Assembly: GCF_004136015.1 (NCBI RefSeq)
Contig: NZ_CP024866.1
Span: 3,992,327-4,056,326, forward strand
Length of the DNA: 64,000 nt
Origin: Pseudomonas sp. ACM7
Lineage (GTDB): Bacteria; Pseudomonadota; Gammaproteobacteria; Pseudomonadales; Pseudomonadaceae
Direction: 5' to 3'
Shown in pieces: positions 1 to 64,000 of the stretch. The translations under genes and the position numbers were made by a program. Position 1 is the stretch's first letter. Every line of letters begins with the position of its first letter. The notes under the pieces were generated by a model, which made no database searches, had not been told where the DNA came from, and worked only from the letters and a program-made list of their open reading frames with translations.

Positions 1-298
1 GCTGCGTCGTCTGGCGACAATGGAAGCGGCCCTCAACGAGGGCACGTAACTTGATGCGCCTGGGGCTTAGCGAAGCTCGCGCCTGCAAATCAGCCTTCAA
101 TGGCCGAGGCCCATGGTGGAGCTCAGGCGCATCTCATATGAATCAGGCGCTGCCGAAGAAACTATGGGGTCAGCTTGGGTTAGTTTCGGTACTGGATACG
201 ATAAACCGGCTTAGCCGCATAGCTTGAACCGCCGTATACGGATCCGTACGTACGGTGGTGTGAGAGGACGGCGGCTGTAAAGCCGCCTCCTACTCGAT
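1..298 (+). mobile_element. 3' end of a bacterial group II intron (domains V and VI)
   Basis: Positions 226-259 form a 34-nt domain V hairpin: GAACCGCCGTA pairs with the TACGTACGGTGGT arm around a short loop. A second GC-rich hairpin follows (GGCGGCTGTAAAGCCGCC), with an unpaired A in the 3' CTCCTACTC segment. This is the expected domain VI with its branch-point adenosine. The intron ends near 296-298. Most of the element, including the 5' end and the reverse transcriptase domains, lies left of the window. The 3' exon begins within a few bases of a REP palindrome. Confidence 0.75.
2..49 (+). CDS. C-terminal end of a group II intron-encoded protein (partial)
   Basis: An open frame entering from the left edge ends in TAA at 47-49 and encodes the last 15 residues, ending ALNEGT. 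It lies directly upstream of a recognisable group II intron domain V, the normal place for the end of the reverse transcriptase/maturase gene. No catalytic motif falls inside the window, so the call rests on position only. Confidence 0.5.
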   Translation: MRRLATMEAALNEGT

Positions 299-302
299 CA
301 AA

Positions 303-382
303 CGATCGCAGCCTTTGGCAGCTCCTACAAAGGAATGCAATCCCATGTAGGAGCTGGCGCAGCCTGCGATCTTTTGATCTTG
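303..382. repeat. REP inverted pair (GTAGGAGCTG family)
   Basis: Two facing copies of the Pseudomonas REP whose core reads GTAGGAGCTG...GCTGCGATC are separated by about 16 bases. The pair lies between the intron end and the opgD stop codon and can form a long hairpin. Confidence 0.85.
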
Positions 383-385
383 TCT

Positions 386-2011
386 TCAGGTGTACTTGCG
401 CTTCTCAGGCGCAGGCGGGAAGTACTGGTACAACCAGGTCTCACTCAACGTCCGGTCATTGGTGCGAATGAACAGACGCAGCTCAACCGGAGCCACGCTG
501 TCATTGGTCGGGTACCAATCGAAGGTAATCCGATAGCCCTTGATGTCATCCAGCACCAGCACATTGAAGTCCTTCACCTCTCCGTTCGAGCAGGTCACCA
601 CCGGCTCGATCCCCGCGCCTTCAGGCAAGCGGTCCAGACCGCCACCCGTGAAGTCCACGGCAAACCGTCGAGCCCAAACTTCCGGGTAATGCTCGCCAGG
701 TGCCCAACCTTCGATGAAACCGCCCATGCCCGAACGAGTGGCGTTGACCCGCGCCAACGGCGTGCCGACCGGTGGCAGTGCGCTCCAGTACAGCTTGTAG
801 CCGTAGTTCAGTGAGTCCCCGGCCGCGACCGGTTTTTTCGGGGTCCAGAACGCGACGATGTTATCCAGGGTTTCGCCGGTTGTAGGAATTTCCATCAGAT
901 CAATAGAGCCTTCGCCCCACGCGGTCGTAGGTTCTACCCACAGGCTCGGACGCTTGCTGTACCAGTCAACGGTGTCTTGATAGCTGTCGAACTCATGATC
1001 GGTCTGCACCAGGCCGAAACCTTTCGGGTCGGTGTCGGCGAAGGCATTGAATTGCAGGGTGGACGGGTTGTTCAGCGGGCGGCAGATCCACTCGCCGTTG
1101 CCACGCCACATGGCCAGGCGATCAGAGTCGTGGATTTGCGGGTGAATCGTGTCGCACATGCGCCGTTCATGGGTGCCGCAGCTGAACATGCTGGTCATCG
1201 GCGCGATGCCCAGTTGTTCGATGGCGGTGCGCGCATTGATGTGTGCGTCGATGCCCATGACGACCTGGCTGGCCTGACAGTCGATGTCGAAACGGTAGGC
1301 ACCGGTGGCGCTCGGTGAATCCAGCAGGGCGTAGACCACGAAACGGGTACTGTCCTTGTCCGGAGTCTCGAACCAGAATTTGGTGAAGTCCGGGAATTCT
1401 TCACGCTTCTTGGCATAGGTATCAATCGCCAGACCGCGTGCCGACAGACCGTACTGGCCTGAGGCATCGACCGCACGGAAATAGCTGGCGCCGAGGAAGG
1501 ACAGCACGTCGTGCTGGTCCAGCTCCGGGGCCTTGAACAGCTTGAACCCGGAAAACCCCAGGTCGCCCGTGAGCTGTTTGGTATCGACCGTGGTTTTTTC
1601 ATAGTTGAACAGGGACGGGCGGAAATGCACCTCTCGCGCCTGACGTGTCTTGGGGTCGACGCTGTACATGCGCACCGGTTGTTTGAAACCCATGCCCACG
1701 TGGAAGAACTGCACATCCAGCTGACCGTTGAGGTCATTCCACAGCGAGTGGTTGCCGTCGTAGCGGATCGCGTTGAAGTTCTGCGGCGTCATGGTCGCCA
1801 GGGTCGGCGGCAGCACCTGCTTGGTGTCCTGATAGCGATTGCCGGCGAGCTGCTTGGCCTGGATCTTCAGCGCTTCGAAGTCGAACGCCTGAGCTTCGCC
1901 ATCCGCCGCGCCGGTACCGGCCCAGGCCCACGAAGCCAGCAGGCCGGTGGCTGATAATCCGGTATAGGCAGCGATGGCCATGGATGCTTTGAGCAAATTC
2001 CTGCGGTGCAT
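386..2011 (-). CDS. opgD: Glucan biosynthesis protein D (OpgD/MdoD)
   Basis: A 541-residue periplasmic protein of the OpgG/OpgD family, which shapes the backbone and branching of osmoregulated periplasmic glucans. The length is close to the E. coli protein (about 550). The chosen start (ATG at 2009-2011) begins [12 protein letters not shown], a twin-arginine signal (R3-R4) followed by a hydrophobic stretch and a WAWAG cleavage region. That matches the known Tat export of OpgD. The frame stays open 30 codons further upstream, but that extension would bury the Tat signal and is rejected. It is transcribed alone, away from any opgGH pair, and its stop abuts a REP pair. Family assignment is firm; the glucan role is inferred from the family. 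Confidence 0.93.
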
Positions 2012-2357
2012 AAGTTCAACCTGTCGTGAACAATCCCGCGCCGTTCCTGGCACGTGCTGGATCAAAAATAAAGGTTCGGACATGCCTTCGGCCAAACGCA
2101 ACGGACATTAAACAGATAACAAATAGCTTAAACCGTTCGGTTGTGTAGAAAAAATGATTGGTAGCACTTTGGCTTCGTGGCAATGAAACAAGAAATGTCG
2201 GTTAAGTTTTCCGACAGTACTTTCTGATTTATAGGGCATTCCTGCTTTTTTCGACTAATTACTCTAAAAACGCTTTTCAGCGCCCGGATAGTTTCTATTC
2301 TGTGGTCATGACCGGTTTCTGCCCTTCAGGCCGGCGACTAACAAGAAGGAGAGGGCG
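2012..2357. other. Intergenic region between divergent opgD and a small gene
   Basis: This 346-base AT-richer stretch should hold the divergent promoters of opgD and the 2358 gene. AT-rich hexamers are present in both directions, but no pair of boxes is good enough to call. No RNA gene or repeat was seen. Confidence 0.5.
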
Positions 2358-2588
2358 ATGCGGTTTTTGAAGTTTTCTCGGGCTTATAGAAGGACATCGT
2401 CCATGACGAAAGTACAAGGCATCACCCAGTTGCTGGGAATCTTTCCTTGCCTGACCACTGTGCGCCGAAGGCGTCGGCTCAGTTCGGATGAGATGAAGTT
2501 GCTTGAGCGCTATCGGGAGCTGTCGGAAAGCGACCAGATTGCGATGCGGTATCTGGTGGATGCGATGAGGAGTGTTTCGAGGTTTTGA
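2358..2588 (+). CDS. Small conserved-looking hypothetical protein
   Basis: A 76-residue basic protein starting at ATG 2358 behind a strong Shine-Dalgarno (AAGGAGAG, 2345-2352). An internal ATG at residue 16 (MTKVQGITQ) could also be used but has a weaker site. The centre contains a run of arginines (VRRRRRLSS) followed by an acidic, helix-prone segment (MKLLERYRELSESDQIAMRYLVDAM). The second half resembles a short DNA-binding or dimerisation helix pair, but I do not recognise a family. It stands alone between opgD and the convergent 2599-2802 gene. Confidence 0.6.
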   Translation: MRFLKFSRAYRRTSSMTKVQGITQLLGIFPCLTTVRRRRRLSSDEMKLLERYRELSESDQIAMRYLVDAMRSVSRF

Positions 2589-2598
2589 CCGAGGATGG

Positions 2599-2802
2599 TT
2601 ACCGTGAAAGCCATTTGGCTTTTACGGTGGCCAGGCGGGTCAGCTTGCCAGTATCGGCGTCGATGATGCCTTCGTGGATTGCTTGGCGACGAGCCGCGAT
2701 ATTTTTTTGCTCGATGGTTTGTTGCAGATACTTTTCTGAAAAGGCGCTATCACTTGGAATCACTTCAGTGACGCTTTGGCTGGTGATGCGCGGTTTGCTC
2801 AT
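2599..2802 (-). CDS. Small hypothetical protein
   Basis: A 67-residue protein with a plausible ATG at 2802. The sequence is hydrophilic and helical, with an ENxxxRRQAIHEGIID-type C-terminal half, and is free of low-complexity sequence. There is no clear Shine-Dalgarno. It lies directly downstream of the minus-strand BRO-N gene, but a strong hairpin terminator at 2851-2885 separates them, so it is probably transcribed separately. No family is recognised. Base composition is slightly below that of the core genes nearby. Confidence 0.5.
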   Translation of the reverse strand: MSKPRITSQSVTEVIPSDSAFSEKYLQQTIEQKNIAARRQAIHEGIIDADTGKLTRLATVKAKWLSR

Positions 2803-2850
2803 GGCTGCGGATTGCTCTTGCGGGAGATTGAACAGGCGTATTCAAACCAA

Positions 2851-2885
2851 AGGGGGCGGACTGTGAAGTCCGCCCCTTTTTCATT
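2851..2885. terminator. Intrinsic terminator after the BRO-N gene
   Basis: A 10-bp GC-rich stem (GGGGCGGACT / AGTCCGCCCC) with a GTGA loop is flanked by T-rich runs on both strands, so it can work in either direction. It most likely ends the minus-strand BRO-N transcript whose stop codon is at 2900. Confidence 0.8.
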
Positions 2886-2899
2886 TTTTCACTCTACCT

Positions 2900-3406
2900 T
2901 CAACTGCAAGTGCCCACGATCGTGAACGGCCGTTGTGCCTGCATCAGATCAGGCATGTCCCGCCACTTGATCCACGCTTGATGCTGCCAATGCAACAGCG
3001 GCACCGAGATGCCTGCCCACTGCAATGAACTCAGGCTTGGAATGTTATCCACAGATGTCGCTTTCGACTCACGCAGCGAAGGTATGACTTCGTTGCTCAG
3101 CCATTGGCGCAGGTTTCGGTTTTCCGGGACAAAATGGTGAATCAATAGGGCGTACATCCCTGATTCGCTGACCATCAGCGATTCGACCGTTTTGCCGTTC
3201 TTGAGCAGCCAGACGTATCGACGCTGGTCCGGATCGAGTTTCAGGGTGAGGCGTTGGTCCATCGGGCGGCCCATCAAGCGACCGAGATCCTGGACGCAGA
3301 ACCAGGCTTGGTTGTCCTGCATGAAGGCATGGAGGAAGCGGTTGTGGCGGGTGAAGATGGTTGGGGTGAAGTAAGGTAGAAGCGAGTTTTGAGCGTGTGC
3401 TGACAT
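2900..3406 (-). CDS. BRO-N domain protein (phage antirepressor-like)
   Basis: A 168-residue protein matching the BRO family N-terminal DNA-binding domain. It has a WFCVQDLGRLMG segment (about residues 35-46), a basic beta segment, SESGMYALLIHHF, and the terminal RQWLSNEVIPSLRES that ends this domain in phage antirepressors. After residue 115 there is only a short unrecognised tail. The start chosen is the ATG at 3404-3406, 8-9 bases after a GGAAGT Shine-Dalgarno. The frame continues upstream to a TTG at 3574, but that extension is read out of the structured leader. The ribosome site is predicted to be sequestered (see the 3414-3512 entry). BRO-N proteins in P1-like phages inactivate repressors. 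A role here in host or prophage regulation is inferred. Confidence 0.8.
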   Translation of the reverse strand: MSAHAQNSLLPYFTPTIFTRHNRFLHAFMQDNQAWFCVQDLGRLMGRPMDQRLTLKLDPDQRRYVWLLKNGKTVESLMVSESGMYALLIHHFVPENRNLRQWLSNEVIPSLRESKATSVDNIPSLSSLQWAGISVPLLHWQHQAWIKWRDMPDLMQAQRPFTIVGTCS

Positions 3407-3561
3407 GAAGTGACTTCCGTTTTGAGTAGGAAAGTCGCCACCAACCCTTCGACAGGTTGGGTGGCGGACCGAGTGGCGTTCGAAGTCGGGACACTTCCAA
3501 TCAAAACGGAAGCCGGAAGGCCCGCGCCACACGGCCCGCCATAAATCAGAACTGAAGACAT
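3274..3561 (-). CDS. Possible Icd/Ash-like leader ORF overlapping the BRO-N start
   Basis: A 95-codon frame starts at ATG 3559-3561, seven bases after a GAGG Shine-Dalgarno (3570-3573). It runs through the leader, crosses the BRO-N start in another frame and stops at 3274. The first 50 residues (MSSVLIYGG..., then GLPASVLIGSVPTSN) recall the short Icd/Ash-type proteins encoded just ahead of antirepressors in P1/P4-like elements. There, translation of the leader ORF is coupled to that of the downstream gene. Codon choice in the overlap is dictated by BRO-N, so only the first 50 codons can be informative. Whether the peptide itself matters is unknown. Confidence 0.4.
   Translation of the reverse strand: MSSVLIYGGPCGAGLPASVLIGSVPTSNATRSATQPVEGLVATFLLKTEVTSCQHTLKTRFYLTSPQPSSPATTASSMPSCRTTKPGSASRISVA
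3414..3512 (-). promoter_or_regulatory. Shine-Dalgarno sequestering inverted repeat in the BRO-N leader
   Basis: A perfect 12-base inverted repeat has arms at 3414-3425 and 3501-3512. In the minus-strand RNA the upstream arm CUUCCGUUUUGA pairs with UCAAAACGGAAG, which contains the GGAAG Shine-Dalgarno of the BRO-N gene. A second hairpin (CCACC-CAACC with GGTTGGTGG, about 3443-3470) sits between the arms. The start site would be closed unless the leader ORF is being translated or the upstream arm is paired elsewhere. Confidence 0.6.
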
Positions 3562-3596
3562 AAAACTGCCTCAATCCTATGGGGGGCGCGTAAGCA

Positions 3597-3701
3597 CCGT
3601 TTTGAAATTTCCCGGCTTCGACCCCGGGTCGCTGATTTGACAGCGACGAGGTAAAGCCTATCGTTCAGGCGCTCGCGGCGCCAAGTCTACCTTGGCGCCG
3701 C
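3597..3701 (-). ncRNA. C4-like antisense RNA candidate upstream of the BRO-N gene
   Basis: The minus-strand leader folds into three hairpins: an 11-bp perfect stem (3675-3701), a 7-bp stem (3628-3647) and a 5-bp stem (3611-3628). Two short blocks are complementary to a target inside the downstream leader ORF. Block 3610-3621 pairs 11 of 12 with 3480-3491, and block 3597-3604 pairs 8 of 8 with 3502-3509. Two antisense blocks ahead of a leader ORF coupled to an antirepressor is the layout of the C4 RNA of phages P1/P7. The boundaries, processing and promoter are not visible, and the family match is my inference from layout, not a covariance-model hit. Confidence 0.55.
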
Positions 3702-3845
3702 ATGCTGTAGGAATCGGTGTCTATGCCGGAAGGTTCGATCTGTAGGAATTGCCTGTTTTTGCATGAGGTGCAGTCAAGCAGCATCACAGCCGTGGTTTTT
3801 CCTATAGTTTTTCCTGCATTCAGGAACGAACTGCAGGTTTGCTAC

Positions 3846-5099
3846 ATGTTGATCGAATTTTCAGTTTCCAATTATCGCTCCTTCCGTGACAAACAAACCC
3901 TGTCCATGGCTGCGACGCCGCGCTTGAGCAAAAAGCGCAACGTGTTCACACCTATCGTAAATGGAGAAAAACTGCCTGATTTATTGAAGGTGGCGGCGAT
4001 TTACGGACCGAACGCATCCGGTAAGTCTTCGCTTATCCGGGCGATGGGGATCATGGGGAGTTTGCTCGCTTCGATACCTTCATCAAATGATGAGCCGCTA
4101 CCGGTCTCGCCATTTCGTTTTGACCCGCAACTTCAAAACGAACCCAGTTCTTTTGAGTACAACTTCATTCAACGCGGGATCCGATATCGGTTTGTTCTGC
4201 GCATGACTGCGCAGCGGATTATCGAGGAACAATTGGTTTCCTATCCCAAAGGTAAGGAAACGCTGTTGTATTCACGTCGTTTTGTTGATGAGGGGGAGCA
4301 TTATGTTTTTGGCTCAAGCCTTGAGGGCGGTAAAGAGATGCACAACGCTTGGCGGCGTCTGACGAGTCCCAAGATGTTGTTTATTTCGCAGGCGGTTGCG
4401 AACAGTAGCGAAGAGTTGACTCAGTTGCGGGCGCCGTTTAGCTGGTTTCAAACCGGTCTACTCGTTATTGAGCAGAACAACATGATGGGGTTGTCAGCAG
4501 CGTCCATCAGATTTCTTCGGATGGCATCGGATTACACACATGATTTACGAGACTTTCTAAAAGAAGTGGATATCCCGGTGTCAGCGATCCGGCTCAACAC
4601 CGAAGACGCAGAGTCTGTTCAACGCACCAAAAAACTCACACTGAAAGAGTTCTTCGCAGCAGCCCAAAAAGACAAAGTGACCCTGACGCATACGAGTCTT
4701 TTAGGCCAGGCGGAGTTTGATTTTTCCGAGGAGTCAGGCGGTACGAAAAACCTGGTTGGATTCTGGCTGCCCTGGTTCATGATCAATCACGCCGATGGTA
4801 GCGGGATACTGTCTGTCGATGAGTTGGACAGCAGTCTTCATCCCTCAATAGTCGCGGACTTGATTGAGAAACACCTGGACAGTGGGTTGGAGAATCAACT
4901 GATCTTTACCACTCACGACACTCATCTAATGAACGCCAAAGCGCTTCGCCGCGATCAGTTCTGGATCACCGAAAGAGACGCTAACGGTGCAACCTGCCTT
5001 TTTTCTGTTTACGACTTTGAAGGACGGGAAGGGGAGGATGTCGAGAAACGCTACTTTGAAGGCCGTTATCGCGGGTTACCACTGATAAGGCGGGGTTGA
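3846..5099 (+). CDS. RloA/AbiLi-type AAA ATPase (anti-phage pair with RloB)
   Basis: A 417-residue SMC/ABC-like ATPase. Visible motifs: an N-terminal FSVSNYRSFRD, Walker A GPNASGKS (residues 54-61), a signature-like SGGTKNL, Walker B ILSVDELDSSLHP and an H-loop FTTHD near the C-terminus. This is the AAA_15/AAA_21 architecture of RloA and AbiLi. The start at ATG 3846 (MLIEFSVSNYRSF) is preferred because family members begin there; the frame is open to 3717. The stop codon lies 3 bases before the ATG of the rloB remnant. The gene is visibly more AT-rich than its neighbours, suggesting horizontal transfer. RloA/RloB homologues belong to the AbiL abortive-infection system. Confidence 0.8.
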   Translation: MLIEFSVSNYRSFRDKQTLSMAATPRLSKKRNVFTPIVNGEKLPDLLKVAAIYGPNASGKSSLIRAMGIMGSLLASIPSSNDEPLPVSPFRFDPQLQNEPSSFEYNFIQRGIRYRFVLRMTAQRIIEEQLVSYPKGKETLLYSRRFVDEGEHYVFGSSLEGGKEMHNAWRRLTSPKMLFISQAVANSSEELTQLRAPFSWFQTGLLVIEQNNMMGLSAASIRFLRMASDYTHDLRDFLKEVDIPVSAIRLNTEDAESVQRTKKLTLKEFFAAAQKDKVTLTHTSLLGQAEFDFSEESGGTKNLVGFWLPWFMINHADGSGILSVDELDSSLHPSIVADLIEKHLDSGLENQLIFTTHDTHLMNAKALRRDQFWITERDANGATCLFSVYDFEGREGEDVEKRYFEGRYRGLPLIRRG

Positions 5100-5101
5100 T
5101 C

Positions 5102-5720
5102 ATGGCGCGTTCGATACGACTATTTGATCGAAAGGCACCGCGGTTCAAGCCTCAACCCAAAGTGTTGATCCTCTGTGAAGACAGCAAGTCAGGAAAACGA
5201 GGAGGCTGCATTTCATTTTCGCGCCAAAGCTCAAGTGGAAATTTCCCACTGTGGCGTCACACACCCAAGCGGCATTGTAGAAACAGCAATAGCCCGCCAG
5301 AAATGCTTCGACAAGGTGTTTTGTGCATTGGATCGCGATACACATCTGTGTTTTGAACGAGCAATAAATCTGGCGAGGCCTCATCCGAAAATCAAAGTCA
5401 TCGCTTCCTACCCCTGTTTTGAGTTTTGGCTGCTTCTGCACTTCGGTTTCAATCGAAAGCCATTTCGAGCGGTTGGAAAGCACTCTCCAGGCGACTTGCT
5501 GGCCAAGAGCCTCAGAGAGAAACCCAACATGGATAAGTACGAAAAAGGCGAAGACACCAACTATTTCGCACAACTTTTAGGTGAGCCCTTCCAAAGGGCG
5601 AGAGATTTAGCACCAAAGATTATCGAGGACGCTGCTATCAGCGGCGAACCTAACCCCAGCACCGAAATCCATCTGCTGATGGACGAATTCGAAATTCTCT
5701 CCAAACCCCTACCGATCTAA
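5102..5720 (+). pseudogene. RloB/AbiLii partner, frameshifted
   Basis: The protein is split over two frames. From ATG 5102 the first frame gives KPQPKVLILCEDSKSGK, the RloB N-terminal motif, and then degenerates. From about 5199 the frame offset by +1 continues with EEAAFHFRAKAQVEISHCG, FDKVFCALDRDTH and SYPCFEFWLLLHF, all characteristic RloB segments, down to the TAA at 5718-5720. The junction is GGA AAA C|GAG at 5192-5201. Compared with my memory of RloB proteins, two to three residues are missing there, so a small out-of-frame deletion (for example 8 bases) is more likely than programmed recoding. A sequencing error is possible. As written, no complete RloB can be made. Confidence 0.8.
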
Positions 5721-5727
5721 CACCTCA

Positions 5728-5755
5728 AACCCAGCCCGCATCACTGCGGGCTGGG
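5728..5755. terminator. Hairpin between the convergent rloB remnant and APC permease gene
   Basis: CCCAGCCCGCA and TGCGGGCTGGG form an 11-bp stem with a four-base loop. T-runs are short (TTT on the minus strand after the stem), so termination strength is uncertain. It sits between two convergent reading frames. Confidence 0.6.
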
Positions 5756-5764
5756 TAATTACCC

Positions 5765-7249
5765 TTATCGACTAACCTTCCAAGCATCCCCCGCAGGCGC
5801 AGTCCCATGGTCATACGGCTTGGCAAGCCACATGTAAATCAACCCCAACCCAATAACAATCGCAGTGCTCAACACCATCGCGTAGTTGATGTACCACGCC
5901 GCATCCGGCGTGCGCGGCCAGGCCATGTTGATGATCGCGCCGACGCCATACACCAGCGCACCGATGTTCACTGCCCAGCCCCAGGCGCCGAGGGTGAATT
6001 TGCCACTTGGTTTCCAGCCCTTCAAACGCGCATACAACGCGGCGAGCACGATCATCTGGAACGCCAGGTAGATGCCGATGGCCGCGAAGCTGACGATGGT
6101 TGCCACGGCATCCTGCAGGAAGAAGCCCAGCACAATGATCAGCGCCGGCAGGACACCGGACACGAACAGTGCCGCAACCGGAACCTGAGTCGTAGGGGAA
6201 ATCTTCTTCAGCAGTGAGCTGCCGATGACCATTTCATCCCGAGCGTAGGAATACAGCAGACGACTCGCCGCCGCTTGCAGGCTGATGACGCAAGAGATGA
6301 AGGAAATCATCACCACACCCATCACCACTTTCGAACCGACCGGGCCGAAGGCGTTGTTGAGGATGGTGGTGACCGGGTCCTTGTCGGTGCCGTTGATCAC
6401 CGCTTGCATGTCCGGCACCGCGAGGATCAGCGCCAGGCAGGCGAACATCGCCGCGATGCCGCCGATGTAGATGGTCATGCGCATGGCCACCGGGATCTGT
6501 TTGCTCGGGTTCGGGGTTTCTTCGGCCACATCGCCGCAGGCCTCGAAGCCGTAGTACAGGAACATCCCCGCCAGCGAGGCGGTGAGGAACGCCGGCAGAT
6601 ACGAGCCATCGACGCTGATATCGAAGGTGTTGAACAACACACTGATCGATTGATGACGCTCGAAGATCAGCAGGTATAGGCCGACGATCACCGCGCCAAC
6701 CAGCTCGCAGAGGAAGCCGAACATGGCAATCCGCGCCAGCACTTTGGTGCCGCTGAGGTTGACCAGGGTAGCGAACAAGGTCAGGAACAGTGCGATGACG
6801 ATGTTGGTGGTGTTGCTCGGTTCAAAGCCCATCATGGCGGCCAGGTACGGACCGGCGCCCACCGCAACGGCGGCGATGGTGACGCACAGGGCGATGGAGT
6901 AGATCCAGCCGACCATCCACGCCCAGCGCTTGCCCACCAAGCGACGAGCCCACGGGTACACGCCACCGGAAATCGGGAACTGCGAGACCACTTCACCGAA
7001 GATCAGGCACACCAGCAACTGGCCGCATCCGACCAGCAAATAAGCCCAGAACATCGGTGGCCCACCCGCGGCGAGACACAGGCCGAACAGGGTATAAACC
7101 CCTACGACCGGAGAGAGATAAGTGAAGCCCAGGGCGAAGTTTTCCCACAGGCTCATGCTGCGATTGAAGTTCGAGGTGTAACCCAGCTTGCGTAGTTGCT
7201 CGGCATCGCTGTCGGCAACGGCTGCGGAGAGTTCGGGTGATGCACTCAT
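5765..7249 (-). CDS. APC-family amino acid/polyamine permease
   Basis: A 494-residue inner-membrane transporter with about 12 hydrophobic segments. The early SLWENFALGFTYLSPVVGVY (TM1) and GEVVSQFPISGGVYPWARRLVG (TM2-3) segments are typical of the amino acid-choline transporter branch of the APC superfamily. It starts at ATG 7247-7249. It is the last gene of the minus-strand block with two aldehyde dehydrogenases and a ydcSTUV-like ABC transporter, separated from patD by a REP pair and about 225 bases. Uptake of GABA, a polyamine or a related amine is inferred from this neighbourhood; the substrate cannot be read from sequence. Confidence 0.85.
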   Translation of the reverse strand: MSASPELSAAVADSDAEQLRKLGYTSNFNRSMSLWENFALGFTYLSPVVGVYTLFGLCLAAGGPPMFWAYLLVGCGQLLVCLIFGEVVSQFPISGGVYPWARRLVGKRWAWMVGWIYSIALCVTIAAVAVGAGPYLAAMMGFEPSNTTNIVIALFLTLFATLVNLSGTKVLARIAMFGFLCELVGAVIVGLYLLIFERHQSISVLFNTFDISVDGSYLPAFLTASLAGMFLYYGFEACGDVAEETPNPSKQIPVAMRMTIYIGGIAAMFACLALILAVPDMQAVINGTDKDPVTTILNNAFGPVGSKVVMGVVMISFISCVISLQAAASRLLYSYARDEMVIGSSLLKKISPTTQVPVAALFVSGVLPALIIVLGFFLQDAVATIVSFAAIGIYLAFQMIVLAALYARLKGWKPSGKFTLGAWGWAVNIGALVYGVGAIINMAWPRTPDAAWYINYAMVLSTAIVIGLGLIYMWLAKPYDHGTAPAGDAWKVSR

Positions 7250-7401
7250 GGTGTGTTAGCTCCGGAAAATCGGCAGATTTCGGATGTCCGAAACCGTGAC
7301 AGGGCCATGACGGCGCTGCCGGGATCGGTGGTTATTGTTTTGGTTGCTTTGGTGTGGAACCTGGAGGTGCTGGGTGCCGGTTTCTTCCTTGATGTTGCGG
7401 T

Positions 7402-7475
7402 GAGGCCATCGCGAGCAAGCTCGCTCCCACAGGGGAATGCGATCAAATGTGGGAGCGAGCTCGCTCGCGATGCTT
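7402..7475. repeat. REP inverted pair (GTGGGAGCG family)
   Basis: Two facing copies of the REP with core CGAGCAAGCTCGCTCCCAC lie just after the patD stop codon, separated by about 15 bases. Confidence 0.85.
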
Positions 7476-8900
7476 TTAATGCTTGAACATCACATGCCGA
7501 ACGACGGTGTAGTCCTCCAGCCCGTACATGGACATGTCCTTGCCATAACCGGACAGTTTCTGACCGCCGTGCGGCATTTCGCTGACCAGCATGAAGTGCG
7601 TATTCACCCAGGTGCAGCCGTACTGCAAGCGTGCGGACAAGCGATGCGCACGACCGACGTCCGAGGTCCAGACCGACGAGGCCAGGCCGTAGTTCGAATC
7701 GTTGGCCCAGCCCAGCACCTGTGCTTCATCGGTGAATTTGGTCACCGACACCACCGGCCCGAACACTTCGCGACGGACGATTTCGTCGTCCTGTTGCGCG
7801 TCGGCCAACACCGTTGGTTCGAAGAAGAAGCCATTGCCTTCAACAGCTTTGCCGCCGGTGATCAATCGGATATGCGGCTGCGCCACAGCGCGCTCGACAA
7901 ACCCGGCCACGCGGTCGCGGTGTTGAGCGGTGATCAACGGACCCAACTCGGTCGCCGGATCATCCTGCAAACCGTACTTGATGCTGCTGACCGCTTCGCC
8001 GAGCTTCTCGACGAACTTGTCGTAGATACCTTCCTGCGCGTAGATGCGGCAGGCGGCGGTGCAGTCCTGGCCGGCGTTGTAGAAACCGAAGGTGCGGATG
8101 CCTTCCACGGCAGCATCGATGTCGGCGTCGTCGAAGATGATCACCGGGGCCTTGCCGCCCAGTTCCATGTGCATGCGTTTGACGCTGTCGGCGGTGCTGG
8201 AAATGATGTTCGAGCCAGTGGCGATCGAACCGGTCAACGAGACCATGCGCACTTTCGGGTGTGTGACCAGTGGGCTGCCAACCGTAGGACCACGACCGAA
8301 CACCAGGTTAAGCACGCCGGCCGGGAAAATCTCCGACGCCAGTTGCGCCAGACGCAGCGCAGTCAGCGGGGTTTGTTCCGACGGCTTGAGCACCACGGTA
8401 TTACCCGCCGCGAGGGCCGGCGCGATTTTCCAGGCGACCATCATCAGCGGGTAGTTCCACGGTGCGATGGACGCGATCACGCCGACCGGGTCGCGACGGA
8501 TCATCGAGGTGTGGCCGTGCAGGTATTCACCGCCCGCCGAACCGCTCATGCAACGGCTGGCGCCGGCAAAGAAACGGAACACGTCGGCAATCGCCGGGAT
8601 CTCGTCGTTCAGCGCGGCGCTGTAAGGCTTGCCGCAGTTGTCCGACTCCAGTTTGGCCAGCTCTTCGCCGTGGGCTTCAATGGCGTCGGCGAGTTTGAGC
8701 AGCAGCAGCGAGCGTTCTTTCGGCGTGGTTTGCGACCAGCCTTCGAAGGCGCTGTCGGCGGCACGCACGGCGGCATCGACCTGGGCTTCACTGGCTTCGT
8801 TGATTTCCACCAACACACGACCGAGGGCCGGGTTGAACACCGGTTGGGCGGGGCCTTCGCCGTCGATCAGTTGGCCATTGATCAAGAGTTTGGTTTGCAT
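7476..8900 (-). CDS. patD: Gamma-aminobutyraldehyde dehydrogenase (PatD/YdcW type)
   Basis: A 474-residue NAD-dependent aldehyde dehydrogenase. Visible motifs: APWNYPLMM near residue 145, the ELGGKAPV general-base glutamate segment, and the [14 protein letters not shown] catalytic cysteine segment. It matches the YdcW/PatD branch, which oxidises 4-aminobutanal from putrescine breakdown to GABA. It lies downstream of ydcV, after a 179-base gap with a REP pair, in the same order as E. coli ydcSTUV-ydcW. A second, clearly related paralogue lies at the other end of the block (13310-14797). Confidence 0.88.
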
Positions 8901-8950
8901 GGCTTTGTCCTCTTCGGAACGGTTGTTTTTCCTCTATAGGAACCGGCTCT

Positions 8951-9047
8951 AAATGTGGGAGCGGGCTTGCTCGCGAAGGGGCCATCACATTCAAAATTGA
9001 TGTTGGCTGATACACCGCTTTCGCGAGCAAGCCCGCTCCCACATTTG
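8951..9047. repeat. REP inverted pair (GTGGGAGCG family)
   Basis: Facing REP copies whose homology extends beyond the core: GGAACCGG..AAATGTGGGAGC is mirrored by CCCACATTTGAACCGG. The pair lies between ydcV and patD. Confidence 0.85.
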
Positions 9048-9079
9048 AACCGGTTCCTACAGGGAGTAGTCGTTGTTCG

Positions 9080-9916
9080 TTATTTCCCGCCACTGCCCGC
9101 AACGCTTTCGCCGCCACGGGTCAGGTAATAGGCGCCGAGGATCGGCAGCATGGTCACCATCATCACCAGCATCGCGACGACGTTGGTCACCGGCACGTCC
9201 CGTGGGCGGCTGAGCTGATTGAGCAGCCACAGCGGCAGGGTGCGTTCATGGCCGGCGGTGAAGGTGGTGACGATGATTTCGTCGAACGACAGGGCAAACG
9301 CCAACATGCCGCCGGCCAGCAACGCCGAGCCGAGGTTCGGCAGGACGATGTAGCGGAAGGTCTGCCAGCCGTCGGCGCCGAGGTCCATCGAAGCCTCGAT
9401 CAAACTGTGAGAAGTGCGCCGCAAGCGGGCGATGACGTTGTTGTAGACGATCACCACACAGAAGGTCGCGTGGCCGACGATGATGGTGAACATTCCCGGC
9501 TCGATCCCCAGCGTCTTGAAGGTCGCCAGCAACGCGATACCGGTGATGATCCCCGGCAAGGCAATCGGCAGGATCAGCATCAGCGAGATGCCTTGCTTGC
9601 CGAAGAAATCCCGGCGGTACAACGCCGCCGATGCCAGTGTGCCAAGAACCAACGCAATTAACGTTGCGACGGAGGCGATTTGCAGCGACAGCTTGATCGC
9701 TTCCAGTACGTCGGGACGCGAGAACGCCACGCCGATCCACTTCAACGTGAAGCCTTTAGGCGGAAAACTGAACGCCGCGTCTTCGGTGTTGAAGGCGTAC
9801 AGGAAGATGATCAGGATCGGAAAGTGCAGAAACACCAACCCGCCCCAGGCTGCGATGCGCAGGCCGAGCGAAGCTTTCTCCCCGTGGGTTTCTGGCCTTT
9901 GTTTTTTAGAGCGCAT
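9080..9916 (-). CDS. ydcV: ABC transporter permease, YdcV type
   Basis: A 278-residue inner-membrane permease of the spermidine/putrescine (PotC-like) class. It has six hydrophobic segments and the cytoplasmic EAA loop ([23 protein letters not shown]) that docks on the ATPase. It overlaps the 3' end of ydcU by 11 bases, indicating translational coupling. With YdcU it forms the channel of the importer. The start ATG (9914-9916) gives a soluble basic N-terminus of about 20 residues, slightly longer than in E. coli (264 residues). Confidence 0.9.
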
Positions 9917-10853
9917 CGAAGGCCCCCAGTCGTTTCACGATAGTCAGGTAAATGGCGATCAACACAATCGGCACCAACGTGAAGGCCGCGGCCATCGGCA
10001 TGTTGCCGATCGCGCCTTGCTGGGCGTACACCATGCTGCCGACGAAGTAGCCCGGCGGACCCACCAGTTGCGGCACGATGAAGTCGCCCAGGGTCAGCGA
10101 AAAGGTGAAGATCGAACCGGCCGCAATGCCTGGAATCGACAGCGGCAAAGTCACTTGCATGAAGGTCTGGCGTGGCTTGGCACCAAGGTCGGCCGAAGCT
10201 TGCAGCAACGAGGGTGGCAGGCGTTCCAGCGAGGCCTGGACCGGCAGGATCATGAACGGCAGCCAGATGTAGACGAATACCATGAACCGGCCCAGGTGTG
10301 AGGTCGACAAGGTGCTGCCGCCGACGCCCGGAATGCCCAGAATGAACTGCAAAACCGGCTCAAGACCCAGGTGCTGAACGAACCACTGCGCCACGCCGCC
10401 CTTGGCCAGCAGCAAGGTCCAGGCATACGCCTTGACGATGTAACTGGCCCACATCGGCATCATCACCGCGATGTAGAAAAACGCCTTGGTTTTGCCAGTG
10501 GTGTAGCGCGCCATGTAGTAGGCGATCGGGAACGCGACGATGGCGCTGGCGATCGAGACGACGACGGCCATGCTCAAGGTGCGCAGGATGATGTCGAAGT
10601 TCGACGGCTGGAACAGGGCAGCGAAGTTCGCCAGGGTCAGGTCGGGCGTGACCGCCATGGTGAAGTCATCGAAGGTGTAGAAGCCTTGCCACAGCAGAAC
10701 CAGCAGCGAGCCGAGGTAGATCGCGCCGAACCAGAGCAGCGGCGGTACCAGCAGCAGCGACAGGTAAAAGTTCGGCCGGCGATACAGCAGGTTGGAAAAC
10801 CTGCGCAGCGGCGAGCCGCCGGCCGGGGTTTGAGGGATAACCACGCTGTTCAT
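9906..10853 (-). CDS. ydcU: ABC transporter permease, YdcU type
   Basis: A 315-residue PotB-like permease with six membrane segments and an EAA-type loop ([28 protein letters not shown]). The start chosen, MNSVVIPQT (ATG 10851-10853), lies one base after the ydcT stop. An in-frame start six codons upstream would overlap ydcT and is less likely. It pairs with YdcV in the membrane and receives substrate from YdcS. Confidence 0.9.
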
Positions 10854-10854
10854 C

Positions 10855-11892
10855 TCACACCCCGCCGACAACGTTGTCGTGCAGCGGGATCATCGCTTCC
10901 CGTGCCCAGCGTGCGCTGATGCGTTGGCCGGTCTGATGTTGCGCGCTGACGTCCAGCCACTGGACGTTGGCCTGGCTGATGTTCAGGGTCTGGCCGTTCT
11001 CCAGTTTCAGTTCATAGCGCGTGGCGCTGCCCTGGTACTGAATGTCATGGAGCAAACCGCTGACTTCGATTTCATGACTGGCCAGCGGACCTTCGGCGAA
11101 ACGCACGTGTTCCGGGCGAATCGAAAACGGCTGTGGATTGCCGCTCAATTGTTTCGCCAGATCGCCACGAATCACGTTGGAGGTGCCAACGAATTCGGCG
11201 ACAAAGGTTGTAGCCGGTTTCATGTAGAGGTTGCGCGGTGTATCGACCTGCTCGATACGGCCCTTGTTGAACACCGCCACGCGATCCGACATCGACAGCG
11301 CTTCGGTCTGGTCGTGGGTGACGAAGATGAAAGTGATGCCGAGCTGGCGTTGCAGCTTCTTCAGTTCACCCTGCATTTGCTCGCGCAGCTTCAAATCGAG
11401 GGCGCCCAACGGTTCATCTAGCAGCAGCACTCGCGGCCGATTGACCAGGGCGCGGGCCAGGGCCACACGCTGGCGCTGTCCGCCGGACAGCTGCACCGGT
11501 TTACGCTCGCCGTAGCCGCCGAGGGCGACCATGTCGAGGGCTTCTTCGGCGCGTTTCTGGCGTTCGGTTTTGCCGACGCCTTTGACTTTCAAACCGTAGG
11601 CGACGTTGTCGAGTACGTTCATGTGCGGGAACAGCGCGTAATCCTGGAACACGGTGTTCACGTCACGCTGATACGGCGGCAGCCCGGCGGCCTCGAAGCC
11701 GTGAATACGGATAGAGCCTGCACTCGGTTGTTCGAAACCGGCGATCAGGCGCAGACAGGTGGTTTTGCCCGAGCCGGAAGGGCCCAGCATGGAAAAGAAC
11801 TCGCCGTCCTGGATATCGATGGAAACCCGGTCAACGGCCTTCACTTCGCCGAACTGACGGGAAACGTTGGTGAACTGGACTGCAAGCGTCAT
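10855..11892 (-). CDS. ydcT: ABC transporter ATP-binding protein, YdcT type
   Basis: A 345-residue ATPase: Walker A GPSGSGKTT (about residue 36), signature LSGGQRQRVALARAL, Walker B VLLLDEPLGALD, the switch histidine in FVTHDQTEA, and a C-terminal TOBE domain (about 270-345) as in PotA/YdcT. The start MTLAVQFTNV (ATG 11890-11892) is chosen over an upstream extension that runs through a REP palindrome. It energises the YdcUV channel. The 183-base gap to ydcS is filled mainly by a REP pair. Confidence 0.92.
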   Translation of the reverse strand: MTLAVQFTNVSRQFGEVKAVDRVSIDIQDGEFFSMLGPSGSGKTTCLRLIAGFEQPSAGSIRIHGFEAAGLPPYQRDVNTVFQDYALFPHMNVLDNVAYGLKVKGVGKTERQKRAEEALDMVALGGYGERKPVQLSGGQRQRVALARALVNRPRVLLLDEPLGALDLKLREQMQGELKKLQRQLGITFIFVTHDQTEALSMSDRVAVFNKGRIEQVDTPRNLYMKPATTFVAEFVGTSNVIRGDLAKQLSGNPQPFSIRPEHVRFAEGPLASHEIEVSGLLHDIQYQGSATRYELKLENGQTLNISQANVQWLDVSAQHQTGQRISARWAREAMIPLHDNVVGGV

Positions 11893-11948
11893 GGTGCGGT
11901 GCTCCAAAAAGGCGCGCTTTCTATCAATTGAATCGGGTGTGCCCTGAA

Positions 11949-12067
11949 AAGATCGCAGCCTGCGGCAGCTCCTACAGGTTTTGCATAGGGCGCCACATTT
12001 GCGGTGCAAGCGATCGGCGTAGGAGCTGCCGAAGGCTCGGGCTGCGATCAGACGATCTTTTGATCTT
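11949..12067. repeat. REP inverted pair (GTAGGAGCTG family)
   Basis: Facing REP copies lie between ydcS and ydcT inside the operon. A long hairpin here could separate the highly expressed binding-protein message from the rest. Confidence 0.85.
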
Positions 12068-12075
12068 AAAAGGGC

Positions 12076-13227
12076 TTAACGGCCGCCCATGATCGCGATG
12101 TAGTCCTGGGTCCAGCGGCTGTACGGCACGAACTTGCCGCCTTCAGCTTGCGGGGTTTTCCAGAAGGCCAGGTTGTCGAATTGATCGTAACCATTGGTTT
12201 TGCAACCTTCGGCGCCGAGCAACTCGCTTTCCTTGCACCCCGCCGGAACCGCCGGCAACGAACCAAACCAGGCCGCCAGGTCACCCTGGACTTTCGGTTG
12301 CAGCGACCAGTCCATCCACTTGTAGGCGCAGTTCGGGTGCTTGGCTTCGGCGTGCAACATGGTGGTGTCGGCCCAACCCGTTGCACCTTCTTTTGGAATG
12401 ACCGAGGCAACCGGCTGCTTGTCTGCCACCAGGCCGTTGACCATGTAACCCCAGGTGCTGGACGCCGCGACGCCTTCGTTTTTGACGTCACTCATCTGGA
12501 CCGTTGCGTCATGCCAGTAGCGGTGGATCAAGGGCTGTTGCTTGCGAAGCAGCTCCAGCGCCGCTTTGTATTGCGCTTCGTTGAGCTGGTATGGGTCTTT
12601 GATGCCCAGTTCCGGCTGTTTCGATTTGAGATAAAGCGCCGCATCGGCGATATAGATCGGGCCGTCGTAGGCCTGGACCCGACCCTTGTTGGACTTGCCG
12701 TCCGGCAGGGTTTGCTCTTCGAACACCACGCTCCAGCTGTTCGGCGCCGTTTTGAAGATATTGGTGTTGTACATCAACACGTTCGGGCCCCATTGGTACG
12801 GGGTGCCATAGGTTTGCTTATTGACGACATACCAAGGGCCATCCTTGAGGCGAGGGTCAATGTTCTTCCAGTTCGGGATCAACGCCGTGTTGATCGGCTG
12901 CACACGCTTGCCGGCGATCAACCGCAGGGAGGCGTCTCCGGATGCAGTCACCAGGTCATAACCACCCTTGGACATCAGGCTGACCATCTCATCGGAAGTG
13001 GCGGCAGTCTTGACGTTGACCTTGCAGCCGGTTTCCTTTTCAAAGCCGGTGACCCAGTCGTAGGCCTTGTCGCTTTCGCCACGTTCGATGTAGCCAGGCC
13101 AGGCCACAATATCCAGCTGACCTTCGCCGGCGCCAACGGCTTTCAGCGGTTCGGCGGCCTGGATACTGGCACTGGCCAGCAGCGCCGTGGTGATTGCACT
13201 GAGCAGTGCGGTCTTGTGCACGAACAT
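12076..13227 (-). CDS. ydcS: ABC transporter substrate-binding protein, YdcS type
   Basis: A 383-residue periplasmic binding protein with a cleavable signal peptide (cleavage expected after SIQA, about residue 24). The mature sequence is strikingly similar to E. coli YdcS: DIVAWPGYIERGE, FEKETGCKVNVKTAATSDEM, LVTASGDASLRLIAGKRVQP, PYQWGPNVLMYNT and the C-terminal YIAIMGGR. A GAGGGAAA ribosome site precedes the ATG at 13227. It should capture the substrate, probably a polyamine-like amine, for YdcTUV. E. coli YdcS has also been linked to polyhydroxybutyrate synthesis; nothing here tests that. Confidence 0.92.
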   Translation of the reverse strand: MFVHKTALLSAITTALLASASIQAAEPLKAVGAGEGQLDIVAWPGYIERGESDKAYDWVTGFEKETGCKVNVKTAATSDEMVSLMSKGGYDLVTASGDASLRLIAGKRVQPINTALIPNWKNIDPRLKDGPWYVVNKQTYGTPYQWGPNVLMYNTNIFKTAPNSWSVVFEEQTLPDGKSNKGRVQAYDGPIYIADAALYLKSKQPELGIKDPYQLNEAQYKAALELLRKQQPLIHRYWHDATVQMSDVKNEGVAASSTWGYMVNGLVADKQPVASVIPKEGATGWADTTMLHAEAKHPNCAYKWMDWSLQPKVQGDLAAWFGSLPAVPAGCKESELLGAEGCKTNGYDQFDNLAFWKTPQAEGGKFVPYSRWTQDYIAIMGGR

Positions 13228-13309
13228 TGGGTTTCCCTCTTCTTTAATTATGGTCGGGGCAGTTTTGAACGTGGTGAAGCATGCCGTTAGCGGCTTGTTA
13301 TAAGCGTAG

Positions 13310-14797
13310 TCAGAGATGCTGGCCGTGACGGGCCATGATGTGCCGCACCACGCTGTAGTCCTGAAGCGAATCGCTGGATAAGTCTTTGCCGTAGCCCGAA
13401 CGCTTCAGGCCGCCGTGGGGCATTTCGCTGACCAGCATGAAATGGCTGTTGATCCAGGTGCAGCCGTACTGCAACCGCGCCGCGACCTGCATCGCCTTGT
13501 CCAGGTTCTGGGTCCAGACCGAGGAGGCGAGGCCGTATTCCGAGTCGTTGGCCCAGTCCACGGCTTGTTCGAGCTGATCGAAACGGGTCACGGTGACCAC
13601 CGGCCCGAACACTTCGCGCTGGACGATCTCGTCGGTCTGTTTGCAACCGGCCAGCAAGGTTGGCTGGTAATAGAAGCCGGCACCGGAATGCACTGCCGCG
13701 CCGGTCACCCGCTCGATATGCGGCTGGCCAAGGGCGCGCTCGACGAAACTGGCCACGCGGTCGCGTTGGCGGGTGCTGATCAGCGGGCCGATCTCGTTGT
13801 CGGCGTCGCGCTTGCCGGCAAACCGCAGGCTGCTGACCGCCGCGCCGAGTTCGGCCACCAAGCGATCATGAATCCCGGCCTGTGCATAAATTCGGCAGGC
13901 CGCGGTGCAATCCTGGCCAGCGTTGTAATAGCCGTAAGTACGCACGCCTTCGACCACGGCTTGAATGTCGGCATCGTTGCAGACGATCACCGGGGCCTTG
14001 CCGCCGAGTTCGAGGTGAGTGCGTTTGAGGGTTTTTGCTGCGGCTTGCAGGATTTTTTGCCCGGTGACGATATCGCCGGTCAGCGACACCATGCGCACTT
14101 TAGGATGACTGACCAAGTGACTGCCGACGCCTTCACCACCACCGCAAATGATGTTGATCACACCACGCGGCAGGATCTCGGCCAGCGCGGGCGCCAGGGC
14201 CAGAATCGACAGCGGCGTGTGTTCGGAGGGCTTGAACACCAGCGTGTTGCCGGCGGCCAGTGCCGGGGCGATTTTCCACGCGGCCATCATGATCGGGTAG
14301 TTCCACGGCGCAATCGAGGCGACCACGCCAATCGGATCGCGGCGGACCATGCTGGTGTAGCCCGGCAGGTATTCGCCGCTGAGCTGGCCGATCTGGCAAC
14401 GCACGGCACCGGCGAAGAAGCGGAACACATCGACCGTGGCGCTCAAGTCATCCTGACGGGCCAGATGCAACGGCTTGCCACAGTTCAGGGATTCGAGGCG
14501 GGCGAGGAGGTCGGCTTGTTTTTCGATGGCGTTGGCGATGTCCAGCAACAGGTTCGAGCGTTGTTGCGGCGTGGTCCGCGACCAACCGGCGAAGGCGCGG
14601 TGGGCGGCGAGGATCGCGGCTTCGACTTGTTCGGTGCTGGCTTCGGCAATGTGCGTCAGCACTTCCCCGGTGGCCGGGTTGAGGATCGGTTCGACAAACC
14701 CCTGGCCCGCGACCAATTCGCCATCGATCAACAACGCGGTGAACAACGGGGTCTGCGCGCCAGCCATTTTTCGGGTTCTCTTTTCTTGTGTGGCCAT
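13310..14797 (-). CDS. Second gamma-aminobutyraldehyde dehydrogenase paralogue
   Basis: A 495-residue aldehyde dehydrogenase closely related to the 7476-8900 protein. They share [36 protein letters not shown] with the catalytic cysteine, and the C-terminal [15 protein letters not shown]. It starts at ATG 14797 behind GGGAG; an internal ATG at residue 11 has a poorer site. It is the promoter-proximal gene of the minus-strand block, 82 bases before ydcS, so one enzyme copy stands at each end of the transporter genes. Its exact aldehyde may differ from that of PatD. Confidence 0.88.
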
Positions 14798-14897
14798 GCT
14801 GCTCCCTGTGACCGGGGCGCGGCCGTCTTATAGATGTACCAAGACTAGGCGCCGCACCCGAGGTCGACAAATACTAAATACTGAAGGTGGCGTTCGA

Positions 14898-15812
14898 TTA
14901 AATAGATGGCTTGCGTCCGCCGTGGGGTTGCTCGCGGGCGACGGTCAGGAATGGGTCCACCAGCGCTGGGCGCGCGGTGCCACGACGCCAGGCCAGGCCG
15001 ACGTCGAGGGTCTGACTAAGGTCGGCGATCGGGCGGGCTTCGATGATGTCGCCCTCCAATGACCATGGGCGATAGGTCATGTCGGGCTGGATCGACACGC
15101 CCAAACCCGCGGCCACGAGGCTTCGCACCGCTTCCGTCGAGGCCGTTCTCAAGGTGATGCGCGGTTGTAGGGAGGCCGCTGTCCACATGCGCTGGGCGTT
15201 GCGGTCCATTTCATCGACGTTCAGCTGAATCAGCGGCTCACGGGCCACGTCGGCGAGGTTGATGCTGTCGTGTTCCAGCAGCGGATGCTGGGCTGGCAGC
15301 CATAACCGATGGGGCGAGTGGGTCAGCACTTCGGTCTGCAAGGCGTGGCGGTCCTCGAGGTTGGAGAGGATCAGCACGCCAACATCGATCTCGCCGCTGA
15401 CCAGCAAATGCTCGATGTACGGCCGCTCGTCCTCCATCACGCGGATCTCGACGTTGGGGTAGGCGCGCTGGAAACGGGTGAGTAGATCCGCAAGGTAGTA
15501 ACCGGCCACCAGGCTGGTCACGCCGATGATCAACTGCCCGGCGACCTGATCGGTGCTCTGTTGCAGGCTGCGTTTGGCGTTGTCCACCGTCGCCAGAATC
15601 AGGTGCGCCTGACGTAGGAATTGGTGGCCCTGGTGGGTCAGCGTCATGCCCTTGGCGTGACGGTTGAACAGGCCGACGCCGATTTCCTGCTCCAGTTGCT
15701 GGATGGCCAGGGTCAAGGTGGACTGAGAAATGAACGCGGTTTGCGCGGCGGCGGAGATTGAGCCGGTCTCGGCCACGGCGATGAAGTGACGGATCTGACG
15801 CAAGGTCATCAT
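14898..15812 (-). CDS. LysR-family transcriptional regulator
   Basis: A 304-residue regulator with an N-terminal winged helix-turn-helix (residues 5-65, including SISAAAQTAFISQSTLTLAIQQLEQ) and a C-terminal LysR substrate domain. The start is the ATG pair at 15807-15812; the upstream extension in frame has no family similarity. It is encoded 100 bases upstream of the aldehyde dehydrogenase/ydc block on the same strand, so it is the probable local regulator. The inducer is unknown. Confidence 0.88.
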   Translation of the reverse strand: MMTLRQIRHFIAVAETGSISAAAQTAFISQSTLTLAIQQLEQEIGVGLFNRHAKGMTLTHQGHQFLRQAHLILATVDNAKRSLQQSTDQVAGQLIIGVTSLVAGYYLADLLTRFQRAYPNVEIRVMEDERPYIEHLLVSGEIDVGVLILSNLEDRHALQTEVLTHSPHRLWLPAQHPLLEHDSINLADVAREPLIQLNVDEMDRNAQRMWTAASLQPRITLRTASTEAVRSLVAAGLGVSIQPDMTYRPWSLEGDIIEARPIADLSQTLDVGLAWRRGTARPALVDPFLTVAREQPHGGRKPSI

Positions 15813-15998
15813 GGAGAAAGTACCCGGTGGGCGGTTTTTATAGATTTGCTTGAGTGTATATCCATTTTTCTGAAGGGCCGTGCTCCGCTGAACGGCGCTG
15901 CGCAACATCTCGAAGCACTCTCGCCCCCGAATGCCGGGCACTTTCGATCTAGGCTGGTGGCCTTATTGATCCGGTTAACCCCTTTTTGGAGGCGGCAA

Positions 15999-16733
15999 AT
16001 GAACACGCGTGGATTGCTCGATCAGCTACTCAAGTCCGGTCAGGACATGTTGCAGAACAAGGCCGGCGGCTCACAAAACAAGACCTCTGGCGGTGGCCTG
16101 GGCGGATTGCTCGGCGGCAGCAGCGGTTCGGGCGGCCTCGGCAGTTTGCTTTCGGGCGCAGGCGGCGGGGCGTTGGCGGCGGGTGCCATGGGTTTGCTGC
16201 TGGGCAGCAAGAAAGGGCGCAGTGTCGGCGGCAAGGTCCTGACTTATGGCGGCCTGGCTGCGTTGGGCGTGATTGCCTACAAGGCGTATGGCAACTGGCA
16301 GGCTCAGCAGGGCACCGCACCACTTTCTAATACAAGAAACGAACCACAAACCATTGATCGTTTGCCAGCAGAGCAAGTCGAGTTGCACAGCCAAGCGATT
16401 CTCAAAGCGCTAGTGGCCGCTGCTAAAGCCGATGGCCATGTCGATGAGCGCGAACGTGCGCTGATTGAAGGCGAATTCACCAAGCTCGATAACGATCAGG
16501 AGTTGCAGCACTGGTTGCACGCCGAACTCAACAAGCCGCTGGACCCTGCCGACGTTGCCCGCGCTGCCAGTACGCCGGAAATGGCCGCAGAGATGTACAT
16601 CGCCAGTGTGATGTTGGTGGATGAAGAGAGCTTCATGGAGAAGTCCTACCTCGATGAGCTTGCACGTCAGTTGAAGCTTGAGCCGGGGTTGAAGGCTGAG
16701 TTGGAGAAGCAGGTGCGTCAGGCTTCTGTGTAA
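15999..16733 (+). CDS. DUF533 (YebE-like) inner-membrane protein
   Basis: A 244-residue protein starting at ATG 15999 behind GGAGGC. After an amphipathic start there is a glycine/serine-rich stretch (residues 25-60), a hydrophobic segment (about 60-95, with an LLLGSKKGR turn) and an acidic helical C-terminal domain resembling TerB. This is the DUF533 layout. Function is unknown. It is divergent from the LysR gene, and a short intergenic region separates it from the wsp operon. Confidence 0.8.
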   Translation: MNTRGLLDQLLKSGQDMLQNKAGGSQNKTSGGGLGGLLGGSSGSGGLGSLLSGAGGGALAAGAMGLLLGSKKGRSVGGKVLTYGGLAALGVIAYKAYGNWQAQQGTAPLSNTRNEPQTIDRLPAEQVELHSQAILKALVAAAKADGHVDERERALIEGEFTKLDNDQELQHWLHAELNKPLDPADVARAASTPEMAAEMYIASVMLVDEESFMEKSYLDELARQLKLEPGLKAELEKQVRQASV

Positions 16734-16847
16734 GTCAGCAGGCCGCCTTCAGTCGCGCTACATGCCCCCTCAGGGCCAATTCCGAGTGTTTTTGCCGGGG
16801 ATGAGACGTGGGGCGCAACCCTTTCTAGATGTAACCCCGCCCTCGGC

Positions 16848-16853
16848 TATACT
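16848..16853 (+). promoter_or_regulatory. Candidate -10 box of the wsp operon
   Basis: TATACT lies 35 bases upstream of the wspA GTG start. No convincing -35 hexamer is found at 16-18 bases, so this is a weak call. Confidence 0.3.
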
Positions 16854-16887
16854 CCGCAGCATTTGAAATGCCCCCCGAGGACTGACT

Positions 16888-18510
16888 GTGAAGAACTGGA
16901 CGTTGCGCCAACGCATCTTGGCGAGCTTTGCTGTGATTATCGCCATCATGTTGCTGATGGTCGTCGTCTCGTATTCCCGGCTGTTGAAGATTGAAATCAG
17001 CGAAACCAGCGTCCGTGAAGACGCGCTTCCCGGGTTGTATTACAGCTCGATGGTTCGCAGCGCCTGGGTCGACACTTATGTTCGCACCCAGGAAATGCTG
17101 GGCTTCAAGGCGGGGCAGGGCTTCAGTGCGGAAGAGGCCGAAAGCTTCAAAAACTTTGAGGTGCGTCTGCAAGAGCAGATGAGAAACTACCAAGGCACCG
17201 TCATCAGGGATGAAGACAAGGTCGAGTACGCCGTTTTTGAAAAACTTCATGAGAATTACAACAAGGCGCTGGCGGCCGTGCTCGATTTGCATAAGCGCAA
17301 TCAGGAAGCCGAAGCCATCAAGATGTTCAACGAGCAACTGACCCCGACATGGACCGCCGGTCGCATGAAACTCAATGACATCATCCGCGACAACAAAGCG
17401 GTGGCCGACCAGGGCATCGCGAACATCGATGACGCCGTGGTCACCGCGAAAGTCATCATGGGCATTTCCCTGCTGGTCGCGGTGCTGGCCGCCAGCCTCT
17501 GCGGTCTGCTGCTGATGCGCGCGATCATGGCGCCGATGAACCGGATCGTCGAAATTCTCGACGTCATGCGCACCGGTGATCTCAGCAACCGCCTGAACCT
17601 GGCGCGCAAGGACGAATTCGGCGCCGTGGAAACCGGCTTCAACGACATGATGACCGAGCTGACGTCCCTGGTGTCCCAGGCCCAGCGTTCCTCGGTGCAG
17701 GTCACCACCTCGGTGACCGAGATCGCTGCCACCTCCAAGCAACAGCAAGCGACCGCCACCGAAACCGCCGCCACCACAACCGAAATCGGCGCGACGTCCC
17801 GTGAGATTGCGGCCACTTCGCGGGATCTGGTGCGCACGATGACCGAAGTCTCCACCGCCGCCGATCAGGCCTCGGTGCTCGCCGGTTCCGGGCAGCAAGG
17901 CCTGGCTCGGATGGAAGAGACCATGCACTCGGTGATGGGCGCAGCCGATCTGGTCAACGCCAAACTGGCGATCCTCAATGAGAAGGCCGGCAACATCAAT
18001 CAAGTGGTGGTGACCATCGTCAAGGTCGCCGACCAGACCAATCTGCTGTCGCTCAACGCGGCGATTGAGGCCGAAAAGGCCGGTGAATACGGCCGCGGTT
18101 TTGCCGTGGTCGCCACCGAAGTGCGGCGTCTGGCGGACCAGACCGCCGTCGCCACGTACGACATCGAGCAGATGGTGCGCGAGATCCAGTCGGCAGTGTC
18201 GGCCGGAGTGATGGGCATGGACAAGTTCTCTGAAGAAGTGCGCCGCGGCATGTCCGAGGTGCAGCAAATCGGCGAGCAGCTGTCGCTGATCATCCATCAG
18301 GTTCAGGCATTGGCGCCGCGGGTGTTGATGGTCAACGAAGGCATGCAGGCCCAGGCCACGGGCGCCGAACAGATCAACCACGCGCTGGTGCAGTTGGGCG
18401 ATGCCAGCAGCCAGACCGTCGAGTCCCTGCGCCAGGCCAGTTTCGCCATCGACGAACTGAGCCAGGTGGCCGTAGGGCTGCGTAGTGGCGTATCGCGATT
18501 CAAAGTCTGA
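16888..18510 (+). CDS. wspA: WspA, surface-sensing methyl-accepting receptor
   Basis: A 540-residue receptor starting at GTG 16888. TM1 is at about residues 10-30, a helical periplasmic domain follows, TM2 is at about 188-211, then HAMP and a long cytoplasmic coiled coil. The conserved hairpin tip contains [25 protein letters not shown]. There is no C-terminal pentapeptide tether. Its place at the head of wspBCDEFR identifies it as WspA, the input receptor that responds to surface contact and drives c-di-GMP production. Its stop overlaps the wspB ATG by one base. Confidence 0.95.
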
Positions 18511-19046
18511 TGAGCGAACTCACGGCCAAACGCACCGCCGTGAAGCCGGCGCTGCAATCATTGTTTCTGGTGTTCCGCATCGGCAACGAGCGCTATGCCT
18601 TGCAGGCCATCGAGGTGGCGGAAGTGCTGCCGCGTCTGCCGTTGAAGCCGATTCCCCGCGCACCGGACTGGGTCGCCGGGGTGTTCGCCTATCGCGGCGC
18701 GGTGGTGCCGGTGATCGACCTCAGTGCGCTGACGTTCGGCCAACCGGCCCAGGCCCGCACCAGCACGCGCCTGGTGCTGGTCAATTACCGTCCGGATGAG
18801 TTCGCTGAGGCGCAATTGCTCGGGCTGATTCTGGAACAGGCCACCGATACCTTGCGCTGCAACCCGGCGGATTTTCAGCCCTATGGCCTGGACAATCGTC
18901 AGGCGCCGTACCTCGGGCCGGTGCGTGAAGATGCCCAGGGTTTGCTGCAATGGGTGCGGGTCGCCGACTTGCTCGACGATCAGGTTCGCGCGCTGCTGTT
19001 TCCGTCGACGCCGCTGGACCTGGCGCTGTTTGAGGAGCGGCCATGA
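18510..19046 (+). CDS. wspB: WspB, CheW-like coupling protein
   Basis: A 178-residue single CheW domain (FRIGNERYALQAIEVAEVLP near the N-terminus; GVFAYRGAVVPVIDL in the middle). It links WspA to the WspE kinase. It is one of two CheW proteins in the operon, overlapping wspA by one base and wspC by four. Confidence 0.93.
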   Translation: MSELTAKRTAVKPALQSLFLVFRIGNERYALQAIEVAEVLPRLPLKPIPRAPDWVAGVFAYRGAVVPVIDLSALTFGQPAQARTSTRLVLVNYRPDEFAEAQLLGLILEQATDTLRCNPADFQPYGLDNRQAPYLGPVREDAQGLLQWVRVADLLDDQVRALLFPSTPLDLALFEERP

Positions 19047-20314
19047 GCAGCGATCAGCGGTTTTTCGATTTCCTCAAAGAGCGCATCGGTCTCGACGTGA
19101 CCTCGGTGGGCCCGGCGATCATCGAGCGTGCGGTGCGCCAGCGCAGCACGGCATCCAACGCGCTGACGGCCGATGAGTACTGGCATACCTTGCAGGGTTC
19201 GCAGGACGAGCAGCAGGCGCTGATCGAAGCGGTGATTGTCCCCGAGACCTGGTTTTTCCGTTACCCGGAATCCTTCGCCACGTTGGCGAAACTGGCCACC
19301 AAACGCCTGAGCGACATCAACAACATGCGCGCGCTGCGGATTCTCAGCCTGCCGTGTTCCACCGGTGAAGAACCGTATTCCATCGCCATGGCATTGCTCG
19401 ATGCCGGGTTGCAGCCGCACCAGTTCAAGGTCGAAGGCATGGACGTCAGTCCGTTGTCGGTGGAAAAAGCCCGGCGCGCGCTGTACGGCAAGAATTCGTT
19501 CCGGGGTCAGGACATCGCCTTTCGCGACCGGCATTTCACCGCCGAAGGCGAGGGCTATCGCCTCAGCGGGCGAGTGCTCGAACAAGTGCGTTTGCAGGTC
19601 GGCAATCTGCTGGATCCGATGTTGCTGGCCAACGAGTCACCCTATGACTTTGTGTTTTGCCGCAACCTGCTGATCTATTTCGATCAGCCGACCCAGCAGC
19701 AAGTGTTCGAAGTGCTCAAGCGTTTGACCCATGTCGACGGCGTGCTGTTTATCGGCCCGGCCGAGGGCAGTTTGCTTGGTCGTTTGGGCATGCGTTCGAT
19801 CGGCATCGCGCAGTCCTTTGCGTTCAGTCGTCAGAGCGCACCAGAGCCTGCGCCCATTGCGACGTTCGTTCCGACGCCTCTGCCCGTGCACCAACCGGTG
19901 GGCAGCGTGACACCGCCGCCCGTTCGCAACCGGCCCTTCGCAACGGTGGCACCGCTGCCTGTCGTGACGAAAGTCGCCAACCCGGACACCGCCGCGCTGT
20001 TGGCGAACATCGCCGCGCTGGCCAACGAAGGCAAAAGTGCCGAGGCCCGCGCCGCGTGCGATAGCTATTTGCGCAGTCATGAACCCGTGGCTCAAGTCTT
20101 CTACTGGCTGGGCTTGCTCGGCGATGTCGCCGGCAGAGTCCTTGAGGCTCAGGGTTTTTATCGCAAGGCGTTGTACCTCGACCCGCAACATCCCGACGCG
20201 TTGATGCACCTGGCGGCGTTGCTGCAATCCTTGGGCGACACGGCGGGAGCCAGACGATTGCAGGACCGCGCCGCCCGCAGTGAGCGCGCCGCTGACAGTG
20301 AGCGTAACCGATGA
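19043..20314 (+). CDS. wspC: WspC, CheR-type receptor methyltransferase with TPR tail
   Basis: A 423-residue protein. The CheR catalytic region covers about residues 1-270, with LSLPCSTGEEPYSIAM as the AdoMet loop and FVFCRNLLIYF. A proline-rich linker (about 275-320) and a C-terminal tetratricopeptide-like helical segment (about 330-420) follow. It methylates WspA and so tunes the receptor, opposed by WspF. Four-base ATGA overlaps join it to both neighbours. Confidence 0.93.
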   Translation: MSSDQRFFDFLKERIGLDVTSVGPAIIERAVRQRSTASNALTADEYWHTLQGSQDEQQALIEAVIVPETWFFRYPESFATLAKLATKRLSDINNMRALRILSLPCSTGEEPYSIAMALLDAGLQPHQFKVEGMDVSPLSVEKARRALYGKNSFRGQDIAFRDRHFTAEGEGYRLSGRVLEQVRLQVGNLLDPMLLANESPYDFVFCRNLLIYFDQPTQQQVFEVLKRLTHVDGVLFIGPAEGSLLGRLGMRSIGIAQSFAFSRQSAPEPAPIATFVPTPLPVHQPVGSVTPPPVRNRPFATVAPLPVVTKVANPDTAALLANIAALANEGKSAEARAACDSYLRSHEPVAQVFYWLGLLGDVAGRVLEAQGFYRKALYLDPQHPDALMHLAALLQSLGDTAGARRLQDRAARSERAADSERNR

Positions 20315-20994
20315 ACGCCGTCGACACCTTTAGCCTCACCCATGAAGATGCCCAGGCCATCGACGACTGCTGGAACCGCATCGGTATCCACGGCGACAAG
20401 TCCTGCCCGCTACTGAGCGATCACATTCACTGCCGCAATTGCGCGGTGTATTCGGCCGCTGCAACGCGATTGCTTGACCGCTACGCGTTGCAGCAGGAAG
20501 ACCGCGGGCAAGTCTCCACGACGGTCGAGAGCGAAGTGAAAACCCGCTCGCTGTTGATGTTCCGTCTCGGCGAAGAATGGCTGGGCCTGGCCACTCGCAG
20601 TCTGGTGGAAGTGGCGCCGCTGCAAGCGATTCATTCCTTGCCGCACCAACGCTCCCGGGCGTTGCTCGGCGTGGCGAATGTGCGCGGCGCGTTGGTGGCG
20701 TGCCTGTCGCTGGTGGAATTGCTGGGGCTCGACGGCGCCAGTAGCGTGGCGTCCGGCGCGCGTGTCATGCCGCGAATGCTGATCATCGCCGCCCACGGCG
20801 GACCGGTGGTGGTGTCGGTGGATGAAGTGGACGGGATTCACGCCATCGACGAAAGCATCCTCGAGGCGGCGTCCCGCTCCGGCACGCAGGCCAGCGCCAA
20901 ATACACCCGTGGCGTGTTGCAATTCCAAGGTCGCAGCCTGCGTTGGCTGGATGAAGAACAGCTGCTGTCCGCCGTGACCCGGAGCCTTACATGA
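20311..20994 (+). CDS. wspD: WspD, second CheW-like coupling protein
   Basis: A 227-residue protein with a cysteine-containing N-terminal extension (residues 1-65; CPLLSDHIHCRNC) followed by a CheW domain (MFRLGEEWLGLATRSLVEVAP onwards; GVANVRGALVACLSL). The N-terminal extension with four closely spaced cysteines (about residues 31-48) is the main difference from WspB. It is embedded in the operon with four-base overlaps on both sides. Confidence 0.92.
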   Translation: MNAVDTFSLTHEDAQAIDDCWNRIGIHGDKSCPLLSDHIHCRNCAVYSAAATRLLDRYALQQEDRGQVSTTVESEVKTRSLLMFRLGEEWLGLATRSLVEVAPLQAIHSLPHQRSRALLGVANVRGALVACLSLVELLGLDGASSVASGARVMPRMLIIAAHGGPVVVSVDEVDGIHAIDESILEAASRSGTQASAKYTRGVLQFQGRSLRWLDEEQLLSAVTRSLT

Positions 20995-23279
20995 CCCCCG
21001 AGCAAATGCGCGACGCCTCTTTGCTGGAACTGTTCAGTCTGGAAGCCGAGGCCCAGACGCTGGTGCTGAGCGCAGGTCTTTTGGCGCTGGAGCGCGACCC
21101 GACCCAGGCCGATCACCTTGAATCGTGCATGCGCGCGGCGCACTCGCTCAAGGGCGCGTCGCGGATCGTCGGTGTCGACGCCGGGGTCAGCGTTGCACAT
21201 GTGATGGAAGATTGCCTGGTCAGTGCCCAGGAGGGGCGCCTGTACTTGCGGCCCGAGCACATCGATGCCTTGTTGCAAGGCACCGATTTGCTGATGCGCA
21301 TTGCGACGCCGGACAACAACCCTGAACTGGCGGAAATCGAGGCCTATGTGGTGTTGATGGCGTTGTTGCTTGATCCAATGGCGGCGCCTGCACCGGTCAC
21401 TGCGCCTGTCGCCCCAGTGATGGCGGAACTTCAGCTCCAACCACCGACGCCCAAGGTCGAGGCGCCAATCCCGGTCGCCGAACTGCAACCCGCAGAGCCG
21501 CCGCGCAAGGCCAAGCGCACCACCGAAAACGGCGAGCGGGTACTGCGAGTCACGGCCGAACGCCTGAACAGCCTGCTTGATCTGTCGAGCAAATCCCTGG
21601 TGGAAACCCTGCGGCTCAAACCGCACCTGGCCACCATGCAACGCCTCAAGCGTATGCAGAACAACGGCCTGCGGGCCCTGGAAAACCTCAACGTCCACCT
21701 CAAGGAACATGCCTTGAGTCTGGAAGCACAGGAAGCTCTCGAAGTCGCTCGTCGGCTACTGGCCGAGTCTCAGCAATTGCTGGTGGAAAAGAACGCCGAA
21801 CTGGATGAGTTCGCCTGGCAGGCCAGTCAACGGGCGCAATTGTTGTACGACACCGCGCTGGCCTGCCGCATGCGGCCGTTTGCCGATGTGTTGGCCGGGC
21901 AAGAGCGCATGATCCGCGACCTCGGCCGCAGCCTTGGCAAACAGGTACGACTGGAGATCGAGGGTGAGAAAACCCAGGTCGACCGCGACGTGTTGGAGAA
22001 ACTTGAAGCGCCGCTGACTCACCTGCTGCGCAATGCCGTGGATCACGGCATCGAATCCCCGGAGCAACGGCTATTGGCGGGTAAACCCGCTGAAGGCCTG
22101 ATCCGTTTGCGCGCTTCCCATCAGGCCGGTTTGCTGGTGCTGGAGCTGAGCGATGACGGCAACGGCGTCGATCTGGAAAAGGTCCGCCGCAGGATCATCG
22201 AGCGCCAATTGTCCCCGGCCGAAACCGCCGCGCAATTGAGTGAAGAAGAGCTGCTGACGTTCCTGTTTCTACCGGGTTTCAGCCTGCGCGACACGGTCAC
22301 CGAAGTCTCCGGGCGCGGCGTCGGTCTGGACGCGGTCCAGCACATGGTCCGCCAGGTGCGCGGCGCGGTCGTGCTGGAGCAGGCAGCGGGCGAGGGCAGT
22401 CGTTTCCATCTCGAAGTGCCGCTGACCCTGTCGGTGGTGCGCAGCCTGGTGGTGGAGGTCGGTGACGAGGCGTATGCCTTCCCGCTGGCCCACATCGAAC
22501 GGATGTGCGATCTGGAGCCGGCGGACATTGTCCAGGTCGAAGGCCGTCAGCACTTCTGGCACGAAGGCCGGCATGTCGGGCTGGTCGCGGCCAGTCAGCT
22601 GTTGCAGCGTCCGGCGAGCCAGAACAGTCAGCAAACCCTCAAAGTGGTGGTGATCCGCGAGCGCGAGGCGATTTACGGCGTGGCGGTCGAGCGTTTTATC
22701 GGCGAGCGGACGCTGGTCGTTTTGCCGCTGGACGAGCGTCTGGGCAAGGTGCAGGACATTTCCGCCGGGGCCCTGCTCGACGACGGTTCGGTGGTGTTGA
22801 TCGTCGACGTCGAAGACATGCTGCGTTCGGTGGATAAACTGCTCAATACCGGGCGTCTTGAGCGCATTGCCCGTCAGGGCAGCCAGGTGGTTGAAGCGGC
22901 TCGAAAAAGGATTCTGGTGGTCGACGATTCGCTGACCGTACGTGAGCTGCAACGCAAGTTGTTACTCAATCGCGGCTACGACGTGGCGGTGGCGGTGGAT
23001 GGTATGGACGGCTGGAACGCCTTGCGTTCGGAGGACTTCGATCTGCTGATCACCGACATCGATATGCCACGCATGGATGGTATTGAACTGGTGTCTTTAT
23101 TGCGCCGGGACAATCGCCTGCAATCCCTTCCGGTTATGGTGGTGTCTTACAAGGATCGTGAAGAGGACCGTCGCCGTGGACTGGACGCTGGAGCCGACTA
23201 TTATCTAGCCAAAGCCAGTTTTCATGACGACGCCCTGCTTGACGCGGTGGTTGAGCTCATTGGAGGAGCGCGTGCATGA
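20991..23279 (+). CDS. wspE: WspE, hybrid CheA-type histidine kinase with receiver domain
   Basis: A 762-residue cytoplasmic kinase. Domains in order: an HPt domain with phospho-accepting H51 (AAHSLKGASR), a proline-rich linker, a dimerisation region, the CheA ATPase domain (HLLRNAVDHGIE; DDGNGVDLEKV; GRGVGLDAV), a CheW-like regulatory domain, and a C-terminal receiver (VVDDSLTVRELQ ... LLITDIDMPRMDG) from about residue 635. It phosphorylates WspR and WspF. The kinase and adaptors form one translationally coupled series. Confidence 0.95.
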   Translation: MTPEQMRDASLLELFSLEAEAQTLVLSAGLLALERDPTQADHLESCMRAAHSLKGASRIVGVDAGVSVAHVMEDCLVSAQEGRLYLRPEHIDALLQGTDLLMRIATPDNNPELAEIEAYVVLMALLLDPMAAPAPVTAPVAPVMAELQLQPPTPKVEAPIPVAELQPAEPPRKAKRTTENGERVLRVTAERLNSLLDLSSKSLVETLRLKPHLATMQRLKRMQNNGLRALENLNVHLKEHALSLEAQEALEVARRLLAESQQLLVEKNAELDEFAWQASQRAQLLYDTALACRMRPFADVLAGQERMIRDLGRSLGKQVRLEIEGEKTQVDRDVLEKLEAPLTHLLRNAVDHGIESPEQRLLAGKPAEGLIRLRASHQAGLLVLELSDDGNGVDLEKVRRRIIERQLSPAETAAQLSEEELLTFLFLPGFSLRDTVTEVSGRGVGLDAVQHMVRQVRGAVVLEQAAGEGSRFHLEVPLTLSVVRSLVVEVGDEAYAFPLAHIERMCDLEPADIVQVEGRQHFWHEGRHVGLVAASQLLQRPASQNSQQTLKVVVIREREAIYGVAVERFIGERTLVVLPLDERLGKVQDISAGALLDDGSVVLIVDVEDMLRSVDKLLNTGRLERIARQGSQVVEAARKRILVVDDSLTVRELQRKLLLNRGYDVAVAVDGMDGWNALRSEDFDLLITDIDMPRMDGIELVSLLRRDNRLQSLPVMVVSYKDREEDRRRGLDAGADYYLAKASFHDDALLDAVVELIGGARA

Positions 23280-24286
23280 AAATAGCGATCGTCAACGACA
23301 TGCCCATGGCGGTAGAGGCTCTGCGCCGCGCCCTGGCATTCGATCCGGCACACGAGGTGGTCTGGGTCGCCAGTAATGGGGCCGAGGCGGTGCAGCGTTG
23401 CGCTGAAAATACGCCGGATCTGATCCTGATGGACCTGATCATGCCGGTGATGGATGGCGTGGAGGCGACCCGGCGGATCATGGCTGATACGCCGTGCGCG
23501 ATTGTCATCGTGACGGTCGACCGCGAGCAGAACGTGCATCGGGTGTTTGAGGCCATGGGCCACGGAGCGCTGGATGTGGTCGATACGCCGGCCATCGGTG
23601 CCGGCAATGCCCAAGAGGCAGCGGCCCCGTTACTGCGCAAGATCATTAACATCGGTTGGCTGATCGGTGACCGGGGCAATCGGGAGCGATCGGCTCCGAG
23701 CCCGCTGCGCAGTTCGGCTTCGCGCCAGCGCCTGATCGCCATTGGCTCATCCGCCGGTGGGCCGGCCGCGCTGGAAGTATTGCTCAAGGGGTTGCCGCTA
23801 GATTTTTCGGCCGCCATCGTACTGGTGCAGCATGTTGACCAGGTGTTCGCCGCCGGCATGGCCGAATGGCTTAGCAGCGCCAGCGGCCTGAACGTGCGCC
23901 TGGCCCAGGAAGGTGAGCCTCCGCAGGCCGGCACGGTGCTGCTGGCGGGTACCAATCACCATATTCGCTTGTTGAAAAACGGTACGTTGGCCTACACCGC
24001 CGAACCGGTTAACGAGATCTACCGGCCCTCGATCGATGTGTTCTTCGAGAGCGTGGCCAATTACTGGAACGGCGATGCCGTGGGTGTTTTGCTCACTGGT
24101 ATGGGACGCGATGGCGCGCAGGGGCTTAAACTCATGCGCCAGCAGGGCTACCTGACCATCGCTCAGGATCAGAACAGCAGTGCAGTGTACGGAATGCCGA
24201 AGGCGGCAGCGGCCATCGACGCCGCTGTGGAGATTCGCCCACTGGAAAAGATAGCGCCACGATTGCTGAAGATTTTCCCCAAATGA
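23276..24286 (+). CDS. wspF: WspF, CheB-type methylesterase
   Basis: A 336-residue protein with an N-terminal receiver domain (D53 in LILMDLIMPVMDG) and a C-terminal methylesterase domain. The catalytic triad segments are visible as GSSAGGP (Ser), LVQHVD (His) and LTGMGRDGAQG (Asp). It demethylates WspA and dampens the pathway; loss of WspF in related strains gives wrinkly, c-di-GMP-rich colonies. The frame is intact here. Confidence 0.95.
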   Translation: MKIAIVNDMPMAVEALRRALAFDPAHEVVWVASNGAEAVQRCAENTPDLILMDLIMPVMDGVEATRRIMADTPCAIVIVTVDREQNVHRVFEAMGHGALDVVDTPAIGAGNAQEAAAPLLRKIINIGWLIGDRGNRERSAPSPLRSSASRQRLIAIGSSAGGPAALEVLLKGLPLDFSAAIVLVQHVDQVFAAGMAEWLSSASGLNVRLAQEGEPPQAGTVLLAGTNHHIRLLKNGTLAYTAEPVNEIYRPSIDVFFESVANYWNGDAVGVLLTGMGRDGAQGLKLMRQQGYLTIAQDQNSSAVYGMPKAAAAIDAAVEIRPLEKIAPRLLKIFPK

Positions 24287-24333
24287 AGACTTTTCACAGC
24301 AATCTGGCCCAAGTAGTACTCAGGTGACTGCCC

Positions 24334-25335
24334 ATGAATGATTTACAGCTCGACGACTTCAAAACCGACGAAAACGCCGCCATGGTGTTGTTGGTAGACG
24401 ATCAGGCAATGATCGGCGAGGCGGTGCGCCGCGGGTTGTCGGACGAAGAAAATATCGACTTCCACTTCTGCGCCGACCCGCACCAGGCCATCGCCCAGGC
24501 GATCCGCATCAAACCGACGGTGATCCTCCAGGATCTGGTGATGCCCGGTCTTGACGGCTTGAGCCTGGTGCGCGAGTACCGCAACCATCCGGCGACCAAG
24601 GACATCCCGATCATTGTCCTGTCGACCAAGGAAGACCCGCTGATCAAGAGCGCGGCGTTTGCGGCCGGGGCCAATGATTACCTGGTCAAGTTGCCGGACA
24701 ACATCGAACTGGTGGCGCGCATCCGCTATCACTCGCGCTCCTACATGACGTTGCTGCAGCGTGACGCAGCGTATCGCGCGTTGCGGGTCAGCCAGCAGCA
24801 GTTGCTCGACACCAACCTGGTGCTGCAACGCTTGATGAACTCCGACGGCCTGACCGGGCTGTCGAACCGCCGGCATTTCGACGAATACCTGGAGCTTGAG
24901 TGGCGCCGTTCGCTGCGTGACCAGAGTCAACTGTCGCTGCTGATGATCGATGTCGACTACTTCAAGTCCTACAACGACAGCTTCGGCCACCTTGAAGGCG
25001 ATGAAGCCCTGCGCAAAGTGTCCACGGCGATTCGTGATGCCAGCTCCCGTCCTTCGGACCTGCCGGCCCGTTACGGCGGCGAAGAATTCGCCTTGGTGCT
25101 GCCCAATACTTCGCCGGGCGGCGCGCGACTGGTCGCGGAAAAACTGCGCCAGACCGTGGCTTCGCTAAAGATTCCGCATATTTTCCCGGTCGAAGGTTCG
25201 AGCCTGACCATCAGCATCGGCCTGTCGACCATGACCCCGCAACCGGGCGGCGATTGCCGTCAATTGATCTCGGCGGCGGACAAGGGGCTGTATCTGGCGA
25301 AGAACAATGGGCGTAATCAGGTGGGGATTGAGTAA
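24334..25335 (+). CDS. wspR: WspR, response regulator diguanylate cyclase
   Basis: A 333-residue output protein. The receiver domain has phospho-acceptor D67 ([13 protein letters not shown]), followed by a helical linker and a GGDEF domain with active site GGEEF (residues 248-252). The allosteric inhibition site RPSD (239-242), five residues upstream of it, is intact. It makes cyclic di-GMP when phosphorylated by WspE. It is the only wsp gene with a gap (47 bases) before it. Confidence 0.96.
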
Positions 25336-25355
25336 CCCGTTGAAACACAATGCCC

Positions 25356-25440
25356 TGTAGGAGCTGCCGAAGGCTGCGATCTTTTGATGTTGCTTTAAAA
25401 GCGAAGATCAAAAGATCGCAGCCTTCGGCAGCTCCTACAG
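25356..25440. repeat. REP inverted pair (GTAGGAGCTG family)
   Basis: Almost perfectly complementary facing REP copies lie 20 bases after the wspR stop and may protect or end that transcript. Confidence 0.88.
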
Positions 25441-25573
25441 TTCGGAGCGCAACCTCTACATGGTGTTCAGCCAAAAACCATTCGCCCCTAAAGCCGCCAG
25501 GCGGGCTGCCGTGACAGCCTGATTACGTTATACTCGCCGGCTTTCAAAAGTTCGCCAACGAGTGCTGCCCGCC

Positions 25574-26669
25574 ATGGAAATCAACCCGATCCTTAACAGT
25601 ATCAAGGACCTGTCCGAGCGCTCCGAAACTATTCGGGGGTATCTTTGACTACGATCAAAAGCATGAGCGTCTGACTGAAGTCAATCGCGAGCTTGAAGAT
25701 CCGTCTGTCTGGAACAACCCGACGTACGCTCAGGAGCTGGGCCGCGAGCGGTCCCTGCTGGCTCAGATCGTCGAAACCCTCGACGAAATGCACACAGGCC
25801 TGGCCGACGCCAAAGACCTGCTGCTGATGTCCGCCGAAGAAGAAGACCAGGCTGCCGTCGATGACGTCGCTGCCGAAGTCGAGCGTCTGCGCGAATCCCT
25901 GGAAAAACTCGAATTCCGTCGCATGTTCAGCGGTGAGATGGACGCCAACAACGCTTACCTGGACATCCAGGCCGGCTCCGGCGGTACCGAGGCCCAGGAC
26001 TGGGCCAACATCCTGCTGCGCATGTACCTGCGCTGGGCCGACAAACGCGGTTTCGACGCGACCATCATGGAACTGTCGGCCGGTGAAGTCGCCGGGATCA
26101 AGGGCGCCACAATCCACATCAAGGGCGAATACGCCTTTGGCTGGTTGCGTACCGAAATCGGCGTGCACCGTCTGGTGCGCAAGAGCCCGTACGACTCCGG
26201 TAACCGCCGCCACACCTCGTTCTCGGCCGTGTTCGTGTCGCCGGAAATCGATGACAACATCGAAATCGACATCAACCCGTCGGACCTGCGCATCGACACC
26301 TACCGCTCCTCCGGTGCCGGTGGTCAGCACGTAAACACCACCGACTCGGCCGTCCGTATTACGCACGTACCGACCAACACCGTGGTCAGCTGCCAGAACG
26401 AACGCTCCCAGCACGCCAACAAAGACACCGCGATGAAAATGTTGCGGGCGCGCTTGTACGAGCAGGAAGTGCAGAAACGCAACGCCGCCTCCCAGGCACT
26501 GGAAGACACCAAGTCGGACATCGGCTGGGGTCACCAGATTCGCTCTTACGTGCTCGATGCGTCGCGAATCAAGGATTTGCGCACTAACATCGAACGCAGT
26601 GACTGCGACAAGGTGCTCGACGGCGACATCGACGAATACCTGGTGGCCAGCCTGAAACAAGGCCTGTAA
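25574..26669 (+). CDS. prfB: Peptide chain release factor 2, with programmed +1 frameshift
   Basis: RF2 recognises UGA and UAA stop codons. The first 24 codons (from ATG 25574) end in CGG GGG TAT CTT, then an in-frame TGA at 25646-25648. Skipping one base continues in GAC for 340 codons, giving 364 residues in total, the usual RF2 length. The GGQ motif ([16 protein letters not shown]) needed for peptide release is present. The codon-recognition tripeptide reads SPY rather than the SPF of E. coli. prfB and lysS are adjacent, separated by 71 bases, as in many gammaproteobacteria. Confidence 0.97.
25634..25649 (+). promoter_or_regulatory. RF2 autoregulatory frameshift site
   Basis: CGGGGG acts as an internal Shine-Dalgarno three bases before CTT TGA C, the conserved slippery codon, stop codon and 3' C. 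Low RF2 delays termination at the UGA and raises +1 slippage, so RF2 controls its own synthesis. Confidence 0.95.
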
Positions 26670-26740
26670 ACCACCAGTCAAGACCTCAAGTCCCCTGCCA
26701 CCGGTGGGGGCAACGAACCTGTGATGGAATTTTTAAAGAC

Positions 26741-28243
26741 ATGAGCGACCTAGAACTCGACCCGCAAGCCCTGCAACAGGAAGAAAACTCCCTGATCGCC
26801 CTGCGCAAGGAAAAGCTGGCTGCCGAGCGCGCCAAGGGCAATGCCTTCCCGAACGACTTCCGCCGCGACAACTACTGCGAAGACTTGCAGAAGCAGTACG
26901 CGGACAAGACCAAGGAAGAGCTGGCAGAGGCTGCGATCCCGGTCAAGGTTGCCGGTCGCATCATGCTCAACCGTGGCTCGTTCATGGTGATCCAGGACAT
27001 GACCGGTCGCATTCAGGTCTACGTCAACCGTAAAACCCTGTCCGAAGAAACCCTGGCCTCGGTGAAAACCTGGGACATGGGCGACATCATTGCTGCCGAA
27101 GGCACCCTGGCGCGTTCCGGCAAGGGCGACCTGTACGTTGAAATGACCACCGTGCGCCTGCTGACCAAGTCGCTGCGCCCGCTGCCGGACAAACACCACG
27201 GCCTGACCGACACCGAACAGCGCTATCGTCAGCGTTACGTTGACCTGATCGTCAACGAAGAAGTGCGCCAGACCTTCCGCGTGCGTTCGCAAGTGATTGC
27301 GCACATCCGCAGCTTCCTGATGCAGCGTGACTTCCTGGAAGTGGAAACGCCGATGCTGCAAACCATTCCGGGTGGCGCGGCAGCCAAGCCGTTCGAGACT
27401 CACCACAACGCGCTGGACATGGAAATGTTCCTGCGTATCGCGCCGGAGCTGTACCTCAAGCGTCTGGTAGTCGGTGGTTTTGAAAAAGTGTTCGAGATCA
27501 ACCGCAACTTCCGTAACGAAGGCGTTTCGACCCGTCACAACCCTGAATTCACCATGTTGGAGTTCTACCAGGCTTACGCCGACTACGAAGACAACATGGA
27601 CCTGACCGAAGAACTGTTCCGCGAACTGGCACAGCTGGTTCTGGGCAGCACCGACGTACCTTACGGCGACAAAGTGTTCCACTTCGGCGAACCGTTCGTG
27701 CGTCTTTCGGTGTTCGACTCGATCCTCAAGTACAACCCTGAGCTGACCGCTGACGACCTGACCGACATCGACAAGGCCCGTGCTATCGCCAAGAAGGCCG
27801 GTGCCAAAGTGCTGGGCTTCGAAGGTCTGGGCAAATTGCAGGTGATGATTTTCGAAGAGCTGGTCGAGCATAAGCTGGAGCAGCCGCACTTCATCACTCA
27901 GTACCCGTTCGAAGTGTCGCCGCTGGCCCGTCGTAACGACGAGAACCCGAATGTCACCGACCGTTTTGAGCTGTTCATCGGTGGCCGCGAAATCGCCAAC
28001 GCCTACTCCGAGTTGAACGACGCGGAAGACCAGGCCGAGCGCTTCATGGCTCAGGTGGCCGACAAGGACGCCGGCGACGATGAAGCCATGCATTACGACG
28101 CCGACTTCGTTCGCGCGCTGGAGTACGGGATGCCGCCAACGGCCGGTGAAGGTATCGGCATCGACCGTCTGGTGATGCTGCTGACCAACTCCCCGTCGAT
28201 CCGCGACGTGATCCTGTTCCCGCACATGCGGCCACAAGCGTAA
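26741..28243 (+). CDS. lysS: Lysine--tRNA ligase (class II)
   Basis: A 500-residue class IIb synthetase. It has an N-terminal OB-fold anticodon domain (about residues 65-145) and a catalytic domain with motif 2 ([20 protein letters not shown]) and motif 3 ([13 protein letters not shown]). It starts at ATG 26741. It is followed by a strong terminator, and probably shares a transcript with prfB. Confidence 0.97.
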
Positions 28244-28253
28244 GTGTTTCAAT

Positions 28254-28285
28254 AAAAAAGCCGCCTAAAACAGGCGGCTTTTTAT
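28254..28285 (+). terminator. Intrinsic terminator of lysS
   Basis: The stem AGCCGCCT / AGGCGGCT with a four-base loop is followed by TTTTTATT on the plus strand, starting 11 bases after the lysS stop. Confidence 0.9.
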
Positions 28286-28345
28286 TGCCTGTCTGGTACA
28301 AACGTATCAATTGGTTACTTTTGAAGTAAGAGAGGAATACCTGTC

Positions 28346-29062
28346 GTGAACCGTGCAATTGCTCAAGAGGGTGCAGCGGACGTCGCCACTGCGGTCGCTG
28401 AAAGTGTTCAGTACCAGGGTCGCAAGGCCAGCCGACAGGGCAGTGAGCAGCGTCGACAGGACATTCTCGATGCGGCGATGCGCATTGTCGTGCGCGATGG
28501 CGTGCGGGCCGTGCGTCACCGTGCGGTGGCCGCCGAGGCTGGTGTGCCGCTGTCGGCCACCACTTACTATTTCAAGGACATCGATGACCTGCTCACCGAT
28601 ACCTTTGCCCAATACGTGGAACGCAGCGCGGCGTTCATGGCCAAGTTGTGGGCCAGCAACGAAGGCCTGCTGCGCGAGATGGTTGCTTATGGCGATGGCA
28701 GCCCCGAGTCCCGTTCACAGCTGGCTGACGATATCGCACGGCTGACCGCCGATTACGTGCAGCGCCAATTGCACAACCGTCGGGAACACTTGATGGCCGA
28801 GCAGGCGTTCCGCCAGGAGGCCCTGTTGAACCCGCGTTTGGCGGAGTTGGTGCGCTCGCATCAGCAAATTCTTCTGCAAGGCACCTGCCATTTTTTCGAG
28901 GTGTTGGGTTCCCGCGAGCCACAACAGGATGCCAAAGTGTTGACGGCGATTATCGGACGGATGGAATATCAGGGCCTGCTCAACGACGCCGAGCCTGTCG
29001 CCGAAGCCGAAATGCTCGGCATCCTCACGCGGTATATGCACCTGGTATTGGCGTCGGTGTAA
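28346..29062 (+). CDS. TetR-family regulator
   Basis: A 238-residue protein starting at GTG 28346. An unstructured head (residues 1-32) precedes the TetR helix-turn-helix (QDILDAAMRIVVRDGVRAVRHRAVAAEAGVPLS, then TTYYFKDIDDLL). The C-terminal ligand domain is all-helical and not diagnostic. It heads a series of co-directional genes (29199-32457), but a REP pair and 136 bases intervene. The ligand and targets are unknown. Confidence 0.85.
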   Translation: MNRAIAQEGAADVATAVAESVQYQGRKASRQGSEQRRQDILDAAMRIVVRDGVRAVRHRAVAAEAGVPLSATTYYFKDIDDLLTDTFAQYVERSAAFMAKLWASNEGLLREMVAYGDGSPESRSQLADDIARLTADYVQRQLHNRREHLMAEQAFRQEALLNPRLAELVRSHQQILLQGTCHFFEVLGSREPQQDAKVLTAIIGRMEYQGLLNDAEPVAEAEMLGILTRYMHLVLASV

Positions 29063-29072
29063 CCCTGTCCCC

Positions 29073-29168
29073 AGTAGGAGCTGCCGAAGGCTGCGATCTT
29101 TTGATCTTGATCTCTTGATACCGCAGCGAAGCAGGATCAAAAGATCGCAGCCTTCGGCAGCTCCTACA
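29073..29168. repeat. REP inverted pair (GTAGGAGCTG family)
   Basis: Facing REP copies with perfect outer arms (GTAGGAGCTGCCGAAGGCTG) lie between the TetR gene and the lipoprotein gene. Confidence 0.88.
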
Positions 29169-29198
29169 GGTCCGCGTGTGTTCATAGGGAGTTGTTGA

Positions 29199-29753
29199 AT
29201 GAAAGCCTGGCGTGTCGTTGTGATCGCCTTGTCGTTCCTGCTGCTCAGCGGCTGTCTGGTGACCTTCAAGGAGCCGCTGCCCTCGAGCGAGCCCGCGCCT
29301 AAAGGGTTGCTCGGCAAATGGACCAGCACCAACGCCTGGGGCGAGCCGCTGAATCTGGAGCTGACGCGCCTGGGCGACAATCACTATCAGGCCGTCAGCT
29401 ACTTCAAGGCTAAGCCCAAGGAGCGTGAAGCCTATCCCTTCACGGTGACCCGCCATGGCAGTCGCTGGTACCTGTCGGCCAGGGTGCCGGCGCAATTCGG
29501 TGGGCATTTCACTCTCTTGGGTTTTGAACTCACCGATAAGCATGAGCTGGTGGTCTACAACCTCGACCTCGAGCAGATCAACCAGGCCCTGAGGCAAAAA
29601 GTCCTCAGCGGCGAAGGCTTCCAGACCGACGACGGCGACGGCGTGTTGATCAACAACAATCTGGACCAGGTCTTCGCCTACCTAGACGACCCGGCCAATT
29701 CCGATGTGTTCGTCGAGGCTGTGCGCTATCAGCGCCTGGCCAAAGCCAAATAA
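29199..29753 (+). CDS. Hypothetical lipoprotein
   Basis: A 184-residue secreted protein with a lipobox LSGC; the lipidated cysteine is residue 19. The mature part is beta-rich (GLLGKWTSTNAWGEPLNLEL; YPFTVTRHGSRWYLSARV) and looks like a small lipocalin-like fold, but I recognise no named family. An aspartate after the cysteine is absent (C-L-V), so outer-membrane location is expected. It is separated from the QEGLA-motif gene by 37 bases and is probably cotranscribed with it. Confidence 0.75.
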   Translation: MKAWRVVVIALSFLLLSGCLVTFKEPLPSSEPAPKGLLGKWTSTNAWGEPLNLELTRLGDNHYQAVSYFKAKPKEREAYPFTVTRHGSRWYLSARVPAQFGGHFTLLGFELTDKHELVVYNLDLEQINQALRQKVLSGEGFQTDDGDGVLINNNLDQVFAYLDDPANSDVFVEAVRYQRLAKAK

Positions 29754-29790
29754 ACCCAGCACGTAAACGGTTTTTCTACAGGAGTTTCGG

Positions 29791-31068
29791 GTGGACGATT
29801 ACCAGCAGTCGATACGCATTTTGTCCGATCGCATTGTGCTGGCGCAGACGCCGATTCGCGTCCTCGATGCAGTCAAGTGGGACGACAACATTCGCAAGGG
29901 TTTCCTCAAGGCCAAGGGCAAGGAAATGCCGGCGGTGGACCGCGATTACTACCTGAACCGGCCGCTGGCGTTCGACTCCAGCAAGGTAAAGCTGGAATTC
30001 CAGAACATAGAACGCGACATCACCCGTCAGCTCGGACAGTTCAACCCGGTTGGCCAGATCATGCGCCGCATGTGCAAGGAATACCGGATGGTGGTGCGCA
30101 TGCTCGAAGCGCGCGGCACCGAGGACTTCGGGCTGATTTCACAGGAGCTTTACGGTGCCGCTTCCGACGCGTTCCACGCCGGCGACCCGACCCTTTCCGA
30201 CCTGGGCCTGATGCTCTCGGATTACCTGAACAATATCGATGGCCGTGGCGACCTGAAGGACGAACCGAAAATCCTCACCGCCAAGGAAGCCGTCCACCTG
30301 CTGCAAACCCGCTTGAACAAGGTATTCGGCGAAGCCGAGGAAACCATTCGCGTATTCGAGTCCGACGGGATCGTCGCCGATGCGGCGGCTGGCGCCGACT
30401 ACATCAAGATCCGCGCCGACGCGATGTTCAACGACCGTGACGTGCGCGCCCTGGAAGTCCACGAAGGGCTGGTGCATGTGGGGACCACGCTCAATGGCCT
30501 GAACCAGCCGATCTGCACCTTCCTCTCCAAAGGTCCGCCGTCGTCGACAGTGACTCAGGAAGGCCTGGCGATCCTGATGGAAATCATCACTTTCGCCTCA
30601 TACCCGAGTCGCCTGCGCAAACTGACCAACCGCACCCGCGCCATTCACATGGTGGAAGAGGGCGCGGACTTCCTGCAGATCTTTGAGTTCTTCCGCGAGC
30701 AAGGTTTTGAAATGGCGGAAAGCTACGGCAACGCCAGTCGGGTTTTCCGTGGCTCGGTGCCGACGGGTCTGCCATTTACCAAAGACTTGTCCTACCTCAA
30801 GGGCTTTATCATGGTTTACAACTACATTCAGTTGGCCGTGCGTAAAGGCAAGCTTGAGCAGATACCGCTGCTGTTTTGCGGCAAGACCACGCTGGAAGAC
30901 ATGCGGACCTTGCGCCAGTTGGTGGATGAAGGGCTGGTGGTGCCACCGAAGTATCTGCCGGATCAGTTCCGTGACCTGAACGCGCTGTCGGCGTGGATGT
31001 GCTTCTCCAACTTCCTCAACCACTTGAGCCTGGACCGGATCGAAGCGGATTACTCCAATATCCTCTAA
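29791..31068 (+). CDS. QEGLA-motif protein (DUF1704, MATCAP-like putative metallopeptidase)
   Basis: A 425-residue protein of the family named for its TQEGLAILMEI segment (T255-Q256-E257-G258). It also carries H224-E225-G-L-V-H229, an HExxxH motif. The same pair of motifs, HExxxH plus a downstream TxEG glutamate, forms the zinc site of the eukaryotic tubulin tyrosine carboxypeptidase MATCAP (KIAA0895L), a member of the DUF1704 family. Bacterial members are annotated as flavohemoglobin-expression modulators on thin evidence. It starts at GTG 29791 after CAGGAG. No signal peptide is seen. Peptidase activity is inferred from motifs. Confidence 0.8.
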   Translation: MDDYQQSIRILSDRIVLAQTPIRVLDAVKWDDNIRKGFLKAKGKEMPAVDRDYYLNRPLAFDSSKVKLEFQNIERDITRQLGQFNPVGQIMRRMCKEYRMVVRMLEARGTEDFGLISQELYGAASDAFHAGDPTLSDLGLMLSDYLNNIDGRGDLKDEPKILTAKEAVHLLQTRLNKVFGEAEETIRVFESDGIVADAAAGADYIKIRADAMFNDRDVRALEVHEGLVHVGTTLNGLNQPICTFLSKGPPSSTVTQEGLAILMEIITFASYPSRLRKLTNRTRAIHMVEEGADFLQIFEFFREQGFEMAESYGNASRVFRGSVPTGLPFTKDLSYLKGFIMVYNYIQLAVRKGKLEQIPLLFCGKTTLEDMRTLRQLVDEGLVVPPKYLPDQFRDLNALSAWMCFSNFLNHLSLDRIEADYSNIL

Positions 31069-31081
31069 CGTGTACGCCGTC

Positions 31082-31180
31082 CAAATGTGGGAGCGGGCTT
31101 GCTCGCGAATACGGTGTGTCAGTCGACATTAATGTTGAATGTTCAACCGCATTCGCGAGCAAGCCCGCTCCCACATTTGG
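31082..31180. repeat. REP inverted pair (GTGGGAGCG family)
   Basis: Facing REP copies (AAATGTGGGAGCGGGCTTGC and its mirror) lie between the QEGLA gene and the hydrolase gene. Confidence 0.88.
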
Positions 31181-31216
31181 TCCGTATTCCAACCAAACTT
31201 CACGAGGTTTCATCGG

Positions 31217-32131
31217 ATGAGAATCCTCGGCTTCTTCTGCCTTCTCCTGACCTTGAGCGGCTGCAGCTCGCTGCTGTTCTACCCCGAGCCGGGCCAGCTG
31301 TTTACCCCGGAAAAAGCAAAACTCGAATACCGCGACATCACCCTAACCACCGCCGACGGCCTCAAGCTGCACGGCTGGTGGTTGCCGGCCAAAAGAGGTG
31401 TCGAGGTCAAAGGCACGGTGCTGCATCTGCACGGTAACGGCGGCAATCTGCCCATGCATCTTGGGGGGAGCTGGTGGTTGCCCAAAGAAGGGTATCAAGT
31501 GCTGCTGCTGGACTATCGCGGTTATGGATTGTCCGAGGGTGAAGCGACGCTGCCGGAGATCTATCAGGACATCGACGCCGCGTTCAAATGGCTCGATCAG
31601 GCGCCGGAGGTCAAGGGCAAGCCGCTGATCCTGCTCGGCCAAAGCCTCGGTGGTTCGATGGCCGTGCACTATCTGGTTCAGCACCCTGAACGCCAAAAAC
31701 AACTCAAGGCCTTCGTCCTCGACGGCGTGCCCGCCAGCTACCGCAGTATCGGTCAATTTGCCCTGAGTCAATCCTGGCTGACCTGGCTGTTTCAGGTGCC
31801 ACTGTCCTGGCTGGTGCCGGACGGCGACAGCGCGATCCATTCCATGGAGCAGCTGGGCGGCGTACCGAAACTGATCTACCACAGCATCGACGATCCGATC
31901 GTGCCCCTTTCCAACGGCATCCGTCTGTATCAAGCTGCGCCGCCGCCGCGGGTGCTGCAACTGACCCGTGGCGGTCATGTGCAGACGTTCGCCGACCCGG
32001 TCTGGCGCAAAGTCATGCTGCGTTTTCTCGATGACCCGCAGCATTTCAACGGTCTGCGCCGCCTGGGTGAAATCCCGAATTACCCGGCGCCGAAAAATTC
32101 TGAAGATGAACCACCAGAGAGTCCGCAATGA
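31217..32131 (+). CDS. Alpha/beta-hydrolase lipoprotein
   Basis: A 304-residue protein starting at ATG 31217 with a lipobox (LTLSGCSS; cysteine at about residue 15). The alpha/beta-hydrolase core shows HLHGNGGN (oxyanion region), the nucleophile elbow GQSLGGS, a late acid (SIDDPIVPL) and a histidine (RGGHVQTF). It belongs to the BEM46/YfhR-like group. An envelope esterase or peptidase role is likely, substrate unknown. Its stop overlaps the ATG of the next gene by four bases. Confidence 0.82.
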   Translation: MRILGFFCLLLTLSGCSSLLFYPEPGQLFTPEKAKLEYRDITLTTADGLKLHGWWLPAKRGVEVKGTVLHLHGNGGNLPMHLGGSWWLPKEGYQVLLLDYRGYGLSEGEATLPEIYQDIDAAFKWLDQAPEVKGKPLILLGQSLGGSMAVHYLVQHPERQKQLKAFVLDGVPASYRSIGQFALSQSWLTWLFQVPLSWLVPDGDSAIHSMEQLGGVPKLIYHSIDDPIVPLSNGIRLYQAAPPPRVLQLTRGGHVQTFADPVWRKVMLRFLDDPQHFNGLRRLGEIPNYPAPKNSEDEPPESPQ

Positions 32132-32457
32132 GTGAAGAACGTAACGCCATCCCGCTGATCATCACCGGTATCTGCAGCATCCTCGGCACCGTCGGGGCCC
32201 TGTGGTTCTACGGCTACCTGCACTTCGCCAAACCCGAAGATGCGCTGCTGCTCAGCGACTTCACGATGCTCAAGACTGTGCCGGGCGAAGACTACAAAGT
32301 CTCCCTGGAACCGGCCCCGCAAGTCGCGCAGTGCATCGATGGCGTGCTGGTGATGTTCGACACCGAACAGAAAGGCCTGAGCGGCGTGTTGGTCAACAAC
32401 AAGAAAAAAGCCGTGCGCTGCATGGGCGAGGAAACCCCGCAGAAGCTGCAACCGTAG
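32128..32457 (+). CDS. Small single-span membrane protein
   Basis: A 109-residue protein with one hydrophobic segment (residues 9-29, LIITGICSILGTVGALWFYGY) and a soluble C-terminal part holding two cysteines (QCIDG; VRCMG) about 28 residues apart that could form a disulfide. It is translationally coupled to the hydrolase gene (ATGA overlap). No family is recognised. Confidence 0.75.
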   Translation: MSEERNAIPLIITGICSILGTVGALWFYGYLHFAKPEDALLLSDFTMLKTVPGEDYKVSLEPAPQVAQCIDGVLVMFDTEQKGLSGVLVNNKKKAVRCMGEETPQKLQP

Positions 32458-32466
32458 CGCGCCCGA

Positions 32467-32562
32467 AAAGATCGCAGCCTCGTTTCACTCGACAGCTCCT
32501 ACAGAAGCACGCGGTCTATGTAGGAGCTGTCGAGTGAAACGAGGCTGCGATCTTTTGATCTT
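32467..32562. repeat. REP inverted pair (variant GTAGGAGCTGTCGAGTG type)
   Basis: Facing copies whose central part reads CTCGACAGCTCC instead of the more common CTTCGGCAGCTCC. The same variant recurs at 34993-35034. Confidence 0.85.
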
Positions 32563-32568
32563 AAAAAC

Positions 32569-32603
32569 AAAAGCCCCGCCTGATCAGATCAGGCGGGGCT
32601 TTT
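32569..32603. terminator. Bidirectional terminator between convergent operons
   Basis: GCCCCGCCTGA / TCAGGCGGGGC stem with AAAA before and TTTT after. It serves the plus-strand small-protein gene and the minus-strand lptF. Confidence 0.88.
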
Positions 32604-32622
32604 GCGTTACAGCAGGTTCAAC

Positions 32623-33411
32623 TCAGTTCGAGCTGACCGCAGAACGCGGGATCACCGGCTGGTTGTCGTTGGAAATGGTCACTTCCACCCGACGGTTCAT
32701 TGCACGACCCGAGACGCTGCTGTTCTCGGCCACCGGGTATTCTTTGCCATAACCCTGCGACACGATACGCGTTGGATCAACGCCCATTTTCACCAGCGCC
32801 GTTCGCACGGAACCGGCACGACGCTCGGACAGCGACTGGTTGTGGTTCGCGGTGCCCGTGCTGTCGGTGTAGCCCTCGACGATCACTTTGCGATCAGGGT
32901 TTTCCGAGAGGAATTGCGCCAGTTTGTTGATATTCACCAGACCGCTGGACTTCAGATCAGCCCTGTCAGTGGCAAACAACACATCACCGAATGTCACCAA
33001 GGTGCCGCGATCAGTCTGCTTGGCGTTCAGGCTGTCCTGCAATTGCTTGATCTGCGCGTCGCGGGCATCCAGACGAGCTTGGGCGCGCTGCGCGGAAGCA
33101 TTTTTCAGATTGGCTTCGGCGTTGCGCAGGGCGATGGTCTGCTTCGCCACTTCGACACGTTGATTGGTCAGGTAAGCCAGTTGATCGACCTTGGCCTGGT
33201 CCTCTTTGTCCTGGTAAGCCTTGTCAGCCTTGTCCAGGTAATCGCTGGCTTCTTTGGTTTCCAGCGCCGCGACTTTGCTGGCTTGCGGGTTGGTTTGCAG
33301 GCCGGTGTAGTTGGTGCGGGCCTGTTCCAGGTTCGCGTTTGGCGGCGTGGAGCAGGCGGCCAGTGCAACGCTTGCGGCCAGCAGGGCAGGGATCATCAAT
33401 TGTTTACGCAT
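32623..33411 (-). CDS. lptF: OmpA-family lipoprotein (LptF)
   Basis: A 262-residue outer-membrane lipoprotein: lipobox LAAC (cysteine at residue 20), a helical lysine/alanine/glutamine-rich middle (about 25-130), and a C-terminal OmpA peptidoglycan-binding domain (LFATDRADLKSSG; VIVEGYTDSTGT; SERRAGSVRTALV; NRRVEVTI). P. aeruginosa LptF has this layout and position and belongs to the AlgU-dependent lipotoxin set. It should tether the outer membrane to peptidoglycan. It is cotranscribed with the DUF4398 gene 48 bases upstream. Confidence 0.88.
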   Translation of the reverse strand: MRKQLMIPALLAASVALAACSTPPNANLEQARTNYTGLQTNPQASKVAALETKEASDYLDKADKAYQDKEDQAKVDQLAYLTNQRVEVAKQTIALRNAEANLKNASAQRAQARLDARDAQIKQLQDSLNAKQTDRGTLVTFGDVLFATDRADLKSSGLVNINKLAQFLSENPDRKVIVEGYTDSTGTANHNQSLSERRAGSVRTALVKMGVDPTRIVSQGYGKEYPVAENSSVSGRAMNRRVEVTISNDNQPVIPRSAVSSN

Positions 33412-33459
33412 GGTGGTTTCGTCCTTTTAGTCGAGTAAGAAGTGCGTCGTGCCGGCCGC

Positions 33460-33873
33460 TTATTGAACGGTGCGCTGGCTTTCCTGACGCAGTTCTTGAA
33501 CACCTTTCTGAGAGTCCTTCACAGCCTGTTCAGCTTTCAACGCCTGGGCTTTGCGTTCAGCCACGCGAGCGTCCCACTCGGCCTGTTCGGCCAGGACTTT
33601 GGCTTCGTCATATTTTTTGTCGTGCATGGCGATTTCGGCTTGTTTGAGCTTGTCCTGCGCGGACTTCATTTCCACTGCCGCGAATTCGGTACCGCCGGCA
33701 CTGACGGCGCTGTTGACCGCCGATTCCGTCACGGCGAATTGCTCGCTTGGCGGGTTACCGGCACAACCGGCCAGGACGAAGCTGCTGCCGATGGCCAGTG
33801 CAGCCAGTTTCAGGCTACGCAGAGGGGGGAACGAGGATTTGGCAGTTCGGGTCTTCATGGTCTTCAACTCCAT
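33460..33873 (-). CDS. DUF4398 lipoprotein-like protein
   Basis: A 137-residue secreted protein. The signal peptide ends in the lipobox-like LAGC (AIGSSFVLAGCAG); the mature part is a charged alpha-helical coiled coil (KLKQAEIAMHDKKYDEAKVLAEQAE), as in DUF4398 proteins. Two starts are possible: ATG 33873 (after CAGGAG) or ATG 33858 (after GGAG); the first is preferred. It precedes lptF in one operon, as in P. aeruginosa, behind an AlgU-type promoter. Confidence 0.82.
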   Translation of the reverse strand: MELKTMKTRTAKSSFPPLRSLKLAALAIGSSFVLAGCAGNPPSEQFAVTESAVNSAVSAGGTEFAAVEMKSAQDKLKQAEIAMHDKKYDEAKVLAEQAEWDARVAERKAQALKAEQAVKDSQKGVQELRQESQRTVQ

Positions 33874-33977
33874 TGGAAAAACTCCTGAAAAACTTAAAAA
33901 TCCATCCTGGGCAAGGAGCCGCAACCTTCAATTTCCGGGGGTGTTTTGAAACGGCCGTCCCAGGCGTGGTTAATGGG

Positions 33978-34005
33978 TGTGACCCGAGGCGTTTTTCAAA
34001 AGTTC
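33978..34005 (-). promoter_or_regulatory. AlgU (sigma-22)-type promoter of the DUF4398-lptF operon
   Basis: Read on the minus strand, GAACTT (34000-34005) is followed by exactly 17 bases and TCACA (33978-33982). The -35 is a perfect match to the AlgU/RpoE consensus (GAACTT-N16/17-TCTGA); the -10 matches three of five. It lies 105 bases upstream of the preferred start. lptF of P. aeruginosa is reported as AlgU-dependent. Confidence 0.6.
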
Positions 34006-34084
34006 AGAGAATATGGCTCATTGCCCAAAAAACTTTGACCGGGCGGACAAGGCTCTAAACCGGGTATTTTTACCGCAAGCAGCA

Positions 34085-34124
34085 GTACTCCCGGCCCTGT
34101 AGTGGGCTGGGAGTACGCATTTTT
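34085..34124 (+). terminator. Orphan strong hairpin with T-run on the plus strand
   Basis: A 13-bp stem (GTACTCCCGGCCC with GGGCTGGGAGTAC, one G-T pair) and a six-base loop are followed by GCATTTTT. It has the orientation of a plus-strand terminator, but no plus-strand gene lies upstream within 1.6 kb. Confidence 0.6.
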
Positions 34125-34146
34125 GGAGGGGGAAGAAGTGCGGTAA

Positions 34147-34491
34147 TCAGTGTTTCTGTTTGTCGTCGATGGCCGACAAATCGTGCAAATGACGACGGGA
34201 CAATGCGAGAAAACGCGGAGTCGGACCGACGTCTTCGTACAGCGGATCACCTTCTTCGTCGGTGGCCACGACGGTCGAGCCCTTCACATACGGAAAGCTC
34301 TTTTCGAGCTCTTCCAGGGCGGCGCCGATCAGCTCGCCGAGCAGTTCTTCGGGCTGCCGTTTGGGGTACATATCGATAATGGCCGCCAGCCGTGCGGCGG
34401 CCTCCACATCCAGATGAATCGAGTATCCGGTGTCGGTCAGGCGACCCTTGGCGTTTTCTTCCCAGTGATGGGCAAGCTCGCGGATTTTCAT
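34147..34491 (-). CDS. Conserved hypothetical protein
   Basis: A 114-residue acidic cytoplasmic protein starting at ATG 34489-34491 after GAGGTC. The N-terminal half (MKIRELAHHWEENAKGRL; HLDVEAAARLAAIIDMYP) is helical. The centre GELIGAALEELEKSFPYV resembles a short dimerisation helix. The same gene is found next to ppc in other pseudomonads as far as I recall. The frame is open upstream, but the upstream part is intergenic in character. Function unknown. Confidence 0.75.
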   Translation of the reverse strand: MKIRELAHHWEENAKGRLTDTGYSIHLDVEAAARLAAIIDMYPKRQPEELLGELIGAALEELEKSFPYVKGSTVVATDEEGDPLYEDVGPTPRFLALSRRHLHDLSAIDDKQKH

Positions 34492-34631
34492 AGTGACCTC
34501 AATGCGCACCTGCTCGTGGCAGGCAGTGTCAGTGTCCGGCAAAGGCCGGCGGCAGCCGTTGTACGGCTTACTCTTCAGACTAGCTTTAACGCCCAAGGTT
34601 TAAAGTCCCTTCGTCGTCTAATGGTGAACGT

Positions 34632-35385
34632 TGGGGGGGATTGGGTGTATATCCGTTTTTGCGGTAGCGGCGGCTATCGGTTTCGCTTTTACAGCGAGTC
34701 ACTTGGAAATACGGAATGCCGCCCAACCCCAAGTAACCAAGGGCTCTTGCCCCTTTCGTTCGGTGCCTCGCCTAGGCTCGCCATGCCCTCGCTCCGGTCC
34801 TGCTCCGTGGGCCCGCCGCCATCGGCCATCCATGGCCGGGGGCGGCTAACCCGGCATCCATGCCGGGTTGCCCACTGCGCAGAACCTCCACTCGGCCTCT
34901 CGAGGGGGCGGTGCATCAAGATCAAAAGCTGCAGGCGAGCTAACGCTCGACCTGTTGAGTGGTGAGGAGCGTGCGTACACCCCCTCCCCCCGGTAGGAGC
35001 TGTCGAGTGAAACGAGGCTGCGATCTTTTGATCTTGCTGTGGCTGTGGCTGTGGCTGTGGCTGTGGCTGTGGCTGTGGCTGTGGCTGTGGCTTTTGATTT
35101 TGATCTACTGCCCCTTTCCCAGAGGCCGAACGCAGGCGTTGCGCAGGGGGCACCGCGGCAAGGATGCCGCGGTAGCCGCCCCCGGCCATGGATGGCCGAT
35201 GGCGGCGGGCCCCCGGAGCAATGCCGGAGTGAGGGCATGCCGAGCCCAGGCGAGGCACCGAATGGAGGGGCAAAGCCTTTTGCTTACTTTTCGGCGTTTG
35301 GAAAAGTGAGTCGCTGTAAAAGCGAAACCGTAATCAGCCATCACCGCAGAAACGGATATGTACCCACCAACCCCAATCCCCAATC
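34632..35385. repeat. 750-bp imperfect inverted repeat, two arms of about 290-330 bp
   Basis: The left arm (34632-34935) and the inverted right arm (about 35097-35385) align over their whole length. Shared blocks include TATCCGTTT..GCGGT, GGTTTCGCTTTTACAGCGA, TTCGGTGCCTCGCC, GGCCCGCCGCCATCGGCCAT and CTGCGCA..CCT. The spacer holds a half REP and a hexanucleotide microsatellite. The unit resembles long intergenic repeats dispersed in P. fluorescens genomes, but no name can be given without a search. Confidence 0.8.
35036..35092. repeat. (GCTGTG)9.5 hexanucleotide microsatellite
   Basis: Nine perfect copies of GCTGTG plus a half copy, with no interruption, inserted exactly after GATCTTTTGATCTT of a half REP. 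Perfect identity suggests a length-variable locus. Confidence 0.95.
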
Positions 35386-35401
35386 CCCAATCCCCAATCC
35401 C
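35371..35401. repeat. (CCCCAAT)4 heptanucleotide tandem repeat
   Basis: Four perfect copies of CCCCAAT plus CCC at the outer edge of the right inverted-repeat arm, 124 bases upstream of the ppc start. Confidence 0.92.
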
Positions 35402-35524
35402 AAAACTTTCTCAGGCGAACAGCATTCCCATCGTCGTCTGCTTGTAAGAACCGCTTTACAGCGGCACTCTCTAACTCAAGAGCATGGACACCAAGTCACC
35501 CGGATTTTCGCTGGAGAACTGCTG

Positions 35525-38155
35525 ATGACCGATATTGATGCACGCTTGCGCGAGGATGTTCACCTGTTGGGTGAGCTGTTGGGCAACACCATTCGCGAGC
35601 AGTACGGGGACGGTTTTCTCGACAAGATCGAGCAGATCCGCAAAGGCGCCAAGGCCGACCGTCGCGGTTCGATGGACGCTGAACTGAGCGCCAGCCTCAA
35701 CCAATTGAGCGAAGAAGAGTTGCTGCCGGTGGCGCGGGCGTTCAACCAGTTTCTCAACCTGGCCAATATCGCCGAGCAATATCAGCTGATTCACCGTCGC
35801 GAAGAGTCGCAGCCTGCACCGTTCGAGGCGCGGGTACTACCGGAACTGCTCGCCCGCCTGAGCGCTGAAGGTCATGGCGCCGAATCCCTGGCCCGGCAAC
35901 TGGGACGGCTGGAGATCGAACTGGTCCTCACCGCTCACCCGACTGAAGTGGCGCGCCGCACGCTGATCCAGAAGTACGACGCGATTGCCGCACAACTGGC
36001 CGCCCAGGACCATCGCGACCTGACCACCGCCGAATGCGAGCAGATCCACACGAAGTTGCAGCGTCTGATCGCCGAGGCCTGGCACACCGAAGAAATCCGT
36101 CGCACCCGCCCAACCCCGGTGGATGAAGCCAAGTGGGGCTTCGCAGTGATCGAGCATTCGCTGTGGCAGGCGATTCCCAACTATTTGCGCAAGGCTGATA
36201 AAGCCCTGCATGACGCCACTGGCCTGCACCTTCCACTGGAGGCCGCACCGATTCGCTTTGCCTCGTGGATGGGCGGCGACCGGGACGGCAACCCCAACGT
36301 GACCGCTGCCGTAACCCGTGAAGTCTTGCTGCTGGCGCGGTGGATGGCCGCGGACTTGTACCTGCGCGATGTCGATCGCCTGGCGGCCGAGTTGTCGATG
36401 CAGCAGGCCAGCGATGAATTGAAGGCCAAGGCCGGGGACAGCGCCGAACCTTACCGTGCGGTGCTTAAACAGCTGCGTGAACGCCTGCGCGCGACGCGTA
36501 ACTGGGCTCACGCCTCCTTGACGACGACCACGCCGGCACCCGCCGATGTGTTGCAAAACAATCGCGAGCTGCTCGATCCGCTGGAGCTGTGCTACCACTC
36601 GCTGCATGAGTGCGGCATGGGCGTGATCGCTGATGGGCCGCTGCTCGATTGCCTGCGCCGGGCGGTGACGTTCGGGCTGTTCCTGGTGCGGCTCGATGTG
36701 CGTCAGGACTCGACGCGACATACCGCGGCGATGACCGAGATCACCGATTACCTGGGCCTGGGGCGCTACGAGGACTGGAGCGAGGAAGAGCGCATCGTCT
36801 TCCTGATGCGTGAGCTGAACAACCGCCGGCCGTTACTGCCGGCGTACTTCAAGCCATCGGCGGACACCGCTGAAGTGATGGCGACCTGCCGGGAAATCGC
36901 TGCGGCACCGGGTGCATCGCTCGGTTCTTATGTGATCTCCATGGCCGGCGCCGCTTCCGACGTGCTGGCCGTGCAACTGCTGCTCAAAGAGTCTGGCGTG
37001 TTGCGGCCGATGCGCGTGGTGCCGCTGTTCGAAACCCTTGCCGACCTCGACAACGCCGGCCCGGTGATTGAAAAGCTCTTGCTGCTTCCGGGTTATCGCG
37101 CGCGCTTGCAAGGGCCGCAGGAAGTGATGATCGGCTACTCCGACTCGGCCAAGGATGCCGGCACTACCGCGGCGGCCTGGGCGCAGTATCGGGCGCAGGA
37201 GCGCTTGGTCGACATCTGCCGCGAGCAGCAAGTGGAACTGCTGTTGTTCCACGGTCGCGGTGGCACCGTGGGTCGCGGCGGCGGCCCGGCACACGCGGCG
37301 ATTCTGTCGCAACCGCCGGGTTCGGTGGCGGGGCGTTTCCGTACCACCGAGCAGGGGGAAATGATTCGTTTCAAATTCGGCCTGCCGGACATCGCCGAGC
37401 AGAACCTCAATCTGTATCTGGCAGCGGTATTGGAAGCGACCTTGCTACCGCCGCCGCCACCGGAGCCTGCCTGGCGCAATCTGATGGACGAATTGGCCGC
37501 CGACGGTGTCAGCGCTTATCGCGCCGTGGTGCGGGAAAATCCGCAATTCGTTGAGTATTTCCGCCAGTCCACCCCGGAGCAGGAACTGGGACGCTTGCCG
37601 TTGGGCAGTCGCCCGGCCAAGCGCCGCGCTGGCGGGATTGAAAGCCTGCGGGCGATCCCGTGGATCTTCGGCTGGACCCAGACGCGTCTGATGTTGCCGG
37701 CGTGGCTCGGCTGGGAAGCGGCGCTGAGCAAGGCGCTGGAGCGCGGCGAAGGCGAGCTGCTGGGGCAGATGCGCGAGCAGTGGCCGTTCTTCCGCACGCG
37801 CATCGATATGCTGGAAATGGTGTTGGCCAAGGCCGATGCCGATATCGCCCGGTCTTACGATGAGCGTTTGGTCGAGCCGGATCTGCTCCCTTTGGGGGCG
37901 CATTTACGCGACCTATTGTCGCAGGCGTGCTCGGTGGTCCTGGGGCTGACCGGTCAGTCGCAGCTACTGGCACATAGCCCAGCCACGCTTGAATTCATCC
38001 GCTTGCGCAACACTTACCTCGACCCTCTTCATCTATTGCAGGCTGAGTTGTTGGCGCGTTCGCGACAACAGGAAGTGGCACAGGGCAGTCCGGTAGAACA
38101 GGCGCTACTGGTGTCTGTGGCGGGGATTGCCGCCGGTTTGCGTAATACCGGCTAA
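35525..38155 (+). CDS. ppc: Phosphoenolpyruvate carboxylase
   Basis: An 876-residue anaplerotic enzyme making oxaloacetate from PEP and bicarbonate. Catalytic segments: H138 in VLTAHPTEV, the Arg/Gly-rich [28 protein letters not shown], and the C-terminal RNTG that closes the active site (QNTG in E. coli). The start is ATG 35525 ([11 protein letters not shown]) behind GGAG; the frame extends 162 codons upstream through repeats, and that is rejected. Confidence 0.96.
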
Positions 38156-38411
38156 GGTTTTCGTCGTGGGGCAAGGCACTCGGCGCGAGCGTCGAGTTGC
38201 CTGTGGGCGAGGGCTTGAAAAGTGCTGCCAGGCGACAGTTAGTGATGGGGTTGCGACTAGGGTTACCCCGACGAAAGGCCACATCAGGCGTGGGTTTCTC
38301 CGACTTTCGGCGGCTTGTGTGGTCCGGGCCTGCTGTGTATCTTGATCAGCCTTTGACCGTTTGGGCGGTCACGACCCTTTTATTGAGATTGGCCCCACGA
38401 GGCGAATCTGA

Positions 38412-39092
<681 letters not shown>

Positions 39093-39114
39093 AAAGTCTG
39101 AATCGCTTCATCTT

Positions 39115-39143
39115 CTACGGCCCGCTTGCGGGCCGTAGTTGTT
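39115..39143 (+). terminator. Terminator of adk
   Basis: The perfect palindrome CTACGGCCCGC-TT-GCGGGCCGTAG is followed by TTGTTTAT. It lies 23 bases after the adk stop. Confidence 0.75.
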
Positions 39144-39185
39144 TATACTGGCGCACTTTTTCTGACCTCTCTTACGGAAACATCG

Positions 39186-39860
39186 ATGAGCACCTTGCTG
39201 GCCCTGGACACCGCGACTGAAGCTTGCTCCGTTGCCTTGCTGCATGACGGCAAAGTCACGAGCCATTACGAGGTGATCCCGCGCCTGCATGCGCAGAAGC
39301 TGCTGCCGATGATTCAGCAGTTGCTGGCGGATGCCGGGACCACCCTGCAAGCGGTCGATGCCATCGCTTTCGGACGTGGTCCGGGTGCGTTCACTGGCGT
39401 GCGGATCGCCATCGGCGTGGTGCAGGGGCTGGCGTTTGCGCTGGATCGTCCGGTGTTACCAGTATCGAACCTGGCCGTGCTGGCGCAGCGGGCTTATCGC
39501 GAACACGGCGTGAGCCAGGTCGCGGCCGCCATCGATGCGCGCATGGACGAAGTGTATTGGGGTTGCTACCGCGAAACGGCGGGGGAGATGCGGTTGGTTG
39601 GCAATGAAGCCGTGCTGCCGCCGGAAGTGGCCGCGTTGCCGGCAGACGCCAGCGGTGAGTGGTTTGGCGCGGGCACTGGCTGGGGTTATGCCGAGCGAAT
39701 CGCCGTCAGCCTGACCGGGCAGGATGCGGGCATGCTGCCTCACGCTGAAGACCTGTTGACCCTGGCGCGTTTTGCCTGGGCGCGTGGCGAGGCGATCGTG
39801 GCTGATGAGGCTCAGCCGGTTTATTTGCGGGATAAGGTTGCGACCCCGAAGGCGCGTTAA
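39186..39860 (+). CDS. tsaB: tRNA threonylcarbamoyladenosine biosynthesis protein TsaB
   Basis: A 224-residue ASKHA-fold partner of TsaD in making t6A37 in ANN-decoding tRNAs. The N-terminal LALDTATEACSVAL and GRGPGAFTGVRIAIGVVQGLA are diagnostic, and the central DARMDEVYWGCY is typical. The catalytic metal-binding histidines of TsaD are absent, as expected for TsaB. It starts at ATG 39186; the in-frame extension to 39126 crosses the adk terminator. Confidence 0.95.
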   Translation: MSTLLALDTATEACSVALLHDGKVTSHYEVIPRLHAQKLLPMIQQLLADAGTTLQAVDAIAFGRGPGAFTGVRIAIGVVQGLAFALDRPVLPVSNLAVLAQRAYREHGVSQVAAAIDARMDEVYWGCYRETAGEMRLVGNEAVLPPEVAALPADASGEWFGAGTGWGYAERIAVSLTGQDAGMLPHAEDLLTLARFAWARGEAIVADEAQPVYLRDKVATPKAR

Positions 39861-39881
39861 TTCATTGCAGCGAGTTGGCCC

Positions 39882-39949
39882 CATCGCGAGCAAGCTCGCT
39901 CCCACAGGGTTTACGCTAACCCCTGTGGGAGCGGGCTTGCCCGCGATGG
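39882..39949. repeat. REP inverted pair (GTGGGAGCG family)
   Basis: Facing REP copies with a short spacer lie 22 bases after the tsaB stop. Confidence 0.85.
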
Positions 39950-40092
39950 CGGACTGCGCAACGCTGCCAATCGTCACTTTATGCCCCAGCTTTTAAACCT
40001 TTTCGCTTTTATGTGTTCTAGTTATCACTCGGCAGTTTGCGAAGCGGGCTATGCGCCACTAAACTGCCACCATTGATCCCGGACATGTACTC

Positions 40093-40398
40093 ATGCGTAT
40101 AGACGGCGTTCCCTCCCAGTCCTACCCCATCAAACGCAAGCCTCGCAAAGGCCCTGTGGCGGATGACGACTACGTCGATATTGACGGCGAGCTGGAAATT
40201 CCATCCGAAGAGCAAATGGCTGCCCGCGCTGCCAAAGCCTCTGCACAACGCTTGAGCAATCTCCCCGCCCGTCAACAAGACATGCTTTATCACCGTGCCA
40301 TGAGCAGCAGTGTTGCGAAGGCCCTGGCCAGCTACCTGAGCACCGCCGGTTTTGTCGATTGGGATTCGGATGTGCTGGGCCTCGACCTGTACATCTGA
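40093..40398 (+). CDS. Conserved hypothetical protein
   Basis: A 101-residue soluble protein starting at ATG 40093. A basic N-terminus (YPIKRKPRKG) precedes an acidic segment (DDDYVDIDGELEIPSEEQ) and a helical C-terminal half ending YLSTAGFVDWDSDVLGLDLYI. Its TGA overlaps the ATG of the DUF72 gene by one base (TGATG), indicating coupled translation. No family known to me. Confidence 0.75.
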   Translation: MRIDGVPSQSYPIKRKPRKGPVADDDYVDIDGELEIPSEEQMAARAAKASAQRLSNLPARQQDMLYHRAMSSSVAKALASYLSTAGFVDWDSDVLGLDLYI

Positions 40399-41255
40399 TG
40401 CTGCCTTACTACCTGGGCTGTCCGTCCTGGAGTGAAAACGCCTGGCGCGATTATCTTTATCCGTCAGACGCCAAACCCGCTGAGTTTCTGAATCTCTATT
40501 CCCAAGTGTTTAACGCTGTGGAAGGCAATACGACCTTCTACGCGAGCCCGGCTGCGACTACTGTGCAACGTTGGGCCGAGACCATGCCCGAACACTTTCG
40601 CTTCACTGCCAAGTTCCCCGGTGACATCAGCCACAGCGGTGACCTGCGCGAACAATTGACCGCTGCCGAAACCTTCCTGCAATTGCTCAGCCCCCTCGGC
40701 GAACGGGTTTCACCGCTGTGGCTGCAACTGTCCAAAAGCTTTACGCCGCAGCGACTGTCGGAGCTTGCCGGTTTTATCGATGCTGTGGACCGGCCTCTGG
40801 CGGTTGAAGTGCGGCATGACGAGTTCTTCGCCAAGGGCGATGCCGAGAGAATGCTCAATCGCCTGCTACTGGATCGCGGTGTCGAGCGTATCTGCCTTGA
40901 TCCCCGCGCGCTGTTCAGCTGCACATCGACCGATCCCTCGGTACTTCACGCCCAATCGAAAAAGCCCAGGGTGCCGCCCCGTCCGGCCGCCTTCACGCAA
41001 TGTCCGCAGGTGCGCTTCATCGGCCATCCGCAGCTTGAGGCCAACGACCCGTTCCTGCTGCCGTGGGTCGAGAAAATCGCCGTGTGGATCGAAGAGGGTC
41101 GTACGCCTTATATCTTCCTGCACACCGCCGACAACCTGCTGGCCGCCAAACTGGCGCAACGTTTCCACGCAAAACTGATGCTGCGTTTACCTGGCCTGCC
41201 GCCGCTGCCTGAGCTATACAGAGAGCCCGCTGCCGAGCAACTTGACCTGCTCTGA
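40398..41255 (+). CDS. DUF72 (YecE-like) protein
   Basis: A 285-residue TIM-barrel-like protein. The N-terminal YYLGCPSWSENAWRDYLYP, the VEGNTTFYASP segment, FRFTAKFPGDISH and a late VRFIGHPQLEAND are characteristic of DUF72. The start ATG 40398 overlaps the previous stop. The family is widespread, with no established biochemical activity. Confidence 0.85.
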   Translation: MLPYYLGCPSWSENAWRDYLYPSDAKPAEFLNLYSQVFNAVEGNTTFYASPAATTVQRWAETMPEHFRFTAKFPGDISHSGDLREQLTAAETFLQLLSPLGERVSPLWLQLSKSFTPQRLSELAGFIDAVDRPLAVEVRHDEFFAKGDAERMLNRLLLDRGVERICLDPRALFSCTSTDPSVLHAQSKKPRVPPRPAAFTQCPQVRFIGHPQLEANDPFLLPWVEKIAVWIEEGRTPYIFLHTADNLLAAKLAQRFHAKLMLRLPGLPPLPELYREPAAEQLDLL

Positions 41256-41288
41256 AGCGGATTCCCTGCCCTTTTCAGGAGCCTGCCA

Positions 41289-42110
41289 ATGGATGCGCAA
41301 ACCCTTCGAGCCCAAGCGTTTAAAGCACTGCACGAACGCGCGGGGGCTTTTGTCATTCCTAACCCGTGGGATGCCGGCTCGGCGAAAATGCTCGCCAGCC
41401 TTGGTTTCGAAGCGCTGGCGACCACCAGTGCCGGTTACGCCTTTTCCAACGCCCGCCCCGATGGCGCGCTGACGCTGGACGACACTCTGGCAAACGTTCG
41501 GGCGATTGTTGCGGCAACCGATCTGCCCGTCGCCGTCGATCTGGAAAACGGCTTCGCTGATGATCCAGCCGAATGCGCACAGAGTATTTTGCGTGCGGCA
41601 GAGGCCGGTGCGGTTGGCGGCTCTATCGAAGATGCCACTGGCCGTGCAGCAGCGCCGATCTACTGCTTCGAGCATGCCGTCGCGCGCATCGAGGCTGCCG
41701 TGGCAGCCGCTCGCAGCTTGCCGTTTCCCTTTATGTTGACCGCTCGCGCGGAGAACTTTCTGCACGGCAACCCTGATCTCGCCGATACCATTCGCCGCTT
41801 GCAGGCGTTTGCCGAGGCGGGGGCCGACGTGCTTTATGCGCCGGGTCTGCGCAGTGCTGAAGATGTGTTGGCGGTGGTCCGCGCCGTGGCGCCCAAGCCA
41901 GTCAATGTGCTGATGTCCGGTGGGCTCAAACTGACGGTCGAGCAGTTGAGCGAAATGGGCGTCAAACGCATCAGCGTCGGCTCGGCTCTGGCCCTGGCAG
42001 CCTATGGCGAGTTTTTCCGCGCTGCCGAAGAGATCAAGACGTCGGGCACATTCGGGTTCACGTCGCGGTCCATGCCGTACGCCCAGGCCAATCAATTGTT
42101 CAAAGGCTGA
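41289..42110 (+). CDS. Isocitrate lyase/PEP mutase-family protein
   Basis: A 273-residue (beta/alpha)8 enzyme of the PEP mutase/isocitrate lyase superfamily: FVIPNPWDAGSAKML, TTSAGYAFSNARPDG, VDLENGFADDPAE (metal-binding acids), GGSIEDATG and FMLTARAENFLHG. The catalytic cysteine loop of true isocitrate or methylisocitrate lyases (KKCGH) is absent, so it is more like the PEP phosphonomutase/oxaloacetase branch. The start ATG 41289 follows CAGGAG. Substrate unknown. Confidence 0.82.
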   Translation: MDAQTLRAQAFKALHERAGAFVIPNPWDAGSAKMLASLGFEALATTSAGYAFSNARPDGALTLDDTLANVRAIVAATDLPVAVDLENGFADDPAECAQSILRAAEAGAVGGSIEDATGRAAAPIYCFEHAVARIEAAVAAARSLPFPFMLTARAENFLHGNPDLADTIRRLQAFAEAGADVLYAPGLRSAEDVLAVVRAVAPKPVNVLMSGGLKLTVEQLSEMGVKRISVGSALALAAYGEFFRAAEEIKTSGTFGFTSRSMPYAQANQLFKG

Positions 42111-42112
42111 CG

Positions 42113-42808
42113 ATGCGGTTTCGGTGGTGGCTGCTGTTGATGCTGTTAATCATTGGCACGGCGGCGGTGAGCGTCTGGCGCGGCTGGATCTCTCTGCCAC
42201 CACAGTGGAATCCCTGGGCGCCGCTGGACGTGAAGGCCGCGCCCAATTTTCTGACCCGCTACAAACTGATGCGCCTGAGCGATGATCCGCAGTTGTGCGA
42301 TCAAGCCCTGAGCAGCTCGGGATTGCGCGTGACCCATCAGGCCGACAGCCCCGATGCGACGTGTCCATTGATCAACGCCTTGCGTGTGCAAGGCGGCGAG
42401 GTGGCGCTGAGCAGCAGTTTCCTCGCCAGTTGCCGCCTGGCGGTGTCGTTTGCCCTGTTCGAACACCACGCCCTGCAACCCGCCGCGCAAGCGGTCTACG
42501 GTCAAGCAGTAACGCGTGTCGACCATCTCGGCAGCTTTGCCTGTCGCAACGTCTACAGCCGCGAAAACGGCAGACGCAGCCAGCATGCAAGTGCCAATGC
42601 GCTGGACATCGCCGGTTTTCGCTTGGCCGATGGCCGATCCATCAACGTGCTCAAGGATTGGCCGAAGGATAATCAGGACGCACGGTTTTTACGTCAGGTT
42701 CGCGATAGCGCCTGCGACATGTTCAGTGTGGTATTGAGTCCGGACTACAACGCCGCCCATCGCAATCACTTTCATGTGGATGTCGGGCCGTGGTGGGTGT
42801 GTCGCTGA
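42113..42808 (+). CDS. Extensin-like C-terminal domain protein
   Basis: A 231-residue membrane-anchored protein: an N-terminal signal/anchor (residues 5-22) followed by a periplasmic extensin-like domain (PF06904 type). The RRSQHASANALDIAGF and AAHRNHFHVDVGP segments form an H...D...HxH metal-site pattern like that of LAS (M15) peptidoglycan peptidases. Several cysteines (C60, C85, C107, C143) suggest disulfides. A role in cell-wall cleavage is inferred. It starts two bases after the previous stop. Confidence 0.82.
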   Translation: MRFRWWLLLMLLIIGTAAVSVWRGWISLPPQWNPWAPLDVKAAPNFLTRYKLMRLSDDPQLCDQALSSSGLRVTHQADSPDATCPLINALRVQGGEVALSSSFLASCRLAVSFALFEHHALQPAAQAVYGQAVTRVDHLGSFACRNVYSRENGRRSQHASANALDIAGFRLADGRSINVLKDWPKDNQDARFLRQVRDSACDMFSVVLSPDYNAAHRNHFHVDVGPWWVCR

Positions 42809-42825
42809 AGGCCTGTTATTGAAGG

Positions 42826-43446
42826 TCAGGCGGCGATACGCAGGTTCTGCAGGACGATCGGGCGAGCCCAGCCGTTATCGAAATCGAGTTGTTTCTGTTG
42901 CTCCACCAGCTCTTCGGGCGAGAACGGCGGGAATGGCTTGTCCAGCAGATCGAGTTCGAACTCGGCGATCGGCAGGTGCAGTGGACGCGGTTGCGGGGCG
43001 GCGCCAGGCACTGGCAGCGGTTGACCGGCAGTAAGCACGATCGGGCGGACCCAGCGGCTTTCGAAGTCCTGTTGCTTCTGTTGAGCGACGATTTCTTGTG
43101 CCGGGAACGGTGGGAAAGGTTTGTCGGCCAGGTCCATTTCGAACTCGGCAATCGGCAGGAACAGTGGCTCGGGAGGGCGGACCTCGGTTTCTTTCACATC
43201 GCATTCGCGCTGGGAAATGATATGAGCCAGCAGTTCGCTGCCAACGGTGGGTTCGACCGGGCTGTCGAGATCGACCGGTGGAAAGTTGAGAGAAGCCGGT
43301 ACGACATCGCCCGACTGATCGGCCAGGGCCTGGGCAAAGAAATCCTGCCACAGGTGACTGACGCCGCTCAGTGCTTGGGAGTTTCGTAGACCAAAATCGC
43401 CGTGGGGCGAGATGTAGCCTATCGATGTGCGTTGAATGTCTGACAT
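42826..43446 (-). CDS. Hypothetical protein with a 45-residue internal duplication
   Basis: A 206-residue, proline- and acid-rich soluble protein. Residues 95-139 and 156-200 are near copies (LPIAEFEMDLADKPFPPF and LPIAEFELDLLDKPFPPF; each ends in RPIVL) at a period of 61. The N-terminal 90 residues are not repeated. It starts at ATG 43446, divergent from rsmJ across 93 bases. No domain is recognised; the motif could be a peptide-binding or scaffolding repeat. Confidence 0.8.
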   Translation of the reverse strand: MSDIQRTSIGYISPHGDFGLRNSQALSGVSHLWQDFFAQALADQSGDVVPASLNFPPVDLDSPVEPTVGSELLAHIISQRECDVKETEVRPPEPLFLPIAEFEMDLADKPFPPFPAQEIVAQQKQQDFESRWVRPIVLTAGQPLPVPGAAPQPRPLHLPIAEFELDLLDKPFPPFSPEELVEQQKQLDFDNGWARPIVLQNLRIAA

Positions 43447-43539
43447 TTCTCTCGGTCGACGCTCAGCTCTGGCAAAATGCTCGATAGTTTTGTTATCGGC
43501 CGTTTTTGCCGATCATTAATTTTTTGAGCGTGTTTTCCC

Positions 43540-44322
43540 ATGATTGAGCAACCTGCGGCCTGCCGCATCCATGTCGAGGCCCTGGCCGCGACTTTTCAGC
43601 CACAGGCCGAACAATGGGCCGAGCGCCTGGGTTTGCCGATGCAGGTGGATGACGGTGAGTTTGCCTTGCAGGTCGGCGACCAGGGTTTGCAGCTACAGCA
43701 ACTGGGCCCGGACGCACCGGGGCCGGTGCGGGTGGACTTTGTCGAGGGCGGTGCGGCCCATCGCCGCTTGTACGGCGGCGGTAGCGGTCAGATGATCGCC
43801 AAGGCGGTCGGGGTTGCCCAAGGCGTGCGTCCGCGCGTGCTGGATGCCACGGCGGGGCTGGGCAAAGATGCGTTCGTGCTGGCGAGCCTGGGCTGCGAGA
43901 TGAGCCTGATCGAGCGTCAGCCGCTGATTGGCGCGTTGCTCGAAGATGGCCTGGCACGCGGCGCGGAAGACTTTGACGTGGCGCCGATTGTGGCGCGGAT
44001 GCGCTTGCTCAAGGGCAATTCGATCGAGGTGATGCGCAATTGGGAAGGCGAGCCGCCACAGGTGATCTACCTCGACCCGATGTTTCCCCATCGTGAGAAA
44101 ACGGCCTTGGTGAAGAAGGAAATGCGCCTGTTTCGGCCGCTGGTAGGCGATGACCCGGATGCGCCAGCACTGCTCGAAGCGGCGTTGGCGTTGGCCAGCC
44201 ATCGAGTGGTGGTCAAGCGCCCGCGCAAGGCGCCGTGTATCGAAGGGCCGAAGCCGAGTCATGCGCTGGATGGGAAATCCAGCCGGTATGACATTTACCC
44301 GAAGAAAGCGCTCAAGCCTTAA
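43540..44322 (+). CDS. rsmJ: 16S rRNA (guanine-1516-N2)-methyltransferase RsmJ
   Basis: A 260-residue methyltransferase. The AdoMet motif is [20 protein letters not shown], and the catalytic motif is [19 protein letters not shown]. The C-terminal [30 protein letters not shown] is the RsmJ (YhiQ) signature. It methylates G1516 of 16S rRNA. Monocistronic; a REP pair follows immediately. Confidence 0.94.
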
Positions 44323-44335
44323 GACCGCGTCGCTC

Positions 44336-44425
44336 CCATCGCGAGCAAGCTCGCTCCCACATTCGACCGCGTTCCCTTGAGAAGACTCGGTCAAATGTGG
44401 GAGCGGGCTTGCTCGCGAAGGGGCC
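44336..44425. repeat. REP inverted pair (GTGGGAGCG family)
   Basis: Facing REP copies lie between the convergent rsmJ and mexL genes. Confidence 0.85.
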
Positions 44426-44446
44426 AGAACAGACAACCGAAACCTA

Positions 44447-45091
44447 TCAGGCTGTCTCTGGTCTATACGCCCGCATAAACAACCCCACCACTTCCTGCAC
44501 ATGGCTCTCGGCCGCATCCCCGGTCAACGGCTCGCCACAGCCATAAAGCAGCCTGAAATTCCCCGCACCCTTGAGCAGGCAGAAGAAATGCTCGGCCGCA
44601 TTGCGCGGTTTGTCGATGCTCAACGCGCCGCTCTGATCAACCTTGGTCAGCAACCGCTCCATGCCCTGCAGCATGCGCTCAGGCCCGGCCTCGAAGAAGA
44701 TCAGCGAGAGTTTCGGGTCCTGGCTGCCCAGCGTCATCATCAGCCGGTGCAGATTGACCGATTCGTCACTGTTGATCAGTTGATGAAAGCCGCGCGCGAT
44801 GTTCAACAGCACCGTTTCTACGGCAGTGCCGTCCGGCAATTCGAAAAACAACGTCGGCAATTGCTCTTCGCACTTGGCCATCACGGCGGCGGAGAACAGC
44901 GTCTCCTTGTCGTTGAAATGGCTGTAGACCGTCAGCTTCGACACACCGGCATCGGCCGCGACGGCGTCCATGCTGGTATTCGCATAACCCTTGCTCAGAA
45001 ACAGAATTTTCGCCGCATCGAGGATCGCCTGGCGCTTGGCCAGATCCTTGGGACGGCCCGGACCGTTGGGTGCTGAAAGATTGTTCGACAT
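44447..45091 (-). CDS. mexL: TetR-family repressor, MexL-like
   Basis: A 214-residue regulator: an N-terminal helix-turn-helix (RQAILDAAKILFLSKGYANTSMDAVAADAGVSKLTVYSHFNDKETLF, residues 19-65) and a C-terminal TetR_C domain (AefR-like). It is divergent from the mexJ-mexK pair across 94 bases, exactly as mexL in P. aeruginosa, where it represses mexJK. Ligand specificity cannot be read here. Confidence 0.85.
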   Translation of the reverse strand: MSNNLSAPNGPGRPKDLAKRQAILDAAKILFLSKGYANTSMDAVAADAGVSKLTVYSHFNDKETLFSAAVMAKCEEQLPTLFFELPDGTAVETVLLNIARGFHQLINSDESVNLHRLMMTLGSQDPKLSLIFFEAGPERMLQGMERLLTKVDQSGALSIDKPRNAAEHFFCLLKGAGNFRLLYGCGEPLTGDAAESHVQEVVGLFMRAYRPETA

Positions 45092-45134
45092 TATTCGCTT
45101 TTAATACTGGACTGGTGAGTTTGCTATTAATAAC

Positions 45135-45148
45135 ATACCGCTCAGTAT
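45135..45148. promoter_or_regulatory. Candidate MexL operator in the mexL-mexJ intergenic region
   Basis: ATACCGCTCAGTAT is a 14-base partial palindrome (ATAC...GTAT outer arms). A related inverted half-site (TTTTAATACTGGACTGGT, about 45098-45115) lies 20 bases away, so the two TACTG-type half-sites face each other. The site lies between the divergent genes, where a repressor of both would bind. Confidence 0.45.
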
Positions 45149-45185
45149 AATTATTCCAAGCACCATTAGCGAAAGGTCCTTCACC

Positions 45186-46286
45186 ATGTTCCGCTATGCC
45201 TTGCCCCTCGCGTTGCCAGTCTGTCTGGCGTTTTTATTGTCTGCGTGTGGTCACGAAGAGGCGCCTCAAGTCACCGTTCGCCCGGCCATGGTCGTACAGC
45301 CAGAGCCGTCGTCCCAGGCGATGGAAAGTTTTCCCGGTGAAGTCCGCGCTCGCTATGAGCCAGACCTGGCGTTTCGCATTGGCGGTAAAGTCAGTCGACG
45401 ACTGGTCGAAGAGGGGCAGCGGGTCAAGGCTGATCAACCTTTGGCGGAGCTCGATCCTCAGGACGTGCGCCTGCAACTGGAAGCCACCCGTGCCCAGGTC
45501 GCCGCTGCCGAGGCCAACCTGAGCCTGGTGCGCGCCGAACGTGATCGCTACAAGACCCTGATGGACCGTCAGATGGTCAGCCGTTCGCAGTACGACAATT
45601 CCGAAAACCTTTACCGATCCGGTGAAGCCCGCCTCAAGCAAATCAAAGCCGAATTCAACGTTTCGACCAATCAGGCCAGTTACGCCGTGCTGCGTGCGCC
45701 TCAGGATGGCGTGGTGGCTAAACGCGCGGTTGAAGTCGGGCAAGTGGTGGCGGCGGGGCAAACCGTATTTACCCTCGCCACCGATGGCGAACGCGAGGTG
45801 TTGATCAGCGTGCCGGAGCAGAGCTTTGGCCGCTTCAAGGTCGGTCAGCCAGTGTCAGTCGAACTGTGGACCCAACCCGACCAACGTTTCGCCGGGCGCA
45901 TCCGTGAGCTGTCGCCCGCTGCCGATCCCAAATCGCGCACCTTTGCCGCCCGCATCGCGTTCACTGCCGGCAAGGTCCCCGCTGAACTCGGCCAGAGCGC
46001 CCGGGTGTTCGTTCAGACATCCGATGTGGTGCCGCTGTCGGTGCCGCTTTCCGCGCTGACCGCGGAAAACGGCGCGACCTACGTCTGGGTTGTCACTACC
46101 AACAACACCTTGAAGAAAACCCCGGTCCGGGTCGGTGCCTTCGGCGAGAAAACCGTACCGGTGCTCGAAGGCCTGAATGCCAGCGACTGGGTGGTGGCCG
46201 CTGGCGTCCATGTGCTGCTTGAAGGGCAGCAGGTGCGTCCGGTGGATCGCTCCAACCGCGTGGTCAATCTGGCGGACAAGGAGTAA
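45186..46286 (+). CDS. mexJ: RND efflux periplasmic adaptor, MexJ-like
   Basis: A 366-residue membrane-fusion lipoprotein: lipobox LLSAC (cysteine at residue 21), a biotinyl-lipoyl-like split domain (AFRIGGKVSRRLVEEGQRVKADQPLAELD; VLRAPQDGVVAKRAVEVGQVV), a coiled-coil hairpin (about 95-150) and a C-terminal beta-barrel. It bridges the MexK pump to an outer-membrane channel. No outer-membrane protein gene is encoded here, as in P. aeruginosa, where MexJK borrows OprM. Six bases separate it from mexK. Confidence 0.88.
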   Translation: MFRYALPLALPVCLAFLLSACGHEEAPQVTVRPAMVVQPEPSSQAMESFPGEVRARYEPDLAFRIGGKVSRRLVEEGQRVKADQPLAELDPQDVRLQLEATRAQVAAAEANLSLVRAERDRYKTLMDRQMVSRSQYDNSENLYRSGEARLKQIKAEFNVSTNQASYAVLRAPQDGVVAKRAVEVGQVVAAGQTVFTLATDGEREVLISVPEQSFGRFKVGQPVSVELWTQPDQRFAGRIRELSPAADPKSRTFAARIAFTAGKVPAELGQSARVFVQTSDVVPLSVPLSALTAENGATYVWVVTTNNTLKKTPVRVGAFGEKTVPVLEGLNASDWVVAAGVHVLLEGQQVRPVDRSNRVVNLADKE

Positions 46287-46292
46287 TCCCCA

Positions 46293-49200
46293 ATGGGTTT
46301 CAATCTTTCCGAATGGGCGCTGCGTAATCGCCAGATCGTACTGTTCCTGATGCTCTTGCTGGCCATTGTCGGCGCACTGTCCTACACCAAGCTCGGCCAA
46401 AGTGAAGACCCGCCGTTCACCTTCAAGGCCATGGTGATTCGTACCAACTGGCCTGGGGCCACGGCGCAGGAAGTGTCGCGCCAGGTCACTGAGCGTATTG
46501 AAAAGAAACTGATGGAAACCGGCGAATACGAACGCATCGTTTCGTTCTCCCGTCCGGGCGAATCCCAAGTGACGTTCGTTGCCCGTGATTCCATGCACTC
46601 GGTGGAAATCCCGGACCTCTGGTACCAGGTTCGCAAGAAGATCAGCGACATTCGTCAGACCCTGCCACCGGGCATCCAGGGGCCATTCTTCAATGATGAG
46701 TTCGGCACAACGTTTGGCAACATCTACGCGCTGACGGGCGAAGGTTTTGATTACGCGGTGCTCAAGGACTACGCCGACCGCGTGCAGATTCAGCTGCAAC
46801 GGGTCAAGGATGTGGGCAAGGTCGATCTGCTCGGGTTACAGGACGAGAAGATCTGGATCGAACTCTCCAACGTCAAACTCGCCACCCTCGGCCTGCCTTT
46901 GTCGGCGGTGCAGCAGGCCCTTGAAGAGCAAAACGCGGTGTCCACCGCCGGGTTCTTCGAGACCTCCAGCGAGCGATTGCAGCTACGCGTCTCGGGGAAT
47001 TTTCAGACGGTCGAAGAGATCAAGAGCTTCCCTATCCGCGTCGGTGATCGTACGTTCCGCATCGCCGATGTGGCGGATGTGCGTCGGGGTTTCAACGATC
47101 CGCCAGCGCCAAGCATGCGCTTCATGGCGGAAAACGCCATCGGTCTGGCCGTGGCCATGAAGGACGGTGGCGACATTCTGGTGCTGGGCAAGGCGTTGGA
47201 AATCGAATTCGACCGCATCCAGAAAAATCTCCCTGCCGGTATGCAGCTGCGCAAGGTCTCCGACCAGCCCGCCGCTGTGAAAAGCAGTGTCGGTGAATTT
47301 GTTCAGGTGCTGGTGGAAGCACTGGCAATCGTCCTGCTGGTGAGCTTCTTCTCCCTCGGCGTGCGCACCGGCATGGTGGTCGCGTTGGCGATTCCTTTGG
47401 TATTGGCGATGACGTTCGCCTGCATGTATTACCTGGGAATCGGCCTGCACAAGATTTCCCTCGGGGCGTTGGTGCTGGCGCTGGGTTTGTTGGTGGACGA
47501 CGCGATCATCGCCGTGGAAATGATGGCGATCAAAATGGAGCAGGGCTTCGACCGGATCAAGGCGGCCAGTTACGCCTGGACCAGCACCGCATTCCCGATG
47601 CTCACCGGTACGCTGATCACCGCTGCCGGCTTCCTGCCGATTGCCACTGCGCAATCGGGCACGGGTGAATACACGCGTTCGATCTTCCAGGTGGTGACCA
47701 TCGCGTTGCTGGCCTCGTGGGTGGCCGCTGTTGTGTTTGTGCCTTATCTGGGGGAAAAACTCCTGCCGGATCTGGCGAAGATTCATGCAGCCAAACATGG
47801 CACCGGCGACGGTCAGCCCGACCCTTACGGCACGCCGTTCTATCAGCGCGTCAGACGCTTGGTTGAGTGGTGCGTACGGCGGCGCAAGACGGTCATTGTC
47901 CTGACGGCCGTGTTGTTTATCGGCTCTGTCATCCTGTTTCGCTTTGTGCCGCAACAGTTCTTCCCGGCATCGGGTCGTCTGGAGTTGATGGTCGATCTGA
48001 AACTGGCGGAAGGTGCCTCGTTGAGCAACACCCGAGATGAGGTCAAACGCCTCGAAGCACTGCTGAAGGATCACGCCGGTATCGACAACTATGTCGCTTA
48101 CGTTGGCACCGGTTCGCCACGTTTTTACCTGCCGCTGGATCAACAACTTCCTGCAGCGAGCTTCGCGCAGTTTGTAGTCCTGGCCAAAACCATCGAGGAG
48201 CGCGAAACCCTGCGCACCTGGCTGATCGAAGCCCTCAAGGAACAATTCCCGGCCCTGCGCGCGCGGGTGACGCGTCTGGAGAACGGGCCACCGGTTGGCT
48301 ATCCGATGCAGTTCCGGGTCACCGGTGAGCACATCGAGGAAGTCCGCGCGCTGGCCCGTAAAGTGGCCGCCAAGGTTCGCGAGAACCCGCATGTGGTCAA
48401 CGTCCATCTGGATTGGGAAGAACCGAGCAAAGTCGTTTATCTGAACGTCGATCAGGACCGCGCCCGGGCGCTTGGCGTGAGCACCGCGAACCTGTCGAAG
48501 TTCCTGCAAAGCTCTCTGACCGGTTCCAGCGTCAGCCAGTACCGTGAAGACAACGAGTTGATCGAGATTCTATTGCGCGGCACGTTGCATGAACGTACCG
48601 AACTGTCATTGCTGCCAAGCCTGGCGGTGCCGACTGACAACGGTCGCAGCGTGGCGCTGTCGCAAATCGCGACGCTGGAATACGGCTTCGAAGAAGGCAT
48701 CATCTGGCACCGCAACCGCTTGCCGAACGTGACGGTCCGCGCCGACATTTACGGTAAGGAGCAACCGGCGACGCTGGTGCAGCAGATCATGCCGACCCTC
48801 GATCCGATCCGCGCCGAACTGCCGGACGGCTACTTGCTGGAAGTCGGCGGCACTGTAGAGGACTCGGCTCGCGGGCAGAATTCGGTGAAGGCCGGTGTGC
48901 CGCTTTTCATCGTGGTGGTGCTGACATTGCTGATGCTGCAACTGCGTAGTTTCTCACGCACGGTAATGGTGTTTCTGACGGCGCCTTTGGGTTTGATCGG
49001 TGTGACCTTGTTCCTGATGGTGTTCCGTCAGCCGTTCGGTTTCGTCGCCATGCTCGGCACCATCGCGCTCTCCGGGATGATCATGCGTAACTCGGTGATT
49101 CTGGTGGACCAGATCGAGCAGGACATCGCTGCAGGGCTCAAGCCTTGGCAGGCGATTATTGAAGCCACGGTGCGGCGTTTCCGACCGATTGTGTTGACTG

Positions 49201-49364
49201 CACTCGCGGCGGTGCTGGCGATGATTCCGCTATCACGCAGTGTGTTTTTCGGGCCGATGGCGGTGGCGATCATGGGCGGGTTGATTGTGGCAACGGCGCT
49301 GACGTTGCTGTTTTTGCCGGCGCTGTATGCGGCGTGGTTCAGGATCAAAAAGGACCCAGCCTAA
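46293..49364 (+). CDS. mexK: RND multidrug efflux transporter, MexK-like
   Basis: A 1023-residue AcrB-type proton antiporter with 12 membrane segments: TM1 (residues 10-30), a large periplasmic loop, a TM2-TM6 block from about 335, a second loop, and a TM7-TM12 block. The paired aspartates of the proton relay are visible in LVLALGLLVDDAIIAVEM. The start ATG 46293 follows AAGGAG. It is expected to export antimicrobials such as triclosan, tetracycline and erythromycin, by analogy to P. aeruginosa MexJK. The frame is intact. Confidence 0.9.
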   Translation: MGFNLSEWALRNRQIVLFLMLLLAIVGALSYTKLGQSEDPPFTFKAMVIRTNWPGATAQEVSRQVTERIEKKLMETGEYERIVSFSRPGESQVTFVARDSMHSVEIPDLWYQVRKKISDIRQTLPPGIQGPFFNDEFGTTFGNIYALTGEGFDYAVLKDYADRVQIQLQRVKDVGKVDLLGLQDEKIWIELSNVKLATLGLPLSAVQQALEEQNAVSTAGFFETSSERLQLRVSGNFQTVEEIKSFPIRVGDRTFRIADVADVRRGFNDPPAPSMRFMAENAIGLAVAMKDGGDILVLGKALEIEFDRIQKNLPAGMQLRKVSDQPAAVKSSVGEFVQVLVEALAIVLLVSFFSLGVRTGMVVALAIPLVLAMTFACMYYLGIGLHKISLGALVLALGLLVDDAIIAVEMMAIKMEQGFDRIKAASYAWTSTAFPMLTGTLITAAGFLPIATAQSGTGEYTRSIFQVVTIALLASWVAAVVFVPYLGEKLLPDLAKIHAAKHGTGDGQPDPYGTPFYQRVRRLVEWCVRRRKTVIVLTAVLFIGSVILFRFVPQQFFPASGRLELMVDLKLAEGASLSNTRDEVKRLEALLKDHAGIDNYVAYVGTGSPRFYLPLDQQLPAASFAQFVVLAKTIEERETLRTWLIEALKEQFPALRARVTRLENGPPVGYPMQFRVTGEHIEEVRALARKVAAKVRENPHVVNVHLDWEEPSKVVYLNVDQDRARALGVSTANLSKFLQSSLTGSSVSQYREDNELIEILLRGTLHERTELSLLPSLAVPTDNGRSVALSQIATLEYGFEEGIIWHRNRLPNVTVRADIYGKEQPATLVQQIMPTLDPIRAELPDGYLLEVGGTVEDSARGQNSVKAGVPLFIVVVLTLLMLQLRSFSRTVMVFLTAPLGLIGVTLFLMVFRQPFGFVAMLGTIALSGMIMRNSVILVDQIEQDIAAGLKPWQAIIEATVRRFRPIVLTALAAVLAMIPLSRSVFFGPMAVAIMGGLIVATALTLLFLPALYAAWFRIKKDPA

Positions 49365-49460
49365 CGTCCTACGTGTATTTCAGATCCCTCTGATATTGAG
49401 TCATAGGGATCGGAATGCTGTACTCAAAACTCAGTTTTACGAGTTTTTGAGACAGCAATA

Positions 49461-50807
49461 ATGAAAAAGCCGCCCATTTTGAGGGGAAGGACCGACCCGG
49501 TATTCGACCTGTTGGGGAAGTCGCCCCACAAGGAACGCCTCTCGGACTACCTTGCCCTGCTCAAGCCGCTGGACGATCAGGGGCGTTATCTGCCTTTCGA
49601 TGAGTTGCGCTACCGCTGGGCGCCGGGGCTGGATTCGAATCTGTGCTGGGCGCTGGTGAAGAAAGCCCGGACTGCGCAGTACTCAAGTCTTTTGCCGCTA
49701 GGCGAGCCGCTTCAATGGGGCAAATTCGTGTTCACGCCGTTGGCGCAGAAAGCTATTTCCGCCGTCGATCGGCAAGCCACAACGGCCGCGCTCGAGTACA
49801 TGACCAGTCAGATCGGTGAACACGCGCATTTCAGTTATCTGTTGAATGACTTGATCGAAGACGAAGCCATCAGCAGCAGCCAGCTCGAAGGCGCGGCGAC
49901 CACCACGCGGGCGGCCAAGGACATGCTCAAGCGCAATCGCCTGCCGCGCACGCCGGATGAGCGAATGGTGATCGGCAACTACAAGATGATGAATTTCGCC
50001 TGGGAAAAGCGTTATGACGCCCTGAGTGTCGAACTGATTTCAGCCATGCACCGGGTGGGTGTCGAGGGCATTGATGACGCGCAATATTCGCCGGGGGCGT
50101 TCAGGGCCAACGATGATGTGGTGGTGCAGGACGGCGAGGGCAACACCGTGCATACACCGCCGCCCGCAGCAGGGCTGTTGTCACGATTGCGGGTGCTGTC
50201 GACGTGGATCAACCAGCTCCACAACGATCCCGATCAAGTGGATTACCTTCATCCACTGATCAAAGGCATCGCACTGCATTTTGCTCTGGGCTATGAGCAT
50301 CCGTTCCGCGATGGTAACGGCCGGGTCGCGCGGGCACTGTTTTATTGGTTCATGTTCAAGAATGACTTCTCTGCCTTTCGCTACATTGCGATCAGCATTT
50401 TGCTGCGCAGTGCGCCGGTGAAATACGGGCGGTCTTATCTGAACACTGAGGCTGATGACCTCGACCTGACTTATTTCATCGATTTCCAGTGTTCGGTCAT
50501 CCTGCGGGCTGTCAGCGGTTTTACCGATGCTTATCGGAAAAGTCTGGCGTATGCCGAAAGCTTTGATCGCTGGTTGTTGGAGTCCGGATTTTTTGACCGA
50601 TTGACCGAGAAGCAACGAGCCGTATTCCAGGTTGCCAAGAGCGGGATGGCCAAGGAGTTTACGGCGGTCAATGTGAAGGAGAATCTGGACTGTTCTTACA
50701 ACACCGCGTCAGCCACGTTGAATGGGCTGGTCGAATTGGAGGTGTTTGAGAAAAGGAAGATGGGACGCGAGTGGGTGTTCTTTCTGCGGGCTGCATCGAC
50801 TGCTTGA
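49461..50807 (+). CDS. Fic-domain AMP-transferase (class II, self-inhibited)
   Basis: A 448-residue protein. Catalytic Fic motif HPFRDGNGRVAR at H280-R291, fully canonical. An N-terminal inhibitory helix carries SxxxEG (S139, E143, G144), which would place E143 against the ATP gamma-phosphate. The C-terminal 70 residues resemble a winged helix (EKQRAVFQVAKSGMAKEFTAVNVKENL). Such proteins transfer AMP to protein Ser/Thr/Tyr hydroxyls. The target is unknown. It is monocistronic between mexK and the DUF4197 gene, which may mark an insertion. Confidence 0.9.
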   Translation: MKKPPILRGRTDPVFDLLGKSPHKERLSDYLALLKPLDDQGRYLPFDELRYRWAPGLDSNLCWALVKKARTAQYSSLLPLGEPLQWGKFVFTPLAQKAISAVDRQATTAALEYMTSQIGEHAHFSYLLNDLIEDEAISSSQLEGAATTTRAAKDMLKRNRLPRTPDERMVIGNYKMMNFAWEKRYDALSVELISAMHRVGVEGIDDAQYSPGAFRANDDVVVQDGEGNTVHTPPPAAGLLSRLRVLSTWINQLHNDPDQVDYLHPLIKGIALHFALGYEHPFRDGNGRVARALFYWFMFKNDFSAFRYIAISILLRSAPVKYGRSYLNTEADDLDLTYFIDFQCSVILRAVSGFTDAYRKSLAYAESFDRWLLESGFFDRLTEKQRAVFQVAKSGMAKEFTAVNVKENLDCSYNTASATLNGLVELEVFEKRKMGREWVFFLRAASTA

Positions 50808-50811
50808 CCCT

Positions 50812-50890
50812 ATGTGGGAGCGAGCTTGCTCGCGATGGCGGTGTATCAGCCACAGTTAATGTCGACTGACACGGCCTCATCGCGAGCAAG
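50812..50890. repeat. REP pair, right copy truncated
   Basis: A full REP copy (GTGGGAGCGAGCTTGCTCGC) faces a mirror copy that stops after TCGCGAGCAAG. It lies just after the Fic stop codon. Confidence 0.75.
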
Positions 50891-50904
50891 GTCGGTGTTA
50901 AGGC

Positions 50905-51594
50905 TTAGAGCGTACCGAAGACTTTCTTCGCCAAACTCGTCGCTGCCGCCGCAGGATTCTGGCGAATGGCTTCTTCCTGTTTACCAATCATCTCGAACAG
51001 ACCGTTCAATGCCTGCTCGGTCACGTAGCTTTCGATGTTGGCGCTCTTCGCATCCACCACACCCATCGTCGCGGCTTGCCCGGCGAACGAGTTGTACTGC
51101 TTGGCCAGGCCCACCTGGTCGGTGGCTTGCTTGACGATTGGCAGGAACTTGACGCGGATCTGTTCGCGGCTGGTTTTGCTCAGGTACTGAGTGGCCGAGT
51201 CCTTGCCGCCGCTGAGAATGCCCTTGGCATCCTCCACGCTCATCTTCTTCACCGCGTCCACCAGGATCGGCTGGGCTTGCGTCACGGCGGTTTCAGCCGC
51301 TTTGTTCATGCTGGTTTCCAGCTGGTCAACCTGGTCGCCCATGCCGAACTGTTTCATCTTGCTGGCGACTTTGCCCAGTTTGCCCGGCAGCTCGATTTTC
51401 ACGTCCGGGTTGTTGCTGAACCCGCCCGGCGTGCCGAGTTGTTTCACGGCCAGCTGCGCGCCTTGGGTCAGGGCATCCTTGAGGCCGCCGGTGGCGTCCT
51501 TTTGCGACAGGTCGTTGAGCGACAGCGCCAGGGCGCTGGCGGAGATCATCAGGCCTGCGCACAGGCCGGCGAAGCGAAGGGTAGGGCGGAACAT
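50905..51594 (-). CDS. DUF4197 exported protein
   Basis: A 229-residue protein with a cleavable signal peptide (residues 1-23, ISASALALS). The mature part is alpha-helical (LSLNDLSQKDATGGLKDALTQGA; PILVDAVKKMSVEDAKGILSGGKDSATQYL; TEQALNGLFEMIGKQEEAIRQNP), diagnostic of DUF4197. Periplasmic; function unknown. It shares direction with the small lipoprotein gene 29 bases upstream. Confidence 0.85.
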   Translation of the reverse strand: MFRPTLRFAGLCAGLMISASALALSLNDLSQKDATGGLKDALTQGAQLAVKQLGTPGGFSNNPDVKIELPGKLGKVASKMKQFGMGDQVDQLETSMNKAAETAVTQAQPILVDAVKKMSVEDAKGILSGGKDSATQYLSKTSREQIRVKFLPIVKQATDQVGLAKQYNSFAGQAATMGVVDAKSANIESYVTEQALNGLFEMIGKQEEAIRQNPAAAATSLAKKVFGTL

Positions 51595-51623
51595 GGCAGC
51601 TTCCTTTGTTCAAAAAATGAGAG

Positions 51624-52022
51624 TTAGCGAGCGGCGTCGACGCGGATTTTCAGAGGCTGAGGGTCGCTTCCATCCAGCTGCACGGCGTGATGTTCGGTGG
51701 TGATGAACATCAGCTCGCCGTTGACTTCGATCCGAGCGCTGACCGAATAACGATGGCCCGGTTTGACCTGCGTTGGATCGTAACTCAGATGAAACGGCAG
51801 CGGCACCTGGCCTTTGACCGGGCCTTTCTGTTCGTCAAGGACCACGGCGGGTGCGTCGGCCAGGGAAACGTCCTGCAAGCTGACGCTTAACGTGGCGCTC
51901 GGCGGCAGGGCGATGCGTTGCAAGTAGAAGACTTCGCCATCGAGGCTGGTTTTGGCGGCAGGTTGTACGGTCTGGCAGGCTCCGAGCAAGGCAGTAAGCC
52001 CCAGAAGCGAGAGTTTTTTCAT
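51624..52022 (-). CDS. YbaY/YscW-type lipoprotein
   Basis: A 132-residue lipoprotein: lipobox LLGAC (cysteine at residue 16) and one beta-sandwich domain (DGEVFYLQRIALPPSATLSVSLQDVSLAD ... PFHLSYDPTQVKPGHRYSVSARIE), as in the YbaY/YscW (PF09619) group. Probably outer-membrane anchored. It is in line with the DUF4197 gene downstream. Confidence 0.82.
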   Translation of the reverse strand: MKKLSLLGLTALLGACQTVQPAAKTSLDGEVFYLQRIALPPSATLSVSLQDVSLADAPAVVLDEQKGPVKGQVPLPFHLSYDPTQVKPGHRYSVSARIEVNGELMFITTEHHAVQLDGSDPQPLKIRVDAAR

Positions 52023-52127
52023 GAGTTGAATCCCTGTCGTTGGCGCCCGAAGTAGATGAACGCCGACGACAATTTAACGGATTTTTCCGGTGATTTCGCC
52101 CTATGGATCTTTTGATATGCGCTTTTT

Positions 52128-52754
52128 TCAAATTCTACTAAAGGGTTTCAATACAACGGACCCGGGATATACCGCAATTGAATTGTGGTATTCATTTTCA
52201 GTGGCTGTCAGCGTATAGCGTTTGCCAGGTACGACAGTCTCCGGGTCGTATTCCAGATAGAACGCCTCGGCCATTTCTTCGCTGATATGTATTGGCGCCA
52301 GTTGCGCAGTCGTATCGTCGTGCTCGTGGACGACAACAGTGACGGCGTGTTCAGGTTGAACCGCTTGAGGCGCTTGCGCCTGCAGGTAGAGGCGGCCAAC
52401 AGGGCTGAGATGCAGGGTTTGTCGGTGCGGCGCACGATGGACAATCACGAAGTAGTCCAGGTCAATCAGCAGTGGAACGCCGTTGTGGGTCATGCTGATC
52501 GTGACAAGGTATTTGACGCTGATATCGGAATAGTTGTGCATGAATGAGAAATTCCAACGCCCGCTATACAGTTCCGGTTTGCGGGATTGCGCAACTTTTA
52601 TGGGAGTGGTTGAGTTGGCAGTTTGCACGCTTATATAGGTTTCGCCTTCGCCATCATCCGGGGGTAGAAAGTCTTCAGGCAAACTGAAAGTTAGAGTGAC
52701 GTAGTTGCTGGTGTTTTCTAATGGGTTCATCGCGATATCCGTATCGGGATTCAA
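52128..52754 (-). CDS. Leaderless protein with YbaY/YscW-like C-terminal half
   Basis: A 208-residue protein from a TTG start (52752-52754) preceded by GAGG at good spacing; the ATG at 52730 (residue 9) has no clear site. Residues 110-205 (RLYLQAQAPQAVQPEHAVTVVV; FYLEYDPETVVPGKRYTLTATENE) parallel the neighbouring lipoprotein. Residues 10-105 appear to be a second, diverged beta domain. There is no signal peptide or lipobox, unlike its neighbour. Function unknown; composition is AT-rich relative to the flanks. Confidence 0.65.
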   Translation of the reverse strand: MNPDTDIAMNPLENTSNYVTLTFSLPEDFLPPDDGEGETYISVQTANSTTPIKVAQSRKPELYSGRWNFSFMHNYSDISVKYLVTISMTHNGVPLLIDLDYFVIVHRAPHRQTLHLSPVGRLYLQAQAPQAVQPEHAVTVVVHEHDDTTAQLAPIHISEEMAEAFYLEYDPETVVPGKRYTLTATENEYHNSIAVYPGSVVLKPFSRI

Positions 52755-52840
52755 ATGGGCCTCTATTAATCCATAATTGACAGGTTATAAGAACATCCTT
52801 GTTCCTATGGTTATTGTCAGAAAGTTACAGCCAACTCCAA

Positions 52841-55324
52841 CTAAGCCTGATCCGCCGCATCTTCACTGCGATGCAACGCGACCTGACGGATCGACAAGCG
52901 AATCTCCGCCGGCAACACCCGCTTGGCCGCGCCTTCGGCCAATTCGCCGAGCAGTTCGTGATAGCTCAGCTTGCCGGCTTCGTCGCGCTTGAGTACATCC
53001 AGATCCAGCATTGTCTGGATGAAATGGCGGAACAGGCTTTTGTCGAAGAACTCCGGGGCGTTGAGGCCATGGAGGATGGACAGGCGCTGGGCCATGACCG
53101 TGCACAGGTCTTCCAGCTCTTCGGCGCTGATGCTGTTCTGACCGCTATTGAGCAGCAGCGAGACCGTCATGTAGAAGCGTTGCAGGGTCTGGGCGATGCT
53201 TTTCGACAGCAGGGTCAGCAGCACGAAATGCCGCGAGCTCGGTGCCGGACGCAGGTAAACGTCATTCTCAAAACGCAGCAGACCTTGCTCGACGAAGGCT
53301 TCGAGCCATTGGTCGATCACCGCATCCAGCTCGTCCAGCGACCAGCGAATGAACAGCTCCGATTGCAGGTACGGGTACAGCGCGCGGGTGTAGCGCAGGA
53401 TCTGTTCGCGGCTCATGCGCGAGGCGCTCTGGAAGAAGCTCGCCAGCAACGCCGGCAAGGCGAAGATGTGCAAAACGTTGTTGCGGTAGTAGGTCATCAG
53501 GACGGCATTCTGTTCGTCCAGATACAGAATCTTGCCCAGGGCATCGCTCTGCTCGGACAGAAGATCCATGTCCTTCACATGCTCGATCAACGCGCGGCCG
53601 TCACCTTCCGGCAGAGTGGTGTGCGGTGAGTACGGGACCTTGCGCAACAGCGCCAGGTACAGATCGAGCACCCGCGCCATAGCGCGATCATCCAGCGCGA
53701 GACGGCTGGTGGACAGCAGCGCCAGGGCCACGAGGTTGACCGGGTTGATCGCCGCCGCTTCGTTCAGATGCTGCGCGACTTTCTCGCCGAGGCGGTTGGT
53801 GGTTTCGTTGAGCCAGGCCGGTTTGAACTGTGGGCCGAGTTCCTGTTTACGCCAGTCCGGCTGTTCGCTGTCGAGGAATTCCGCCAGTTTGATCGGCTCG
53901 CCGAAGTTCACCGCCACTTGACCGAAACGCTGCTTGAGCGCGCCGATGACTTTGAAGATGTCGAAGATAGATTCTTTTTTCTTGCTCGCGCCACGCAGTT
54001 CGCCGAGGTAGGTCCGGCCTTCCAGCACACGCTCGTAACCGATGTAGACCGGGATGAAAACGATCGGCATCCGCGACGAACGCAGGAAGCTGCGCAAGGT
54101 AATCGCCAGCATCCCGGTTTTTGGTTGCAGCATGCGCCCGGTGCGCGAACGACCACCCTCGACGAAGTACTCCACCGGGAAGCCTTTGGTGAACAGGGTG
54201 TGCAGGTATTCGTTGAACACCGAGGTGTAGAGCGGGTTGCCCTTGAAGGTACGGCGCATGAAGAACGCACCGCCGCGCCGCAGCAGGCTGCCAATCACCG
54301 GCATGTTGAGGTTGATCCCGGCGGCGATGTGCGGCGGGGTCAGGCCGTTGCGAAACAGCAAATAGGACAGCAGCAGGTAGTCGATGTGGCTGCGATGGCA
54401 CGGCACGTAGATCACTTCGTGACCCTGAGCGACCTTCTGCACGCCTTCGATGTGGTTGACCTTGATTCCGTCGTAGATCTTGTTCCAGAACCAGCTCAGC
54501 ACCACTTCCAGAAAGCGGATCGCGGTGTAGGTGTAGTCGGAGGCGATCTCGTTGCCATAGCGCAGGGCTTGGGCCTTGGCTTTCTCCGGGGAAATGTTTT
54601 CACGCTCGGCTTCGTCGAGGATCGCTTGCTTGACCAGCGGCTGATTGAGCAGGCCTTTGACCAGGTTGCGGCGGTGGGAAATGTCCGGACCGATCACCGC
54701 TGCTTTCAGGTTGCGAAAATGCACCCGCAGAATCCGCTGGGCCATGCGCACGGTGCGCTCGTGGCCCTTGTTGTGGTCGATCAGCTCGCGCAAATGGATC
54801 GGCGCCGAGAACTGCACCCGGGTTTTGCGCCCCAGCACGATGATGCTCAACAACCGACGCAGGCGCCCGGTGACTGCCCAGCTGTCGGCGAAGAGCAGTT
54901 TCCACGGGCTCGATTCGCTGTCCGGTGACTGACCCCAGAACACGCTGACCGGAATGATCTGCGCGTCTTCGACGGCGTTCTGGCTCAGGGCGCTGACCAG
55001 GCGAGTCAAGGTCGGCGGTGCACCACGCTTATCCTGACGGCCGAGCCAATCGGGCTCTGGCGTCAGGTAAAAGAACGCGGCGGGTTCCTCCAGCGTACCT
55101 ACCGAGACCGGCAACACCGGGCGGGGCAAACCCGCCTTGCTGCACTCGGTATCGACCACGGCCAGGTCGGTCAGCGAAGGGTTTTGCAGGACGTAGAACA
55201 CCGGACGGCTGCGGTCGAGGTTGAGGGTGAACGACGACTGATTGATCGTCTCCGAGCGAACCCAGAGGTACAACAGTCGGCGCAGGGTGCCAAACACAAG
55301 ACGGCGGAGCGGGGAACGGGTCAT
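52841..55324 (-). CDS. plsB: Glycerol-3-phosphate 1-O-acyltransferase PlsB
   Basis: An 827-residue inner-membrane-associated enzyme adding the first acyl chain to glycerol 3-phosphate. The acyltransferase block I HRSHID (H310-D315) is intact. Further blocks [21 protein letters not shown] and [10 protein letters not shown] follow at about 345-440. The length matches the PlsB family (about 800-830). It starts at ATG 55324. Divergent from the cold-shock gene. Confidence 0.96.
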
Positions 55325-55489
55325 ACGGCTTCTGCATGAGTGAATAAAACCGAGCGTTTGCTCGGGCGGTCGATAGTGTGCCGTATTCGCCGAAAATCGG
55401 CAAAAAAGCGCCTAAGTAAACTTGAGTTGAGAGTTTTGGCGGCTGTCATATACTCGGCCGTTCAAAATAAAAACAAGGGGGGTACAGAT

Positions 55490-55699
55490 ATGGCTACGCG
55501 CGAAACCGGCAATGTGAAGTGGTTCAACGATGCCAAGGGTTACGGATTCATTCAGCGCGAGGACGGGGTGGACGTGTTCGTGCACTACCGCGCGATTCGC
55601 GGCGAGGGGCATCGTTCGTTGGCTGAAGGCCAGCAGGTTGAATACGGCGTGGTGACGGGCGAGAAGGGCTTGCAGGCCGAGGATGTGGTGGGGCTCTAA
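55490..55699 (+). CDS. Cold-shock domain protein
   Basis: A 69-residue single-domain CspA-family RNA chaperone: RNP1 KGYGFI (residues 16-21) and RNP2 VFVHY (29-33). It starts at ATG 55490 after AAGGGGGGT; the frame is open upstream to 55340, but the upstream part is leader. The long leader (plsB start to 55490, about 165 bases) is typical of cold-shock mRNAs. Confidence 0.95.
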
Positions 55700-55726
55700 A
55701 CCCACTCTTCAGATCACACAAAATCA

Positions 55727-55820
55727 ATGTGGGAGCGGGCTTGCTCGCGAATGCGGTGTGTCAGTTGACATAAACTTTGACTGACACACCGCATTCGCGA
55801 GCAAGCCCGCTCCCACATTT
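55727..55820. repeat. REP inverted pair (GTGGGAGCG family)
   Basis: Facing REP copies with extended homology (GCGGTGTGTCAG and its mirror) lie between convergent genes. Confidence 0.88.
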
Positions 55821-55834
55821 GATCCGCTTCGTTT

Positions 55835-56212
55835 TTAAGCGGTTTTCCAGGTGATCTCTTCTTCACCGTCAGCGCTGATGCGCATCCAGCGATCCGCTGT
55901 CTCTTCACCTTCTTCTTCGACCCAGCTACCCGGTGCGCAACGCACTTCGACGTTCAGCGCGGCAAAGGCGGCGCGGGCGCAGGCGATGTCGTCTTCCCAC
56001 GGGGTCTGGTCGCTGTCCAGGAACAGGCTGTTCCACTTGCCCACGGCTTTCGGCAACCAGGTGACCGACACGTTGCCGGCCTTGCACTTGTAGGTCTGGC
56101 CTTTCTGGACCCAGTCGGTGCATGGGCCCAAAGCAGTGCCGAGCCAGGCTGCGACGGCTTTATAGTCGACGTCGGCGTCTTTCAGGTAAATCTCGATATC
56201 GGGTTGGCGCAT
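55835..56212 (-). CDS. Conserved hypothetical protein
   Basis: A 125-residue acidic cytoplasmic protein starting at ATG 56210-56212 after GAGGAC. It begins MRQPDIEIYLKDADVDYKAV and has the aromatic-rich middle WLPKAVGKWNSLFLDSDQTPW and four cysteines. P. aeruginosa carries a similar gene in the same place (between the cold-shock gene and rlmA) by my recollection. Function unknown. Confidence 0.78.
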   Translation of the reverse strand: MRQPDIEIYLKDADVDYKAVAAWLGTALGPCTDWVQKGQTYKCKAGNVSVTWLPKAVGKWNSLFLDSDQTPWEDDIACARAAFAALNVEVRCAPGSWVEEEGEETADRWMRISADGEEEITWKTA

Positions 56213-56296
56213 GGATGTCCTCACTGCGGGTCTGAAAAATCCATTCGCGGATTTAGCCGGCCTACGGCAACTGCCGAAGACCAAAAAATTAAAGAG

Positions 56297-57106
56297 TTAT
56301 TGAAGAACAAAGTAATCGTAGCGCATTGAAACAGTGACCTCGAACGGCTCGACCTGTTCGATGACCGACGCCCGGCGTTCGGCACTGGCGCGCCAGCCGT
56401 GGGGCGTCATGGCCAACAGGTTCGCACGGTCCTGACCCTTTTCCAGCGTCAGTTTGAACTCCAGAGTTTCGCTGTGTTGCAACGCCATGCCTTCCGGCAC
56501 CAAAGCCAAATGCTTGTCGTCGGTGTATTCACGCACTTCGTCGTACAGACGCTCGCGCAATTCCATCAGATGGCCGCTGGTCGGCCCGACTTTCATCAAG
56601 CCACCACCGGGGCTGAGCAGACGTTTGGCTTCCTCCCAATCCAGCGGGCTGAAGACACTGGCGAGAAACTGGCAGCTGCCAGAGGCCAACGGCACCCGCG
56701 CCATGCTGGCGATCAACCACGTCAGTTGCGGGTTGCGTTTGCAGGCGCGTTTGACCGCTTCCCGGGAAATATCCAGCGCGTAACCGTCGGCACTCGGCAA
56801 AGCCTCGGCGATTTGCGCGGTGTAGTAACCCTCGCCACAACCGATGTCCAGCCAGCGCTGAGGCGCGTATTGCGCCGCCAGTTCGGCCAGACGTTTGGCC
56901 ACTGGTGCGTAATGACCAGCGTTCAAAAAGTCGCGTCGGGCTTCGACCATCGCCAGGTTATCCCCAGGGTCGCGGCTGTTCTTGTGCTGCACCGGCAACA
57001 GGTTCAGGTAACCCTGACGCGCACGGTCGAAACGATGCCCGGCGGGGCAGGCCACGCCGTTGTCCACCGCGTTCAGCGGTTCGCTGCAGATCGGGCAGGC
57101 CAGCAT
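56297..57106 (-). CDS. rlmA: 23S rRNA (guanine-745-N1)-methyltransferase RlmA
   Basis: A 269-residue methyltransferase. The N-terminal zinc site is CPICSEPL...CPAGH (residues 4-23), followed by FDRARQGYLNLL and the AdoMet motif WLDIGCGEGYYTAQIA (about residues 85-100). This is the RlmA(I)/RrmA pattern; it methylates G745 of 23S rRNA. Its ATG shares one base with the dapE stop (TGATG), so the two are coupled. Confidence 0.92.
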   Translation of the reverse strand: MLACPICSEPLNAVDNGVACPAGHRFDRARQGYLNLLPVQHKNSRDPGDNLAMVEARRDFLNAGHYAPVAKRLAELAAQYAPQRWLDIGCGEGYYTAQIAEALPSADGYALDISREAVKRACKRNPQLTWLIASMARVPLASGSCQFLASVFSPLDWEEAKRLLSPGGGLMKVGPTSGHLMELRERLYDEVREYTDDKHLALVPEGMALQHSETLEFKLTLEKGQDRANLLAMTPHGWRASAERRASVIEQVEPFEVTVSMRYDYFVLQ

Positions 57107-58257
57107 CAGGCGAGCAACTTGATCAGGGTCTGGTAGTAGATTTCGGTCAGCACATCCAGGTCGGCAGCCAGCACGCGCTCGTTGACCTGGTGAATCGTCG
57201 CGTTGACCGGGCCCAGTTCAACCACCTGCGTACCCATGGTCGCAATGAAGCGCCCGTCGGAGGTGCCGCCGCTGGTGGACGCCTTGGTTTCACGACCGGT
57301 GATGTCCTTGATGCTCGACGCGACGGCATCCAGCAACGCACCCGGTTCGGTGAGGAACGGCAGGCCGGACAGCGCCCAGTCGATGTGCCAGTCCAGGCCA
57401 TGCTTGTCGAGGATGTCAGCGACGCGCTTTTGCAGGCCTTCAACGGTGGATTCGGTGGAGAAGCGGAAGTTGAACACCGCCACCAGATCACCCGGAATCA
57501 CGTTGGTCGCGCCGGTGCCGGAATTGACGTTGGAGATCTGGAAGCTGGTCGGCGGGAAGAAATCGTTGCCGTGGTCCCAATGCTCGGCGGCCAGTTCGGC
57601 CAGCGCCGGGGCGGCGAGGTGGATCGGGTTTTTCGCCAGGTGCGGATAGGCCACGTGACCCTGCACGCCGCGCACGGTCAGCTTGGCACCGAGGGAGCCG
57701 CGACGGCCATTCTTGACCACGTCACCCACTAGGGTGGTACTCGACGGTTCGCCGACGATGCACCAGTCCAGACGCTCCTTACGGGCGGCAAGGCGTTCGA
57801 TCACCGCTTTGGTGCCGTGGTGCGCCGGGCCTTCTTCGTCGCTGGTGATCAGGAAAGCGACCTTGCCCTTGTGATCCGGGTAGTCGGTGACGAAACGCTC
57901 GGCCGCCACGGTCATGGAAGCAAGGCTGCCTTTCATGTCCGCCGCGCCACGGCCGCAGAGCATGCCGTGTTCGTCGATCACCGCGTTGAACGGGTCGATC
58001 TGCCAGGCGGTGACCGGACCGGTCGGCACCACGTCGGTGTGACCGGCGAAGCACAGTACCGGACCGTCGTGTTTACCGTGGGTGGCCCAGAAGTTATCCA
58101 CATCTTCGATGCGCATCGGTTCCAGCGTGAAACCGGCATCGCCCAGGCGCTGCATCATCTGCTTCTGGCAATCGGCGTCGACCGGCGTCACGGACGGACG
58201 GCGGATCAGGTCGATGGCGAGTTGAAGGGTCGGCGAAAGGTCGGCGTGGGCCGTCAT
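57106..58257 (-). CDS. dapE: Succinyl-diaminopimelate desuccinylase
   Basis: A 383-residue di-zinc M20 hydrolase in lysine and meso-diaminopimelate synthesis. Metal and catalytic residues visible: H73 and D75 ([10 protein letters not shown]), D107 (GRGAADMKG), E141-E142 (TSDEEGPA), and a late [10 protein letters not shown]. Length is as in E. coli (375). It starts at ATG 58257; a REP pair lies upstream. Confidence 0.96.
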
Positions 58258-58292
58258 GGAAAACTCCGGAAAACTTGAATATGGGCGCGGTC

Positions 58293-58387
58293 TAAATGTG
58301 GGAGCGGGCTTGCTCGCGAATGCGGTGTGTCAGTCAGCATAAAAGTTGATTGTTACACCGCATTCGCGAGCAAGCCCGCTCCCACAG
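58293..58387. repeat. REP inverted pair (GTGGGAGCG family)
   Basis: Facing REP copies with GCGGTGT...ACACCGC inner homology lie between dapE and the ndvB terminator. Confidence 0.88.
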
Positions 58388-58455
58388 GTTTTGAGTACGG
58401 TTAGAAAGACCGTATATCACGCCAAGGCCTGCAAAATGGCGGTTATCTTAAAGCA

Positions 58456-58480
58456 AAACGGCGGCCATTGGCCGCCGTTT
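58456..58480. terminator. Terminator after ndvB
   Basis: The perfect stem AAACGGCGGCC / GGCCGCCGTTT with a three-base loop provides a short T-run on either strand. It lies 17 bases past the ndvB stop. Confidence 0.75.
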
Positions 58481-58497
58481 AGTGCATCCGGAATGAT

Positions 58498-61089
58498 TTA
58501 GACCGCCGGAGCCGTCTCGCCCTCGACCGCCGGTTTCGGCAGCGAAGACAAGAACGCCATGATCAGCGCCGCCAGGTACGGCAGCGACTGCACGAGCAAC
58601 ATCGTCACCCAGAAGCGCATGTCGTTGCTCGGCAGGCCGTTCACCAGGAAAATCCCCAGTGCCGCGCTCCACAACAGCAGCATGATGAACATTTCTTCGC
58701 GAGCTTCCGAAATTGCCACCCAGAAGCCGTGGTTATCGGCGTTTTTCGGAGTGCGGAAGAACGGAATGCTGCTGGTGAAGAAGCCGTACAGCACCGCTTT
58801 GGCGATGGTGTGCGACAACGCCAACCCTGCCAATGCCGCGCAGAACGCATCCTTCAGGTTGACCCCGACCGCACGGCGGTACAGGAAGATGATCTTGCCC
58901 ACCTTGAACACGAACAGCGCCAATGGCGGGATCGCGAAAATCAACAACGGTGGATCGACCCGCTGCGGCACGATGATCATCGCCGCCGACCACAACAGGG
59001 CGCCCACGGTGAAGAAGATGTTCATGCCATCCGCCACCCACGGCAACCAGCCCGCGAGGAAGTGGTAACGCTGGCCCCGGGTCAGCTCGGTGTCCTTGCC
59101 GCGCAACAGGCTTGCGGTGTGACGCTTGATGATCTGAATCGCACCGTAAGCCCAGCGGAAACGCTGTTTCTTGAAGTCGATAAAGGTATCGGGCATCAAG
59201 CCTTTGCCGTAGCTGGTGTGGTAATAAGCCGCCGACAGGCCTTTCTCGAATACGCGCAGACCCAACTCGGCGTCTTCACAGATGCACCAGTCAGCCCAGC
59301 CCAGTTCCTCGAGCACCGAGCGCCGGGTCATGGTCATGGTGCCGTGCTGAATGATCGCGTCACGGTCGTTACGGGTGACCATGCCGATGTGGAAGAAACC
59401 TTTGTATTCCGCGTAGCAGAGCTTCTTGAAGGTGCTTTCGTTCTGGTCGCGGTAATCCTGTGGCGACTGCACCACGGCGATTTTCGGATCGGCGAAGTGC
59501 GGCACCATGTGCTTGAGCCAGTTCGGGTCGACGCAGTAGTCCGAGTCAATCACCGCAATCACTTCGGCATCCTTGGCGGTGTGCGGAATCAGATAATTCA
59601 GCGCGCCGCCCTTGAAGCCGGCCAATGGCGCGACGTGGAAGAATTTGAAGCGCGGGCCGAGGGTTTCGCAATAATCGCGCACCGGTTCCCAGACCGCCGG
59701 GTCCTTGGTGTTGTTGTCGATGATCAGGACTTCGAAGTCCGGATAGTCGAGGTTGGCCAGGGCGTTGAGGGTCTGTTTGACCATCTCCGGCGGCTCGTTG
59801 TAGCAAGGCACGTGAATCGAGACTTTCGGTCGGTAGTCCGAATCGCCGACCACCGGCAGAAATTCACGCCGACGCTTGTGGGTCCAGACCGCTTCGGCCA
59901 GTTCATGCGCCTCGGTCAGCAGCACGATAAACACCCCGAGTGCGCCAAGGGCAAGCAAGAAGCCCACCGTCAGGCTGAACCAGGTGCTGTATTGCTGGCT
60001 GTAGTCGTAACCGATCCACACCAGCACCGAACCACAGAGGAACGCGATGAAGGTCAGGAAGGTGCGGCCGCGTTGACGCAAGGCCGAGCCGTCGATCATC
60101 AGCAGGGTTAGCGACAGCAGAGCCAACACCACCGAACCGATGGCCAGCACGCGCCATTGCGGGATCGCGACGACCGGGCCTTCAAAGTTGAATTTCTGCT
60201 GGCGCGCGGCGTTGAAAACGCCCCAGTAAGCGCCCACGGAACCTTCATCACTGGCCTTCCACGGTTGGTCAAAGGCTTCGATCACGAAGTAGTTGAAGCC
60301 CTGGCGATTGAGCTTGTTGACCAAGGTCCGCAGATAAATCGCCTGGTCTGCCGGCGACGCGTCGGCGCCACCGCGCATACGACCGTTGCTCGGCCAGCCG
60401 ACTTCGGACAGCAGCAGCGGTTTTTTCGGGAACATCTTTTTCAGGTCACGGGCGCGGTCGAGTACGAACTGCCCGGACTGCTCCATCGGAACATGTTCCC
60501 AGTACGGCAGGACGTGGGCGGCGATCAGGTCGACGTGCTTGGCCAGGCTCGGGTTTTCTTCCCAGACGTGCCATTGCTCGGAGGTCGTCACCGGAACCTT
60601 CACTGCCGCTCGGACGCGATCAAGGATCACGCTCAGTTCGGCGGCGGTAATTTCCTTACGGAAGATCGCCTCGTTACCGACCACCACGCGAACCACGCTG
60701 CGGGAGGTATTGGCCAGGTCAATGGCGCGCAGGATTTCACGCTCGTTGCGTTCCAGGTCCGGGCTGATCCAGATACCCAACGTCACGCGCAAACCGAATT
60801 CTTCGGCGAGCTTGGGAATATCCCCCAGGCTGCCATCGACCGAGTAAGTGCGGATGTTGTCCGTCAGCTTGGTCATGATCTCCAGATCGCGACGCATTTC
60901 ATCGTCGGTCGGATATTGCTCTTTTTGTGGGTATTGCCCTTGCTGGAACGGCGAGTACGAAAAGCCGGAGATCTGTTCAGGCCAGTTGGGGGCGGTGACC
61001 GGGCGATTGATCAGCGCCCAGAAGCCGGTAAACAAGGCAGCGATGGCGAGCACCACGACCAGGTTGAGTCCAAATTTACGCGATGACAT
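58498..61089 (-). CDS. ndvB: Cyclic beta-glucan synthase, NdvB-like (GH17 + GT2)
   Basis: An 863-residue inner-membrane enzyme. An N-terminal anchor (9-27) is followed by a periplasmic GH17-like domain with the expected acid and nucleophile E140 (VVVGNEAI) and E229 (LLLSEVGWPS), then membrane spans (about 310-395). A GT2 glycosyltransferase follows: CYNEPPEMV, VIDSDYCVD (DxD), CEDAELG and QRFRW. Further spans close the C-terminus. This is the P. aeruginosa NdvB layout (periplasmic cyclic glucans, biofilm antibiotic tolerance), and dapE lies next door as there. Confidence 0.9.
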   Translation of the reverse strand: MSSRKFGLNLVVVLAIAALFTGFWALINRPVTAPNWPEQISGFSYSPFQQGQYPQKEQYPTDDEMRRDLEIMTKLTDNIRTYSVDGSLGDIPKLAEEFGLRVTLGIWISPDLERNEREILRAIDLANTSRSVVRVVVGNEAIFRKEITAAELSVILDRVRAAVKVPVTTSEQWHVWEENPSLAKHVDLIAAHVLPYWEHVPMEQSGQFVLDRARDLKKMFPKKPLLLSEVGWPSNGRMRGGADASPADQAIYLRTLVNKLNRQGFNYFVIEAFDQPWKASDEGSVGAYWGVFNAARQQKFNFEGPVVAIPQWRVLAIGSVVLALLSLTLLMIDGSALRQRGRTFLTFIAFLCGSVLVWIGYDYSQQYSTWFSLTVGFLLALGALGVFIVLLTEAHELAEAVWTHKRRREFLPVVGDSDYRPKVSIHVPCYNEPPEMVKQTLNALANLDYPDFEVLIIDNNTKDPAVWEPVRDYCETLGPRFKFFHVAPLAGFKGGALNYLIPHTAKDAEVIAVIDSDYCVDPNWLKHMVPHFADPKIAVVQSPQDYRDQNESTFKKLCYAEYKGFFHIGMVTRNDRDAIIQHGTMTMTRRSVLEELGWADWCICEDAELGLRVFEKGLSAAYYHTSYGKGLMPDTFIDFKKQRFRWAYGAIQIIKRHTASLLRGKDTELTRGQRYHFLAGWLPWVADGMNIFFTVGALLWSAAMIIVPQRVDPPLLIFAIPPLALFVFKVGKIIFLYRRAVGVNLKDAFCAALAGLALSHTIAKAVLYGFFTSSIPFFRTPKNADNHGFWVAISEAREEMFIMLLLWSAALGIFLVNGLPSNDMRFWVTMLLVQSLPYLAALIMAFLSSLPKPAVEGETAPAV

Positions 61090-61346
61090 AGCTTATTCAG
61101 GTTCCGGAGGCTGTGGAACGAAGGAACGGTCTGCGGCTGGCTGCTAAAGGGGCAGGGGGCGCGCATCCTACACCGGGCGTTCACTGACCGTACAGCGGAC
61201 AGGGAAATGCCGGACGTTGGGCAATCCAACTCGGTTTAAGTTCTTTCGTTGGACCTTGTAGGTTAAATCTTGGTTCTGTGTAGGCTGACTAAAGAGGTAA
61301 AGACGCCCGTTCATAGCCCAAAGATGCTCTTGGCCGCTGACGGCCC

Positions 61347-61352
61347 TATAAT
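61347..61352 (+). promoter_or_regulatory. -10 box of the tcdA promoter
   Basis: A consensus TATAAT lies 26 bases upstream of the likely tcdA start. The -35 region is poor (TTGGCC is too close), so this is tentative. Confidence 0.4.
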
Positions 61353-61378
61353 GCGCGCCGGTTTTTGGGGTAATGGTC

Positions 61379-62197
61379 ATGAGTACAGAAGATCCGCGGT
61401 TTGCAGGCATCGCCCGTTTGTATGGCATCGACGGCCTGGAGCGTTTGCGCGCGGCCCACGTGGCGATCGTCGGCGTTGGTGGCGTCGGTTCCTGGGCGGC
61501 GGAAGCCGTCGCCCGTTGTGGCGTGGGCGAGATTTCGCTGTTCGACCTGGACGACGTCTGCGTCAGCAACGCCAACCGTCAGTTGCACGCGCTGGACAGC
61601 ACCGTCGGCAAACCCAAGGTTGACGTGATGGCCGAGCGCCTGCGCGGGATCAATCCGGACTGCACCGTGCACGCTGTGGCGGATTTCGTCACCCGCGAGA
61701 CCATGGCCGAATACATCACGCCGAACATCGACTGCGTCATTGATTGCATCGACAGCGTGAATGCCAAGGCTGCGCTGATCGCCTGGTGCAAACGCCGCAA
61801 GATCCAGATCATCACCACCGGCGGCGCGGGCGGGCAGATTGATCCGACGTTGATTCAGGTTTGCGACTTGAACCGGACCTTCAATGATCCGTTGGCCTCG
61901 AAAGTGCGCTCGACCTTGCGCCGGGATTACAACTTCTCACGCACCGTGACCCGCCACTACAGCGTGCCGTGCGTGTTTTCCACCGAACAACTGCGCTACC
62001 CGAAACCGGATGGCAGCATTTGCTTGCAGAAGAGTTTTGTCGGGGATGGCGTGAAGCTGGACTGTGCCGGCGGGTTTGGTGCGGTGATGATGGTGACGGC
62101 GACGTTTGGCATGGTCGCGGCGACCAAGGCTGTGGATAAGATTGTGGCCGGGGTACGGCGCCCCGCGGATCGCATTAAACCTCAAGCTGAAACGTAA
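61379..62197 (+). CDS. tcdA: tRNA threonylcarbamoyladenosine dehydratase TcdA (CsdL)
   Basis: A 272-residue E1-like ATPase that cyclises t6A37 to ct6A37 in tRNA. Features: ATP-binding VGVGGVGSWAAEAVARCGVG (residues 28-47), LFDLDDVCVSNANRQ, VIDCIDSVNAK and GGAGGQIDPT. The ATG at 61379 is favoured because GGGG lies eight bases upstream; the ATG at 61373 is too close to it. It sits beside csdA-csdE, which form its sulfur-relay partners in E. coli, and tsaB (t6A synthesis) is in the same window. Confidence 0.93.
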   Translation: MSTEDPRFAGIARLYGIDGLERLRAAHVAIVGVGGVGSWAAEAVARCGVGEISLFDLDDVCVSNANRQLHALDSTVGKPKVDVMAERLRGINPDCTVHAVADFVTRETMAEYITPNIDCVIDCIDSVNAKAALIAWCKRRKIQIITTGGAGGQIDPTLIQVCDLNRTFNDPLASKVRSTLRRDYNFSRTVTRHYSVPCVFSTEQLRYPKPDGSICLQKSFVGDGVKLDCAGGFGAVMMVTATFGMVAATKAVDKIVAGVRRPADRIKPQAET

Positions 62198-62203
62198 ACC
62201 CGC

Positions 62204-62293
62204 GTAGGAGCTGCCGAAGGCTGCGATCTTTTGATCTTTAGCGTGACCACTGGCGCCGAAGATCAAAAGATCGCAGCCTTCGGCAGCTCCTAC
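62204..62293. repeat. REP inverted pair (GTAGGAGCTG family) overlapping the csdE stop
   Basis: Facing REP copies with perfect outer arms. The last bases of the right arm (62290-62292) supply the TAG stop of the minus-strand csdE gene. Confidence 0.88.
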
Positions 62294-62697
62294 ACGTCGC
62301 TCAGGCTCTGCATTCGCTGTAACACGGCATTAAGGCCATTACTGCGCGAAGGGGACAGTTGCCGGGAAAGCCCAAGCTGATTAAACCAATCCGGCAAATC
62401 CACTTGCTGCAGCTCAACCGCCGACAACCCGTTAACCCGCGCCAGCAGCAACGCCACCAGCCCGCGAATCAACCGCGCATCGCTGCTCGCGGCAAACTGC
62501 CAGTGACCATCCTGCAATTCACCCACCAACCACACCTGGCTTTCACAGCCATGCACGCGGTTGGCGTCGATCTTATCCACATCGCTCAATGCTGGCAGGC
62601 GCTCCCCCCATTGCATCAACAGCCGCGCCCGTTGTTCCCAGCCGGCAGCATTCTTAAAAGTCTCCAGCGCCGTGGCCGCATCGGCAGGCAAGTTCAT
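62290..62697 (-). CDS. csdE: Cysteine desulfuration protein CsdE (SufE family)
   Basis: A 135-residue sulfur acceptor. The persulfide cysteine is C51 in NRVHGCESQVWL, the SufE-family loop. The C-terminal helix (SRSNGLNAVLQRM) is typical. It overlaps csdA by four bases (ATGA), so the pair is co-translated. It accepts sulfur from CsdA. Its stop codon lies inside a REP. Confidence 0.92.
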   Translation of the reverse strand: MNLPADAATALETFKNAAGWEQRARLLMQWGERLPALSDVDKIDANRVHGCESQVWLVGELQDGHWQFAASSDARLIRGLVALLLARVNGLSAVELQQVDLPDWFNQLGLSRQLSPSRSNGLNAVLQRMQSLSDV

Positions 62698-63899
62698 CGC
62701 AACAACTCCAGCGCCTGATCCAGCGCTTCAAAAAACCGCTCCAGGTCTTCGGAATCGTTGTACAGCGCCAACGACACCCGGATCGCCCCGGCCAGTTCAA
62801 AACGCTTGAGCAATGGCATGGCGCAATGATGACCGGCGCGCACCGCGATCCCCTGTTCGGTCAGCAAATGCGCCAAATCAGAGTTATGCACACCCTCGAC
62901 GACAAAACTGGCCAGCGCCAGTTGCGGCTTGCCCAGCAATCGAATGCCGTTGCGTGCTTCAAGGCCTTTGAGCAAATAGTCATGCAACGCTGCTTCGTGG
63001 GCGGACACGGCGTCCTGATCAAGCCCGGCCAGATAATCCAGCGTTGCCCCCAGACCAATCACACCGGCAATCGGCGGCGTACCCGCCTCAAACCCCAGTG
63101 GCGCAGGGCGAAAGCGAGCGGTGTGGTAATCCGCATCCAGCACCATTTCACCGCCGAATTGCCAATGGCGCAGTTGCTCAAGCGCTTCGTTGCGTCCGAA
63201 CAGCACGCCCAGCCCATCGGGGCCATAGAGCTTGTGACTGGAAAACACATAGAAGTCGCAACCCAGCGCCTGCACATCGTGCCGGCCATGAACCACGCCT
63301 TGGGCGCCATCGACCACGGTCAGCGCGTTATGCGCCTTGGCCATCGTCAGGAGCGCGGGCAACGGCTGCCAGGCGCCGAGTACATTGGACAGCTGACTGA
63401 CTGCCAGCAAGCGGGTTCGCGGACCGATCAGCTGCGCGGCAGCATCAAGGTCAATCAAACCGTCGGCGTCCAGTGGCAGGATCACCAGCTTCAGGTCGCG
63501 ACGGTGGGCCAGTTGCTGCCATGGCAACAGATTGGCGTGATGCTCCAGGGCGCTGATGACAACTTCATCGCCGGGATTGAAAAGATGTTCCAGGCCATAA
63601 GCCAGGAGGTTCAGCGCAGACGTTGCGCCATGGGTAAAGATGATCTGCCCGCAATCGCCGGCATTGAGCCAATGGGCGACTTTGCTGCGGCTGGCCTCGA
63701 ACGCCTGGGTGGCGTGGGCGCCGGGCAGGTGTTGCGCCCGATGCACGTTGGCCGCGCCGTTGGCGTAGTAATGCGCCAGGGCATCCAGCAGGGCTTGAGG
63801 TTTTTGCGTGGTGGCGGCGTTGTCCAGATAGGTCTGGTCTTGCCGTTGCAATGCGGCGATGGCCGGAAAATCGGCGCGCCAGGGAGAGGGAATCATCAT
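62694..63899 (-). CDS. csdA: Cysteine desulfurase CsdA (class II, SufS-like)
   Basis: A 401-residue PLP enzyme releasing sulfur from cysteine as an enzyme persulfide. The PLP lysine is K223 (FSSHKLYGPDG); the catalytic cysteine is C359 (VRAGHHCAMPLL), in the short rigid loop of the SufS/CsdA class. H120 and H121 in ISALEHHANLLP stack on PLP. The start is the ATG at 63899, followed directly by a second in-frame ATG. Confidence 0.94.
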   Translation of the reverse strand: MMIPSPWRADFPAIAALQRQDQTYLDNAATTQKPQALLDALAHYYANGAANVHRAQHLPGAHATQAFEASRSKVAHWLNAGDCGQIIFTHGATSALNLLAYGLEHLFNPGDEVVISALEHHANLLPWQQLAHRRDLKLVILPLDADGLIDLDAAAQLIGPRTRLLAVSQLSNVLGAWQPLPALLTMAKAHNALTVVDGAQGVVHGRHDVQALGCDFYVFSSHKLYGPDGLGVLFGRNEALEQLRHWQFGGEMVLDADYHTARFRPAPLGFEAGTPPIAGVIGLGATLDYLAGLDQDAVSAHEAALHDYLLKGLEARNGIRLLGKPQLALASFVVEGVHNSDLAHLLTEQGIAVRAGHHCAMPLLKRFELAGAIRVSLALYNDSEDLERFFEALDQALELLR

Positions 63900-63939
63900 G
63901 TGTTGAGCCCTGTGAACTTGGGCGGGTGTACACCGGACC

Positions 63940-64000
63940 TTGTGGGAGCGAGCTTGCTCGCGATGGCGTCCGTCAGGGCGCCAAAAAGCATCGCGAGCAA
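63940..64000. repeat. REP inverted pair, cut by the window edge
   Basis: A full REP copy (GTGGGAGCGAGCTTGCTCGC) and the beginning of its mirror (ATCGCGAGCAA) lie upstream of csdA and run to the end of the window. Confidence 0.8.

Follow-up and report, generated by a model that had tools for sequence, protein, structure and literature searches.

The BRO-N gene and its leader

The window analysed here is a stretch of 64,000 nucleotides from the chromosome of Pseudomonas sp. ACM7. On its minus strand lies a gene for a BRO-N domain protein, preceded by a leader with several mutually complementary blocks. The features are as follows, from 5' to 3':

3560-3660 (-), upstream IsrK-like or a1b1 hairpin segment; matched by Rfam isrK and c4-a1b1; predicted fold -39.0 kcal/mol, z -3.7 against shuffles
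3610-3621 (-), a1 block, putative upstream target or decoy, TCGAAGCCGGGA; 11/12 complementary to a', within the c4-a1b1 match 3608-3660
3597-3605 (-), b1 block, TCAAAACGG; 9/9 complementary to b', with which it covaries in 45 orthologues
3457-3546 (-), C4-like putative antisense RNA segment; RF01695 at 42.2 bits, E 2.4e-6; predicted fold -46.2 kcal/mol, z -4.8 against shuffles; 71.5 bits with R1, a C4 model built from 17 sequences, this segment among them
3501-3512 (-), b' block of the C4-like segment, CTTCCGTTTTGA; 12/12 with b2 and the Shine-Dalgarno (SD), 9/9 with b1; mostly loop in the predicted fold
3480-3491 (-), a' block of the C4-like segment, TCCCGACTTCGA; pairs with a1 at 11/12 and with the a2 core at 6/6
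3447-3452 (-), a2 core TCGAAG, directly 3' of C4; a' pairing in all cells of 45 leaders, in one cell by G-U
3412-3436 (-), predicted hairpin whose 3' arm contains the SD and whose loop contains b2; pairing of the SD tetramer predicted for 49/60 leaders (a count that excludes seven named leaders, leaders without a found start and identical segments); weak in the window, z -0.6
3414-3425 (-), b2 block, the BRO-N SD stretch, TCAAAACGGAAG; 12/12 with b', with which it covaries in 45 leaders
2900-3406 (-), gene for a BRO-N domain protein of 168 aa, under putative control of the leader; Pfam PF02498 (Bro-N) at 36.1 bits, curated cutoff 25.6; its antirepressor role is a prediction

The leader therefore reads a1, b1, a hairpin segment with b' and then a', a2 and b2, all on one strand within 210 bases, and the BRO-N ATG stands 8 bases 3' of b2. 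An earlier sequence-only reading had described the 11/12 complementarity of TCGAAGCCGGGA (3621-3610) with TCCCGACTTCGA (3491-3480) and the exact 12/12 match of the SD stretch TCAAAACGGAAG with its partner CTTCCGTTTTGA, and both were confirmed. The second block pair, given there as 8/8, proved longer: b1 pairs at 9/9 with CCGTTTTGA, inside 3512-3501. When 3401-3654 was dinucleotide-shuffled 2,000 times, a perfectly complementary 12-nt pair appeared in 7 shuffles, and a 9-nt word with two complementary copies in none. The short ORF described in the same reading is present, with its ATG at 3561, but only 14/45 orthologous leaders keep this start, and the ORF was rejected as a conserved part of the module.

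Relation to the C4 family

A permissive Rfam search placed three families on the minus strand of the leader, each below its gathering score: RF01695 (C4) at 3457-3546 (42.2 bits, gathering 45), RF03163 (c4-a1b1) at 3608-3660 (27.7 bits, gathering 46.7) and RF01394 (isrK) at 3560-3647 (31.9 bits, gathering 50). In the whole-window search at gathering thresholds these three families were all missing. Three near orthologues likewise stay under the RF01695 gathering score (36.6-39.8 bits), and 14 matches at paralogous or other loci reach 65.9-88.1 bits. The matches over threshold in the window were a group II intron domain at 227-298 (+) and two TwoAYGGAY RNAs at 34809-34873 (-) and 35148-35212 (+).

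The immI region of phages P1 and P7 has the layout a1 b1 - c4 - a2 b2 - icd - ant, and its C4 is an RNA of about 77 nt released by RNase P. Used as a positive control, phage P1 gave C4, c4-a1b1 and isrK at 68.8, 51.0 and 35.1 bits in the same order as in the window, the isrK score being again under the gathering 50; its record is annotated in the order a1, b1, c4, a2, b2, then icd and ant1. R1 finds the P1 c4 at 44 bits. Because the same families occur in the same order in P1, the downstream segment is best assigned as a C4-like antisense RNA and the upstream hairpins as its a1/b1 target or decoy. This reverses the sequence-only reading, which had taken the upstream hairpins as the antisense and the ORF region as the target; the order of the Rfam matches in the window and in P1 led us to reject the upstream segment as the antisense. 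The kind of switch had been recognised correctly, with the BRO-N ribosome site as its target, and the C4 scan proposed there did return a match, although on the downstream segment and short of the gathering score.

Other properties of the segment are those of a C4 RNA. It is predicted to fold into a compact multi-stem structure with b' mostly in a loop, and its b' and a' are complementary to b2, located at the ribosome-binding site, and to the a2 core. The ATGG at its start is kept in the consensus (ATG in 45/45 leaders) and occupies the position of the GG cleavage motif of C4 RNAs given in the available text of PMC5320573. No icd lies between the C4 target and BRO-N; a2/b2 directly precedes BRO-N, and b2 is the BRO-N gene's own. 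As the segment stays below the gathering score and is not followed by icd, we call it a C4-like variant and not a filed member of the family.

Word classes and alleles at the opgD site

A protein profile recovered 453 BRO-N relatives in GTDB genomes, and the best 80 of the 453, all titled Pseudomonas, were kept. Sixty of these 80 loci share one conserved chromosomal site with the window: opgD borders them on one flank, and genes for an APC-type transporter and/or an aldehyde dehydrogenase on the opposite flank. C4 is found in 42 of them and missing from 18, and the BRO-N frame is open over at least 148 codons in 58; the exceptions are L117 and L061, the window's nearest relative by opgD. No phage gene was seen at this site, which bears out the placement of the module outside any visible prophage.

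The leaders of the window, the 42 syntenic loci with C4 and two other loci were aligned. These 45 sequences fall into two word classes, 27 of CAAAACGG type and 18 of CAACATGG type (the CGT and CAT classes). At the diagnostic C/T position all 45 rows show pairing of both b1:b' and b':b2, with no mixed leaders. The covariation score was 0.158 for b':b2 (shuffled 0.065, sd 0.007) and 0.111 for b1:b' (shuffled 0.058, sd 0.006), with 0/500 shuffles as high in either case, and both scores were also above all slid versions. The sequences are related, and only paired cells, double-changed cells and the covariation score exceeded the shuffles; the counts of pairs and pair types did not (477/500, 209/500 and twice 500/500). 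The a2 core is almost invariant and therefore says little on covariation. Covariation of the blocks in homologous leaders, which the sequence-only reading had set as a test of its model, was thus found: b1, b' and b2 change together.

The joint change extends to paralogues. In an alignment-free permutation test, own partners gave stronger binding than permuted partners, both for 48 distinct C4 sequences and for 27 divergent ones (0/20000 in each of four comparisons), with start codons picked crudely and some b2 windows cut (e.g. L064, L083). Since the own partner ranked first or joint first in no more than 4 to 11 rows per comparison (5/48 for b':b2), the signal lies in the average. Within single genomes the own partner was best in 4/4, 4/4 and 2/2 rows in three genomes and in 3/6 in G018. 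The predicted b':b2 energies are -16.3 and -14.3 kcal/mol within the two word classes and -8.7 and -7.8 across them, so that the two classes are predicted not to fit each other's targets. In the 45 leaders with C4, b1 and b2 agree fully in 24 and differ by one base in 17 and by two in 4; in the C4-less leaders they differ in 18/18.

The distribution of the classes was compared with quick single-gene trees made without bootstrap. On the opgD tree (61 rows) the well-supported branches force at least 14 changes for CGT, 13 for CAT and 9 for the C4-less class, and on the BRO-N tree (59 rows) at least 10, 9 and 7, respectively. The CGT and CAT labels are no more clustered on the opgD tree than shuffled labels (206/500 and 301/500 as low). 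The C4-less label is clustered (24/500 shuffles as low on opgD, 0/500 on BRO-N), and all three labels jointly are slightly more clustered than shuffled (7/200 and 14/200 as low). Given the number of changes that the opgD tree forces, the CGT, CAT and C4-less classes look like alleles traded among dozens of species, a pattern that quick single-gene trees cannot separate from repeated gene conversion. The first BRO-N residues look class-specific by eye in part of the alignment, suggesting that the exchanged tract may comprise the leader and about a dozen codons.

The interval between the leader and the transporter gene is a variable cargo site. AAA_21 is present at 25/60 sites and RloB at 23/60, the pair being AbiL-like according to PADLOC; with the window included, it accompanies 9/26 CGT, 9/17 CAT and 8/18 C4-less leaders. 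The sequence-only reading had noted this phage-defence pair beside the module. The pair is not a conserved partner, and with its presence limited to 25/60 sites a functional tie was rejected. Of the 35 sites without the pair, 15 have no ORF of 100 codons. Eight other cargo proteins from six of the remaining sites were scanned: Pfam identified PIN, MazE-like and PemK-like proteins, PADLOC, applied to five of the eight, gave PsyrT/ShosT-like and, weakly, PD-T4-9-like matches, and three of the eight had no defence or toxin-antitoxin match. The window interval 3717-5720 and its counterpart in L051-L108, L112 and L117 hold AAA_21/RloB, toxin-antitoxin-like genes, other defence-like genes, or nothing. 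In the window the RloB-like gene seemingly lies in two overlapping frames, 5096-5356 and 5175-5720 (+), of 86 and 181 codons; in many relatives it is one frame of 208-212 codons.

C4 copies, mode of control and a second leader RNA

The BRO-N family is multi-copy, with a match in 26/57 related genomes and four in the window's genome. R1 matches 55 of the best 80 loci, including one truncated by a contig end. The 25 loci without a match were classed, five by testing and the rest by eye, as 18 window-type C4-less loci, two of another BRO-N branch (L110, L115), four with sRNA-Xcc1 and one with a third leader type (L128). This third type, also seen before BRO-N in L010, L011, L016, L027 and L028, has by eye CCTAAGAAAC..CCCAACGTAG, GTTGGGATTTCTT..CTCTACGT and then ACGTAGAG at the ribosome site; five of the six were scanned, with no Rfam match at the leaders. 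A BRO-N paralogue with its own C4 leader and a TAG inside the frame was found at L040 (own genome 3610699-3611142). Genome G018 carries tandem C4/BRO-N modules about 1 kb apart (L007 and L031) and an extra C4 match upstream of a C4/BRO-N module (L034:3622-3705, -).

RF01695 was found in 184/199 genomes of the genus, many of them with at least 20 scored candidates. The window's chromosome has 30 R1 matches spread over 6.6 Mb, and the module is thus no single oddity. Downstream of 29 of these 30 (the weakest was omitted) we found 14 genes of a first small-protein cluster (DUF6124 in the single member tested), 8 of a second (no Pfam match in the three members tested), three BRO-N genes, one DUF3077 gene and, in three cases, no ORF by the rule used. 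Own pairing beats permuted pairing among the 29 (0/20000); the own target is the strongest in raw terms in only 4/29 rows downstream and in 22/29 upstream. The window's C4 loop has the strongest pairing with its own leaders of all 29 (-33.6, next -26.3; upstream -32.1, next -25.4).

We propose, with a probability of roughly 0.7, that the C4-like segment acts as an antisense RNA repressing BRO-N translation, in a leader ordered as in P1, and that the upstream block likely serves as a decoy relieving this repression. One transcript would span all parts of the leader. The C4 part would be released from it, probably by RNase P at the GG start, as in P1, and its loops b' and a' would bind b2 and a2, excluding ribosomes from BRO-N. 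Excess a1b1 RNA, in cis or as a short RNA, would then occupy a' and b' and turn BRO-N on. The direction assigned to each step follows that in P1 C4 and Gifsy-1 IsrK. The alternative duplexes of C4 with the downstream a2/b2 and with a1b1 are predicted to be equal in strength (-42.3 and -42.0). The C4-less alleles, which persist with BRO-N mostly intact, count against C4 repression. The sequence-only reading had suggested folding the leader with and without the antisense segment. Either way, the prediction has the SD paired within its own hairpin (GGAAG unpaired 0.00-0.01 in every construct), so the fold alone is no proof that C4 closes an open site; in the whole leader b':b2 is predicted to form in cis.

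This last result bears on a different arrangement, in which the blocks act only in cis as a two-state leader: b' would pair with the SD unless b1/a1 of the same transcript takes b', and no free antisense would exist. When the whole leader is folded, b' is paired with b2 in the minimum-energy structure (b2 0.02 unpaired), and the closeness of the blocks on a single strand would suit such a leader. Covariation cannot tell cis from trans pairing, as both rely on the same blocks; we nevertheless regard a purely cis leader as unlikely, given that the C4 segment is predicted to be stable alone and is similar to RNAs that occur in processed, free form in P1 and apparently also in A. baumannii, according to the available part of PMC5320573. 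A little less probable still is that the upstream RNA works in the IsrK mode, as an active trans activator of BRO-N, with the C4-like part only an inhibitory mRNA segment and never a separate repressor. Gifsy-1 IsrK activates anrP in trans by the same kind of competition, as described in the accessible text of PMC4825925; the leader does match isrK, and pairing of the C4 loops is stronger and more specific with the upstream leader, as seen in the 22/29 rows above. The isrK score is far under its gathering value, however, and Gifsy-1 activation goes through orf45, whereas the ORF start is kept here in few leaders. Within 3350-3900 neither a sigma-70-like minus-strand promoter nor a terminator separating a1b1 from C4 was predicted, which leaves a free upstream RNA unsupported in the window; some relatives have by eye a stem and a T-run between a1b1 and C4.

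It is very improbable that the module is a decaying phage remnant without present function. Its parts are of phage type and score under the Rfam thresholds, and the BRO-N frame is broken in 2/60 orthologues, including the window's nearest relative, but the other 58 frames are open and the blocks keep changing jointly. Moreover, phage records contain remote BRO-N relatives only: none of the 235 records with a match reaches 60% identity or covers 80% of the query. Matches occur in 19 plasmid records, all under 60% identity, and viral contigs three loci at 27-49% identity, each with an R1 match. On these records a recent phage origin was rejected.

The preferred reading, a C4-like antisense repressor, can be compared with known systems. 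The module shares with P1/P7 immI the order a1 b1 - C4 - a2 b2 on a ribosome site, on one strand, with the same three Rfam families, and a predicted class specificity set by a few bases, as is reported for P1/P7 in the part of PMC5320573 available. It differs in scoring under the gathering thresholds, in the missing icd with b2 on the BRO-N gene itself, and in its fixed chromosomal site with allelic word classes and a C4-less class. With Gifsy-1 IsrK (PMC4825925, available text) it has in common an upstream RNA sequence competing for a segment before an antirepressor-type gene; the low isrK score, the poorly kept start of the coupled ORF and, in the window, the lack of a predicted terminator after the upstream segment set it apart. 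The Group 1 C4-like sRNAs of Acinetobacter baumannii are chromosomal and multi-copy, with RNA-seq expression, apparent processing and variable loops that suggest different targets; the accessible portion of that report (PMC5320573) describes no cis a1b1/a2b2 targets, whereas in the window, known from sequence alone, the targets lie on either side of C4 and change jointly with it. In Weinberg et al. (PMC2864571, in the text available), c4 and c4-a1b1 are entered for Proteobacteria and phages. In a literature search that mostly left out subscription papers, the passages available gave no link of C4 to chromosomal BRO-N genes, no description of allelic C4 word classes and no link of sRNA-Xcc1 to a C4-type layout.

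The sRNA-Xcc1 leaders (RF02221) have a three-block layout of their own, with one word upstream, one in the loop and a third at the ribosome site downstream. Within the genus RF02221 occurs in 42/199 genomes, with 46 matches, of which 30 were fetched; a BRO-N frame lies downstream in 30/30. Beyond the genus it was found in 18/228 genomes, 11 of them over the cut-off. There 0/29 loci lead into the same BRO-N type, and among 24 downstream ORFs scanned 5 were SymE and 19 had no Pfam match. The loops pair better with their own downstream leaders than with permuted ones by duplex energy (0/20000 in 12 and in 27 distinct loops), and all four duplex-energy comparisons were significant (0, 27, 0 and 0 of 20000). 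By run length, the pairing of loop with upstream word in Pseudomonas was weak (690/20000) and that of loop with b2 outside Pseudomonas was not significant (3141/20000). These leaders thus resemble the C4-like ones in preceding BRO-N genes of the same family in Pseudomonas, in being flanked by complementary blocks and in having b2 on the ribosome site. They differ in sequence family: of 18 leaders scanned, 11 were over the sRNA-Xcc1 threshold and none had a C4 match. Published work treats sRNA-Xcc1 as an sRNA that is controlled by HrpG/HrpX and whose trans targets are predicted (PMC2996969 and PMC12189769, in the text available).

Taken together, a broader picture may be drawn, to which we give even odds. 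At a fixed chromosomal site in dozens of Pseudomonas species, three interchangeable C4/BRO-N leader alleles, two with mutually unfitting antisense words and one antisense-less, would form a trans-species recognition polymorphism of the P1/P7 heteroimmunity type, now bacterial. This site would be one of about 29 C4 switches with their own words on a single chromosome, and sRNA-Xcc1 would be a second RNA family with the same three-block logic before BRO-N and SymE-like genes. A phage immunity device would thereby have become a chromosomal regulatory class with many natural specificity variants, and as many of these occur in one genome, RNA-RNA recognition and insulation could be tested there. 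As controls, nature already supplies C4-less and class-swapped alleles at one site. A testable role is also offered for sRNA-Xcc1, published with predicted targets only in the texts available, and cis targets may be worth seeking beside the C4-like sRNAs of other genera.

Three-block sRNA-Xcc1 leaders were observed in L030/L158 (own genome 1074719-1074804) and in L134-L192. An sRNA-Xcc1-like RNA lies directly 5' of SymE-like genes (Pfam SymE_toxin), encoded in the sense direction, in L164, L166, L182, L183 and L189.
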